A stretch of DNA of 64,000 nt from Ceratorhiza oryzae-sativae (Eukaryota; Basidiomycota; Agaricomycetes; Cantharellales; Ceratobasidiaceae): contig JARWMV010000238.1 in the NCBI GenBank assembly GCA_030998015.1, positions 1,240,001 through 1,304,000 of the forward strand. The letters are read 5' to 3'. Position numbers and translations under genes: made by a program. The notes below the pieces were generated by a model that was not told the origin of the DNA, ran no database searches, and saw nothing but the letters and a program-made list of their open reading frames with translations. Of this stretch, positions 1 to 64,000 are shown piece after piece. Position 1 is the stretch's first letter. Each line of letters opens with the position of its first letter.

Positions 1-728
1 ACCCCGCCGAGGCCGACCACGAGGACGTTTTGAAGAACATGGTTGGGGTGAGATGAGCAAGGAAGATGCGATAATGCACTCAAGATATTTAATAATCAAG
101 CGTTTATCGTCGTTGTAGGGAATTCCAAATGCCACTTGAACGCAAATGTCTCGCCGTGCAATATCGGAGCCCTCTATTAAGAATGCGACCGCTAGCGCTC
201 AACCAGCTCCCCACGGGCCAAGGACGCATCTCAGCATCGCGTATCAGCCGATGAAGCCGCTGCTCATCCATTCTTCCGCACAGCATTTAGGTTATTTAGC
301 AAGATTTCTTAGGAGCCAAGTCAACCGTATGTCTGGTGACCGTATGAATGATCCGATATAAATAGAGGACTACACCTGCCAGCCGAAACCCCCGCTGATC
401 GATTATCAGAATACAAGGAAGTTTGATGCGAAGCATACACGAGCAGTTCCATGCAGATAGTCGGAATAGTTTCGTTAAGCGTTGATGCGAGATGATATCC
501 AAATATTACAGTCGAAGGGTTGCGGACGCAAGACGTAGACGACGTTTCGTCGTTTCAATCGTTTGCCTAGTCTGGCTCACTGGGCATTGATGAGATTCCA
601 AACCAACGTTTCATGCATGGCCGGAATACATCTGAAAGGCCTTTTGTAACGTTCACTATCAAACATCACGCATACATTCGCAAAATGTAACAGAACCAAG
701 ACTATCAAATTCATGTGTGTCGACGACA

Positions 729-1253
729 TCAAGTAGCACAAGCGAGATTTCCTCCGTAATTGGCCACACAGTCATCTGTTTTCTGATAAATGATTTAACT
801 ACATGAAGTATGATGCTCACTTACTCAAATCTTTGATGGGCGTATTATTGGACCCAGGGCCGCAACTAGGCTATCCTTGAGCAGAGTAGATACGAACCTA
901 AGGAATTACTTACTGGCAGATCATGTATGTACCGGTGCGGATCAGGCAGCCACTGCAGGAGCCACCGAATCCCCCGCTGTAGAGAAAAGGATTAATTATG
1001 GCGTACACCAGGGCATGAAAGCTAAATCGTACTTTGCAGCGCAAGCGAGATTGCCTCCGTAGTTGGCGATGCATCGGTTTAGGTCAATAGATGAATCTCG
1101 GCGACCACCCTTGCCATCTCCGCAGTTGGCATAGAGGGTAGTGCCCGACATGTAGTAGTTGCTACAGGAAGCACTGAACCCGCCGCCAGCAGTTACTTGC
1201 ATAATTGAGGCGAAGACTACGGCCGAAATAGAGAGAAGGCTTTTGGAGAGCAT
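729..1253 (-). CDS. Secreted cyanovirin-N homology (CVNH) protein, 4 exons
   Basis: A 123-residue product is obtained by splicing exons 1033-1253, 914-976, 825-865 and 729-775. The introns (56, 48 and 49 nt) all have GT-AG ends and the phases agree. Residues 1-22 form a signal peptide (MLSKSLLSISAVVFASIMQVTA). Two CVNH repeats follow: the first starts GGGFSASCSNYYMSGTTL and contains SSIDLNRCIANYGGNLAC; the second starts GGGFGGSCSGCL and ends DLNDCVANYGGNLACAT. The cysteine spacing and the IDLN..I.N..G.L.C signature are those of the CVNH family, which contains mannose-binding lectins. The two repeat ends are almost identical, so the protein is an internal duplication. An extracellular sugar-binding role is inferred from the family. 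Unspliced reading would stop after the first repeat, so the introns are needed. Confidence 0.85.
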
Positions 1254-1719
1254 GTTGCTTTACAAAAGGAGAGGTGGGCAGCGGCTTGCACGTATCCATG
1301 TCCAATTTATATTACTTTTAAAACTCTTACTGAATATGATTCTGCCCGAGAATACCGTCGAGGCCCAACAGCCGCGCTTGGGTGCATGTGGAAGAAGCAT
1401 ACAGATGAGCATCGCGAATTCCCTTCACCAATCCGAATCAATGATCCATGTCGTGGATTATCACAGCCTAGACGATTTGTATAGTCTCGGGGAAAACGAA
1501 CGACCCCATCCGTGAACGGCTATGAAAGAATGTCCACAAAACGTGCGCCGGGTGATCTAACCGACAACTACCAGAAGCCCCCTTATGGAAGGTCATTCCC
1601 ATGGCTTGATCTTGAGTACTGTTTTGCGTTGTACACAGGTTAATTGATTAAATCAAATAATACCAGAATCACTATTTCATGTAGTGGAACCGCGATTCTG
1701 TGCAGGCACGTGTCGCACC

Positions 1720-1909
1720 CTGCCTCAGGAAAAAATGTAGTGCAATTAAAGTGGGGGGTATTTCATGCATTCATGCCATGAAATGAATGTTCATTGTAGC
1801 AATGGACTAGTGTTAATTGCAGCAATTGCATTTACTGAATGCGTGAAGTACCACTCACTTTAATTGCACTTCATGAACAGCAACTGCACCCAATGTTTTC
1901 CTGAGGCGG
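1720..1909. repeat. MITE-like element with imperfect terminal inverted repeats
   Basis: The left end reads TGCCTCAGGAAAAAATG and continues to GTGCAATTAAAGTG. The right end is the inverse: CACTTTAATTGCAC leads to TTTTCCTGAGGCG. The two arms match over most of about 35-55 bases, around a 100-base centre rich in ATTCATGCCATGAAATGAAT-like short palindromes. There is no coding capacity. I could not define a clean target-site duplication. A non-autonomous DNA transposon is the best reading. Confidence 0.5.
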
Positions 1910-3774
1910 GAGGCCGGATGCCTGGGAGCCGTCTCGATCACGTGATCGTACGGCCGCCGTCTCTCCCTTTATCAACCGCGCGTTAAAGAATGAATGGATA
2001 GGTCATCCCACCCACTACACCGCCGTAGAGCACGTGATCAAGCAAATTCTACCGCTTTAAACGTGATAAATGAATCGGCTCGTCTGTTGGGTTCCTCCAC
2101 CATGGATCTTCTCGGTACCTTCTTCTCCACAGCAATCAGCTCGCGCGTCGGACCCTTGCGGCCCATCGCGTTCTCAAAAGCATAATGCGCAACCAAATCG
2201 GATCCTTGGTATCTAGTCATCTTGTGGAGCTCAAAGAGTTGTTTACGCGATTCACGCTACAATAGTGCAGTTCCGCTGCGACAGGAGCACGAATAGCTAT
2301 GCGTTGCAGACTCAATCTTGAGCTGATTGATATTTCGGAATACCAAACCCACCCGCACACATTGAGCCTAATCTCGAAGGTGTGGGGTCATATATCAAAC
2401 ATTTTGCTGCAGAATGACATGGCCGAAATAAGAGCGCCGGCTAAGCCCAACTCTTTCACCTATAAAGCTCTCACAAACTGACGATTGGCCTAACTATTCC
2501 GGGTCGGGTATTGTAACGACAAGTTGATTGGCGAAAAGGAAAATAGTCAAGCTGCAGAGAGGCACGGAATCAGAACGGACGACACCAGGAAACACAGTCG
2601 AGCCAGACAAGTATCCGAGAAATAATATAAGAAATTCACATATTGTGAAAACCCCAGCCATAACCAATACGAAAGCGTTCAATCGAAACAAAAGATCCAA
2701 GTAACATAGGATTTGAGAGCATACAAGAATATTTCGTTTTACTGAATTCCTCATGAATGTTGGATGGAGAGGTAGGAACAAGTGGGTACTGTGCTGGGGT
2801 TTCTGTCTTTGTCTGTTTTGTTTGTTTCTTCGTAACCCAGTTTATTCTGTCGGCTCAGCCCCCGGCTTTGTAAGACAGTTACAGCACTTTTAAGTATAGG
2901 AATCTGCCTTCTACGCTGCCACATCGTCAGCCCCTGAGCCCCCTTTCTATTCCTCCGAGCAATGCCCGACAGACGAGCCTACGCCCCCCTGCCGTCCGAC
3001 CCCTTGGTCGTTTTAGAGCTCCAGAGGTCCTCATCGTGGATTTGAGTTTCGAGGTATCGTTCTCGGTTGTCTCCACTGTTCTTTTCTTGCTTTATTATCG
3101 GCGCGTTTTTTTGGCCGTTTGGCGTCCCGTTCCTCTTCTAAAGTAGACCTGTGCGCTGCAAATATCGCATCAGGTGCTTCGTCGCCTTCCCCGGTTCCAG
3201 CAGCGCTCTGGGGGCTTCCGTCGATTGCATTAAACCGCTATGTGAGAAATTAATTCGGGCTATCGTATAACAATGCACTGACACTGGGAAAGGGCAAACA
3301 CGCTGTACTAGTCCTGTGGGAGTTCGAAGCGAGGCGAAGCCTCTACGCCAAGAAGCTTCCGTATATCAGTGGTCATAGAGCGGTTGAGGATTTCATTAGC
3401 TTACCGAGCAGGGGGAAAGTAATCTAATTGAAAGGTTGAATATGAGGGATTCAATCTCGATCTATCAAGAGCTGGGATATCTATTCCGAAAGGGTGAGTA
3501 CAAAAGTCCAACTGAGAATAGGGGTGTTGCCGAGAGGTGAGGGTCTGGATATAAGAAAAATAGGAGAAAAAAGAACACGAAGCAAAAGCGAGCACAGAGA
3601 GTGAGAAAAATGGTGAGGCAGGAGTAGAACGGAACTGGAGGCGGAGGAGGGCAGGAACCGAGAATGTGGAGGATGAAGAGACTGGTCCTAGAGCAATCCG
3701 AAACGACGAAACAAGAAATGTCCAGAAAAAAAAAAGGAGTAAACTCGATTTAATACTTCTTTTATATCACTCAT
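1910..3774. other. Intergenic stretch, no convincing gene
   Basis: Only short open frames occur. One minus-strand frame with an ATG (2038-2220, 60 residues, begins MTRYQGSDLVAHYAFENAMG) has balanced composition and could be an exon or gene relic. I found no splice partners or family for it. The rest is mixed pyrimidine- and purine-rich sequence (A-rich at about 3600-3750), probably promoter and UTR of neighbouring genes. Confidence 0.3.
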
Positions 3775-4440
3775 CTATGCCTTGGCCGTTGCCATCCTCA
3801 TCACAAGCTTACCCACCACCCACCACTTGGCCGTCTTCGCCTTCCACCTCGCCTTGTCTACTGCCGCCATGGTCATGGCACTTGTCTCCCACTCGGCTCC
3901 GGTCTTCTTCGCTTGCATATATCGTTCGGCCTCTTGCTCAATCTGCATAATAGTCAGGGGCACCAACATCTGCACCGTCTTGCTTGTGCTACTTAGCTTC
4001 GCGCGGTCTTCTGCACTCATGGCTTCAACGAAATAGTCGATCACGTACTGCAGCAGTTCTGCTTTCTCCCATACAGGCTATGGTTGCACGCTGTCAGCGG
4101 GAGGCTCACTCAAGAGGGTAAAACGTTCACCATGAGATCAAGTAGTGATAGGTCGTCGTAGCGCACGCCACAGTGGGAGACAACAAGGCGCAGGGCGTGG
4201 AAATTGGCATGGGCCCAATCTTCATGGCCTCTGGCGACGGAACGAGAAGCATCCTGTTCGTCGGCCTGGGAGTGACGATGGTGTGGATGACAAGTCAGAA
4301 ATGCGCTGAGAACATGCACTTGAGCGTGGACCGACCTGTTCGACGACCATGGCGAATAGACACCACACGAAGGGACGCTGGTCAAAATCCACCCCACGCA
4401 AGGGAGCGTTGAGCTTGATGAGGAGGTCGAAGGCGTGCAT
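3775..4440 (-). CDS. Unknown three-exon protein, about 180 aa
   Basis: Splicing 4336-4440, 4131-4265 and 3775-4077 gives a continuous product of 180 residues. Both introns (4266-4335 and 4078-4130) are GT-AG and phase 0. The ATG at 4438-4440 opens MHAFDLLIKLNAPLRG. The middle exon starts ADEQDASRSVARGHED, and the last exon holds an acidic-basic helical stretch (YVIDYFVEAMSAEDRAK) and ends in a Lys/Ala-rich tail with two Trp. There is no signal peptide or clear membrane span. I do not recognise the family. It is likely a cytosolic or nuclear hypothetical protein. The fact that all three exons join in frame is the main evidence that it is real. Confidence 0.55.
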
Positions 4441-5250
4441 GATGATGGTAAGATAGTCTGAAGATAGTGTGCTTGCGCAATTGCAGAAACGGCTGGAACT
4501 CTCTCGACGAGGGTGATGGCAGGAAGGATTGGAAGGTGGCTCAGTCTGCCCCTTTATATCTCGGACACCAAGCCAAGCTAGGAGACGGAACTGGCAGCAA
4601 AGACCCCCGCATTCAGTCCGATAGGGGGAGATCACGTGCAGAATTGAGTTATTTGCGAATAGCCGTGCGTTATCATCGGAAGAATTGAGCATTAGCGCAA
4701 TGCACTGGACCTTGCGTGACCTTTTTATTTTTTATTTTATTTGGAAGGTCACTGGTGGTTGAAGTCCAAGGAGATATTGCGAGGGAGCGATGATACAACA
4801 GCGCACCCACAGCTTATGTTGACCAAACAAGGATTCTTGGTACCCAAACGAGAGACTAAACGATACAAACAGAGTGATAATACCAAGCGGGAGCCACACA
4901 CCGAAAAAACAAAACCTAGATCACCGAGAGTACAACAAATAGAAGCAAGACCAGTACAACCAAAATTGAGCCACGACTGAATAAGAATAGGAATAAAAAC
5001 AAATCAAGTGCTGGTTGAAAACCTTCCAGACAATCGCTGAGTCGCCTTGATCTTGTGTGCACCAGCAGGCGACAGGCTCCACTGAGCTTGTACCGGTTGG
5101 CGTTAACGAGGAGAGTAGAGCACGAACAGTCAGAGACAGAATTTGTTCGGATGCTCATTCCATCATCTCATCCCGCTCGCGTTTCCACCGTTCCAGCTGC
5201 ATACGCATCGGTTTTTGTTGCCCATATTCAACTTGTAAATTGGCGATGAG

Positions 5251-5880
5251 TCATGTAGAGCATTTCGGAACAAAGCAAACCAGGGCGTACATAGCCAAAA
5301 TCTTATCCAAGATCACTCTTGTTATCAGCCGCCGCGCGGGTGGCATCGAAAAACGGACGAGCGAGTAGAATTGGACAATAGCAAAGATGTACAGGAAATA
5401 TACCGACGCATATATGCGATCGGTACAGTACACCCAAGCCACCCATAAGCGCTGAGTAAGCGCAAGACTAACCAACATCCGATAGAAAAATGGAGTGCCA
5501 CAGAGAAGAGCGTGCACTGATACATCTGCACGGGAAGAATCAACCATCCGTTCATTCTGCAAAATCTGACACGACTCATCAAGCCAGGTCCAACGCTTAG
5601 GGGCTAAGGTTTAAGTACAGGGGTGCACTTGGCGAAACACAACTCGAGTGGCCGTGCAAACCCATGCACAGAGTCGGATACGTGCGGCGATGAGTGAGCT
5701 CAAGATGCCGTTTGAGACAAAAGATAGGGAGTCGAGGTGTTGTGTAGTTTCGGCAACGACGGCATAGAGGCAACTTTGAGCCGGGCCGTATGTGTTAGCT
5801 ATAAGCGCAACGGTTGGGGTCCACCCACTTACTGGCTGGCGCTGATCGACCGCTGTCAATACAAGTCGGTCGGACGACAT
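5251..5880 (-). CDS. Possible small membrane protein, two exons
   Basis: Two open stretches join in frame across a 45-base intron (5596-5640, GT-AG, phase 0) to give about 194 residues. The ATG at 5878-5880 opens MSSDRLVLTAVDQRQPVSGW. The second exon has a long hydrophobic and aromatic part (VWYCTD-like turns, then YFLYIFAIVQFYSL) that would span a membrane at least once or twice. It ends in a basic plus hydrophobic tail. No family is recognised. The donor GTGTTT is weak and there are no conserved motifs, so this may be a relic or a wrong model. Confidence 0.35.
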
Positions 5881-8280
5881 TGAGGGGGTGGTGAATGAAG
5901 CAACACGCACGCTCAGCGCCGCCTAGAGCAGCGTAGACAGAGACGGTGATGTCGAAGTATCTATCGAGCTTCATTTAGTGGGCGCCGCGGATGCCGCGAT
6001 GGAACATGCCACAAGACAGGGGCATCGACAGAAGCGATCATGTCGAGTGACAGGGTGAGCGTGACGAAGAGGAGAAGCGTGACAGTGAAGACATGGCGGG
6101 CATGGAAGGTAGCAGCAATGCAGGGACAGTTGAGTCGTGATGAGAGAGGAACCGTGATGGTTGAGGCAAGTCACAGGCGGTGACAGCGGCCTCCTATAGG
6201 AGAGGCTTGGCTAAGGCCATGGAGAGGGATGCTAAATTTGTACATTGACTACTCGGTTGCAGTAGCTGTGCCGGGGGTATATGCCGCCCGAGATACGGTT
6301 GAACAATTGCCTCATATTACTGCCTGTGCAGTCGAGCCCCTGAATCTTGACTCTCCTCAAAAACCCCAGCACAAAACCGTGCGCAAACGTTTATGTTGTA
6401 TTATTGTCAAGGTCAAGACAACACGAACGGAAACATTTGTCGTACACCGCCAACGAAGGGGACTCGGACAAATCCACCCACCTGAATGAACAAATCCATC
6501 ACTTCACTGTGGTCGCCTTTGGTATTCGTGAGCCACGGCGCCTCTCTAGCCGGCGGAGAACATGTAAAATACCGTATATTATGCATATGCAATATTTGGA
6601 AATCAGCCCCGAGAGATAGATCCAGCTTGGAGTGCTAGCACCGGTGAGGCATGACTCGCGCATTTCAACGAGTTAAATATGCAAAACCGGCGTGTTGACT
6701 GGCCCAGGAAAGCAGCCACGGTAAATAGAAGCCGGTACAATCTTCGATTGAACGTTGCTCCCATCAAGTGAGATGTTCTTTAGTCATGTTAGTCAGGTAA
6801 ACTTTGTCGACCGCCTTCAAAAGGTTTAGCGGTGGGCCTGCTGGTCTCGGTGGGCGCAGAGGTGCGCTCAGAAATAGTACTCTAAATGAAGGACACACAA
6901 CATAAGGGCTTTCTGCTTGATGAGCCGAGCTCCCCATCCTAAAAATATCTGTAGCCTGACCCCAGGAATGTTCGAGGACGATTTTCCGGGCCCGTAGCAC
7001 CCTAGACTGAACCCGTTGTCCGATTGATGTAGAGCAAGTTAGATGTGTTGCTTCCGTGTCACTTTCTGTCATTTAGCCTCAATTATGTATGTTAAGCCGC
7101 ACAGTAGCCCAACTGGGCTAGGATGATCCTGATGTCGTCCCAAGGCGAATAAACATAGATTAAGAGGTAGATACGATATAGTTCGGTGATATGAGGCTGA
7201 GAATAAAGTTTGTATGTCCGCGGCGAGCTTGTTGAAAATCTCTCCCGTATGATCGGCCAGGATAATGCACCCAAGGTCAAGATGTCCATGGAACTTGGGT
7301 AGGCGAATTCGGAGAGCCAAGCACCGTTTGGCTTGAACCGAATGACGAATTCTGCATGGTGTATGCGGGTAAGCAAGCTGAGTAATATTCGGTTTCGACA
7401 AGCCGGTAGGGGCTGTCCCCACAGGCTTGATACCCTGGAGTGTTGTGACTGGTCGTAAGACTCTTGTTGCGAGGCAACGCTGTGGCCGTTTGCTGTGATG
7501 CGAGTTCGGGCCAGTCATAGCGTTCCACCTAATAGGGTGATCTGCGTGTGTCGACTTCTTCAACATCGCAATATCGTCGGATCAACCTTTTCAACTCTAT
7601 TGTCGTTGGATGTGGCAGTCGTGTTGATCGTGGGGGCCCCAATGAGCACGACTTGTGCGGGTCCATGCAACCACGACCGAGTCGTGCAGGTCGAACATGG
7701 TTGATGTCTGAGCACGCGTGTTTCATTAGTTGCCACGTGACCCCGCGTCATGTCCAAATGAAACTCTACACAATGACACTTGTGGCCAAATCACATTATT
7801 GTGCGTCGTATATATTGCATTTCAGACGTCGTGTTGTATCTCAAATGCGGAATCGTTTGAATAGACAAAAGCCGAGGCCGAGACCGGGACGGGCGGGGTG
7901 GAGAATTGCCGCTGATAAATGATTATGCACTGGGCGATTGGGGCTTCGCGTTGCGCTGTTCGATGCCAGCACACTGTCGAGGGAAGAGGAAGCTGCAGGA
8001 TCGGCGAGGGTTGATCGGTGGTTGCCAAGTCGGCGGGCCAAACAACGCCCGACGGCGACGGAGATGTGGAAGGTTCATATCACGATCACGCAAATATTGG
8101 TGAAACAATCAGTCTTTGCTATTACTTCGGAAAAGCGCGCTGGTTTGGTGGCATAGGAACTGGGCCCTGAGCAGCGAGTGATATATCGAAACAGACGCAT
8201 TCCCATCCCCGGCCAGCGCAGGCGCACCGCTCGTCACTCTCTGTCCTGACGACCACACACCATTTCATTTTCCTTTAAGT
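5881..8280. other. Long gene-poor stretch
   Basis: About 2.4 kb with only short overlapping frames on both strands, none longer than 165 codons and none joined by plausible splice sites that I could find. A minus-strand frame at 7069-7566 and one at 6764-7072 show no motif. The last 100 bases before 8281 are probably the promoter and 5' UTR of the Ser/Pro-rich gene, with pyrimidine runs just before its ATG. Confidence 0.3.
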
Positions 8281-10534
8281 ATGCCCGCCCGCCCCCAGCC
8301 CGTCTTCCCCGACGAGCCCCGCGGCACCCTCCTGCCCATGCGTCAGTCCCCGTCGTTGTCGCCGTCGCTGCCGTCGCTGACCCCGTCCACAGCAACAGCC
8401 CCCACCTGGACCGCGTCCTACTCGAAATCGTCCCCGCTCCGCCGCCCGCTCACCGCCTCGGGCGACATCCCCCCTTCGCCCGCCAGCTCCAGCGCGTCCC
8501 AAAAATTCGAAGTCAAGCGACTGCTCAGCCGACCCGCCGACCCAATGCCGTCCCCGCGCCCGCTCACCGCGTTCGACGCCAGCACGTCGTCGCCCCTGGC
8601 CGGCCCATCGTCCTCGTCGCCGGCGGGCGCCACGGTCAAACGATCCAACAGTGCGACCCGGTTTCTCAAGCGACGGCCGAGCAAAGGAAAGCTCGAGTCG
8701 TCGGCACCCGAGCCGCTGTCGATTCCACCGCGCACGGTCGCGCCTGCGGTCGCACCGCTCGCGCCATACACACCCCCGTCAGCACCCCCTCCACCCACAT
8801 CCACACCTGCGCTCACACCCGCCTCGGCCTACGCACTCGCCTATGCCCGACGCACCAACATGACAACCCAGCCGGCCGGCGCAGCGGCTCCACGCCATCC
8901 GTTTGAGGTAGTGGGCCGGTCGGATCGTCGCGCTCGGAGACCCGAGAGACGAATCGCTCACCTTTCCGGCTCTGTCGCTCGCCGGCTTCGGCGCCGAGAG
9001 GGAAAAGGAAAAGGAGAAGGAAAAGGGACCCGGCGCGCTGTCCCGCAAGTTTCTGCCCGGTTCAAGAGTCGTCGCAAGCCCACGAGCGCGATGAGTGACG
9101 CAGAGGCTGAAGACTGGTCCAGAGAAAAGGAGCGCGTGGGCATGCGCGCCGCCGGCATGATGCGACTCGGACGATCGGCGACCGTCTCGAGGAATCGAAT
9201 GTCCAGGCATCTCTCGATCGAGGATCTCACAACCGTTCTCGCCCGCGGGAGCAAGTTTGAGATTGAACGAGGCAGACAGGAGGTCAGCACTCCACCTCGC
9301 GAGGAGCTACGGACAGAAACCTCGAGGTCCCGGAACGACTCGACTTCCCATCATTCCACATCCCATCATTCCCATACCTTCGTTCACAAAGAAGAACCAC
9401 AACCCAAGGAAAAGGCCAAGGAGAATCGCCCATGCCGCAGTGCCTCTTCCCCCGCCCAGCCCCCGCCCGACTCTCGTTCAATTGGTGCAGCGAGCCCCGA
9501 GAACAAGTCTACCTCGAGCGGAGGCAAGATATGGCGGCTTGTCAAAAAGATGTCGACTGGGACATTGAAAGAGAAGCGGTCGCCTCAGGTAAATTAGCCA
9601 TTGTCTTCCATTGTGTCACAACGTACTGACACAGCAACAGCCTGAAAAAATTCCCCCCGTCCCACGGCTCCCGTCTACCCTTCCTTCCAGTCGGCGCTCG
9701 TCCGTGAATGACTATGGTGAAGAAATCCGACCTGAGTATTCCCAATTCCGAACCAACTCGCATCCACCTTCCCAACATTCGTCCCGCCCCAACACCATCC
9801 ACCAATCGAGCACCGAACATCCAGTGCACCGCTCAACAGCAAATCCAGCTCGGCCGTCAATGTCTCACACCAACGACTCGTCGGTCTTGTCCGCCTCGCC
9901 TCCGACTTCCTTCGGACGAACGGGAAGCCCGAGAACGAGCATGTCCAGCTATGTTGATCTCGGGGATGAAGTGCCGCCGCCGCTTCCGACCGTCGGAGTC
10001 GGAAAGCATATTGTTGCGCCTGGAGAGTTGAACCAGATGTTTGTGGCTGGTCCGGGTGTCTCACCTTCTCCGTCGACCAAGCGCTCCCGCAAGCCCCGAG
10101 ACAAGCCCGCGCTTGCACCTCTTCCAACGTCTCCTTCCGCATCCATGACATCCGACTCGGCGACCAACAAGCTCAAACCGAAACCCAACGTGCTCCGTCG
10201 CCAAGCCCGACTTGATGGTGAACGGTCCCCACGCTCAGCCTCAATGGGGATGCCTTCACCCTCACCGCGCTCGACATCCGTCATGGCTCCGGTGGTGGAG
10301 ACGCCCCGTCCCAGATCCAATTCGATGGGCACCGTCTTTACGTTTCGCGAGCTCGGGAGTGGCAAGAAGGCGCCGCTGAGTGAACAAGAAAAAGCGGACA
10401 AGTTTGAGCGGCTGTTGGAAGCGAGCGATAAAGCCGGCGGTACGCTCCACGCCCGTGCGCAGGATCGGTTGCTGAGCGAGACGATCCGAATGAGCGCCGG
10501 CACCTTTGACGGCGCGAGTATCTTGGGGCTGTGA
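8281..10534 (+). CDS. Large Ser/Pro-rich disordered protein, unknown function
   Basis: The ATG at 8281 starts an open frame to 9588. A 52-base GT-AG intron (9589-9640) joins it in phase 0 to 9641-10534, giving about 733 residues. The composition is dominated by Ser, Pro, Ala, Arg and Thr with poly-Pro and Ser clusters, which predicts intrinsic disorder. Short ordered parts include SRHLSIEDLTTVLARGSKFE (about residue 315) and a C-terminal helix rich in charged residues (EQEKADKFERLLEASDKAGG). The reading ends ILGL-stop. A GTGAGT donor overlaps this stop, and splicing 10531-10690 would give the same last residue and a TAG stop. Between about 8905 and 9090 another plus frame gives a more balanced protein than the Arg-rich main frame, suggesting paired frame errors. 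The function may be cytoskeletal or signalling, but nothing shows it. Confidence 0.65.
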
Positions 10535-12059
10535 GTCGCCCCCCTCTCCCTCCCTCTCCTTGGTTATTCTTTCTGTCTGGCTGCGTGCATGCTTGATCTT
10601 TTCTCGAATTTATTTCTCATTTTTCGCGTTTCGGGTGATTTCGCGCTGGTTCTTTGATCTGTTGAATTCGTTTCGTTTCATGGGCTTCAGGTAGACCCGA
10701 CATACCCATTACGCTTTTACCTATGCTCCAGGCCTTAATCCTATATCCCCTATCGATTCTTGCTTGGTTCTTCGTATGCTCGCTTATAGTCCGCTCTTGC
10801 TGGTCATCACTACTATCTTTAATTATTCCCCCCTCTCTAGCCATCCAACTGGGAGCACTCCTTTTTTGTACGCCGTTCGCATACATACATAAACGTAAAT
10901 AGACTGTACAACACTAGTGAATACTAAAATGGATATGCATGTATCCGTAAGGGTTGGCTTCAGTAGCTATGAGCTAGGCACAAAAGCCGAGAAGATTGAG
11001 TTTAGAACTAAACCTTGATTGTGATGGCCGTTGGAGCTGGCGTCCGGAAACGAGAATTGGGATCCGCAAGGGATGAGTTGTGCATAGAGTCCAATTTGGT
11101 GGATAGGGGTTGCATGCACTGCAGGACAGCTGCGTTGCACGGGTCGAGTGAAAGCTCTCGGCTGAACCGGGTATATAATGAAATTTCAACGAGACACTCA
11201 ACGTCATGTCGTTGACGCAGAAACGCAACGTGCCTCGATCTAGAGTGTCATACTGCCTTCGGTTGGGTGGGCGGTACCTCGCCTAGAAACACCAAGTGCT
11301 TCTCGGCGTGCGGCTGGATGGGCTCGGCGGTCGGCCGTTTGGGTCATTATGTGTTTGCTGTTTTGTGAAAGGGTCATGCTCAAGATGCGTAATCATCTCT
11401 ATCAAATAGACGACCTTGTTTTTTCAAAAGGTAACCAGGTCTGTCCACATACACACGCTAAAGACCCACACGCTCGTGAATGCCCAAAGAACCGGTGCGC
11501 AGATTGTTGAAAAATTTCAACTCTTCCCACACGCAACCAAACGCGCGTGCGCTCAGTCTCGTTCTGCTGCGCTTGCGGAGCGCCTTCGAGACGTCTCTCT
11601 GGTCACCATAGTAGCGATCGGTGATGGTGAGCGCCAGAATTGGGTTTATTCTCCGGGCGAAGCGACGTTGGCCAGGTGCCCATTTATTTGAACTCGGGGG
11701 GACGGGTTCTTCTCACGGCTCGGCCCGGCTTTATGGTCTCATGCTGGGTGCGTGAGACTGGATGGAGGGCGTATCGCTTTTGGAGGTTCGTATTTCAGCC
11801 AGTGTTTCTGACGAGGGTTTAGAGCTGCGCATGATGCCTAGATTATTGACAAGGGGTAGATTACACATTCAATGGCTGTGAGATTGCCGTTTTGCTGTAG
11901 TGTTGGGAACGGGACGACCTGTGAGCGATTCCCAGTCATTTCAGTCCTTGATCGGTGTTCGATTGATGTCCGGTGTCATATTACAAATGCGGGAGCAAAT
12001 TCTTGATATGATACTCATTAGCACCGGATATATGCATAAATGTCTTGACTGATTATGTG
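10535..12059. other. Intergenic stretch between convergent genes
   Basis: This holds the 3' UTRs of the Ser/Pro-rich gene and of the minus-strand P-loop gene. A T-rich part (10580-10680) may be an intron or UTR of the upstream gene. No further coding frame with recognisable features was found. Confidence 0.4.
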
Positions 12060-13381
12060 TTAAACGTTATTTTCTGGAGCTGGTGCGCTTTTCTCCTCGA
12101 CGAGTTCGGGTGTAGATATAGAAAGACTAGGTTCTCCAGCGGCGACCGCTTCGCCAGACACCCGAACCCCTCCTCGGTGCCCACTTTGATTGTCAGGCAA
12201 TGTCCGGTCATCACGGCTTGGATGCGATCCGTCCCTGGATGAAGACTGAGAACCATACGGAGAGTGACCCCAGCCTCTATGACCTCCCCAGTATCTGCCC
12301 CTATAAGGCCGCCGGCCATCTCCGCCGAAGCCACGAGCACCGCCGTCCCGAGAACGCCAATCGCTCCACTGTTGCTGGGGCGTCCCAGTACCTGAGCCTG
12401 AGCGCCAGGACTGGGGTTCTATGGCCAAAGGGACAGATCTCCCCTTTTGGTTCCCGGTATGAACCCGGCCGCCACCTCTGTGCGGATAGAACCCGCGCGA
12501 ACGCGAAGGATAGGGTGACACGGCCACATTTGTCGGGGGCGGCAAAGGCGCCTCATGGAAATCCGCCTTGCGGATGGATGCAAGAATGTTTTCGATCTCG
12601 TCGTGCGTGTAGTCTGGTGAAGGATGGGGGAGAATGTGGTACACCCGATTGAATCCCTCGGAAGAGTTGATAGGGACGAAATCTCGGGCAAAGCGGGAGA
12701 GAACTATAAATGGTTGAGGATGGTTATTGGTCGGGCATTACCAGTTTAATCTATTCGCTCACCTTCCTGTGCTACTTCAGGAGTCTTAATCGTTGGATGA
12801 TCCGCACCTGCTCAAGGGTTTGTTATAAGACATATAGCCCGTGGCTGAAACCAGCTGAACGAACGCGTTGCTAGCCTTTCACTACACATCTATTGTAAAG
12901 CAACATGGTAGGGATGGGTGCTTGAGTGGCAACTGGATGACGCTTACCTCATAAGGTGTGTCCATCTGTACGCCCCATATTTCAACATTTGGGTACTCGT
13001 GCGCAATCTCAATCCAAGTCCGACGCTGACTAGGGTTGCAAACAAAGTCAACTATTCGGCAAATTCGCTTTGAGTTTAGTCCACCTTACCCTGGGTCAAT
13101 ATTCGTTCGATCAACGCAAACAGACTGACCCCTAGCGAGGGCAGCACGCACTGCATTCTCAACATTTCGGCGCTTTCCAAGCTCGTCCTGGTTACAACGT
13201 CGAAATTCGGGAAATTCCCGCTGAAGGGCGTTAGCAAATGTAGACTATAAATAGGTGTAAATGATTGCAGGACGACGCGGCAAACAAATTCACTTGCTTT
13301 TCCTGAGCCCACAAGTCCACACAATACCATCACCACAAGAACTTTCGGAGTTGGTTCCTCGACTACGATGCTAGTGCTCAT
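12060..13381 (-). CDS. P-loop polynucleotide-kinase-like ATPase with RG-rich tail
   Basis: Six exons (13298-13381, 13090-13244, 12948-13029, 12865-12889, 12763-12807, 12060-12703) give 344 residues with all phases agreeing. Residues 18-30 carry the Walker A motif VLCGLVGSGKST. The first intron (13245-13297) is GC-AG and lies exactly between the Lys and Ser/Thr of that motif. Downstream are CNQDELGKRR, CVDRTNIDPGQRRTW, IWGVQMDTPYE and HPTIKTPE, the pattern of PNK/AAA_33-type kinases that also occur fused to aprataxin-like domains in fungi and plants. The last 200 residues have no further enzyme domain. They are Arg/Gly/Ser-rich (GGRRPYRGRYWGG), which is typical of nucleic-acid binding. The likely role is phosphorylation of, or ATP-driven action on, nucleic-acid ends (inferred). 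Confidence 0.85.
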
Positions 13382-13706
13382 GGTGGTGGCGGTTGGGGGT
13401 CGATGACAAGCGCCGTGCGTCTGTTTGGCTTCTTGGGGGTGACTACTTCTGTCGAAATCTGCTCCACCTATTCAAATTACAAATAGCTAAGAGCCCGTAG
13501 AATACTAAGAATAGCCTCACCATGGTTAAACGATTTGTTAGCCTCTTATGATGTAACATACCGGCTTCTATTGCCTTATTAAGAACACTTGCGCCTTGGT
13601 TGGTGTATCAGATTTGTCCGCGTTTGGAATCGTCCATCATCGATTACTCTGACGCCACCCCTTTCAAAACTCGACCACGTTTTCACGCCAGTCTCATCCG
13701 GTCAAT

Positions 13707-15549
13707 ATGATTGGAAACACCGCTCGTTGGGGGCCTGCACTCCAAGACTATGATCTAGACTCACTCGGGTCGCTTCTTTACAGAAATATCTCGTCATTTC
13801 GAGATCTACTATCGACGGCCCAGAAGGTTGTCGGCTCTCCAGCGTCCGCGACATGTTCGATGCTTGAAAATCTCCTGCTAGTCACTCAATTCCCAGCTGA
13901 ACTAGCAGCCATCGATAGCCCATCGCTGGCCATGATTTGTATTAAACTGATGCGAAGTTACACTGAACGGAATAGAGTAAGTCCAACTCGATTTATATTC
14001 ACGAACAACAGCTCATCGATGTTATCCATCAAGTTATTTGACCATGTATATGGTCTTCGTTGCGTGCAATTGTTATCCCTGACTCTTCAGGTGGATATCC
14101 TAAGGAGCAGAGGGCTGCTTGCTAGAGCGACACCGTATATCAGCAAACTGAATCCCCAAACTGTTGAATTCTGGCTTGCCGACAACGCTGCTCGCGAGGC
14201 CGCTAAGATTAATCTCATATCTCCAAATATTCACTTCCAATTCTGGAGTGCCGATATCCAATACGATGATAGGCTATTTTTACTGCGGACGTTCTGGGAA
14301 GCTCGAAAAGAGCTATACTGGATTTGTGAACGTGTTTCGGGCATACAGGGATGGATAGTGATATTCGCTGTAATATGGCTCCCACTCGTTTACGAGCCGA
14401 CTCAGATGTGAGCCGACTCGGCGTTTTGGGTTGTTTGTTGAGATCCTAACGCATGATAGGGATCCTGTTCTCTATTACCGACTCAAAGACATCATATGCC
14501 GGTACTCTCTAGCTGCAAAAGATGACGGTACACACCCAGCTGCTCCAACTATTGTTCGTTGGCTTCACAACCAATTAGATGCACAAGGCCACACGAACCC
14601 TCTCGCTTCCATTTGTGTTGACCGCCAGGACATCGGAGAAATGCCAAAGTTTCGAGGTGCGCTCACCGCGCGCTTGAATGAATCTGGAAAAGGTCGATTA
14701 GATCCGAATATCGCCGCTACGCTGCTCGAATTCTTTGTCGGGTATTATGTGCGCTCGTCCGAGGCGTCGTTCATAAGTCCTGAGCTCCAGCATCTGATCG
14801 AAGCTGCGTACAATCGAATATGGCTGGAGGTTGAAGACGCGCGCTGCCTATTCAGCTTGGATCACCGAATTGATACTGGCGACCTGGTGTATGCCTTCTT
14901 ACAGATCTTGTCGCCTATATTACTGTGGGTACATTTTACAGTCATACAAGGTTTAGGAGTAACCAGCGGTTCACAGGAAGCGAAGCGCACCCACGCAAGG
15001 GCATGGAAATTCTTTAGCGAGCTCAAAAGCTATCGCCGAAGCCCTGCAAAATATTGACTGGATCAGTTTGATGGGACGTGTCGTTTTGATGCCAACTCTT
15101 CCGATCAATGGCCAACCCATATCGGCCGTGGAATATGGTGAGAGTGCATTTGCAGCGATTAAAGGATTCACTTACCAGAATTTTAACTAGTGCAAATCAA
15201 AAGGGACTGGGTGACAACAGACGAGATAGAAAGACATTGCAGGCACCTAGCTGCCTATGAACAGAGCGCCTTTCTTCCCCTTTTCACAACTTTCTCAGAC
15301 TGGAAGAAGACATACGAGTTTATTCAGCTTCAACGGAGTATCAGCGAGCAAACCAGGGCCAAAGAGCACTTTAGTAGAACGGAAAAAGTATGGGCCATTG
15401 TTGGCCAAACTTTTGGGTTTGAGCAGGTCATTGCCAATCGGTGCACATACACAGGTTGCCTAACCTCGGGAATTGCCCACACGACCTTTGGGGCTTGCGG
15501 GAACTGTTGCAAGACTTATTACTGTAGTCAATACTGTCAAGCAGCGTGA
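13707..15549 (+). CDS. MYND zinc-finger protein, domain incomplete at repeat boundary
   Basis: Exons 13707-13976, 14034-14407, 14460-14924, 14977-15137 and 15191-15545 join in phase to about 541 residues. The introns are 57, 52, 52 and 53 nt with GT-AG ends; the first is in frame and could be retained. The body is helical and Leu-rich (LYRNISSFRDLLSTAQK...), as in the large family of basidiomycete MYND proteins. The C-terminal finger reads C-x4-C ... CGNCCKTYYCSQYCQAA. The normal ending (His-Trp or Asp-Trp, then His and Cys) is missing. The unspliced frame stops at 15547-15549. A GTGAGT donor at 15546 and acceptor at 15602 could add an exon, but its translation lacks the finger's last ligands. 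Repeat-like DNA follows at once, so the 3' end was probably lost by insertion. Confidence 0.75.
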
Positions 15550-16349
15550 GTTCAGTAGAAAATTTATTTTTAGATCAGATTTTAACCCTTGTGCTTGTGC
15601 AGCCACCTCTGCTCAGGAGCTTGGAACTCACATATGTGGGCTTGCTGTTTGGAAAGAATCAAATCAAATTTGCATTGCAGTTGATAGCATAATTTAAATA
15701 GTGTGGCAATGTGCAATATGGACCAAATGATGAGTCTGACTTTGTTATTTGGGACACATGTATTATTTGGTTCTGTTAGAAAAATGGGACCTATAGCAAT
15801 GACCTGCACTAACTTGAAACCACCCTATAGCTATACAGGTAATACTAGAACTTGATTGAGAATGTTGTCTCACCAACTGTATGGGATGGGGTCACAAGGC
15901 TTGGATGAAGCTGAGAAATGTTTGAATTTGGTTCTCAGGGAGTGATTACAGTGCTTGTGTGTGGCTTGACTGTACAGTACTGCTTGCTTATATGTGTTGG
16001 TAAAATTTTCATGTATCTTTGCCTTTATTTGTTTATTCACTTGTTTACCTGGTTTCCTGGTGGATTTGCAAAAGGTTATGAGCCCCAGTATTTCCTACAT
16101 GAGCTAAACTCAACTATACCTGGAATCTGCAAACTTAAATTCTTACCACTACACCTTGGCAAGTGCCAAAGGTTGGCAGCTACCACATCTGGGAGACCAA
16201 AGGTGTCACTGAGGGATCAGGGGTTGGCAGAGGGTGCCAGGCAGAAAGTTGAGGTGGTGTGGGGAAAGACACAGTAGAATCAGCTGAGTAGACCTGGAAG
16301 GGTGACAACATGCTTACCTGGTGTTCTTGGTGGTGTGGTTGGGGTCATC
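15550..16349. other. AT-rich repeat-like flank, no gene
   Basis: CpG is scarce and the base composition resembles the transposon island rather than the MYND gene. No coding frame is longer than about 120 codons. The segment GTGCCAAAGGTTGGCAGC (about 16161-16178) and its surroundings look like non-autonomous or LTR sequence, but I could not pair the ends. It ends at the GTCATC repeat that precedes LTR-A. Confidence 0.35.
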
Positions 16350-17604
16350 TGTTATGGATTACTAACATTTTCTATTATTTTAGTCTGCTCTGCCAACCTC
16401 AAGCAATGCCTCTGTAGTTAATTTGTGAAATACTTGAATTTGTATGCACTCCAAATTGTACTATTTTCCATTCCATTAAATAGTACAAATTTCCCACTTT
16501 CCAACACATATTTTATTAGGTTTTTACAATAAGATCTCAGGGAGATACAGAGGTTGCAATATTTCCTCTTATCAGGAGATATTGATTACAACATTGCACT
16601 GCTCATATCTCAGCAACTGCTTGCTCTATCAAAGCAATCTTATGCTCTATCGATAGCTAATCTTCAGTGGTATCTGCTGCCCAAAGATCCTTGCAATCCA
16701 CCAGATCCTTGCACCAGAATGGCCCAAAGATCATTAGAATCTTACTGGACTATCAATCAAGATCTAATGACTCAAGTGAGTCAGGAGAGCCTTCCAAATT
16801 GATCTAGAAGCTTCTCTGACTCACTTTATGACTCACTGAGATGTAGCCTCTGTTCATTACATGTATATACTATGATAATATGATTTACAAGCCAATAGCA
16901 GGTCTCAGATGCATCAATGCCTTTGATCCACACCCTGTCTTTACTCTCTTATCCTATACTGGGCTAGGGTGTACTCCAAGTATAGCAGTACCCTCTTTTG
17001 ATGATTGCACTGGCATGCATGCATCTATTTGGCTCTGGAATGCCCTCCTCAGGGTATAAAAGGACCTCCTCTGGGGCCCTTCCAGACCACCTCCTCCTCC
17101 TCTACTCTACTCAACCCAGGCTGGTTATTGGTTTCTTTTCCCTTTCTATTTTCTCTTGTCTGTGTGTGATTTCTTATATAACTAGTACTGAGGAATAAAG
17201 TACCATATTAGTTATATACTGTCTGATTCATTGTATCTTATATACAGAGATATATAAGGATACAATATTGCCTGATTGAGCATGACATTAAGTACCAGCT
17301 ATTAGAGGAAATCTAAGTACCTGTAGCTGAGGAAGTACATGCATTAGGCAGCCCTCCATCTATCCTATAAGCTATCACTTAAGACTAGTATTAAGATTAG
17401 TATCAGTTAGTCCAAGTGACTAGGGCTGAACTATATTTAAGATATCTAAGGGAACCTGACCATAGTAGTCTTGCTCTTTATACCTATAAATTAGTCAGTT
17501 TACACTGTGAAAGATTAAGACTACCTTGAGTGTTACTTGATCACATTGCAACTACTTTGAACCTTCTTACTCTAGTCTAAGAAGTATTGAGTACAATTAG
17601 TGTA

Positions 17605-17979
17605 TGTTGACAACAACAAGTCAGGTGATGAGAGAAATAGTAAGAAAAGAAAAGAACTTGTATTTGATGAGAGGTCAAGTTCTTGAGGAGCCCTCTGCAA
17701 ACTTGACCTGGTTTATATACATAGTACAAGCCACATCATAACAAACAAGTCTGTACAGTGAGTCACAACTGATAAGAGATAGAAGCAGTAGAAGCAACTG
17801 CGGAACTGTGGAATTTCACATCAGAGTTGAAATACATCTTGGTTGTTGGTCCGGAACATCCTCTGAATCACATGACACAGATATACCATAAAAGGCAAGT
17901 ATGTTTGAAGCTGGTCTCATAAAATGTAGTAAATTGAGAAAATATTATAGAGTGGATATATGCGTGTCAGTTTGTGACA
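17605..17979 (-). repeat. 3' LTR of element B
   Basis: 375 bases, nearly identical to 34314-34688. In minus sense it starts TGTCACAAACTGACACGC and ends GTTGTCAACA. The polypurine tract (GGGGGGAAG in minus sense, 17980-17988) abuts it, which fixes it as the 3' LTR. Confidence 0.92.
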
Positions 17980-18086
17980 CTTCCCCCCTTCAAGGCACGG
18001 GGGTCATGGGGTGCCTTTGGGTGTGACTTGACATAGTCAGCAATGAGTTCTGGTGCGTTCACCAGGTCATCATAGGTTAACCATTG

Positions 18087-20933
18087 TCACTCATCGTAGC
18101 CAAGCCACTTGACATAGTATTCAAAGATGTTAGATCTTTTGTTGTATTGTGACTTTATGATCTGTTCCACTTCAAATTCTTCTTCCCCTTCCGGAGTTAC
18201 CACAGGTGGTGGTGGGGGAACCTGACAGCCATAGGGGTCGTCTTTATATTTGGTGAGGAGTGAGACATGAAACACTGGGTGTATTTTCATGGTTATTGGT
18301 AGGTCCAGTTTGTAGGCATGTGTGCCATGTTGTGCTACCACCTTGAATGGTCCAACTCTTTTGTGGGCCAGTTTCCTGGAGGCCTGCTGTGTCCGTATGT
18401 TTTTGGTATCAAGCCAGACTTTGTCTCCCACCTTAATAGCTTCAGGAGTCCAATGCGTCTGGTCATAGTATTCCTTGATCCTCTGGTTTGCTATTTCCAG
18501 GGCTGCCTTAAGTTCGTCATGGCCCTTTTGGAGCCATTCTGCATGGTTGTCTGCTAAAGGGAGTTCTGGTTCCTCCCTGTCCCCAACTGCTAGCCTTGGG
18601 TGGAAACTGTAGTTTGCAAAGAATGGTGATTTGCCAGTTGAGGCGTTGACACCATTATTGTAGGCAAATTCAGCCAATGGTAGGAGCAAGACCCAGTCGT
18701 CTTGTCTGTCTGATACATAGTGTCTGATGTACCCTTCCACTACTTGGTTGGCCTGTTCAGACTGGCCATCTGTCTGAGGGTGGTATGCTGTGGAGTAGGA
18801 GGGTTTTATATCAAGTTGTTTGTATAAGTGCCTTAAGAATTTGGATGCAAAGTTGGGGCCACAGTCTGAGATTGTTTTCTGTGGTAACCCATGAAGTTTC
18901 CATACATATGTTAGGAACAAGTTGGTGCAATCCATAGCACTGGCTTCCAATTGACATGGAATAAAGTGGACCATTTTTGTCAGGCGGTCGACAACTGTAA
19001 ATATGGCATCAAACCCCTCTGACAGGGGTAGCCTGGTGATCAGATCATAAGTAATTTCCTCCCAAGGTTTTTCTGGCGCGGGTATTGGGTTTAGGAGCCC
19101 TGGGGGAACTTGGTTGCTGTGCTTGTTCCTGATGCATGACTCGCAGTGTGTGACATATTCGTTGACTGATTTTTTCATTGATAACCACGTGTATTTGTGA
19201 TTTAACAATTCATATGTTCTGAACTGTCCTGGGTGTCCTGCTGCTGGGCTGTCGTGATGGCTTTCGATGACCAGTTTGCAAAGTTCTTTGTTATTTGGGA
19301 CATAGATTCTGCCCTTGTGTCGTAAGAGTCCTTTGTCCCATTCCCAATCTTTGACCTTCTCATTGTCATCTAGGGCTTTTAGGACTTTTGATAGGTGTTC
19401 ATCCCCTGGGATAGCATCCCTAATGAGTTGTTCCAGGTCATTGTCTGGCATGATTGCTTGCAGGCATAGCGATTTCAGCTCCAAAAATTGGTTTTGCACA
19501 AGCAGAGCTTGGCTCTCACCCCCCTCTTTAGGGATGTGTCTTGACAGCCTAGAGAGTATGTCTGCCTGGCCATTCTTTGCCCCTTCAATATATAGAATCT
19601 TGAATTCGAACCTGGATAAGAACTCATGCCACTGTGTGACTCGGCCATTCAGTGGCCAATTCGTCTTCCAATACTCCAAATTCTTGTGGTCACAAACAAT
19701 GTTTACTGGGTGTTCGGCCCCTTCTAGCAAATGACACCAGTGTTTGAGGGCCTTTATAATTGCCAGCATTTCTTTGTTGTAGATATCATAATTTCTTTCT
19801 GCTGGGACCATTGCCTTGGAGTAATAGGAAATTGGGTGGAGCATTCTGTCCTCTCCATATTGCAATAATACAGCACCTGTGGCATAGCCTGAGGTGTCCG
19901 TTTCCAAAATGAATGGTTTGTTGGGTTCTGGCTGAATTAGAAGGGGGGCTTCTTTTAATTTCTGCTTCAGCAGGTTCCATGCCTGATCCCTTTCTTCTGT
20001 CCATTCCCATTTTACATCCTTCTTGACAAGTTCATAAAGACATCTTGTAATTTTCGAAAAGTCTTTTATGAAGTGCCTCAACCAATTTGCAAACCCCAAC
20101 CCTTCCAGGACTTCGGTTGGGTTGGTAGGGGTTGGCCATTCGACAGCTTTTTCAACCTTGGCTGGGTCTACTTTAATTCCCTGGGGGGTCACTACTATTC
20201 CCAGGTAATCGACTTCAGTGACATCGAAAACACATTTCTCCAGGGTGCAATATAGGCCAGCTTTTTGGAGGCAACATAAGACTTCCTTGACATGTTCATC
20301 ATGTTCTTCTTGGTTTTTGGAGAATACTAATATGTCATCCATATAGATCACAACATAAATGCCCTTGATGTCTTGGAACTCTTCCCAGATCATGGCCATG
20401 AAGGTTCCCAGTGCGTTCTTTTGACCAAATTGCATGACTAAGGGCTCGTACAGCCCATATTTGGTCTTAAAAGCTGCTTTCCATTCGTCCCCTTCCCGAA
20501 TTCATATGAGGTTGAAGCCCCACTTTAGATCAAACTTGGTGAATATCTTTGCCCCATGCAGAGTCTCCACAATATCATTGATGTGTGGGAGTGGGTACAC
20601 ATTAGAGACTGTCATTTCATTTAGTCACCGGTAGTCAATGCACATGTGCAACTTCCCATTCTTCTTTTTGACAAATATGACTGGGGATGCCATTGGTGAC
20701 CTTGAGGGTCTGATATGCCCTGCTTTCAGTTGGTGGTCCAAGGTTTTGCGCAATTCTGCATCTTCCTTGACACCTACACTATATATGGGGCCATGCCTTG
20801 GCTTGGCATCTGGTTTTAAATCTATTTCCATATCCCACTTCCTATGGGGTGGTAAAGGCTGGATGTCATCTTCTTCAGCAAATATTTTCTTGAACTCCCT
20901 GTATTTGGTTGGGAGGGAATCTAAAGAATCCAA
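18087..20933 (-). pseudogene. Element B pol: reverse transcriptase, RNase H, integrase, chromodomain
   Basis: In minus sense the frame starts near 20933 with MDSLDSLPTKYREFKKIF and the RT motif KKKNGKLHMCIDYR. In-frame TGA codons interrupt it at 20625-20627 and 20502-20504; both sit where RT proteins normally have Arg. From 20435 it runs open for 782 codons. The motifs in order are YMDD (VVIYMDDILVFSKN), RNase H (ETDSGYATGAVL region), the integrase HHCC finger (H-H...CESC), the integrase core D-D-E with HPQTDGQSEQANQ, and the start of a chromodomain (YYVKWLGYDE). A further in-frame TGA at 18087-18089 cuts the chromodomain, whose continuation (QWLTYDDLVNA) is still readable. It is a host-genome retrotransposon relic, not a working gene. 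Confidence 0.9.
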
Positions 20934-20937
20934 CTGG

Positions 20938-21592
20938 TGTTATGACCTGCCTAGCAGACATAACCTAACAACCGAATATTGTACAGATTTATGGCATTTT
21001 TCCCAAAGCAGAACAAACCATAAACAAGATCACGTGATCTTGGCGCTTACCCAACGATTAAGCACCGGTGGTTACCCTGAACTCGCTCCAGCATTTCTCT
21101 CCCATGTTACTTGGAGCGAGGAGCGAGTTGTCACGTGACCTTGGCGCTTACTCAGCGATCAAGCGCTGGTGTTACCCTGAACTCGCTCCAGCATTTCTCT
21201 CCCATGTTACTTGGAGCGAGGAGCGAGTTGTCACGTGACCTTGGCGCTTATCCAGCGATTAAGCGCCTCTTAGTCCAAAAGTCACATGACCCTCAGACCT
21301 TGTGCGCTCTATAAGATTCGGAGCTGCACAAACTTAAGACAAAAATTACCTAACCTAGTACTATATAACCTAACTGCTGTAGAGTGCTTAGATAAGCCAC
21401 CGCAGCACCGCAGCCACAGTATATAAGGGGATAAAGCAAGACTGGACGCCTCAGCTTGCTTTATCTTGTCAACCACCATAGACCATAGCAAACACTGTAA
21501 CTAGAATGCTCAATACATACTGCATAGCACCAAACTGTCAACGCAGCCACTACTTAAGTGCTCCACAAGGGAGCCTCCAGAGGGTCACGACA
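20938..21592 (+). repeat. 5' LTR of element R with 100-base tandem duplication
   Basis: 655 bases against 578 in the 3' LTR. Part of the extra length is a direct repeat of a 100-base unit: GTTACCCTGAACTCGCTCC occurs at 21071 and again at 21171, each followed by a CACGTGACCTTGGCGCTTA block. The LTR carries several TCACGTGA/TCACATGA palindromes. Spaced repeats of AGCGATTAAGCGC type are also present. Confidence 0.9.
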
Positions 21593-21713
21593 TTATAAAG
21601 CAAGCTCTTAACTTAACTAGTGGCGAACATAAGTATACTACACAGATACTAAGGGCTGAGTACACGAGAAAACCAGCTAACTCCTGTGATACATAAGAGA
21701 ACATAAAGAAACT

Positions 21714-23482
21714 ATGTCACAGAGACCACAAACTCAATCTCAAAGCAGAGTGGCAAATAGTAGGCCACAATCACCCAAACCCATTGCTTCCCCAGAGGCT
21801 GAAGGTAACCCAGATGAGACCCTCCAAGGAATGCCAGGGGGGTTGCCACAAAACCCACAACCAGTGGCTCAACCCAACCCCACTCGGGCCCCCATCCTGG
21901 GAGGGGAAATAGGGGGAATACCACTCTGCAGCCCTCAACTGCCAATTCACCTGATAAATCCAGACCCAGAAGATATCTCAAATCCAGAGAGGGATGAGGT
22001 AGAAGATATGACCTGAACCATATACGAACAAGGCACGGCCTTGGCAGAAGAGGCAAGGACACAACCCCAGCCAGGTCCCGGAGCCATAGCCACTGCCAAC
22101 CCTATTCACACCATTGCCACAGCCATCAGGGCGGGGCTCAAGGAACTTAGAGACAATAATCATAGGGAACTAGAAAAGGCAATCACAGGTATAAATCAGT
22201 GTCAAATATCACTAACCCGACAAGAAGGAAACGTGGACTGGATGGTAAGGTCAATGGAAACATCCAACAAAAATGTCCTCTATGTGGCAAAGAACCAGGA
22301 CGACCTAAAAGCAGAAATGGGGAACCTGATAAAAGAATTAAAGGACATCTCCATGGAAATAAACCGGGTACTGGGAATGCAAGAGCGAAAGCTCGAAAGC
22401 TTAGAGAAGAAAACCGAAAACACAGGGGAGATCCTAATCGCACTAGAACAACAGGTAACCATCTAGGAAATGAGCTCCGGAAAACAACTGAAGCAGGAAG
22501 GCCAAGGGAAAGGACAGAAGAAACCAGGGGAAGAACTAGGGTGGTCATAGGAAGCCCCTCACGATCCCCCTCAGCCTCCCCAGTACGAACACCCTTTCTG
22601 GGAAGAACCTTCCAGGCTGAGTCCACAATAAGACCCCGAACAGAACCTCCATCCCAAGCAAACCAACCTACCCTTGCTGCAAACCACACTCCTAAGGAGG
22701 CGAGACTAGGGAGACCCAGCAAATTTAATGGGAAAAAGGGGAAGGAAGCAGAGAACTTCATAATCAGCATGGAACTTTTCTTTGCTGACTATGACGAATC
22801 AGCCTTTGATGACCGAAAAAAGATATCTGCTGTGCTAATGAACATGGAGGATGGGGAAGCAGCAAACTGGGCACAACCTTACCGCCAGAAACTACTAGCA
22901 GGCAAACACACAGGTATTCTTGCATCCTGGAAGGATTTCAGGAAGGGATTCCTGGATGCTTTTAATGACCCAGTCATAAAGGAAAAGACCATCCGGAAAC
23001 TAAGGAAATTAACACAGACCAAGAGTGCATTGGATTATGCTACCCAATTCCGGATCCTGATCCAAGAGGTAGACTGGAACCAGGAAGCCCTCAAGGACCA
23101 ATTCAGGGAAGGGTTAAAACCCAAAGTACGACAAGAGATCTTAAGGATTGAAGTACTGGCAAATGAGGCTGAAGGTCCATCATATACCTTAGATCAATTA
23201 ATTGACTTTGCCTGCAAAATGGACACATGCAGTTTGCAACCAGAAAATGAATACAAGGACCAGCAACTCATCAAATTCAACCTGGGCACCAGCAAAATAC
23301 AAACAAGGGGGAACAAGCCTTTAGGGACCAGCGGCAAACAGGGGAATACCCAAACCAACAACATGGTAAGGATACCAAACAGTGAAAAGGACAGGTGAAG
23401 GAAAGAAGGACTCTGTATCAAATGCAGTAAATCAGGGCATGTCCTGAAGGAGTGCCAGGCCAGTGGACCTACACAAAGCTAA
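21714..23482 (+). pseudogene. Element R gag with zinc knuckle, disrupted
   Basis: The ATG at 21714 opens a Gln/Pro-rich N-terminus. It stops at a TGA (22014), resumes in the same frame to a TAG (22464), and the main capsid part is in another frame (to 23398). That part contains the retrotransposon-gag signature (FNGKKGKEAENFIISMELFF, then DFRKGFLDAFNDP). After an in-frame TGA at 23396-23398 the knuckle CIKCSKSGHVLKEC (C-x2-C-x4-H-x4-C) is encoded at 23414-23455. There are three stops and at least one frame change, so the gene is inactive. Confidence 0.85.
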
Positions 23483-23560
23483 GATACAAGGGAAGGCCAG
23501 CAGACAAGTTGAGGAAGAAAGCAGCTCTGAGTCGGAAAACTAATTGGTCCTACCACTTCC

Positions 23561-26500
23561 ATGTTGGAGGACCCCAATATAACCCCTACCACAGATGTAT
23601 GTTACCTCAAGAAGTCTAGTAATCAATCAATAATATACACTACGGTAGAGGGAATCATGGAACCAGCTAAGACGCTGATTGACTCAGGATCTTCAACCAA
23701 CTTCATCGATAAGGCCTATTCAAGGGAAAAAGGGATTCCAACCACTCCCCTCAAACACAAGAAATCAATTGTGGCCATTGATGGAAATGAAATCAAGGAT
23801 GCCATAGAAGAAAGGGCAGAACTAAACATCGAAGTGGAAGGGAAGACACTAAAATGCTCCCTTTATGTAATGACCCTAGGTGACACAGACATAGTCCTAG
23901 GGAAAGAATGGCTTGAAGAAGCAGAACCTATCATAGATTGGAAAGACCTTACCATCTCATACCCAGATGAAATCAAGGCAAGGGCAGCAAGTGAAAGCCT
24001 ACAAATCCCAGAAGAATTTAGGGATTTTGAAGACCTATTTGGGGAAGAAGGTTTCCAGAACTTCCACCCCACCAGGTAACCTAGACTTCAAAATGGACCT
24101 GATCGAGGGAGCGGAGCTGCCAAAGCCTGCAAAGAGGTACAGTATGTTGCCAGCAGAAACAAAGGCGCTCAGGGAGTACCTAGAGGAGGAACTAAGAAAC
24201 GGGAAAATAAGGCCCAGCCAGTCAGTTGTAGCTGCACCCTGTTTCTATGTGAACAAAGCAGATGGAGGGCTTAGGTTGGTAGTCGACTACCGTAAGATGA
24301 ATGACATCACCAAGCCAGACAGGTTTCCACTTCCAATCCAAATAGAATTGATTGAGAGACTGAAGGATGCAACCATCTATTCAAAAATGGATGTTCGATG
24401 GGGGTTCAACAACATCAGGGTAAAAGAGGGAGACGAATGGAAAACAGCTTTCAGGACAGGAGAAGGCCAGTTTGAATGCTTGGTCATGCCATTCAGAGTA
24501 AAAGAAGGACCAAGAACCTTTACCAGGTTCATGATGGAAAAGTTCCATGATATAATAGACAATTATGTGGTAATCTACATGGACGATGTACTAGTGTTTT
24601 CCAGAAACAGGGAAGAACACGTACAACATGTCAGGGAAGTGTTAAGAAGAATGAGGGAAAACCACCTCTTCCTCAAACCACACAAGTGTCAGTTCTTTGT
24701 GAAGGAGGTAAGCTTCATTGGAATTGTCATATCCCCAGGAGGGATATCAATGGAAAAGGAAAAGGTAAAGGCAGTTCTAGAATGGCCAGAACCTAACACA
24801 GTAAAAGAAGTCCAAGCCTTCCTAGGCTTCGTGGGGTTCTATAGAAGGTGGATAGAGAAGTTTAGTACCTTAGCCAAACCCCTCACAGATCTCACCCAAA
24901 AAGATGTCAAATTCCTGTGGGAAAGAAAACAACAGGAAGCATTTGAAGCTATCAAAGAAGCAGTAGCAAGAGAACCAGTCCTGATCCACCCAAACCCAAA
25001 CAGGCCATACATACTGGAAACAGATGCCTCAGGAGTGGCCATGGGGGCGTACTAAGCCAAAAGGGTGATGACAACCATTGCATCCAATTGCCTTCCTATC
25101 GAAGAGCTTCACCCCACCAGAGAAAAATTATGACACCTACGACAAGGAGTTGCTTGCAATTGTTAGGTCCTTAGAGCACTGGAGGTTATACTTAGAAGGG
25201 ACAGAGGAACCTATTGTGATATACACTGACCATAGGAACCTCCAGTACTGGCAAAATGCCCAGATGTGGAATAGAAGGCATGCCAGATGGTATCTCACTC
25301 TGGCACCCTTCAATTTTCAGATTGTGTATAGACCAGGGAAACTCTCACAGAAGCCAGATGCCCTTTCCAGAAGGAGCGACCATGGGGATACCCCTATGGA
25401 ACCACAGATCATGATTCCAGAAGAAAGGTTCATAGGTTTCATGGCAGAAGTACAGGGGAATTTCTGGGAAGAGCTTAAAGAAGCTCAGGAAGAAGACGAA
25501 TCTATCAGATCCTTAAGGCTGAGTGGCAAATAAAGAACAACTACCCCCCTCAGTACAGAAGGAATTTAGACGGTATGAAATGAAGGAGGGCCTATTAAGG
25601 TATGACGATAGGCTCTACATCCCGATGACAAGGACTTGAGGTTGAGTCTCCTTGAGGAGTGCCATGATGCCCCAGTGGCAGGTCATCAGGGACAAGCCCG
25701 AACACTAGAATTACTATCAAGGGATTACTATTGGCCAGGAATGAAGGCCCAAGTAAACCGATACGTGGAATCTTGTGAAACATGTCAAAGAAGCAAAGGA
25801 CACAAACAAGGCACTCCCCTGAAGTCCTTACCAATCCCATGGAAACCATGGGCAGATGTCGCATATGATTTCATTGTCAAATTACCTGTCTCAAAGGGGT
25901 ACGACAGTATCTTGACAGTTGTAGATCGCTTCTCCCGGCAGGCCCATTTTGTACCATGTCTGGAGAGCACCAATGCAGAAGAACTGGCAGAAATATTCAT
26001 AAGGGAAGTATGGAGACATCACGGGACCCCAGAAACCACTGTCTCAGACCGAGGGCCAACCTTTAACAGCCAATTCCTAAAAGCCCTATACAAAGGAATT
26101 GGGACAAAGCCCAGATTCTCCACTGCTTTCCATCCAGAAACAGATGGTCTGTCGGAAAGGACAAATCAATGGGTAGAAGGGTTCTTAAGAACCTTCTGCA
26201 ATTATAGACAAGATGATTGGGTAAAATGGTTACCCATTGCCGAATTCTGCCATAACAACCACGTAAATGCTACAACAGGACAAACCCCATTTGAAACAGT
26301 ATATGGAAAAAACCCAAGATGGGTTGTCCAGAGGGAGAAGAACCATCTGAGGCACCCGCTGCAGACAACATGCGTAATCAAATGGAAAAGGTATGGGATG
26401 AGGCAAGAGCCTCAATGGAATTACACCAACAAATGGAAAAGAAAGGGAGGGAATTCAAGGTAGGAGACAAGGTTTGGCTGCTCCTAACAAACCTCTCGTC

Positions 26501-27865
26501 CAAGAGACCCTCCAAGAAACTGGACAACCGAAAAGGGGGGCCCTTTGAAATCACAGAAAAGATCTCATCCCATGCATATGCCTGGACCTACCTAAAACCA
26601 TACTGTACACAATGTATTCCATGTAAATCTCCTCTCGCCATTCACAGAAGATAAAGACTTCCAAGAAGGCAGGCCAAACCACCACCAATCATAACGGAAA
26701 AAGGAGAGGAGGAATACAAGGTGGACCACATTGCAAATTATGAATGGCGGAATGGCAGCTGTTTTACCAAATCAGATGGAAGGGCTATGACCCAATAGAA
26801 GACACAATGGAACGTGCCAGCAAGTTTGCTGACATGAAAGAGGTTCTAAATGACTTGCAAAGGCGCTTACCAGACGCACCAATGCCAGTCAAGACAAGTC
26901 AGCACTCAGGTGACTTGAAAGGCAGGCCAAAGAGAACCAAACGAGGATCTGGAAAGCTTTAAAAAGAGCCATCCAAGATACCCAAGAAAGGCCAGAGCCT
27001 GCTCTACCACCTCACTTGCACCACAACACACCTGCGAAACCCCAAAACATGCCTTTCGTCACTCACCCAGTCGCACATCCCAACCGTTACACCCCACTTG
27101 CTGAAAATCAGGTGGCCCCACTTTGGCAGCCACCCACCACCAGGCGCAGCACACCCTACCCTGGCAGGGAAAATCGTCCTAAACCAGGGATGTACTGCTC
27201 CAGTGTGGAAGCCCAGAGGTACGCGAACACTGTTGCCAGGGGCTAACCTAGTGTACATCCCAAAGAAGTTAAGGGATGAAAGGAACTGGATTGACAATGA
27301 CAAGTACCTGGATCCCAGGTTAGGGGTCCTGACATGGCATGGAAGCCGGAAGCCAACAATGAGAAACGCCTTGTTAAGAACACCGATGTATGTCGTCAAC
27401 AATATTGTGGGACCAACAGTCAACGTGGTGACCAAGGCAGCAAGACAACAGAGGAGGGCCACAGGCCAAATGGCAGACAGAGGGGACTGGGAGGTGGAGC
27501 GCCAGGCAAAGGCATTGCTGGAAGAATGGAAGTTGACACCAGCTGCACCGTATGTGGGACTGCTCGAAGCAACTACCACTGATGAGATGTTTACTGCTAT
27601 CAGGACGAAGCAGGCAAACATGAGTGACTTCCGAAATTGGGTGAAGGTGCACCCAAACAAAAACACCAATTACAACACTGATATGACGAGCCTTACATCA
27701 AGCCTAGAATCACTGGTCGTGGCTGAGGAAGAAGCCAAGCCAGAAATAAAGGAACCCACCCTGGACCCAGCTGCGGAGGAAACCAAACAGGACTGGGACC
27801 AGTGGGAAAACGAGCTTGTTGAAGCTCTGGAGGAGGTGCCACTGTTGGAACCAACCCCCATATGA
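23561..27865 (+). pseudogene. Element R pol: protease to chromodomain plus C-terminal extension, disrupted
   Basis: Protease: LIDSGSSTNFID near 23675-23710. Reverse transcriptase: residues DGGLRLVVDYRKMND and VVIYMDDVLVFSRN. RNase H: ETDASGVAMGAY, then a stop at 25053, resuming at 25078 ([14 protein letters not shown]). Integrase: zinc finger H-x-H...CETCQ (25660-25790) and core with TVVDRFSR and VSDRGPTFNS. Chromodomain: LFYQIRWKGYDPIEDT (26756-26803). A further 300-codon part (about 26963-27865) shows MPFVTHPVAHPNRYTPL, LVYIPKKLRDERNWIDN and an acidic end. I read it as a C-terminal extension of pol of unknown function. Five or more frame changes and stops show decay; the last 200 codons are open. 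Confidence 0.85.
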
Positions 27866-27958
27866 CCACTTTGCCTCCCACAAATTGTCTCCCGAATGTA
27901 TAAGAGTTTTATTTTCTTTTACACACCAAACTTAATACATTTCCTTTTACTCTCTATT
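27866..27958. terminator. Convergent 3' ends of pol and the minus-strand cargo gene
   Basis: About 90 bases separate the pol stop (27863-27865) from the TAA of the minus-strand gene (27959-27961). The interval is T-rich on the plus strand (GAGTTTTATTTTCTTTTA) and gives AATAAAA-like words on the minus strand, suitable for polyadenylation of either transcript. The assignment is inferred. Confidence 0.35.
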
Positions 27959-28434
27959 TTAACGTTTGCCCTTGAGGGGCCGGGTAGTGGGCTGCAGCCA
28001 AGGAGCCTCCCCCCCTGGGAAGTCGGCCATGTAGTTCTGGAAACACCCAGAACCAGACACTGCAAAGGGTGAAGCCTCATCAAACAAGGGAGCAGAGCCC
28101 TCCTTGAAGAATTCAGCAAGAGCGGCCTGGTGAGACTGCTCCTCAAAGGACTTGTAGTCCTGATCAACAAGTGCCCAGACACGCTCAAGGGTGGCCTCAT
28201 GGGCCCGACCATCAAGGAGGATGCGCTCTTCTACAGAACAAGTTAGCTACGTGAGAACAACAAAGAACAAACACACATACCTGGCACCCCACAGAAGAAC
28301 CAGTCCCCAACACCTTGATAGAAGTCTTCAAGGGAGGCGTCGCACACGGCATCACAGTAGGCGCAGTACTCCCCCTCAGGGAGAGACCAGCAGGTGCAGT
28401 CAAGGGGATTGTAGTTAAGGGAAATAACACGCAT
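27959..28434 (-). CDS. Small spliced cargo gene of element R, unknown (141 aa)
   Basis: The ATG at 28432-28434 opens MRVISLNYNPLDCTCW. Exon 28281-28434 joins 27959-28230 across a 50-base intron (28231-28280) with GTATGT donor, CTAAC branch and CTGTAG acceptor. The reading frame is preserved (phase 1) to a TAA, giving 141 residues. The first exon is Cys/Trp-rich (CTCW, CAYCDAVC, WFFCG). The second is acidic and helical (ERVWALVDQDYKSFEEQS), with a Gly/Pro-rich tail ending in basic GKR. No family is recognised. It is transcribed divergently from the Rep gene. A working intron argues for a nuclear-expressed gene that entered as DNA; an intron on the strand opposite to R's genomic RNA would also survive retrotransposition. 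The function is unknown. Confidence 0.6.
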
Positions 28435-28914
28435 AGTAAAGACGGGATGAGGAAGGAAAACAACAAAACCACAAACATTAAAAAATCACAGTGCAACACA
28501 ATAACTTGCACAAACATCAAAACAAGGTCTGGTCAGGTGACACCAACAGACACGTGACCATCTGCCAGAAAACAAACAACAAAGCATAGGAATCACATGA
28601 CCTAGCCTAGTCACGTGAATATACGCTATCCCCTAACTACCAGAGGGGTCGGAGAGGGGGCACCGACCGAAGTGGGGGAGCGGAGGCCCTGAGCGTAGCA
28701 AGGATCAAGGCCGATGCAGAGGAACAGATGGGAGGGCACCCCTCAGAGATGCATCATCACCGAAATAAGGTCATGTGATCACAACAAATGCAAGACAGAG
28801 TCATGTGACAATCAAAACAGACCTTGCAGCTTATATAGACAAGCACAAGGCCCGAGATAACCCACACTCTCATGCTCTCTTCCCAGTCCCCAAATACCTC
28901 TAAAACTGTAAACA
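28435..28914. promoter_or_regulatory. Divergent promoter region between cargo gene and Rep
   Basis: 480 bases, GC-richer than the flanking retroelement. It holds five TCAYGTGA-type palindromes (about 28551 CACGTGAC, 28592 CACATGAC, 28611 CACGTGA, 28772 CATGTGA, 28802 CATGTGAC) that match motifs in both LTRs of element R. A TATA-like TTATATAGA stands at about 28831, some 80 bases before the Rep ATG. Two adjacent hairpins occur: CCCCT/AGGGG around AACTACCAG (about 28630-28648) and GGTCGG/CCGACC around a purine-rich loop (about 28648-28670). The layout resembles the long intergenic region of geminivirus-like genomes, but no TAATATTAC nonanucleotide is present. Confidence 0.5.
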
Positions 28915-30201
28915 ATGCTAAGCAGAAATGGATCGAATGCAGCAACACCCCAGCCAAGCAGATCAAGCAAAGGGCAGAGGTTGGCATCACCATTGCCAGC
29001 GCCCTCGGTATCAAGCCAAGCCCCCTTGCTTGCTTCTATGTGGCCTACGCCAACAGATCAAGGGTCTGAAGAGCTGACCGAAACCGCAGTGGCCCCTCGG
29101 TTCCGCGTCCAGACCAGGGCGGTGCTGCTGACCTGGTCGAAGCTACACGATCAGCCCTCAAGTGGGCTCGTCGCCCGATACAAGGCGTTCTGCCGCCAAC
29201 GGCCAAATCATTGGGCGACTTTGGCAGTGGTGGAACGCCACAACCCCGAGGAACCAAACTACAACCTGGCCTGGCCCCTCCATGTCCACACCCTCTCCAT
29301 CAGTCAGGAGCAGAAGGGCGGCTGGAACACCCAGAACACCTGGTTCTGGGACTTCGAAGGGCAACACCCCAACATCCTGCCGAAGGACCTCAAGGACGGA
29401 CCAGGAGGCAACCCTGCAAGGGAGGCTTTCAACTACCTCTGGAAGGATGTTGGAGCTAACAGCAAGGAAGTAGAGGAGCTGATGGCGGGGGACCTGACCT
29501 TGGAAAGGTTGGAGGAAATCCTGGTGAAGGGGAAGGGCAGGAAAAGGTCAAGGGCAGAGGCGGACCTGGAGGATGGGGTGGAGATTGTTGCCTCGGCAAC
29601 AAAAAAAGAATACTACCAGGCTTTCAAGCGTCTGCGCCCCCTCCAGATGGTGACGACGTGGAACTTGGTACAAGCATATGCTGAGTACACGTATAAGGAG
29701 GACCGGGGATGCATGCCTGCAATCCTGGTGGAGTTGGAAGTCCCAGAAGACCGGGCGCACATTGACAGGGTGGACCGATGGTTTGCAGAAGAGGCTGAGA
29801 AGAGAGGGAGGGGCGTGCGCCATTGCATCCTGGTGATCAAAGGCGAAACAGGAACTGGGAAGACGGTGTATGCGCGATCCAAGGGCTCCCATAGCCAGAT
29901 GTGCAACGTCTGGAACGTGGGGAATCTGTCAGAGGATGCCAACATCTGGATCCTGGATGACATGGTCCAGTCAAACGGGAAGTACTTGCTCAAAGCCCTG
30001 AGCCAGTACAAGGCAGACTTCACAGGCAGATATGCTCATGTGAAGTCAATGAAGGTACGACCAACAGTGATCCTGGGGAATAGCCGGTCAGCCATAATGA
30101 AGTGTTGGACGTACATAGAGGGGGAAGAAGGGGACTTATGGGTATCCAAAAACGTAGACTGGGTATACTCAGGAGGGAAGCCATTTTTTGTTTTTCCTTA
30201 A
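28915..30201 (+). CDS. CRESS-DNA virus / geminivirus-type Rep (HUH endonuclease plus SF3 helicase)
   Basis: One uninterrupted frame of 428 residues from the ATG at 28915. Residues 1-60 are a disordered Ser/Pro/Ala leader. HUH endonuclease motifs: LLTW (71-74, motif I), HVH (123-125, motif II) and YLWK (174-177, motif III with the likely catalytic Tyr), preceded by a geminivirus-like WDFEGQHPNI (145-154). After a basic linker (GKGRKRSR, 206-213) comes the superfamily-3 helicase: Walker A GETGTGKT (310-317), Walker B WILDD (345-349) and motif C ILGNS (386-390). The fold order is that of Reps from circular ssDNA viruses and related plasmids, which nick and rejoin origin DNA for rolling-circle replication. 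The gene keeps many CpGs and has no stop or frame break, although the surrounding retroelement is wrecked. Expression and activity are unknown. Confidence 0.88.
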   Translation: MLSRNGSNAATPQPSRSSKGQRLASPLPAPSVSSQAPLLASMWPTPTDQGSEELTETAVAPRFRVQTRAVLLTWSKLHDQPSSGLVARYKAFCRQRPNHWATLAVVERHNPEEPNYNLAWPLHVHTLSISQEQKGGWNTQNTWFWDFEGQHPNILPKDLKDGPGGNPAREAFNYLWKDVGANSKEVEELMAGDLTLERLEEILVKGKGRKRSRAEADLEDGVEIVASATKKEYYQAFKRLRPLQMVTTWNLVQAYAEYTYKEDRGCMPAILVELEVPEDRAHIDRVDRWFAEEAEKRGRGVRHCILVIKGETGTGKTVYARSKGSHSQMCNVWNVGNLSEDANIWILDDMVQSNGKYLLKALSQYKADFTGRYAHVKSMKVRPTVILGNSRSAIMKCWTYIEGEEGDLWVSKNVDWVYSGGKPFFVFP

Positions 30202-30300
30202 AAAATAAAAACAAATTATCTTTGTATAAGCTGTTTTATTCACAGACCATGTGTCGAGAAGTAAGCTTAAACAAGGAAATAAGCAAGGAGAAAGTAATCT

Positions 30301-30400
30301 CATGTAGTGTAGAGGTTAAGGGGTCTAGCCTGACTCATCATCTCCTAGCTGAGCAATTACACATCGAATGGAAGGTCATTGGTTTGAGTCCAGTGCCTTT
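30301..30400 (+). other. tRNA-like Pol III promoter boxes before the polypurine tract
   Basis: TAGTGTAGAGGTTAAGG (about 30305) resembles a box A/D-arm. GGTTTGAGTCC (30381-30391) is a good box B, and ATTGG/CCAGT flank it as a T-stem. The spacing is longer than in a plain tRNA, and I could not fold an acceptor or anticodon stem. It is possibly a tRNA-derived (SINE-like) relic in the 3' end of element R. Confidence 0.3.
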
Positions 30401-30485
30401 AACCTCCTTGATATATGAGATACCTTTTAGAAACTTTTAGAACCCAGAAAAGAAACATGCCTTGAGATCCCCCAAGACATGTCCA

Positions 30486-30498
30486 AAGGGGGGGATAA
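30486..30498 (+). other. Polypurine tract of element R
   Basis: AAAGGGGGGGATAA-type purine run directly before the TG of the 3' LTR, the usual plus-strand primer site of LTR retrotransposons. Confidence 0.75.
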
Positions 30499-31076
30499 TG
30501 TTATGACCTGCCTAGCAGACATAACCTAACAACCGAATATTGTACAGATTTATGGCATTTTTCCTGAAGCAGAACAAACCATAAACAAGATCACGCGATC
30601 TTGGCGCTTACCCAACGATTAAGCGCCAGTGGTTACCCTGAACTCGCTCCAGCATTTCTCTCCCATGTTACTTGGAGCGAGGAGCAAGTTGTCACATGAC
30701 CTTGGTGCTTATCCAGCGATTAAGCACCGGGTGCTTAAGTCCAAAAGTCACATGACCCTCGGACCTTGCGCGGCTCTATAAGATTTGGAGCCGCACAAAC
30801 TTAGGATAAATGATTACCTAAGACCTAGTACTATATAGGACCTATAACTGCTGTAGACAGTGCTTAGGAAAGGGGGGCCACCACAGCAACCGCAGTCACA
30901 TGTATATAAGGGGAGTAAAGCAAGACTGAACGCCTCAGCTTGCTTTATCTTGTCAACCACCATAGACCATAGCAAACACTGTAACTAGAATGCTCAATAC
31001 ATACTGCATAGCATCAAACCATCAATGCAGCCACTACTTAAGTGCTCCACAAGGGAGCCTCCAGAGGGTCACGACA
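30499..31076 (+). repeat. 3' LTR of element R
   Basis: 578 bases matching 20938-21592, with one copy of the 100-base unit instead of two. It is followed by the ACTGG target duplication and then by the protease frame of element B. Confidence 0.92.
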
Positions 31077-31081
31077 ACTGG

Positions 31082-31641
31082 AGCTCCTTGGGTTCGTTTG
31101 CTTGCACATGTAGGGGTTTTGTAATGCAGTGTTTCAAGCATATTGGTGAGTTGAACTTCATATCTTTCCCCTCCCAATCAATGTCTGGGTTATGGAATTT
31201 GAGCCACAACATGCCCAGAACTAGATCATTTTTGCCAACATTCACAATGTAGGCACTGAGGATCTCTTGGTGCTCTTGAATGCACAACTCAAAGGTGCAG
31301 TAATGGGTCACAGACCCAGAGTCTATCTCCCTTCCATCGATTACCCTCAGTTTCTTGGGTGTTTTTAGGACGACGGTAGGAATACGGTATTGTTTAACCA
31401 AATCTTCATGTATAAATACTGACGTGGCCCCTGAGTCAATCATGGCCCATCCGTTGAATTTTTTCATGTTATATGCAGACTTGCATTTGGGGGTTATGCA
31501 CAGAGGGAATGCATGAAAGAAAAACTGTAGTTGTGATTGGTTTCCTAACGACATACATTCCATTTCCATATTTTTATTTTCATTATGCACATTTTGTAAC
31601 ATAGCGCCCAAGACCGCCCCCCTGGCACAGTTTGAGCTCAT
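31082..31641 (-). pseudogene. Element B protease segment of pol
   Basis: In minus sense the frame opens MSSNCARGAVLGAMLQN, overlapping the gag stop by a few bases in another frame, the usual gag/pol arrangement. It carries the retropepsin motif AMIDSGATSVFIHEDL and later DLVLGMLWLKFHNPDIDW, a typical Ty3/gypsy protease. It is cut at 31082 by insertion of element R. The reverse-transcriptase continuation is on the other side, at 20933. Confidence 0.85.
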
Positions 31642-33047
31642 TCTTTTACTGACTCATTGTCAGTTGTTTCTACATCCTCAACCACTGCCTCGTATCCTGA
31701 CATCTTAGCTGAGGGGCATTTGGCTGCAATATGACCCTGTCCTCCACAGTTATAGCAGGTGTTTGTCCCCTTTCCTTTTCCTGCACTATCCAGATCCATT
31801 GCGTCCAGATCCTTTGCCTTGGGGGCTGCCGGTGGATGGTTATCCTTCTTTATGTCCTTGAAGGATTCTTGTATGTTGGCATTGCTGCCATTGTAGCAGA
31901 CAGTTGGAACTGTGAAACCCTTTGCATTGGGCCCAATGGCCACAATCTGACCTTTTACAGCTCTCCTGTCCTTAATCTTATATATCTGTTCCCCATTTTT
32001 GAATTTCTCCTTTTGGGGAGTGCTTTGGGGGTTATTGGTTGGCCTACTGGACAAGGCATTGCTGCTGGGCTTGTTACTCCCATGAGACATTCATTTGCTA
32101 CCGAACAAGATGAGGTGGCGGTCAATTTCCAGGGCTTGCTGAGTGAGTTGGGCAAAGGTTTTGGTGCGGGGGTCATAGTTTTGGGCCACCATGCTATCTG
32201 TTACATCTGACGATAGACCATTGTAGAACTGATCATGCATGGTGGCATCATTGTAGTTGAGACCTGTGGAATATAGGTTGAATAGGGTGAGGTAATCCTG
32301 AACCGTCTTGGATTGTTTCAGTTTCCGCCACTTGTCGCGGTTATTTTCAGTGCAATTCAGGTCTCTGTAACAGGTAGTAAATTCTTGCCAGAACAGATTG
32401 GCATTGTGAAGCCAGGGGATTGCAGTTCCAGGGTTTAAAATTTTGAATTCTTCATACAAGTTGACCCATTCAGCTGCTGATCCTTCAAGGTAGGATGTGA
32501 TAAATGCAACCACTTGGTCAGCTGAGTGCCCACTCATATTTGTATTGATGTATCGGGCACATGCAATCCTGAATGAGATGGCTTCTTCATGCTTTGTACC
32601 ATCAAACTTTTGGGGAGCCACCATCTTGACTTTTATGGTTGATCTGCCAGTGGTAACAGTAGCTGTTGGCTGTGGTTGGGTCACACCAGTGGTTGGTTGT
32701 GCTTGGGTGGCACCTGAGCCACCTGATGAGGTGTTTATTTGTGCTTCAACACGTGTGATAGATGTTTGAAGTATTGCTAACATGCCCACAAGGTTATTGA
32801 CACTGGTGGCCAGTCCGGCCACATTGGCATCTATTTTTGTCTGGTTGGTGGTGAGCTTTGCTTCGAGCATATCCGTGTACATCTTATTGTTATGTTCTAT
32901 GTCTCCAATGTCATTTTGGAGGTTGTTGGTTCATTCTTGTAATTCATCCATTGACTGGAGCATATAGATGACCTTTTCCCCATCAGACATATTTGCCCAA
33001 GCAGGGGTAGAGGGTTGTGACACCATTTCAGAGAAGATTTGGTAAAA
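31638..33047 (-). pseudogene. Element B gag with CCHC knuckle, two TGA stops
   Basis: One minus-strand frame read through TGA codons at 32931-32933 and 32091-32093. The N-terminal part has coiled-coil-like spacing (MLEAKLTTNQTKIDANVAGL). The capsid part has KFDGTKHEEAISFRIACARY and WVNLYEEFK, as in retrotransposon gag domains. The nucleocapsid knuckle CYNCGGQGHIAAKC (C-x2-C-x4-H-x4-C) lies near 31725-31766. The start near 33047 is inferred from the upstream open frame (MVSQPSTPAWANMSDGEK); a downstream Met is possible. Confidence 0.85.
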
Positions 33048-33584
33048 TTCTAAAGATGTCAGAGACGATAAGGAAGTACAGGGAATTGGGAATTGTTTTG
33101 ATAGTAGAGGATTTCTGTTCCCCACACAAGTCTATAAACTTCAAAGTTTCTGATTCCTGCAAACCTTAACCAAGTATCATCCAGGTCCCAACTTTTGGTG
33201 TCTTTGGCAACAATATGGGCACTCCACCCTCTTCAGTTTAGTTTGGTCCCAAAGGAGCGCTTCCTTGGGGAGAATTGATTTGGGCTGCTGGAAGGGGTGC
33301 TTCTTCCTGAATTGGCAAGCCCATGCCACTTAGAAAGGTAGGGTGAGGGAGGTCTGACAGTGTTGAGAAGACAGGGAAGGCATACTTGTGGGGTTCAATT
33401 GTTTCTCAGACTATAGCTTCTAGTCTGAGATGGTCTTGGAGGAGGGATAGGTAGTCCTCCTGGTGTTCGCGCAAACGCTCAGTTAAGTATGCGCAACAGG
33501 CCTTGGCTTTGTGAAGTTTTTCACAGGTTTCCTCATACTTATTCCAGTAATAATGGTACCTGTCTTGGAAATTTTCGATAGTGT

Positions 33585-33992
33585 TTAGCAGGTGACAGAG
33601 AAGCCGTTGGCTGAGGTTCTCCAGCTTATAGCTGGTTGCGGGGGGATGGTGTAGTAGTAAAGGAATTTGTCCTTTTTAGGACAATAAGGGCAGCGCACTG
33701 GGAAGGTGGCTCCGTTTGCCCGATGGCAGATTTTGCACTCAGGGGCACCTGGCTTGGTGACAAAGGCTTGTTGGGTGTGTCCAACCTTTTGGGGGCAGAC
33801 TTTGATAATTACTACTTGGTTGAAATCGATATGCCCAGCTTCTTCAAGGATGCTTTCAACCAAGTTGAGGGTGAAGCAGTGGATTGACAGGTGTCCAAAC
33901 CACCCACACAAATGGCAGTGCTGGTCTTCTGTAAAAGGTTGTGCCACTTGAGGGCTGTGTGTTCCGTCAGAGCTGTACTTGAGCAAGAGCAA
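33585..33992 (-). pseudogene. Zinc-knuckle leader frame of element B
   Basis: A 135-codon minus-strand frame between the 5' LTR and gag. It contains CHLCGWFGHLSIHC, a C-x2-C-x4-H-x4-C knuckle, and a second Cys cluster (CKICHRANGATFPVRCPYC). A shorter diverged copy occurs in the B fragment at 37381-37605, so the frame belongs to the element. It is an extra leader frame with nucleic-acid-binding potential; no start codon is assured and it may be degraded. Confidence 0.5.
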
Positions 33993-34296
33993 GATAAAAG
34001 GAAAAATAGACCCTTTCCCAAGTCTATTGGAATAGGAAGGTGACCTCCGTTGCTCAGCTACTTAAGGGCAATGAGCAACCCCACCTCTTGTTGACAAAAG
34101 AGATTAGAGAACCAAAGCTTGTTACAACGTGTGAGGGACCTGGCTATGCAAGGTTTCACAGAGGCGTGTATAGGGCAACAATATCTTGTGGCTGTGGATA
34201 GGTGGAGTAGGATTGGGGAAGGCAATGTGGAGTTATCTCAAGACGACGCCAACGGCGTTCCAGAAGTATCCCAGACGACACTGAGACTTACAATTG

Positions 34297-34311
34297 TCAA
34301 GAACTTGACCT
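34297..34311 (-). other. Self-priming primer-binding site of element B
   Basis: In minus sense AGGTCAAGTTCTTGA lies two bases inside the 5' LTR. Its perfect 15-base complement is inside the same LTR at 34381-34395. That stretch begins about 25-30 bases after a TATATAAA box (34421-34428, minus sense), where transcription should start. The arrangement fits Tf1-type self-priming, with the mRNA 5' end pairing to its own primer site, rather than tRNA priming. Confidence 0.6.
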
Positions 34312-34313
34312 GA

Positions 34314-34688
34314 TGTTGACAACGACAAGTCAGGTGATGAGAGAAATAGTAAGAAAAGAAAAGAACTTGTATTCGACAAGAGGTCAAGTTCTTGAGGAGC
34401 CCTCTGCAAACTTGACCTGGTTTATATACATAGTACAAGCCACATCATAACAAACAAGTCTGTACAGTGAGTCACAACTGATAAGAGATAGAAGCAGTAG
34501 AAGCAACTGCAGAACTGCAGAATTTCACATCAGAGTTGAAATACATCTTGGTTGTTGGTCCGGAACATCCTCTGAATCACATGACACAGATATACCATAA
34601 AAGGCAAGTATGTTTGAAGCTGGTCTCATAAAATGTAGTAAATCAAGAAAATATTATAGAGTGGATATATGCATGTCAGTTTGTGACA
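34314..34688 (-). repeat. 5' LTR of element B
   Basis: 375 bases matching 17605-17979 at nearly every position. It contains a TATA box in minus sense at 34421-34428 and is flanked by GTGTA (34689-34693). Confidence 0.92.
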
Positions 34689-34753
34689 GTGTATACTAAC
34701 ATATCTACATTTGCTTAAGCTCTAGATATTCAAGTGTACCCTGACCCATAACA

Positions 34754-36070
34754 GTCATCATAAGTTTGGAAGAAACAAGGGCCACTGGCAGAGGGTGGGT
34801 GGCATTGGTGGGTCATGTCATGGCCTAGACCATGAGCAAAATTTTATTCTGATTTTATACTATTTTATTTTACCTCTATTTTCTTACTTTTGGACAAGTC
34901 CTATTTATTCAGATATATGTATAGAATTATTGACTGAGTCACATGACCTTGTTTGTCATGGCCTAGACCATGAGCATGAATTTATTGTCACAACCTCTGA
35001 AAGCAGTTGTTGGACTTTGCTTTTACAAGTGGCTAGTGCCTCTGATGGGTCTGGACTATGTCCTGACTACTGCTGATGCATGGCTTGTCTTGGCTTGATG
35101 CCTTGTGTGTGTCTACTGTCTTGTGGCTTGACACTGTATACACTTATGTGCTTGTGGCTGATAGACACCTGTTGCTGAATAAGCAACTGTGGACAGCAGC
35201 TAAGTCAGATGCTTAGTGCTGGGGCTTGCAACATGGTCTTGACTCAAGACCCTTCTAGCCATTACTTAAGCTAATAAGTCAGCTAGGGACTGTTCTTCAC
35301 ACTGGATGCTTTAGAGGGGAATTGACAAGGTAGAGCAAGCTGGGGTAGACTGGCTTGCTCTCCTTGCTTTTATACTATTCTAACCAAAGGAGTGACTAAG
35401 TGTACATGCAGGATGAGTAAGAAAGAATGGCAGTGATCAGTCAGCCAGTTACTAATAATAGTATGTTCATCAGTCAGCAAGTAACTAATAATAGTAGTGT
35501 GAGTAAGGTGAATGGCAGTGATCAGTAAGTGAGCAACTAAAAATAGGACAAGGCTCAGTAAGCAGGTGGAGGTGCTTACTCATGAAAGGAAGGTGGTTAA
35601 GCTACAAGACAAAGAAGGTAAACAAAGGAAAAATGATGGTTAGCCACAAGACCTTTGGTCATGGCTCATGACATTTATCCTGATTTTATATGATTTATTT
35701 TATCTCTATTTTTCTACTGTTTTGGACAAGTCCTGTTTATTCAGATATATGTGTAGAATTATTGACTGAGTCATGTGACCTTGTTGTTGTTGACCACTGT
35801 TGATGTATTCCAGAATGTTCTGATGATGTTGCACCACTTCATGCATTGTACAACTTTGTACAGCTTCCTATTTCATATGTACAGCTTCAATTGTGAATAT
35901 AAGGGAGAGTCTAAGAGCCTTAAGGCTCAGAACTCAACCTCCTGTCAAAACATCCCTTCTACCTGAGTTGGTCACCAAGCCACTTAGTTCTTGCCCCAGA
36001 CCTCTTTAGGTCAAGCACACCTCTCATACCCTCCTGTGTGTTGTTGCAACCCTCCCCTTCACTGCATGTC
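34754..36070. repeat. Unclassified repeat-rich stretch with recurring 100-base block
   Basis: The block GATTTTATA...TTTGGACAAGTCCT.TTTATTCAGATATATG..TAGAATTATTGACTGAGTCA occurs at about 34852-34945 and again at 35682-35778. CATGGCCTAGACCATGAGC occurs at 34817 and 34959. These are likely LTR or MITE fragments. There is no coding capacity beyond short frames. AGTAACTAATAATAGTA and AGTGATCAGT(A/C)AG motifs recur around 35440-35530. Confidence 0.5.
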
Positions 36071-37380
36071 TGTTATGGATCACTAACATTTTTCTATTAA
36101 TTTAGTCTGCTCTGCCAACCTCAAGCGATGCCTCTGTAATTTTTCTTGAAATTAAATGAATTTGTATGCATCTGAAATTGTACTATTTGTGTTCCATTAA
36201 ATAGTACAAAATCTCCTCTTTCCAACGCATATTTTATCGTGATTTTACCTTAAGAACTCAGAGAGATATAGAGGTTGCTGACATTTCCTCTTATCAGGAG
36301 ATATTGATTACAACATTGCATGGCCCATATCTTGGCAACCGCTTACTCTATCAGAGCAATTTTATGCTCTATCGATAGCTAATCTTCGGCGGTATCTGCT
36401 GCCTGAAGATTGTTGCGATCCACCAGATCCTTGCACTGGAATGGCCTGAAGATCATTAGAATCTTACTGGACCATCAATCAAGATCTAATGACTCCAGTG
36501 AGTCAGGAGAGCTTCCCAAATTGATCCAGAAGCTTCTCTGACTCACTTTATGACTCACTGAGATGTAGCCTCCATTCATTACATGTATATACTATGATAA
36601 TATGATCTACAAGCCAATAGCAGGTCTCAGATGCATCAATGCCTTTGATCCACACCCTGTCTTTACTCTCTTATCCTATACTGGGCTAGGGTGTACTCCA
36701 AGTATAGCAGTACCCTCTTTTGATGATTGCACTGGCATGCATGTATCTATTTGGCTCTGGAATGCCCTCCTCAGGGTATAAAAGGACCTCCTCTGAGGCC
36801 CTTCCAGACCACCTCCCCTTCACTACTCAACCCAGACCGGTTATTGGTTTCTTTTCTCTTTCTATTTCTCTTGTCTGTGTGTGATTTCTTATATAACTAG
36901 TACTGAGGAATAAAGTACCATATTAGTTATATACTGTCTGATTCATTGTATCTTATATACAGAGATATATAAGGATACAATATTGCCTGATTGAGCGTGA
37001 CATTAAGTACCAGCTATTAGAGGAAATCTAAGTACCTGTAGCTGAGGAAGTACACGCATTAGGCAGCCCTCCATCTATCCTATAAGCTATCACTTAAAGT
37101 CTAGTATTAAGATTAGTATCAGTTAGTCCAAGCGACTAGGGCTGAACTACATTTAAGATATCTAAGGGAACCTGACCATAGTAGTCTTGCTCTTTATACC
37201 TATAAATTAGTCAGTTTACACTGTGAAAGATTAAGACTACCTTGAGTGTTACTTGATTGCATTGCAACTACTTTGAGCCTTCTTACTCTAGTCTAAGAAG
37301 TATTGAGTATGACTAGTGTATACTAACATATCTACATTTGCTTAAGCTCTAGATATTCAAGTGTACCCTGACCCATAACA
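36071..37380 (+). repeat. LTR-A copy 2, full length
   Basis: 1310 bases from TGTTATGGATCACTAAC to ACCCATAACA, the most complete uninterrupted plus-strand copy and the reference for the others. I see no matching direct repeat at its borders. The right border abuts a fragment of element B, so rearrangement followed insertion. Confidence 0.85.
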
Positions 37381-37981
37381 GGCACCCGGCTTGGTAATGA
37401 AGGCTTGTTGGGCACATCCGACTCTCTGGGGGCAGACTTTGATGATTACCACATGGTTAAAATCAATGTGCCCAGCCTGTTCAAGGATGTCTTTGACCAA
37501 GTTGAGGGTGAAGCAGTGGATGGATAGGTGTTCAAACCACCTGCACCAACAGCAGCACTGATCTTCTGTAAAGGTTTGTGCCAGATTGTCAAGAACTTGA
37601 CCTGATGTCGACAACAACAAGTCAGGCAACAAGGAAAATAGTGAGAAAGTAAAAGAACTTGTATTCGACAAGAGGTCAAGTTCTTGAGGAGTCCTCTGCA
37701 AACTTGACCCAGTTTATATACATAGTACAAGCCACATCATAACAAACAAGTCTGTACAGTGAGTCACAACTGATAAGAGATAGAAGCAGTAGAAGCAACT
37801 GTGGAACTGCAGAATTTCACATCAGAGTTGAAATACATCTTGGTTGTTGGTCCGGAACATCCCCTGAATCACATGACACAGATATACCATAAAAGGCAAG
37901 TATGTTTTGAAGATGATCTCATAAAATGTAATAAATCAAGGAAATATTATAGAGTGGATATATGCATGTCAGTTCATGACA
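37381..37981 (-). mobile_element. Fragment of a second element B copy (leader plus LTR)
   Basis: 37381-37605 matches the leader region of element B (knuckle frame and the self-priming site GTCAAGAACTTGACCTGA). 37606-37981 is a 376-base LTR-B. Divergence from the main copy is clear but low. The rest of this copy is missing. Confidence 0.8.
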
Positions 37982-38146
37982 CCTTGCTCCTCATTACAAA
38001 GGAGAGATTTAAGAGGAGCAACTTGGTAAGCCCCAAGATAAGCACCAAGGTCACATGATCTTGTTTACCACCTGTTTGCATTGGGAGGTAATGCTACTCA
38101 TAGTAGATTGACTCCCTTGTTTCACTATGACTGCTGAGTAGGTCAT

Positions 38147-40702
38147 TGTTATGGATCACTAACATTTTTCTATTGTTTTAGTCTGCTCTGCCAACCTCAA
38201 GCAATGCTTCTGTAATCAATTTGTGAAATACTTGAATTTGTATGTGCTCTAAATTGTACTATTTTCCATTCCATTAAATAGTAAAAATTTCCTGCTTTCC
38301 AACACATATTTTATTAAGTTTTTACAATAAGATCTCAGGGAGATACAGAGGTTGCAATATTTCCTCTTATCAGGAGATATTGATTACAACATTGCACCAC
38401 TCATATCTCAGCAACTGCTTATGCTATCAATGCAATCTTATGCTCTATCAATAGCTAATCTTTGGTGTTATCTGCTGCCCAAAGATCCTTGCAATCCACC
38501 AGATCCTTGCACTGGAATGGCCCAAAGATCATTAGAATCTTACTGGACTATCAATCAAGATCTAATGACTCCAGTGAGTCAGGAGAGCCTTCCAAATTGA
38601 TCCAGAAGCTTCTCTGACTCACTTTATGACTCACTGAGATGTAGCCTCTGTTCATTACATGTATATACTATGATAATATGATTTACAAGCCAATAGCAGG
38701 TCTCAGATGCATCAATGCCTTTGATCCACACCCTGTCTTTACTCTCTTATCCTATACTGGGCTAGGGTGTACTCCAAGTATAGCAGTACCCTCTTTTGAT
38801 GATTGCACTGGCATGCATGTGTTACGGGTCAGGGTACACTTGAATATCTAGAGCTTAAGCAAATGTAGATATGTTAGTATACACTAGTCATACTCAATAC
38901 TTCTTAGACTAGAGTAAGAAGGCTCAAAGTAGTTGCAATGCAATCAAGTAACACTCAAGGTAGTCTTAATCTTTCACAGTGTAAACTGACTAATTTATAG
39001 GTATAAAGAGCAAGACTACTATGGTCAGGTTCCCTTAGATATCTTAAATGTAGTTCAGCCCTAGTCGCTTGGACTAACTGATACTAATCTTAATACTAGA
39101 CTTTAAGCGATAGCTTATAGGATAGATGGAGGGCTGCCTAATGCGTGTACTTCCTCAGCTACAGGTACTTAGATTTCCTCTAATAGCTGGTACTTAATGT
39201 CACGCTCAATCAGGCAATATTGTATCCTTATATATCTCTGTATATAAGATACAATGAATCAGACAGTATATAACTAATATGGTACTTTATTCCTCAGTAC
39301 TAGTTATATAAGAAATCACACACAGACAAGAGAAATAGAAAGAGAAAAGAAACCAATAACCGGTCTGGGTTGAGTAGTGAAGGGGAGGTGGTCTGGAAGG
39401 GCCTCAGAGGAGGTCCTTTTATACCCTGAGGAGGGCATTCCAGAGCCAAATAGATACATGCATGCCAGTGCAATCATCAAAAGAGGGTACTGCTATACTT
39501 GGGGTACACCCTAGCCCAGTATAGGATAAAAGAGTAAAGACAGGGTGTGGATCAAAGGCATTGATGCATCTGAGACCTGCTATTGGCTTGTAGATCATAT
39601 TATCATAGTATATACATGTAATGAATGGAGGCTACATCTCAGTGAGTCATAAAGTGAGTCAGAGAAGCTTCTGGATCAATTTGGGAAGCTCTCCTGACTC
39701 ACTGGAGTCATTAGATCTTGATTGATGGTCCAGTAAGATTCTAATGATCTTCGGGCCATTCCGGCACGAGGATCTGGTGGATCGTGACAATCTTCAGGCA
39801 GCAGATACCGCCGAAGATTAGCTATCGATAGAGCACAAGATTGCTTTGATAGCATAAGCGGTTGCTGAGATATGAGGGTGCGATGTTGTAATCAATATCT
39901 CCTGATAAGAGGAAATATTGCAACCTCTATATCTCTCTGAGATCTTATAGTAAAAACTTAATAAAATATGCGTTGGAGAGCAGGAAATTTGTACTATTTA
40001 ATGGAACAGTAAATAGTACAATTCAGAGCGCATACAAATTCAAGTATTTCACAATTTAATTACAGAGGCATCGCTTGAGGTTGGCAGAGCAGACTAAAAT
40101 AATAGAAAATGTTAGTGATCAATAACAGCATGCATCTATTTGGCTCTGGAATGCCCTCCTCAGGGTATAAAAGGACCTCCTCTGAGGCCCTTCCAGACCA
40201 CCTCCTCTCCTCCTACTCTGACTCAACCAAGACTGGTCATTGGTTTCTTTTCTCTTTCTATTTTCTCTTGTCTGTGTGTGATTTCTTATATAACTAGTAC
40301 TGAGGAATAAAGTACCATATTAGTTATATACTGTCTGAGTCATTGTATCTTATATACAGAGATATATAAGGATACAATATTGCCTGATTGAGCATGACAT
40401 TAAGTACCAGCTATTAGAGGAAATCTAAGTACCTGTAGCTGAGGAAGTACATGCATTAGGCAGCCCTCCATCTATCCTATAAGCTATTGCTTAAGTGTAG
40501 TATTAAGATTAGTATCAGTTAGTTCAAGCAACTAGGGCTGAACTACATTTAAGATATCTAAGGGAACCTGACCATAGTAGTCTTGCTCTTTATACCTATA
40601 AATTAGTCAGTTTACACTGTGAAAGATTAAGACTACCTTGAGTGTTACTTGATCACATTGCAACTACTTTGAGCCTTCTTACTCCAGTCTAAGAAGTATT
40701 GA
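38147..40702 (+). repeat. LTR-A copy 3, interrupted and 3'-truncated
   Basis: Starts TGTTATGGATCACTAAC at 38147, runs to 38819, is interrupted by inverted copy 4, and resumes at 40128 (GCATGCATCTATTTGG). It ends abruptly at about 40702 (AAGAAGTATTGA), some 80 bases before the expected LTR end, directly against pogo transposase sequence. Confidence 0.8.
38820..40127 (-). repeat. LTR-A copy 4, inserted inverted into copy 3
   Basis: Begins TGTTACGGGTCAGGG (the reverse of the LTR end) and finishes GATCAATAACA, 1308 bases. GCATG is duplicated on both sides (38815-38819 and 40128-40132), proving a solo LTR or full-element insertion into copy 3. With copy 3 it forms an inverted repeat of several hundred bases. 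Confidence 0.88.
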
Positions 40703-41258
40703 CCTGAATGTGCAAATGGTTTGAGAGAACCAGTGAATTCTTCTGCTTGTTGACAATGCCCCCTCCCACTGCCACACCCCATCTGACTACCTGAATGTGT
40801 GTGGCAAGCCTATAGTGCCAAATTTGACTGCCTGGATCCAGCCAATGGATGCAGGTATTATTTGCTGCTTCAAAGCCCATTATCAAAATGGACTTACCCA
40901 CCTAGTGCTTGATTGTGATGACACTGGCATTGAGAAGATCTACAACATTAATCAGCTTGAGGGGATGAGACTTGTGTTGGCAGCATGGGACACAGTTTCT
41001 GTGTGTACAATTGCCAATTGTTGGTGTCATACTCAACTTGCTCCTACTGCAGGAGAAGCACTTGTTCAGACAAACAACTTGGAGGAAGTGGCTGTGCAGA
41101 CAGAGCAAGTGTTGCAGGCAGAGGTAATGCAGCACCTGCACCTCCTTGAACCCAAGTTTGAGCAGCTGATGGCAGCTTCATCAATGTTGCATCCAACCAA
41201 GCATGAGCTCTCAGACCAGGAAATCACCAACAGAGTAGCCTTCTCAGTTTCTTTTTAG
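40703..41258 (+). pseudogene. C-terminal part of pogo/Fot1-type DDE transposase
   Basis: The frame reads ILLLVDNAPSH (the second catalytic Asp of the DDE_1 triad) and then PNLTAWIQPMDAGIICCFKA, a signature of pogo/Tigger/CENP-B-like transposases, followed by IYNINQLEGMRL and TIANCWCHT. It ends with a TAG after VAFSVSF. The N-terminal half, with the first Asp and the DNA-binding region, is absent, cut by LTR-A copy 3. A dead fragment of a Tc1-mariner-superfamily transposon. Confidence 0.85.
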
Positions 41259-42006
41259 TTCACTCATTCCCATCTTTGCCTCTTTTTGCTTTACACCCTC
41301 TTATTTTTGTATTTACCTACTACAACAATCCTTACACTGGCTGGCTAGCTCAAATAATACATTTTTGACCTATTTACATAAGAAAAAGCCACCTGAAATG
41401 CTTGCTTGTACATGTGTTTGGAAAACTCAAGGTCAGCAAAAACACAAATTGGAAACCAGAACAATCTTGACTGTATCACAGGAGTTCAACTGTATACAAA
41501 TATGATTTCTACATGAACAATATAGTATTTGATGAAAATGAGTGTTTATAAGGATGATTATGAATTCAAAAGCAAGACAATGAACAAGTGAGGATAGAAG
41601 TGGGGACAAAAAAACAGGGAGTGTTCTGTTCATGGGCTTGTCCTTGAGACAGAAGGGGCCAAAAAAAATAGATAAAAACATGTAAATTATAAGTAAACCA
41701 TATGCAGAGGCTAGGATAGCCACTTTATTTATCTTTCAATTATGCATAAGTAACTCAGTTTTTCATCATGCTCTTGTGGGTCAGCCATGGTTACCAAAAT
41801 ACTCAAATATTGTCACACAGCACTCATGCCATGTAAGTACAATTTGCACTGCAACAGTACCCAGGCTTACTTAATGAGTTACTCCCACACCCAGTGTTCA
41901 AATTGGGAACAGAAATCATATTCGAGCTGAAAATACCACAACCATAGACACAAACATGGATACAAAAACACTGAAATATACTTTTGGGACAACAATTGAT
42001 TTGTAT
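41259..42006. other. Right flank of the repeat island
   Basis: AT-rich, CpG-poor sequence with no gene. It probably holds the 3' end of the pogo element and the 3' UTR of VPS10 (last 100 bases). Confidence 0.4.
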
Positions 42007-45000
42007 CTAATCTTCATCCTCGAATCGAAGCACTTGAGCATCTTCGTCGACTGCCACACTCCTGTATCCACCGCGGGTTGGGTACCTCCCGGTAGCTCGG
42101 CCGGGGAACACGGAAGAAACCCGCGCATATAGTCCCTTCGACACCGCCACAACCACAATTGGTACAGACGCCAACGTTGAAAGCACCCCTCCATCGTCCC
42201 ATGGACGCTGGTATGACCCTTGCTCGGGGAGACGGATCCCACTGCTTCGGTGATTAGTGGGGGTGAAGAAATCCACCAAAATAACACTCACCCAGTAGCG
42301 AATCCATGTTTCTTGAGGTAGAACCCAACCAGGCTGGCGAATGCAATTGGCAGCATAATAATAAATCCCCAGAACAGCCACCCATGAGAGCCAATACCAG
42401 GGCATTGATGCTCTGGTCCTCGGTCTAGGCGGTTGCCGCCCTCACAAGAAGAGTGGGGAATCTTGCGATACGCCGTCCGCTCATACCATACCGTCTCATC
42501 TCCCGGGCAGCTATTATCATCGGGCAAGGGCAATGCACCAGGTGTAAGAACACATTCGCCAGAACTGTTGCGAACGTAGTTGAACTCGCTAAAGATCTTC
42601 GTCAGTCAAGCTAGAATTAGGACACCCGATGCTCTCACCATTCAAAGTCGGATGGAACGCATGGGCAGTTCTTAACTGTGCGTGTAGGTGTTTTAGTTTG
42701 ACCCCCAACAAAGCAGTCCCGGTCACGGAGACGGCGGTGATATAGCACCTATTCTTTGATGAGCTCTCACTATAAAATTCTGATTAGGTTCACAAACCTG
42801 ACGGCCAAATAGGCATCGTTCCTCCCGCTCCTCACTGGGACTCCATAGCTCAAAATCATCTCTATCCGGATGTTCTGAATCTAAAATACCTGTAACAAAA
42901 GTTTTAGCTCCATAAATCTGGACATGGAACTTGAAAACCCACATTTCCGATTGGTGATGGCTGAAAAGTCCAGGTGCACTGCGACCGAAGTATCACGGTT
43001 GTTTGCTTTGTGTCCCAAGAGAATGAACTTGCGACTTGTATCGGACGGCACGGTGACAATCGATCGGATGCGATACTTCTCATCAGAGAACTTGTATTCG
43101 CGCCAGCTTATTCCCTCGTTGGTCGTAAAGAATACGTGGTCCGTGGGCTCTTCGTCGTTGACGATCACAATAATTGAACCCGAGTCGCCGTACTCGAACA
43201 AGTGAGCATCCTTGTGAACCTCTTCCCAAGTAAATCCTCCATCACGAGTAAAGAATGTATCGCTATCTTTGTAGGGGGCGAGGTACTCGCCAACATTCCC
43301 GACGGCCATCATGAGGCCAATTGCCGAGGGACTGCTGTACTTGGCACGAGCGTCGTATCGCTCAGTGTATCCATGTATATGCAGTGCGCATTTCTGCAAG
43401 ACATTCAGAATCCACTAACCGCGGCGGAAAATAACACTCACTGTGCCCTGGCAACCATAGCGCTGACCTAGGGAGTCCTTGGTTGGGGGTGTCATAGGTT
43501 TCCAGGTGCCACCTATCAGTCGCAGCATCAGCAATAGTTCTAGCATCCCAATGCGATCCTACCATCGTTATGAGTGATACGGGTCTGCAATTTCTTCTTT
43601 TGCGTATGCTCGGCCTCTTGTGGATTCGCCACGATGTTCATGACAGCGATTCCATCTAGTCCCATCATCTTCTCAAAGTCCACGTATCCCCGCGAATTCC
43701 GGTTCACTGTCCCAAGGGAAAGACCATAGTAAGTGCCATTGGAGTTTGACTTGAGAACGTTACCCCATTCGGCTCCTGGTTTGTCAGACATGGTAACGTG
43801 AAGGAACACAGAGTCGGTGCTTGACTCAAGAACCGTGTACGCCTACACTTGTGGTCAGCTATCGGGAGTTGAACAGAAATCGGGCGCATACATGGTTGTT
43901 CACAGACATGCCGGGAGGGAACTGTCCCATAGCAAATTTGCGACCGTCTAACGAAACCTGAAGATCCAACGAGTTGGTCTTCGGGGCAACCTGGCCGCAA
44001 AGCACAGTTAGTCGATTCCATCTCAAGTCCCCTCAATACTCACCTCGGCAACCAGCAGGTATTCCGAAAATTTGGCAAATCCGACTATACTATTGAACAT
44101 CTTGCGTTTATTCTTGAAAAGATCACTACCCTCGACAAACTCGAGCGGATTCTCTGGCCCAAACGACTTTTGATTGCCTCTTTTATCCCGATAGCTCTCG
44201 CAAAGGATAAGTCGCGCATCAATACGCAAGTCACTAGTCCGGGCCCACGTGCAAGTCCGGACATATTTCTCGATGGTGAACCAATTGCGTCCATGGTCAA
44301 GTGTGTAAAATGCCTCGGCGTGACAGTTGGACACATCATTGCCTTCACAATCGCGCCAGCCGGTGAAAATAAGCCAATCCGATTGTAGAGGATGGAAAGA
44401 GAGTAGGTTGATGCCGAGACCGTTGGGCGTGGTTGGGAGCTTCATAGGAAGCCATTGCTCGGCGGTATCCGTGGTATAGTACATTTCGTCCTTGTCGGTG
44501 AAGAGGTATGCTCGATCAAAGGAAAACTCGTGCATATAAACCGCAATAAAGTATCGTCCACCCATGAGGCTAATCCAAGAGTATCCCTCATTCGAGGATT
44601 GATAAACGGTTCCGTCGTCGAGTTGAATAAGGATAGTCTATGGCAATTTTATGAGCACACAATAAGACACGGGAATTCACAACTTTGCCTTGGCTTGCTT
44701 GAAATACCAATTCCCGACCATAGGGCGCTTGAAAAACGCAGTCTGGTGCGACACCTCGCCTGGCGGCTTCTGAGCCTCTGAACAATCTTTCTCGACCTTT
44801 TTGTCCTTTTCAACGCCACCCGCCTTGGTGCATGTATTACCAGGAATGAGTCGATAGCCGGAGGAGCCCTTGTATTTTTCACCGGGGATATTTTTATTGC
44901 ACATATCTGTTGGAATTGGCTCAGGACCGGCAGCAACGCATTCGGAACCTTGTCGGACGAAGTTGTAATCACTGAAGGTAAAGTGAGATAGACGTGACGA

Positions 45001-47434
45001 GGGGAATAATCAAGGACTGACCATTCATAATCCTCATCCTCGCATGGGCAGTTGTCTTCATGCTCAGGTGGCTCGTTGAATTTGTCACCAACATAACAGT
45101 CCGCTTTCTCCTTTCTTCGCATGTACCATTGCTATATATAAAAGATATAATCAGCCTCTTGAATAAATGTCCCAGATGCGACCAAACCCCACCTTGTGAC
45201 CCATAAGACATTCCTTGCCCTTGATCGTACGAGCATACCACTTTTCGAAATCGTTCTCCTGACATTTTCGTCCCTTGGCGGGTTCAAAATCCAAGTGCAC
45301 AACGGCATACCGGCCCCCGGACCCTTGGTCTTCCCGTGAGAGCTCACCGACCATAATGAACTTGAGCGACGTCGAGTCAGGGACAGTGGTGAGAAGGCGT
45401 GCTCGAATCTTCACTCCCAGGTCAAGCGTTTTCCTGAGACCCACGTTAACACGGCGCGGAATCAGGGCGCGATGGTACGCACCAGGTATTACCCTCGTCC
45501 CAGCTATACTTGACTTCTTTCGTTGACTCTTCATCATCCACCAAGACCATAATGGCGCCCTGATCTCCGACCTCGTACAGATGTGCCCCACGCGTAATCC
45601 GTTTCCAATGCACTCCAGCATCCCGGCTCAGGTACGTATCGCACTCTTTGTATGGGCGCAAATGCGTTCCGACAGACCCAACGCCCAGCACCAACCCAGG
45701 AGCCGCAGAGGAGAACACACGGCCATAGTTGTGCGGGGTCGAAACAGAGTAGAGATGCAAAGCACAAGTGTCCCGGGATGAAGAACGACAGTCTGAGTCA
45801 TCAGGTGGGTTGAGGGGATCCCAAGAGCTTCCTGTACACCAAGGCGCATTAGATTTCCCTCAATTGGGACAGATGAAAAAATGCGTACCATCGTCAAACG
45901 TGATCACGCTCCTGATTTGCTTCGCAGCCTTGTGGCCTTCCACCGCCCGCGCGTTCTTCACGTAGTTCGCAATCCCCACACCCTCGATTCCAACCAACTC
46001 TTCGAAATCGACGTACCCAGCCCGATTTCGATTCGTGTCCTGCAAACTCTGAACGAAATATGTCCCATTGCTGTTGCTGACGAAAAAGGTTCCAACCGCC
46101 GCAGTCGAGTGGAGCAATACGTCAATACCAAGGCTATGGGACGTGCTCTCTACAATTGTGTACGCATTTTCACGAAGTTTGGACGAGGATGCATGGGGGA
46201 AGTGAGCCTTGTGCCATGTGTGACCGTCGAGCGTGACTTGGAGGGAGAGTTCGGCCGTTTGACCGGTTGTGTCACGCATAGCGGCGACCATAAATTTGGA
46301 GACAATGCCTACGGCTGTAACACCCCGAGAATAACGCTCTCCCAAGCCAAAATCGATTACCTCAGTGTCCTGATCATATATAAATAAGTACCATGTCTAG
46401 AGAGCTCAATCAAACTTACTTTCTCGAACCAATCCTCGCTGGTATACAGCCGGCTCATACGAGAGCTAGTGCTCCCTTCGGGAGCCGTTCTGTCAAAGGC
46501 AACGCAGAATACCTATGTTAATTCAACATTTAGTGAGTTTCCAGCTGGTTTGCTGTATTCCTGCCTGCATACCTGACTAGCAGGTCGGTTCGGCGCAAAC
46601 GGGGCCTTCTTCTTGCCACCGGCCACCGACTTGACGCTACTCGAATGGGCGAATATACATTTTTGAGCCGACTCAAACAATAGTTTGGCTGCGCTCGAAA
46701 AGGCATCCAACGTGTAGTAGGTCGAGCTACGGCATTTCTGCGAAAAGCCCCAGTTGGTCTTCTTGCAATCCCAAACCTATATGAACCAGATGAGACTCGC
46801 ATTCGAGGGGGTGGTGAGGACACTAGCCTGCATAAGGATCCATTGAGCGTTCTTCTTGTCACTGTGGAAGCTCATCGGAGATCCAATTTGCGCGACCGGG
46901 TGTGGCATCTCGAATGTCTGCCAGGTCTTGCCACGGTCCATCGTTCGCCAATGTTTCGTACCTTCGCCCAAAATAAACGCCTACTCACGCATGAGCCCAA
47001 CATCCGAATCTTGTCAAATTATAACACTTGCCATTCGGTTGTCGAACGGATGCTGTACAAGCGTCATGGCCTGGCCAGACGGTACGCCATCTACCTTTGC
47101 CCATGCCCTTCCCTCATCTTCAGATATCCAGACGGTTCCTTGTACGGAATCATGGTATAGTATTGTCTAGACCGCATCGTCAATAAACTCATGCTCTACT
47201 ACATGCTCTGGCTCTAGCGCGCACCGTAGTATCGTCAAAATAAAACAGGTTCCTCGGTGAATTCTCGAATCTTGTAACCTTGACACTTGGAGAGCTCTGG
47301 GCGGCTACTCCCAGTCCCAGCAGGTTGTCCGTCCAAGGAGATAGGCTCGCGCTGACTGCGGGGCAGAGCACACGCGATACATCATATGCGATCCCCACCA
47401 GCGACGTAAGCGCCGCGAGCCGCGTCAACCGCAT
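42007..47434 (-). CDS. VPS10: Vacuolar protein sorting receptor Vps10/sortilin, 19 exons
   Basis: About 1,490 residues from 19 exons that join in frame. Start [14 protein letters not shown] (47434) gives a signal peptide. Two Vps10 domains follow, each a beta-propeller with BNR/Asp-box repeats: the first from [17 protein letters not shown] to about 44700, the second from [20 protein letters not shown]. Each ends in a Cys-rich 10CC-type module ([10 protein letters not shown]...[22 protein letters not shown]...[12 protein letters not shown]). A membrane span ([20 protein letters not shown]) and a cytosolic tail ending [13 protein letters not shown] complete it. The receptor carries soluble hydrolases from the late Golgi to the endosome/vacuole in yeast. 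Three introns (46981-47031, 46777-46827, 44638-44688) must begin with GC to keep the frame. Some internal boundaries are approximate. Confidence 0.93.
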
Positions 47435-49273
47435 CGGTAATGCAAGTCACTCGTTCAGGCAGATGCAAGTAGGAGTGTATCGATGTTCTGAACGTTGTGG
47501 GTAGATAGTTGGGTGGATCAGCAGGAGGGCTGAGCTCGTTTGTGCCGCAGCCGCAATATAAATGCGTTCCGCAGTCGGGTATTCTCTGAGTAAGAAGGCA
47601 GACGGTTATCTCGTCGACGGTGTCGGCAAGCGTACGCCGGTCCGGAACGTACTGGGTTGGTAGCTGAACGGCCAAGCCCTTTGCCAACGATGATCGCGGG
47701 AAAGTCCAACGCTCGAGATCAACGCGTACGCAACGTGTAAGCGCCCAGCACAGCCGTAGCTGCCGATAAGGTCCCGCCTCGCTTCAAGGGCTAGATCGGG
47801 TTAGGCAATTTATGTCCGAAGACACCGTAGATCCCAGGTGCATGTACGCACAAAGAATTGCGTTAAAATGCTTGAAGGAATACAAAAAAGAATGGAATAA
47901 TGGTATTGATTTTAAATCCACGCTTGTCAATTATTTGGGTGAATTTAACCCCCGGTAACATGAAACATAGTCCACTACTAACACACGCGTACAAGAGTCT
48001 CAAATATTGACCATGGTGCGTAACGAGCAAGCTATTTTTTCGAGACTACTACGCTGATCCAAGGGGGATCTATTGCTTTGGTTTTTTTATTTGGTTCTGA
48101 GGCAACACTCAATTCCCGGGTTTTGCGTCCTAACCAAGTTTAGAGAAGCCGTTCACGTATGTGCGCCGCTGCTCTCTCAAGCCTTAAATTCTGGCAGACG
48201 CTCCTTCCCTCGATCCGGCCGATAGATTTTGGTAGTCTCGGGAATCCCGTTTAGGCAAATTATACACCCGGATCGCGCACAGGGACAACATTTTGGCGCT
48301 ACATCTTCAGCCGACCCTGTCCTCTCCGTGAAATTTCTAACGGCAGAGAACCGCCCCCAAACTCCAAGTCTGGATCCTCCTGGTCTTTGATGGTTCCGTG
48401 AGTCACAAGAACGAGCCCCCCAATTTATGTCTTTCTCTATCGAAAAAAACGCAGGCTGACGACGGAATCGGTTGATCTTCTGACAGGAGCCAAACACAAC
48501 ATCGGGATCCCGAGACAGAGCCTCTGTGTGGATTATGTCTCCAGTCAACAGGCAATCACCGAGGACGTGAGGTGTCATTGACGAACATTCAACCTCGATT
48601 GGCATATGCTCTTGCGTTGCATAGAGCTTTACTGTTCACCGTTGAGGTGCTAACAGGGGATAAGAATAACGGCTGAATGTGGTGGCTGTTCCATTTGTTC
48701 GTGTTTGACTATTCATATTTGCCATTCGCCAAATATGACGTTCCCGTAGTTAATTATTGTATTCAGCCCCTTGTCGAAGCCAAGTTGGCTTGAGCCTTGG
48801 TGCCTTCTCAGCCGCAGTATTGAATCTCCTCGCTCTCCCAAGACAGATCTCAAAATTTTAACTGATAAATATGGCGCAATGACCGCACCAAACGCGGGAC
48901 GATGAGAATCCCAAGAGGCTGGGGGAGCGGTCCGAAGGAGCGCGTTCGCCGGCTATTGAATATGACGCTCTCAATTCGCTCTGTCTCCAGTCGTTGACAA
49001 GGCTCGGTGTATGCAAGTCTAAATAAACTACGTCTTTTAATTTGAAAGACTTTATACAAGATATACTACTGTACTTTGCACTAGGCAACAACGAAATAAC
49101 ACTACTACTTCCTCAAGCATAGCGGACAACACAGAGTCAAGAAAAAAATTTTAAAAAGTACACGGCATCTGCATATGCAACCTGTATCAACCAGACCGAC
49201 TGACCCAAAATATATAGCCCTACCCACCCGACCCGGCGAAAAGAGAATAAAAACCGGGGACGACAAAAGCGTG
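47435..49273. other. Intergenic stretch with one possible single-exon gene
   Basis: The first few hundred bases are the VPS10 promoter. A minus-strand ATG frame at 48177-48605 (142 residues, begins MPIEVECSSMTPHVLGD, contains CCPCARSGCIICLNG) is open and Cys-rich but matches nothing I know. 49100-49180 is AT-rich. No other feature was found. Confidence 0.3.
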
Positions 49274-51098
49274 CTATCGTCCCTCCAACTCCCACTCGCC
49301 TACGACGCCACCCGCGTGCCCACCTCCACCCCCATCTGGCCTCAGTCCGATCCCCTTTGAGCCCAGCATGATCTCCACGCATTCTAGCCACCACTCCCGC
49401 TTCTTCACATAATGCACCACCACACTCCCACCCACGCTTCCGCCTCGATACTTTTCGCTCCACCGTTCGCGCGCGTCCCAGACTTTTTGAGCATCAGCTC
49501 CAGGTGCGATCATCGACATGCCCGATCCCTCGACGAGCGCTTCCATGGATTGTTCGAGCGTCAGATTGGCTCGCGGAGGCTGGTACCGCGTTGGCCAGTG
49601 CGAGGCAACGTTGTACTCGTATCGGTGCCGGAAAGTGGTTACGCTGCTATGTCTCGGATCCGTCCGTGGATCATCCTCGATCGGAATCAGTCCTTCGTTG
49701 CTCGGGTTCCGTCCGTCATCGTCGACCGCGTTTTCACCCTCGGCCTGTCGTTTCGCCTGCTCGGCAGCAAACTCGCGCACGCGATGGACCTCGCTCGGGA
49801 ACAAGAACCCGTGTGAATAGACGGTGCTCGCTTTCGGATGATCGTAGATCCAACACCGCTCGTTCCACCACAGGATCTCATGTGCGCGAGGATGGGCCTT
49901 CATCCATCTAGCCGTGACTTGATCCTCTTCGCCTGGGTCATGCTGAGCAGTTGCTTCGACGTTGCGACGTATTGTACCAAGTCCCACGAGAGCGCATACG
50001 ACTCGCCCCCAATAAACTTTTTCTTCACCACGTCTAATCCAACAATTAATTCGACTATCACATGAAAAGGCAAGAACGACTCACACCCCCAATATAGCAT
50101 ATTCCTCGGGGTAACCCTCAACCTCGCCTCGATCTCGCCGAGCATGACGAACGAATCGTCATCGACCTTGAGCACATAATCGGGTGGGATCCACCCGCGG
50201 GTAGTCACACCACGTGGATCGTGCGCAGCGGGTGTGACTGTCCGGTTGTTCAGTTCGGGCAGCCCGGGCGGAGGAGGAACAAGCGCGTTGTGATATGCCC
50301 ACTGGAAGTAGGCAAACGATTTGCCGTTGTTCATGTTCTCCTTGATCGGGAGGATGATGATATCATTGTGGACTTGCACACCATGAGCTCGAGCACATCA
50401 AACAAAGCAGCCAACTCACTGTCCATCTCGAGCGCGACACTGCTTTCATATTCTTTCGATGGCCGGCCCATGATGAACCTAACAACCGTACGCTCCGTGC
50501 CCGGAATGCGACTCGCGGGGTGGGCCGCATAGCTCTCGCGAATCATCATGCGCCGTTCGTAACCAGCCGCAACCGTTAACACGCCGAGAAAGACGCCGAC
50601 AGGGGGGAGCGTGGTATAGTTTGCCGGTGGAAACGGCGCAGTCTCGAGACAATAGTTACGCCATGGGAGCGCCGACTTGAACGAGTTGATAAAATAGATG
50701 ATCGAAAACGTGAGGCCGGTGATGAGCAGTCCGAGCGCAGCTAGCGCGCTCACCTAGTAGATTGTTAGCTGTCAATCCCACGAATCAATTGGGTCACGCA
50801 CGATGGTGACCGGTCGAGTAGGGAACCACCGTTGTCTGACCAAAAAGTAAAACACGTCCCAAGCCAAACCCGACCACGGGCCGGACGTGCTTGTGCGCCG
50901 TCGGTGGTGTCGTTGGGGCTTGGATCGCGCGCGCTCAAATGTCCGTCCGACGGGTGGACTCTCGCTGCGGCCGAGGAGTGGGCTGTGGGCCTCGTCGTCG
51001 GATGCGGAACTCCTGCTCTGGGGCGTCATCGAGCGCGACGGCGAGCGGTCTTGGGTGTGCGTCTGCAGCGGAGCGAGCGCAAACGGGGCTGGAGCCAT
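49274..51098 (-). CDS. GT31 beta-1,3-galactosyltransferase-like type II membrane protein, frame break
   Basis: Exons 50802-51098, 50420-50753, 50085-50372 and 49274-50033 join with GT-AG introns of 48, 47 and 51 nt. The ATG at 51098 opens a 100-residue cytosolic Ser/Arg-rich part. Then comes a membrane anchor (ALAALGLLITGLTFSIIYFI) and a lumenal catalytic domain with RFIMGRPS, HNDIIILPIKENMN, the DxD-type metal motif LKVDDDSFVML, YWGYVVKKKFIGGESYALS and GEEDQVTARWM. These are glycosyltransferase family 31 features (Golgi galactosyl or N-acetylglucosaminyl transfer). Near 49925-49960 the frame changes by one base between LVQYVATSKQLLSMTQ and GEEDQV with no usable intron. That is either a disabling mutation or a sequence error. 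The C-terminus is Gly-rich. Confidence 0.82.
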
Positions 51099-51472
51099 TT
51101 GTTTCCCCGCGCTTAATATATCGGTTTTCCGGGTGTTGTTGTCGCCGCAGTCGAGCTCGACGGCAGGCAGCGCAGCGGGGACAGGGGCGAGCTCCGAGAG
51201 ACGAACAGAAACGACAGTGAGGACGGTGGTGGTGGTGGTGGTGCGGATGCGAGCAAAGCTTCCGCTCTCGGTCTCGGTCGTCGTCGACCTTGGCGCCGTC
51301 CCTGAATCCGAACACCGCCCCCGCGACCCATGGCATCTCATTTCGACATCGCATTTCCATACTCTCACAGCAACTTAGATGTAATTTACAAGCACTGCAA
51401 AGACACAATACAAACACAAATGACAACCCAGAGAGAAAACACATCCCACAGATACCCAAAATAGACCGTACA

Positions 51473-54116
51473 CTATCGACCGACATACAACTGCGAACTA
51501 GCCTTTCCACGTAGATCATACAGCTGGAAACCCTCCCTCCCATCAAACCTATATTCAACGTGTCAGCCTCCTGTCCCAGTCAATGCGATTCAATACATAC
51601 GCTCGTGGCTTATCCAACATCACCCCGACACTGGGTGGACTCTGCAACGGGAGACTGGTCTTGCTCGAGTGCGAGCTCACATGATCCACGACCATGCTCT
51701 CCGGTCTCTGTCTGTCCTCCATGTCAGGCAGCGCCTCGTCACCGTCGAATAGTGCCTATTTTCGGCAGCTCAGCCTTGCCGCCCAATTGAAAATAGCAAG
51801 ACTGCTTATACTCACCGCTGTTTCTTCCAGCGACCTGTGACGAGTCTCCACAGCATAAAAATAGATAAACACCAGCTCGAATACAAGCCATATGGTGTAT
51901 ATCAAATCTTGTTTCTGTCAGCCAAACCTACTACCCCTGAAAAAAGCGGACTTACAATACTTGTACTTCAAAGCGTCGAGGGCGATCGGATTCGTCTATA
52001 GCCGAGTACTATAAACAAACTCGTCGAAAGTAGCGCGGCTAAAAATACTTACGTATTGGCTAAAAATCAAAGCGGCCGTCACAGTAAGATACAGCATAGC
52101 CAGGCCTTTTGCGCGCAAAAAGAACGGCAAGATCTCAACGCTATATGACACCAGCACTATTGGTAACCACGTCGTTAGCGCATATACCCACACAATTATT
52201 CATGGTCACGTACAAGGGGTGTAAGCGATCGCATACGCAGCCTGGTACGCAAATACCATTGCCAATACACCATGGCCCGCCCGTGCCTTGCCTGTGTTTT
52301 GATAAATCCCAGCACAGGTCGTAAGAACGGCAAAGCCGACAAGCTGCCGAGAGTCGCTTGTCATTAAATCTTGGCAAAACCAGAAGAACGAAAGGAGACT
52401 TGCCATTCCGACATTACTCGTCAAAAACAATTTCCGCCGTCCAAACTTGTCGACAAGCATGGATGCTCCGACCGCAAACGCGACTATCCGACGCGCGTCA
52501 GCTCTTCCTGCAATTCTTCCGAGCTCCGACTCACAGTTCCAAATAGCGATACACCCATTGATCAACGTCTGGTCTCTCGAACTCGTGATCCCAATCCCGT
52601 TCAAGACCTGCCATCACCCACAGTCAGGCCTATAAAAGGTGAGAGGGGGAAATGAAATGACGCACCTGTTCGAGATAATAACTAATCAAGCCGTTACCGC
52701 TCAGCTGCGAAAACAGTCCGACGGCGATAATAATCCGCATTCGCCGGCGGTTTCCCGGTGTTCGAAACAAGTCCAGCCAGGACGACCGGTCTGGGCAGTT
52801 TGTCAGCGTGGTGCGGACAAAGAGAAGTTGCCAAAATGAGGACAGTGGATGGGAAATGCTTGCCTCGTTCAGCCTCCTGCGCAATTGCGCGCTTGATCTC
52901 GTGGTATTCGAAATGCACCAGTCCGTTATTCTCCTCTCCCCCCGCATGCCATTTCTTCAATATGTCTCGAGCCTCCTCGTCCCGTCCAACTGAAATCACT
53001 GAAGAATGACCATCAGTCTTCAGCGGGCGACTACAGATCCCCAAAATGACGTACGCCAACGGGGCTATCCGGAAAAACCACACACACGCAAACTGGATAA
53101 GACTCGATATCCCTTGGAGTGCAGACGGAATCCGCCAAGACCATTGGTTGGGGATCCGAAATGTGCCGAACGTCGACCAGCCTAGGCATGTTACGTTGAG
53201 TTGTACAGTTCAGGGAGGGGACGCAAAGGGCATACCGGCAACAATCGATCCAGAGAACCACAAGCTGTTATACAAGGACGTGAGAGGCGCGCGGTGCGTT
53301 GGATACGCGAGCTCGGAAATTAACAGTGGCGAGGCCATCATTCCCTGTAACGCACATTCGCATGACATCAGCATACACAAAGCTTTCCCACACGGCTGTC
53401 AAGAGTGGCTCACAAACGTTGTACCGAATCCAATCAAGAATCGGCGGCGACAAATGTGTGCAAGTTTCTTGTCAACGTCTATCGCGCCACGATCAGGACA
53501 AAAACAAAGCAGACTTCTAGTCGAGAATCCTCAACATACCTGCAGGATCGCACCTGCCAACGTGATGGATGCACCAATAAAAATACCCGCTCGTCGCCCG
53601 AATTTGTCCGAGATGAAGGGTGATGGGAATATAGCCGCCAGTGAACTATGCAAGTGTTCAGCCAACCGTCGGATAATGCCGAAGAAAAGGACATACCCAA
53701 TCGACTGTATAGCATTGAACAGGCCAAGCTCCTTGGGGGTTGGGTAGCCTAGACAACGTAGGCGAGGTCATGGCGCATGTCGGATGTGGGAAGTTGATCA
53801 ACACACCAAAGTATTCTTTCCATTGTGTGATAGACTGCAGTCCATTCATCATCGAGCCGTCTGTCGACAATGTATTTAAATCACGGTACTGGTGATGCTG
53901 AAAGGCTGCTCACCAAACCCATTAGCATAGGATGTAATCAGAGGAACGAATAATATAAGATTCAGTATTGCGAGGTCTGCACATATATTGGTTCATCCGA
54001 TCGCCTTGCATAACAGCTAGATACTCACGGCGATGCTTCCACCATCGTCCGGTGTAGAGCGTGATGTCCAGAGGAGTCACATCTGGCATATAACTGGCGG
54101 CACCCACAGGGGCCAT
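51473..54116 (-). CDS. MFS sugar (hexose/lactose-type) transporter, multi-exon, with frame breaks
   Basis: The ATG at 54116 opens MAPVGAASYMPDVTPLDI. Joined exons give about 530 residues with sugar-porter marks: LILFVPLITSYANGFDGSMM, DKFGRRAGIFIG (MFS signature loop), RFLIGFGTTFGMMASPLLI, ELAYPTHRAPLTSLYNSLW, LFSQLSGNGLISYYL, LVDKFGRRKLFL, and a tail ending KASSQLYVGR at a TAG (51473-51475). Twelve membrane spans are expected from the family. One intron (52791-52863) is GC-AG. Reading needs single-base corrections at two places: about 53440-53451 (GCCGCC) and 53061-53077 (runs of T and C in minus sense), where PDSP-type motif sequence shifts frame. It is either decayed or affected by assembly indels. 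Confidence 0.85.
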
Positions 54117-56641
54117 GGTAGCGATAGTAGGAAATCAATCCAGAATAGGATTTTGGAGAGCAGTACAAAACAAGAGCACAGAGCGGGGCACACGACTGGG
54201 GGATCACAGCGACAGGAGTCAGGACCGGAGGTATCTTATATGGGCAAAAGGGCCAGGAGAAGGTGTGGGGTGCCTAGCCTCCGCAACTGGAGGCTTTCGG
54301 ACGCTAGTCGGGAACTTGGTCCAGGGCCGATATTACAGATCGGCGTGGCGTGATGCACGGTTGGTTGAGGCCTGTTACCGGGGACATTTGGCTTTTGAGC
54401 GAGCTAGGCAAGAGTTGCGAGCAGCAACCGCGGATAGGCTAGTCCATCGAAGGCCCAGATGGGTAACCCAGCCATATTCTGACATGCGGGGTTGCGGGGG
54501 AGACATCCATGTGGGGATAAGCGCCCGGCGATTCGCCTATTGCCGCGTTGCTGATCGTTCTGCGGGGCCCACGTGCGCAGCAGGGTTGCGCATCTACCGA
54601 CACCCAGGATGCATTCTCCCACGCGACAAAAATCAGTGGAAAAAATCGCATATTCGTAAACACGACTCCGACCACCTCGGGTTGTGCGCTAACTAGCTTG
54701 GCACTAGAGGCTCAGGTGATCACCCGAGGCCCAATCAAACGTGGGTCGTGTGCGCCACGGTTTCCGGTCGATCCCGACCTTGCTCACAAGAACGCGCATT
54801 GGAGATGGCCTACATGTCATGGTGTTGACCTCGCGACGCGTTGGGAGTAGTACAGGAACGGAGATACGACATAGGCATGAACTTTGCGCCATATCTCTCT
54901 CCTGCTGTTTAGAATTCGATGATCAGCTTCGACGAAAGTTTGATACATGTGTGCATCACAGGCTATTGGCTTCTGAGCGCGTGAACTGAATAATTCGCCC
55001 GCAAAGCCTATCGAATAAGGTAAATTGCGGGCGATTCGATCGTTCCTGGTAAAACCATATGTGCGAAGACATCGTCCCATAGCGGGGATAACTTGGCAGA
55101 CTGCTTTCCCAGCTTGATACTGGCCTCACCACTGTAGAGCACGACTGTCGTCTCATGTTCAGCCATCGGCATCTCAAGCAGCTACACCTGATCTGCACAG
55201 TCTCCAAACTCTCACGCACGAGCCTGTGGCAATTAGCCTTTCGCCACAAGCAACTCCCTTGCCATTTGTATGATCATCGGAACCTATGTATCCCAAGCCA
55301 TACCCTTTCCGCACTTAGGTCTCGAGACCTGTCGACGTTCTCGAACACCCACTGGCAGTCGCCACCTGCCGTCGGTTGTTTGGCAGCACCCTCGTTTCAG
55401 GACCGACGATTATCGTTTGAGCTGTCAAAAACTCTAATAATTTACTCGCTGGTGCCTACGCTTATGCTATCATAATTATCTATTTCTCATGTCACGCAAT
55501 TGTATATAGCCCGTTTTGTCGTTTCAGCTGGTACTCGGCTTGTCATCGCATTTGCGATTTCTGTCGAAAACCTTTTTGGGGCTGAAGACATGGCGCGAAC
55601 AACTCGTGGGAGTGTCTTGGATCCGGGAGGACCATTGTTGCAACATCCGGCTTGTTGCTCAGTCTTCCGCCATGGAGACCGCGAATGGTCAGAGTCCTCG
55701 AAAACGTGCCAGTTATCTAGATATCGATCAGCTGTTAAACGCTACCAAGCCCTAAATGGACGAGAACCTCCAACAAGGAACGGTTGCTAAAAATCCCTTG
55801 CCCAACGACGGTTGGCTGCGAATGACTTTGAGTCAGCTGTAAAACATACACAGATGCGGTTCCTAATCCTCAACCCAGCATTTTCGTTGCCACTAGCCTA
55901 TTGCGTGGGCTTTCCTTTGTGTTCAATGCACACTTGGGTATTGCTCTCATACTTCCCCTCCACAGGATCACCGATTACTGCGGAAACCATACCATCCCTT
56001 CTTAGGTTTGCCATTTCAGAGTAGATTCACACCTATCAGATCAGGGTCCCAGAGGAGCAGGGTTTTCGTCGCCTACTACCACGCTATTTTTGCTTCTTGC
56101 ATTGTATGAGCCACAGCAGGCAGATTTTGGGGCTTTGGGGCAAACACGTGTAGATCCGACCCCTAGGGGGAGCTTCACTATGAACGCCCCGTCAACATGT
56201 GTGACTCGATGGGTTTGATAGAATCGATTGCTCGGACGGGTGTGGGGCGTATTTCGAGGAATAAATTCAACTGGTAGTATATACCCTGGTGGCGCTTCCG
56301 CCACCAATGTGTCCATCGTTTCTCATGGGATAGCTGGCCATAAAGTGACTAGCCCAGCACCCAATGAAACTTACAGGGCGATCCGCCATCGTATCTGGAG
56401 CCCCACATTCGCCAGGGCGAGCCTCTTCTGTATCCTTGTTTATGTTTGCTCCCCGAGTTCAGCTCGGGGATCTGTGGTTCGTGCAGGAACGTCAAAGCCA
56501 CCATTCGCTCATTGAAGCCAAGTATTCCCAAGGCTTCTAATCTTAACCACGATTGTACGATTGAGGGAAGATTCTGTGAAAGGTCGTTCGGGTTTATTCT
56601 AGCGTTTCAGCTCTTATAGGGTTGTGTAGAATTTCGACCCG
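54117..56641. other. Gene-poor stretch upstream of the transporter
   Basis: It contains the transporter promoter. Plus-strand frames at 54115-54696 and minus-strand frames at 54956-55249 are open by chance or relics: no motif, signal peptide or splice joins were found. Nothing else is recognised. Confidence 0.3.
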
Positions 56642-56811
56642 ACAAAAACCCAATTATCCAAGTAAGTTAGAGTAGGCTCACGTGGTTACTTGGGTCCTAA
56701 CTAGCGCTACTCTACGGCTACTCCACAGCTACCCCAGGCTGCCGAGCGCTAATGGGACCTCGAGTAGCTGCGCGAGCCTGCCCTAGCTTACTTGGATAAT
56801 CAGGTTTTCGT
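56642..56811. repeat. 170-base MITE-like element with 38-base inverted termini
   Basis: Left end ACAAAAACCCAATTATCC followed by AAGTAAGTTAGAGTAGGCTC. The right end is its inverse with a few mismatches (GAGCCTGCCCTAGCTTACTT then GGATAATCAGGTTTTCGT). The centre has short direct CTACTC/CTACGG repeats and no coding capacity. No certain target duplication was seen. Confidence 0.7.
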
Positions 56812-57722
56812 TGATTAATTGAAGTTGCACTCGGAGAGCCTTCCAGTTAGGGACTGTGCAAGGGGTTCTAACCTCTTATCCTTACACCATCAACACGAGC
56901 GCGTAATTCTAGAATGTAAGGAAATGGTGAGGTCTTCTGAATCATTTCATTTTGCAGTACAAGCTTCGGTTTAAGCTTGATGTGGGAGCGCTAAAGGCCA
57001 CCTCGATGGTCAATAAGGAGCTGAGCAAAGCGGCGGACTTGATGACAATCCTAGCAAGGCTCGCCTAAAGGGTCACCCTGATTTCGTAGCCCCTTGCAGG
57101 TCTGGGTTGTATGTATTAGCCTCAACATAGCATTTAACACCTAGCAGCTGGGATCTTATTCGCTCCTTTCACTAGCTAACTCTTAATAGTTGCTAAGCTT
57201 AGAAGTCCCCGTGAGTGTCCCTAGACTTAAAAGTACTGCCATTGACATTAGCTACTGTCCTGTGTGGGTTGACACTATGAGACAAGTGTGCTAAGGACAT
57301 CTGTCGAAGCGAACTCAGGACCCTATCGCTTTTGTACCAGTGACGTGCTCTTACGAATAAATTAAATACAACCGCGCCCGTTGTAGGAATGCGTTACTAA
57401 GCGAGTATGTCAATCGCAAGTGTTATCACATATTTATATCTCTATCTATAATCTCTATCTCTATGTAATCAAATTCTATGTGAAGGCTGGACGGGGAGCC
57501 TGCGTCGCCGCTGTTCTAGGGTTGGCTAAGGCACCAGACTTACGTTCCCTCGTCTCGCCTCGCGATTGTGTGATTTCTTTCGTATTTCTCATAAGCTAGG
57601 ACATACGAAAGGGTTGAACTATGTATAAATAATTAATTTAAAATGGAAATAAAAGAAATCAATAGGGGTAGCAACGACTGTATGTCAAATCAGAGGATAG
57701 CCCAAGAAGCTAGCAAAAGAAA
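56812..57722. other. Non-coding stretch with short simple repeats
   Basis: A (TATCTCTATC)n-like tract at about 57434-57468 is the only clear structure. No gene was found. Confidence 0.4.
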
Positions 57723-57805
57723 CTCCGATACGGGGAATCGAACCCCGAGCCGTCGCGTCCTTACGTAATGAAAGGCGACAATGTTAGCCGTTACACCATA
57801 TCGGA
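57723..57805 (-). tRNA. tRNA-Glu (UUC) with 11-base intron
   Basis: In minus sense: acceptor stem TCCGATA pairs with TATCGGA (discriminator G), a D-arm with TGGTGTAACGGCTA, and anticodon stem GTCGC/GCGAC. The loop is C-T-TTC-A, an 11-base insert TTACGTAAGGA after position 37, then C. The T-arm CGGGGTTCGATTCCCCG is perfect. The intron position is the standard eukaryotic 37/38 site. 83 bases in all, 72 after splicing. CCA is not encoded, as usual. Confidence 0.95.
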
Positions 57806-58950
57806 TTAATATTGAGAGCTGATGATGCTGTATCAAACCATGCGCTTGCGGTGTTGTTTATCACTGATTATGGTTGAAATCCTGTGCGCAGGGGGTATCT
57901 ATTGTTTGGACTGGGTACCGGGTCGTGATGGTCCCGTCAAACCCCGCTGAAATGTGCGGTACACTTTGGAACGCAATCAGTTACAAACGAGTATTTATGA
58001 GATTGGCCGAAAAGCAAGTGGTTGCCTTGAAACCAGCGCTCACTAATTCAAAACGACTACACCGGTATGTCCAGTTTGTCGGTACTTTACGAGCGCAACG
58101 TCGTGCTGCGTCGGCTTTTAGGATTGGGTTAGCACTGTGAATCCCGATGCACTTCTCCCGCATATTATTTAGTCGTAGAGGGTTATCCTAGTAGTCGACC
58201 AGAATGCGTCCGGGACTCACTTTCCCGTCACAGGCGAGCATGCGGGGAAGCGGAGAGGCTCCGATTGTCGAGCCCCGCTTGAGTCACATCGAGCGAGTCG
58301 ATCGGTGCATATGATTATACCTACCTACCAAGTCCGACCAACCAATAAACGTAAGAGTGCTGTCTACTTCCATTATTACACATCGATTTCACGTTCATAA
58401 GCAGCATGGGTGCCGTCCACGATCGTAAAGCCGTCTGCACTAGTTTTCAGCTCGGCCGGATGGACCACACTAAACCGAGTGAGCTTAGAAGCTCATGCCT
58501 AGGCCCTAGTAGTACCTCGTTTGGCCTCTCCTGTCTGAACGGTTTACTTTTTTGACTTTGTGGCGTTACTTAAGGCTAGGATTGACGTTGCTCGGGTTTG
58601 CCTAGGCGACGGAGGCTTAGGGGCATGATATGATTGGAATCGATGTTATGTATTGAAGAAGCGTTGACACGGCCGACCACACTTCTGTAGCTGCCAATAC
58701 CCATTTAGGAGCCTGGAAGGGCTGTGGGGATGCTAGCGGGAGAAGGGGAAGTATGGATAACCGACCCAGAGTAACTCTGGAAGGCGGGAGCAAGTTGATA
58801 ATAGCGGAATACGCGTGTATAAGTGAATGGAACAGGCAGTGCATACATCTACACAAGCCACCGAATCTGTCCATCAAAAGTAAAAAGAACACAAGCAATA
58901 CAGACTGTCCGTACCAGATTGCTGCCACGAAAAGTCCCGATTATAGAAAC
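57806..58950. other. Intergenic stretch
   Basis: The right part is probably the 3' UTR of the MAG-type gene. An 88-codon plus frame (57874-58140) has no support. Nothing else is recognised. Confidence 0.4.
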
Positions 58951-60134
58951 TTAGAGAGCAGCTAGAAGCGCGGTGACCACAGTCACGCCCGCTGCAAACG
59001 CAAACCCATTTACACCAAAGGCCTGACGAAGCGCATCATTCGATGAAGGTTTCGCAGTGGCAGTGGGACTAGAAGAAGCAGCCGGTGCCGCAGTGGTAGA
59101 TGTCAAACTAGCAGTCGACGACGTGAACGCTGCGTTTCCGACGGAGCTCACGGCTTTGCAAGAGCTACTCTTCGGAGCCGGGTGAGCGGGAGGCGTCACA
59201 GGATCTCCTTGATGGAACGTAGAAGATCCATAAATACCCATCGGGAGAGCCGAATCTCCTAGACAGTTTTCGAACGCGCCTTGGTCATAATTTCCGGGCA
59301 TATTCCATCCACAACCCATCTCGTCCCAGATGTGGCCACACAACTGGCGTGATTTACCACCGTCTTTGCATCCACGGATGCAGAACTCGGTAGCAGACAT
59401 GAAGTTCTGTCAAGCCAAGGTTACAAATGGGCCTTGACTCGGGGTGTGACTTACCGTCCATTCGTGATACTGTTGAAGCTTGCCAAAGCTGTTACCAAAC
59501 ACAAGTCCACCATGGGGATTTCCAAAGCCATCCGCACCTGCAGAAATCAAACATGTTGGCCGATGTTATGTGTCAATAGGCAGGATTTACCGTGTGGGTC
59601 AAGCTCTCCACCAGCATCGTTCCTAGGAACGTTCATTTTTGTGAAATCTCCCCAGCCGGTGACTTGGACTAAGTGATGGATGGGAACAATCAGCATTTGT
59701 TATCTCAACGGACCTGAATCACGGACCATAGTCGGGTGTCTGCACGAAATGAGCACCCTTGATGGTGCCGTCCGGGATAAGTCTGGTTCCGTACCCGGGC
59801 TTGAGACACCAAGAGACCTCGTACTGCTCGGTCTCCCCAATGGACGAGTTTTTGCCGTTAGAGTAGGGCGGGGCCCAGAGACAAAAGTCCTCCACGGAAT
59901 TGATGTAGACGTTTTGGCTGGAATGACATCTGCGATCAACAATCGGGGCGGGTGAACACATGAGTAATCTCACCAGAGGGAGTCTTGGCTATTTCCAGTC
60001 CCACACTTGTTAGTCCCAAGCTGGTCATTCTCCGTGTGATTCGGAGCGGTGTCGGGGAGATATGTCGCTGTATACTGAGCCCGCACGGCTACAGTGAGCA
60101 ACGCCGAGATTGTAGTCGTGGCAAGGCAAACCAT
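58951..60134 (-). CDS. MAG-type secreted glycoprotein, probably GPI-anchored
   Basis: Exons 59974-60134, 59727-59917, 59591-59668, 59455-59537 and 58951-59406 join in phase to 322 residues. The ATG (60132-60134) opens MVCLATTTISALLTVAVRAQ, a signal peptide. The mature part has YLPDTAPNHTENDQLGTNKCG, VEDFCLWAPP, IGETEQYEVSWCLKPGYGTR, IPDGTIKGAHFVQTPDY, GGELDPHGADGFGNPHGG and FCIRGCKDGG...CGHIWDEMGCGWNMPGNYDQG. This Cys pattern is that of basidiomycete macrofage-activating glycoproteins (MAG1-like). A Ser/Thr/Ala-rich stalk and a hydrophobic tail (FAFAAGVTVVTALLAAL) indicate GPI anchoring at the cell wall or membrane. The biochemical function of the family is not known. Intron 2 has a weak GTCCGT donor. 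Confidence 0.88.
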
Positions 60135-60802
60135 GATGGACGAAACTGGGGATATCGGAGGGCCAAGAGTAGTGACAAGAATAGCACGACACGGGCCAAG
60201 ACGAGAGACAACGACCAAGAAGAGAGGGGGGGAAGGAACAGGCACTGAGCCAGCGGAAGCCCTACGCGAGGCCTGATAAGAGCGAGCGATTGCCCACAGG
60301 TGTGCCTACATTTGGGGATGGTCATCATTGATTCTGATTCGACAGACCATGCGGCGTGGAAAATTCGCATTCATGCGGTCTTGGTCGATTCTACGGCCCT
60401 GTCTGTATGCAGCGGGGGAACAGCGCCGGAGCGGAGGGGATGCCAGTTCAAAAATAGCTCGGGGCTATCTCGCCAAACCCCGACAGGAACATCATATCAA
60501 AATCACTTTCCTTGGCACAAGTTTCTGATGAGCTTTATTGCCAGGCAGATCGACAGGCACGAAAAGAATAGCAGAGAGGCAGGGACAAATGCCAGAGGGG
60601 ACAATCAGCTCCGTAAATCATACAAGGAATTATGCATACAATCAATTTAACGTACAGAAACCCGAGGAAATCGAAAATGATCGTACCCAGCCGTTAGAAA
60701 GAAAAACGAAGCGGTGCAGCAGGAAATTCTCATAAATCAGCCACATTGACACCCAGCATCTACTTTATGACCGCCTGTGTCTAGAACATGGGTCATCAAT
60801 AG
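60135..60802. other. Promoter of the MAG-type gene and 3' end of the coiled-coil gene
   Basis: 668 bases without a supported gene. A purine-rich run (60195-60240) on the plus strand lies about 60-100 bases upstream of the MAG-type ATG and reads as a pyrimidine-rich promoter tract in the gene's sense. Confidence 0.4.
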
Positions 60803-63800
60803 CTAGCGAATCGACGCTACGTCAATTGAATCCTGAAAACGAGGCGAAAGACTTACCCCCATGGTATCGAACGCCTGCCCGCACAACTTATCCGATGCAT
60901 CGCGATATGTGCACATCCACACCATATCGTCCCCCATCGGTCCGTCCAAGTCTGCAAGCGCCGCAGATCGATCCGACAATAACGTCTCTGTCTGCATGTC
61001 GTCTTGGCTCATGCCTGGGTCACCCTGTGACTGACTAGGTTGGAGCACCTCGAGCGTTTTTATACGCTGTTCCAACTCCTGCTCCCGCTGTCGAAATTCC
61101 AGTTCGCGCTTCCGCACTGCACTTGCCTCTCGCTCCACCTCCAAGTTTTCCACCTCCAGATCCTCCACCCGCTTCTTAAGCTCGTACCACTCTGCTGCCC
61201 GTCTCCGCACTTCTTGTGCGTTCGTTCGAGCTCGGATCTCCCGCTCAAGGTCCAGCTGCACTCGGAGCTCCTTGATCTCCTGCTCCTTTCGGTCCATGTT
61301 CAACTCGAATCCCCGTTGCCACTGCTGAAGCCCTGTCGACAGCTGCTTCTCCAAAAGCTGCAATCGAGTTTTCAACTCCTCGTTTTCGTCTGCAAGTGCC
61401 TTGGTTGCGTCGGACGCAAACGTGTATTGTTTATATGATGCGGCGCGTTGGGATTCGGCAATCTCGTATCGAGTTTGAACGGCTGAGAGCTGCAGCTGTA
61501 GATCAGCGATGGTTTTCTTGTGTTCTTCGAGCTCCGCAGCGTAGGCTTCTTGTTGTTGCTGCACGATAGACTCAGACTGCGCCATGTTGGCCCTGAAGAT
61601 AGCCGCGGCGCGCGACTTCTCGGCGGAAAGGTGCTCGAGCTCGGCAGTGAGCTCAACAATGCGGTGATCCCTTGCTGCAAGAGGTTGTACTTAGTATCGA
61701 CCAGTCAAGCAGTTAATTTGAACGAACCCGTGAGCTTAACTTCCGCTTCCTTGAGTGCCTCGACCATCTCCTTTTTCCCTTCATTCCCATCATGGGACGC
61801 TACATATCCAGAGAGCCTAAATCCCAGAAGCGCACCGCGAGGTATGCTTGATTCACCGCTCGCCGGCGAATCATCCTGCTGAAAAGTCCTCGCAGTTTTT
61901 GGCGGGCTATCAAATTGGTCGATATCACTCCCAGGAGAGGGTTCACGCCTGAATATATCGACACTCAGATCAGGCACAGGCGCGAGCATACCATGTTGTG
62001 ATTGGAACCCAGCGTCACTTTGTGGACGCGGCGCCTCCGGTTCGTATACCTCTGGGCTTGCCGAAGCAGGGGTAGGGTCAAGCTCGAGGGAAGATGTTCT
62101 CCACTGGAGCGAGGCGCCCGGGCGCTTGGATTTGTAGGAGTGAAGGAGCTGATAGTATCCGCAGGTCGAGGGACTGTCCTGGAGGGGCGAAAGTCCACGA
62201 CGAGGGTTCCTCAATTGAAGAGTGTGTGGTTTCCTGTGCGGGAGGCTGGGGGAACGCTTGAGATCGCTCGGATTGAGCCTGAGATTCGAGTGGCGATTGA
62301 GATAAAAGCCCGTGCGAACCAGGGGCAGAAGACAGGGGGTTAGAGAGCTGCTGGGACGGGGAAGGATCAAGCACTATGTTCGGCGCCTGTACGACAGGTG
62401 CTGGAGCATTAGCCTCGGGGGATTGCGGGAGACTGCTGGGTGAATCGGGAGGCTGAGAGTGAGGCTGAGAGGCTATAGGGAGATAAGGACCCGTAGCTTG
62501 TGTGGATTCCACGGAGTGGTCAGCGAGACTTTGGTCGGGACCAAGAACCAGCACACTCTGAGAAGCATCCACTGTCGTATCGCTTAAGTCGATAACACTA
62601 GCGTCAGGGATCCCTAAGCTAGGCCGGGCAGCTGGGCTGGGGACCTCATCCAATTGACGAGATATATCCCCCGCAAGTAATTCGTCAATCTCCATAGCGT
62701 GAACAAGCGACTGGTCCACATCGTTCGCGCAGGGAGAATCAGTCTGCCCGTTCGCATCCTCGCCGTGAGCACTGTCCGACCAAGCCGGAGATGGCTCTCT
62801 CTCGGTTTCCATGATGGTTTCCTGAGTGACCGGCTCCTCTCGAGCAGGAGATCCCTTCTGTAGTCGGCCCCCGGGGTTATTCATTTGGGGTTGCGCCTGC
62901 TGAGATGAACGGGCTGGAGATTGCAACACCGCATCAACCTTCCGATGCCTGGTAGGAGATTCTAGGCTGGCGGGCTCTGGGCTCCCTACTCGACCTCCAC
63001 CAAGCGAAGGGGAGCTGGTCGGAATAGGCTCCTGTTCCTCCCCATCCTCCCGGGGCAAGAGGGCGCTGACTTGACCCGTGAGATCAAGCGCCTTGACCTT
63101 GACTAAAGTGTCGTCCCAAAGGGGTTGATATTTGGGTTTGCTCTGGGAGAAGGACTGGGACCTAGTCCTGGTTGAAGGCCCATCTTGTGCAACCTCCTCC
63201 TCGTCTGCATTGCTATCGATCTCTTCAGTTTCGGAACCAGACTCGTCCTCACTGGTACGGGGGGTAGCCGCTGGTTGGCCATCGTTTTCGCTAGAGCTCG
63301 ACCGGGACGCAGGTTTAGACTGAGAAGGGTCATATTCAGATCCGGATTGGGCTCCAGCAAGCTCGGGCGGGACAGATTCGATGAGCGTCGATTCAGTTCT
63401 TGCGACAGATACTCGGGGTTTGATCACCATCTTCCCCAACATCTTTGCCTCGGATGGTCGAAGTTTGGGTTTTCCATGAGAGTTAGATGACTTGGATTTG
63501 GCGAGCGCAGGAGCCAGGAGGGGTAGGAATTGGAGAAGGAGAGCCAGAAACAAACAGTTTGGCGGGCAAGGGGTCTTGTGTTGGAGCGTTTGAATTCCGC
63601 TGTGGAATTTGAGAATCAGGCACTACGGTGCCCTTGGATGAGTTGCCTTGCGATTGGACTCGAACCGTAGATCCACCAGGTGCAGACAAAACGTTGGCAT
63701 AGGCCAGAACATTAGAAGCTCCCTATGTATATCATTAGTTTTTCCGAGCCTAACGAAATCGTAACAACGCACCTGCTGAGATAACATTGATACATTCTCC

Positions 63801-64000
63801 GATTCTACGCTTGACATAACCCTCTCCCCTTCACCTTCTGCTACATTCCTGCTTGCCGTTTCGTCAGCATGAAGAGAGGCCGTCTTTGCAGGGCCCGGAT
63901 CAGACTTGGATATAGAAGCTAGGGGTGATTTCGGCTGTCCGCCCATTTCTAAATCGGCTCGCCCAGCGGGAGTGTCGTCTTCTGTGTCTCCAGCCTCTTG
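60803..64000 (-). CDS. Large disordered and coiled-coil protein, 5' end beyond the window
   Basis: In minus sense the gene enters from the right edge (…DTEDDTPAGRADLEMGGQPK). A GT-AG intron (about 63720-63773) joins MLSQQ to GASNVLAYANV. A long Ser/Pro/Glu-rich disordered part follows (about 63700-61740). After a further intron (about 61683-61730) there is a 200-residue coiled coil (ELTAELEHLSAEKSRAAAIF to LEQRIKTLEVLQ). The end, WMCTYRDASDKLCGQAFDTM, resembles a short Cys-containing finger. The stop is uncertain because a GTAAGT donor follows directly. Frame changes without introns near 63500-63530 and 62078-62170 again suggest single-base errors. No family is recognised; a scaffold or nuclear role is possible. 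Confidence 0.6.

What the first reader, a model, noticed from the sequence alone, without database searches (positions are those of the whole stretch)
28915..30201. Intact geminivirus-type Rep gene carried inside a Ty3/gypsy retrotransposon
A single open frame encodes all HUH motifs (LLTW, HVH, YLWK) and the SF3 helicase motifs (GETGTGKT, WILDD, ILGNS). It lies between pol and the polypurine tract/3' LTR of element R. Rep-like genes integrated in fungal genomes are known; a Rep riding as cargo of an LTR retrotransposon would link rolling-circle replication proteins with a reverse-transcribing element. R's gag and pol are full of stops and frame changes, but Rep has none in 428 codons.
Basis: partly seen in the sequence, partly recalled or inferred. 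Interest (0 to 1): 0.95.

Follow-up and report, generated by a model that had tools for sequence, protein, structure and literature searches.

The report
Viral-type Rep carried by fungal retrotransposon
In this likely fungal genome, a family of jumping genes that copy themselves through RNA carries, in most copies checked, a conserved gene predicted to encode the replication starter of small circular DNA viruses, which likely gives the element a second, DNA-level way to multiply.

Summary
The 428-codon ORF at 28915-30201 lies inside a complete LTR unit (20938-31076) flanked by a 5-bp target duplication, ACTGG. It is not a late nested insertion: the 30 best Rep loci all run into the same LTR, 28 of the 30 best pol-anchored loci carry the cassette, and 100 of 117 pol-end places have a Rep within 4 kb downstream. 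Whole Rep-bearing units have 5-bp duplications in 6 of 7 copies. Rep is under purifying selection (dN/dS 0.26; 0.17 between two Rep types), with motif residues kept in 33-34 of 34 copies.

Rep stands head to head with a spliced antisense gene, also under selection. Related elements have an intron in Rep that R copies lack, while the antisense gene keeps its own: the mark of passage through RNA.

The Rep identification is probable, not proven: motifs in order plus below-cut-off Gemini_AL1_M matches; structure prediction failed. DNA-level rolling-circle amplification is inferred and untested.

The parts
20933..20937 (.). 5' copy of the target-site duplication ACTGG
20938..21592 (+). 5' LTR (TGTTATGACC...GGTCACGACA), with two ~100-bp tandem units
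22199..23395 (+). gag ORF fragment (Retrotrans_gag, Ty3_capsid)
23561..24076 (+). protease ORF fragment (RVP_2)
23967..25052 (+). reverse transcriptase ORF fragment (RVT_1, start of RNase H)
25078..25530 (+). RNase H ORF fragment
25636..26460 (+). integrase ORF fragment (H2C2 zinc binding; rve core just below its cut-off)
27098..27862 (+). C-terminal end of pol, used as an anchor to find R copies
28281..28434 (-). antisense gene, exon 1
28231..28280 (-). antisense gene, 50-nt intron GT..CTAAC..AG
27959..28230 (-). antisense gene, exon 2 (141-aa product here, 163 aa in the commonest form)
28435..28914 (.). intergenic region between the two divergent genes (candidate bidirectional promoter); segment 28548-28618 is duplicated in many copies
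28647..28668 (+). GGTCGG-AGAGGGGGCA-CCGACC inverted repeat in the intergenic region; candidate origin, untested
28832..28837 (+). TATATA box 83 nt before the Rep start codon (28 of 30 loci have one at 82-86 nt)
28915..30201 (+). Rep-like gene: predicted HUH endonuclease plus SF3 helicase, 428 aa
30204..30209 (+). AATAAA next to the Rep stop codon (27 of 30 loci have one within 40 nt)
30485..30498 (+). polypurine tract AAAGGGGGGGATAA, directly before the 3' LTR
30499..31076 (+). 3' LTR
31077..31081 (.). 3' copy of the target-site duplication ACTGG

Best explanation
A Ty3/gypsy retrotransposon family carries, between pol and the 3' LTR, a conserved gene whose product is predicted to be a HUH-endonuclease plus SF3-helicase Rep and likely nicks and unwinds the element's own circular or linear DNA copies, so that they would multiply by rolling circle before integrating or being transcribed. 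Shown here: Rep is a fixed part of the element (position, LTRs, target duplications), is kept by selection in its motif residues, has a TATA-like box before it and AATAAA after it, and is paired head to head with a spliced antisense gene. Also shown: more distant elements have an intron in Rep that R lacks exactly, while the antisense gene keeps its intron. Inferred: the gene was taken, perhaps with its antisense partner and shared control region, from a circular ssDNA replicon of the geminivirus/genomovirus type before these element families split, and its sense-strand intron was later lost through a spliced RNA. Untested: nicking, the origin (the inverted repeats of the intergenic region and of the LTR are candidates only), rolling-circle DNA, expression and nuclear entry.
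For: Fixed cargo. Age within the lineage: of three elements with RT 61-63% identical to R's, two carry Rep and one is interrupted; a fourth, chosen by its pol end (51% identical), carries Rep. Close relatives occur in several Ceratobasidium genomes. Selection: dN/dS 0.255 over 28 copies, 0.134 in the helicase part, 0.165 between Rep types 1 and 2. Motif residues H123, H125, Y174, K177, K316 and N389 are kept in 34 of 34 copies, and the residues checked, apart from one T317S, in the three distant loci. The antisense gene shows dN/dS 0.18-0.24. RNA passage: intron present in distant Reps, absent in R Reps, antisense intron kept. Identity: below-cut-off Gemini_AL1_M matches in 11 of 27 proteins, best E 0.001 over 96 of 107 positions.
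Against: No Pfam family reaches its cut-off, and the window protein has no match at all. The genome-wide search with PF08283 did not land on the Rep copies, though its control genomes did not ring either. No related solved structure is found by sequence. Two AlphaFold models are of no use (mean pLDDT 33 and 36). The element has no NANTATTAC motif of the usual CRESS origin. The inverted repeats of the intergenic region show hardly any covariation (3 of 38 pairs), and those of the LTR are not clearly kept in distant families. Among type-2 copies dN/dS is weaker, 0.40 over 15 pairs. Nothing here shows expression or extrachromosomal DNA.
Confidence: 0.45

Rival explanations
1. Rep is a selected accessory protein of the retrotransposon but works on the host rather than on element DNA: it would bind host replication, repair or silencing factors in the nucleus to favour cDNA synthesis, integration or escape from silencing. 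The antisense partner would do likewise.
For: No usual origin motif in the element. A basic stretch around residues 210-213 (KRSR) is nearly invariant in the alignment and could be part of a nuclear signal. Antisense accessory genes of other LTR elements are suspected regulators (PMC7264820, passages read).
Against: Both the nicking and the helicase motifs are kept over long divergence, and the helicase part is the most constrained. A pure adaptor would not need that.
Confidence: 0.27
2. Rep would process the element's cDNA directly, for example by nicking and rejoining LTR ends or circles to help integration, with no rolling-circle amplification.
For: HUH enzymes cut and join single strands (established knowledge). 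The two LTRs of one insertion differ in length by 77-201 nt in 5 of 6 copies compared.
Against: The element encodes its own integrase and makes ordinary 5-bp duplications in 6 of 7 copies, so no extra enzyme is called for.
Confidence: 0.1
3. Rep is a passenger that benefits the fungus or the element by blocking infecting circular ssDNA mycoviruses, as a decoy or competing initiator.
For: A geminivirus-related DNA mycovirus is cited in PMC3198968 (reference-list passage). The gene is selected and has promoter-like and poly(A)-like signals.
Against: The motif residues of an active enzyme are kept. No relative of this Rep was found in two scans of viral contigs, which use few short patterns.
Confidence: 0.08
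4. A circular ssDNA virus fragment inserted by chance into one old R copy and decayed slowly; it was never part of a mobile unit.
For: The Rep frame happens to be open while gag-pol is broken.
Against: 30 of 30 and 28 of 30 loci and distant elements carry it at the same place; selection.
Confidence: 0.01
5. The protein is not a Rep but another P-loop protein whose short motifs resemble those of Rep by chance.
For: No family over its cut-off; weak matches also to nSTAND3, AAA_22 and others.
Against: Six motifs in the Rep order; the nSTAND3 and AAA_22 matches cover 18-41 residues at the P-loop, while the Gemini_AL1_M match covers nearly its whole profile up to and including the P-loop. HUH and helicase residues are nearly invariant.
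Confidence: 0.09

Closest known systems
Geminivirus-like Rep transposon of Tuber melanosporum (Liu et al. 2011, PMC3198968; passages and the whole of section 8 read)
   Same: A geminivirus-type Rep gene multiplied in a fungal genome as part of a mobile element (42 genes or remnants there).
   Different: There the carrier is described as a transposon with 37-bp terminal inverted repeats and transposase ORFs, no obvious target duplication, and an interrupted Rep. Here the carrier is an LTR retrotransposon with 5-bp duplications, and Rep is open in many copies and under selection.
LTR retrotransposons with additional ORFs, sense or antisense, between pol and 3' LTR (plant Grande, RIRE2, Retand; fungal Boty with antisense brtn) (PMC7264820; passages read)
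   Same: Same place in the element, present in most copies of a family, conserved like the element's own proteins; antisense genes are known there too.
   Different: That paper has 0 occurrences of 'helicase', 'geminivir' or 'rolling'. Here a sense Rep and a spliced antisense gene form one head-to-head cassette.
Bdelloid rotifer LTR retrotransposons with captured enzymatic ORF3 (DEDDy exonuclease, GDSL esterase) (PMC5408684; passages read)
   Same: Enzyme genes acquired at the ORF3 place and shared between retroelement types.
   Different: Different enzymes. 'Rolling' and 'Rep protein' occur 0 times there; 'helicase' occurs once, in a passage I did not see.
CRESS-DNA virus Rep (Geminiviridae, Genomoviridae); recalled, not compared by alignment
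   Same: Motif order HUH I-III then SF3 A, B, C; central-domain profile weakly matched; head-to-head partner gene across an intergenic region.
   Different: No profile over cut-off, no usual origin nonamer, no recognisable capsid gene, carried by a retrotransposon.

Membership tests
Ty3/gypsy LTR retrotransposon | Two LTRs, polypurine tract, 5-bp target duplication | tested here: met
   Window and 6 further copies; duplication in 6 of 7, not in L029
Ty3/gypsy LTR retrotransposon | gag, then protease, RT, RNase H, integrase in this order | tested here: met
   Pfam on six ORF pieces
LTR element with additional ORFs | Extra gene fixed at one place in most copies | tested here: met
   30 of 30 and 28 of 30 best loci; 100 of 117 pol-end places
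CRESS-type Rep (HUH endonuclease + SF3 helicase) | HUH motifs I, II and III with a single catalytic Tyr (YxxK) | tested here: met
   By motif reading (motifs recalled); W74, H123, H125, Y174 and K177 the same in 34 of 34 copies; fold not confirmed
CRESS-type Rep (HUH endonuclease + SF3 helicase) | Walker A, Walker B and motif C of SF3 helicases | tested here: met
   By motif reading (motifs recalled); conserved in 33-34 of 34 copies
CRESS-type Rep (HUH endonuclease + SF3 helicase) | Confident fold match to a Rep structure | tested here: inconclusive
   Models of mean pLDDT 33 and 36, not searched
Geminivirus Rep (Pfam Gemini_AL1, Gemini_AL1_M) | Profile score over the curated cut-off | tested here: not met
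   Gemini_AL1_M best 19.5 bits against a cut-off of 24; Gemini_AL1 no match (the genome search rang in no control genome and says little)
CRESS virus or replicon | Origin hairpin with NANTATTAC-type nonamer | tested here: not met
   No NANTATTAC in 20938-31076 on either strand
CRESS virus or replicon | Capsid gene | tested here: not met
   The partner antisense product matches no Pfam family and no database protein
Geminivirus-like TIR transposon (Tuber type) | Terminal inverted repeats and transposase ORFs around Rep | tested here: not met
   Unit is bounded by LTRs with 5-bp duplications and holds gag-pol
Helitron | Two-Tyr HUH plus Pif1-type helicase | tested here: not met
   Single YxxK motif and SF3-type motifs by reading; no Pfam match of any kind

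The most novel reading that the evidence does not exclude
A reverse-transcribing element with two replication modes: RNA-templated copying by its RT, and Rep-driven rolling-circle copying of its DNA from an origin in its own intergenic region or LTR. It would be a stable merger of an LTR retrotransposon with an ambisense circular ssDNA replicon (Rep and antisense gene across a shared control region), kept by selection since before its element families split.
Probability: 0.35. Interest if true: 0.97.

Novelty: new variant of a known kind. Interest (0 to 1): 0.88.

Why it matters
Rolling-circle initiators and reverse-transcribing elements are thought of as separate replication worlds. A Rep kept by selection as a standing gene of an LTR retrotransposon joins them in one mobile unit, gives a route by which Rep genes can spread through fungal genomes, and makes a direct question testable: does a retroelement use Rep to multiply as DNA? 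The lost sense intron beside a kept antisense intron is a natural experiment in sequence, indicating that the cassette travels through RNA.

Tried and rejected
Nested-insertion reading: rejected. Usual CRESS origin: no NANTATTAC in the element. LTR hairpin GGCGCTTA-9 nt-TAAGCGCC as origin: hairpins with a 9-nt loop occur after Rep in 27 of 30 loci, mostly this one, but by eye its right arm is not seen in two distant LTRs, where CpG sites have decayed, so it stays a weak candidate. Structure of the intergenic region: strongly conserved but almost without covariation (DNA fold z-score -1.7); no Rfam match. Structure prediction: two jobs of no use, so no fold search was made. PHROGs, NCBIfam and PDB sequence searches gave only weak ATPase-type or chance matches. 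Viral contigs: nothing related. A tblastn of a relative against plasmids gave only chance matches.

Of the 17 others, three carry Rep in fetched loci (L039, L040, L048), two do not (L041, L055) and 12 were not read. In one search, 28 of 30 loci were used (two 1281-nt ones left out). In one search, four of the 30 loci (L031, L034, L038, L047) are copies already among L001-L030, and L001/L031 are the window copy. Both sets of 30 are the best-scoring matches, not a random sample. The dN/dS of the pol end (0.27 over 26 loci) is rough, because all 26 have insertions or deletions against the window piece.

Full report
What is there. The window lies in a 48.8-Mb genome in 253 contigs. The ORF 28915-30201 is open over 428 codons and lies inside an LTR unit: 5' LTR 20938-21592, 3' LTR 30499-31076, polypurine tract directly before the latter, ACTGG on both sides. 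Six ORF pieces between them give gag, protease, RT, RNase H and integrase in Ty3 order and a pol end.

Cargo or nested insertion. A protein search of the whole genome scored 98 Rep places of 252 candidates, 88 of them 1281-1284 nt long without a gap. A later search with a distant Rep listed 151 matches. The 30 loci fetched around the best Rep places all run into the R LTR; in the four where I measured it, the LTR starts 297-301 nt after the last Rep codon. Anchoring instead on the pol end, 28 of the 30 best loci show the same order: pol end, antisense gene, intergenic region, Rep. L041 has nothing of it and L055 only the antisense gene. Pairing coordinates, 71 of 117 pol-end places have a Rep from then on the same strand within 4 kb downstream, and 100 of 117 with the places added. 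Three more of the 117 carry Rep in fetched loci, two do not, and 12 were not read. For six more copies I fetched the 5' end. 5-bp duplications flank the whole unit in L016, L020, L022, L024 and L030 but not in L029; with the window that is 6 of 7. LTR pairs differ by 1.2-3.6% in five of these copies and by 30 of 560 sites in the window copy, 29 of them transitions.

Older than this family. Three elements whose RT is 61-63% identical to R's and one chosen by its pol end (51% identical) were read downstream of pol. Three of the four carry Rep: L085, L086 and L088, 60-71% identical over its main part. L085 and L086 have the antisense gene and an LTR-like stretch further on. L088, the one chosen by its pol end, has Rep soon after the pol end and no antisense gene was found. 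L087 has the antisense gene and intergenic pieces, interrupted by an R LTR, and no Rep was found in the stretch read.

Selection. Pairwise over 28 copies, dN is 0.030 and dS 0.120 (ratio 0.255); by part 0.66 (residues 1-60), 0.28 (61-210), 0.20 (211-300) and 0.13 (301-428). Rep type 1 (65 places, 85% identity or more) and type 2 (33 places, 77-82%) were compared using six type-2 copies: dS is 0.62 and dN/dS 0.165; within type 2 the ratio is 0.40 (15 pairs), as expected if much of that difference is decay. The motif residues are the same in 33 or 34 of 34 copies and, apart from one T317S, in the three distant loci. Rep has TATATA 82-86 nt before its start in 28 of 30 loci and AATAAA within 40 nt of its last codon in 27 of 30.

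The antisense gene. On the minus strand at 28434-27959 lies a gene with a 50-nt intron (GT..CTAAC..AG). Of 58 loci (some of them the same copy), 55 give a GT..AG model; 48 have a product of at least 141 aa (31 of them 163 aa), 7 a shorter one, and 3 gave no model. In the window copy it is 141 aa. Exon 1 over 54 loci gives dN/dS 0.24, the first 68 codons of exon 2 over 53 loci 0.18, and the intron differs by 7.7% on average over 53 loci. It matches no Pfam family and no database protein.

Introns as a tracer. The three distant Reps contain a 61-63 nt intron (GTAAG..TAG) splitting codon 88 after its second base. The window Rep reads straight through at the same point, and the 88 places of 1281-1284 nt have no room for it. 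Some relatives from Ceratobasidium AG-Ba and metagenomes carry an insert at the same place in their predicted proteins (P0016, P0024, P0031, P0046), which I read as an unspliced intron (inference). Rep runs with the genomic RNA and has lost its intron; the antisense gene runs against it and has kept its own. This is what passage of a spliced RNA through reverse transcription predicts (inference).

Modular exchange. Elements with similar pol end and antisense gene (93-98% DNA identity to the window) carry either Rep type 1 or type 2 (first part 79-82% DNA identity for type 2). The similarity breaks inside the intergenic region at about 28761, and in three type-2 copies the 3' UTR and LTR differ as well (72-83%, apart from one short repeat piece at 91%). 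Rep therefore seems to change hands together with the 3' end of the element, perhaps by template switching (inference).

Is it a Rep. Six motifs occur in the order known for CRESS Reps (motif knowledge recalled; positions). Pfam finds nothing in the window protein. In 11 of 27 proteins of the alignment Gemini_AL1_M matches below its cut-off, best 19.5 bits, E 0.001, profile positions 11-106 of 107, ending at the P-loop. The nSTAND3 and AAA_22 matches cover 18-41 residues at the P-loop. Searching the genome with PF08283 itself gave three weak hits elsewhere and not the Rep copies; no control genome rang. Structure prediction failed twice. I therefore call it a probable HUH-SF3 Rep of geminivirus/genomovirus likeness, not a member of the geminivirus family.

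How it may work. The two candidate origin regions are the intergenic region and the LTR. The intergenic region has a segment 71-79% identical in three distant loci, with invariant stretches and inverted repeats, among them GGTCGG-AGAGGGGGCA-CCGACC. The LTR carries ~100-bp units with inverted repeats, and the two LTRs of one insertion differ in length by 77-201 nt in 5 of 6 copies. Neither region has the usual nonamer, and covariation is nearly absent. The most likely role is amplification of the element's DNA by rolling circle; host-directed or cDNA-processing roles are rivals.

Print. Ten library searches, of which I saw the listings, showed no report of a Rep carried by an LTR retrotransposon; the library lacks most subscription papers. 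The nearest are the Tuber TIR transposon with Rep (PMC3198968), additional ORFs in plant and fungal LTR elements (PMC7264820, passages) and captured enzymes in rotifer LTR elements (PMC5408684, passages). In the passages seen of one listed paper on strawberry endogenous viruses (PMC11359110) no such case appears.

Noticed in passing
window 18087-20435 (-) and 32091-32879 (-): Pol (RT from its middle on, integrase, chromodomain) and gag pieces of another Ty3 element on the minus strand flank R on both sides, so R seems nested in a chromodomain-type element.
   Followed up: partly
window 21071-21266, 30632-30727; LTRs of L001-L030: A ~100-bp LTR unit with inverted repeats is tandemly repeated in varying number, and LTR length differs between the two LTRs of one insertion in 5 of 6 copies.
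   Followed up: partly
window 28548-28618; L002-L060: A 71-bp stretch of the intergenic region with TCACGTGA/TCACATGA-like motifs is duplicated in many copies but single in the window copy; another subset has a longer, diverged duplication.
   Followed up: partly
window 21597-22180: The leader and gag start are 98-100% identical in the 40 best places scored (169 candidates), while LTR and Rep differ more: either a recent burst with mixed 3' ends or strong constraint on the leader.
   Followed up: no
L088 (C30): A distant element has Rep soon after the pol end, and no antisense gene was found there.
   Followed up: no
P0016, P0024, P0031, P0046: Database Reps from AG-Ba and metagenomes hold inserts at the codon-88 intron site, suggesting that the intron is old and widespread.
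   Followed up: partly
Rep places; LTRs: Stops in decayed copies are mostly TGA and LTR differences mostly transitions, which fits C-to-T decay (CpG methylation or RIP-like).
   Followed up: no
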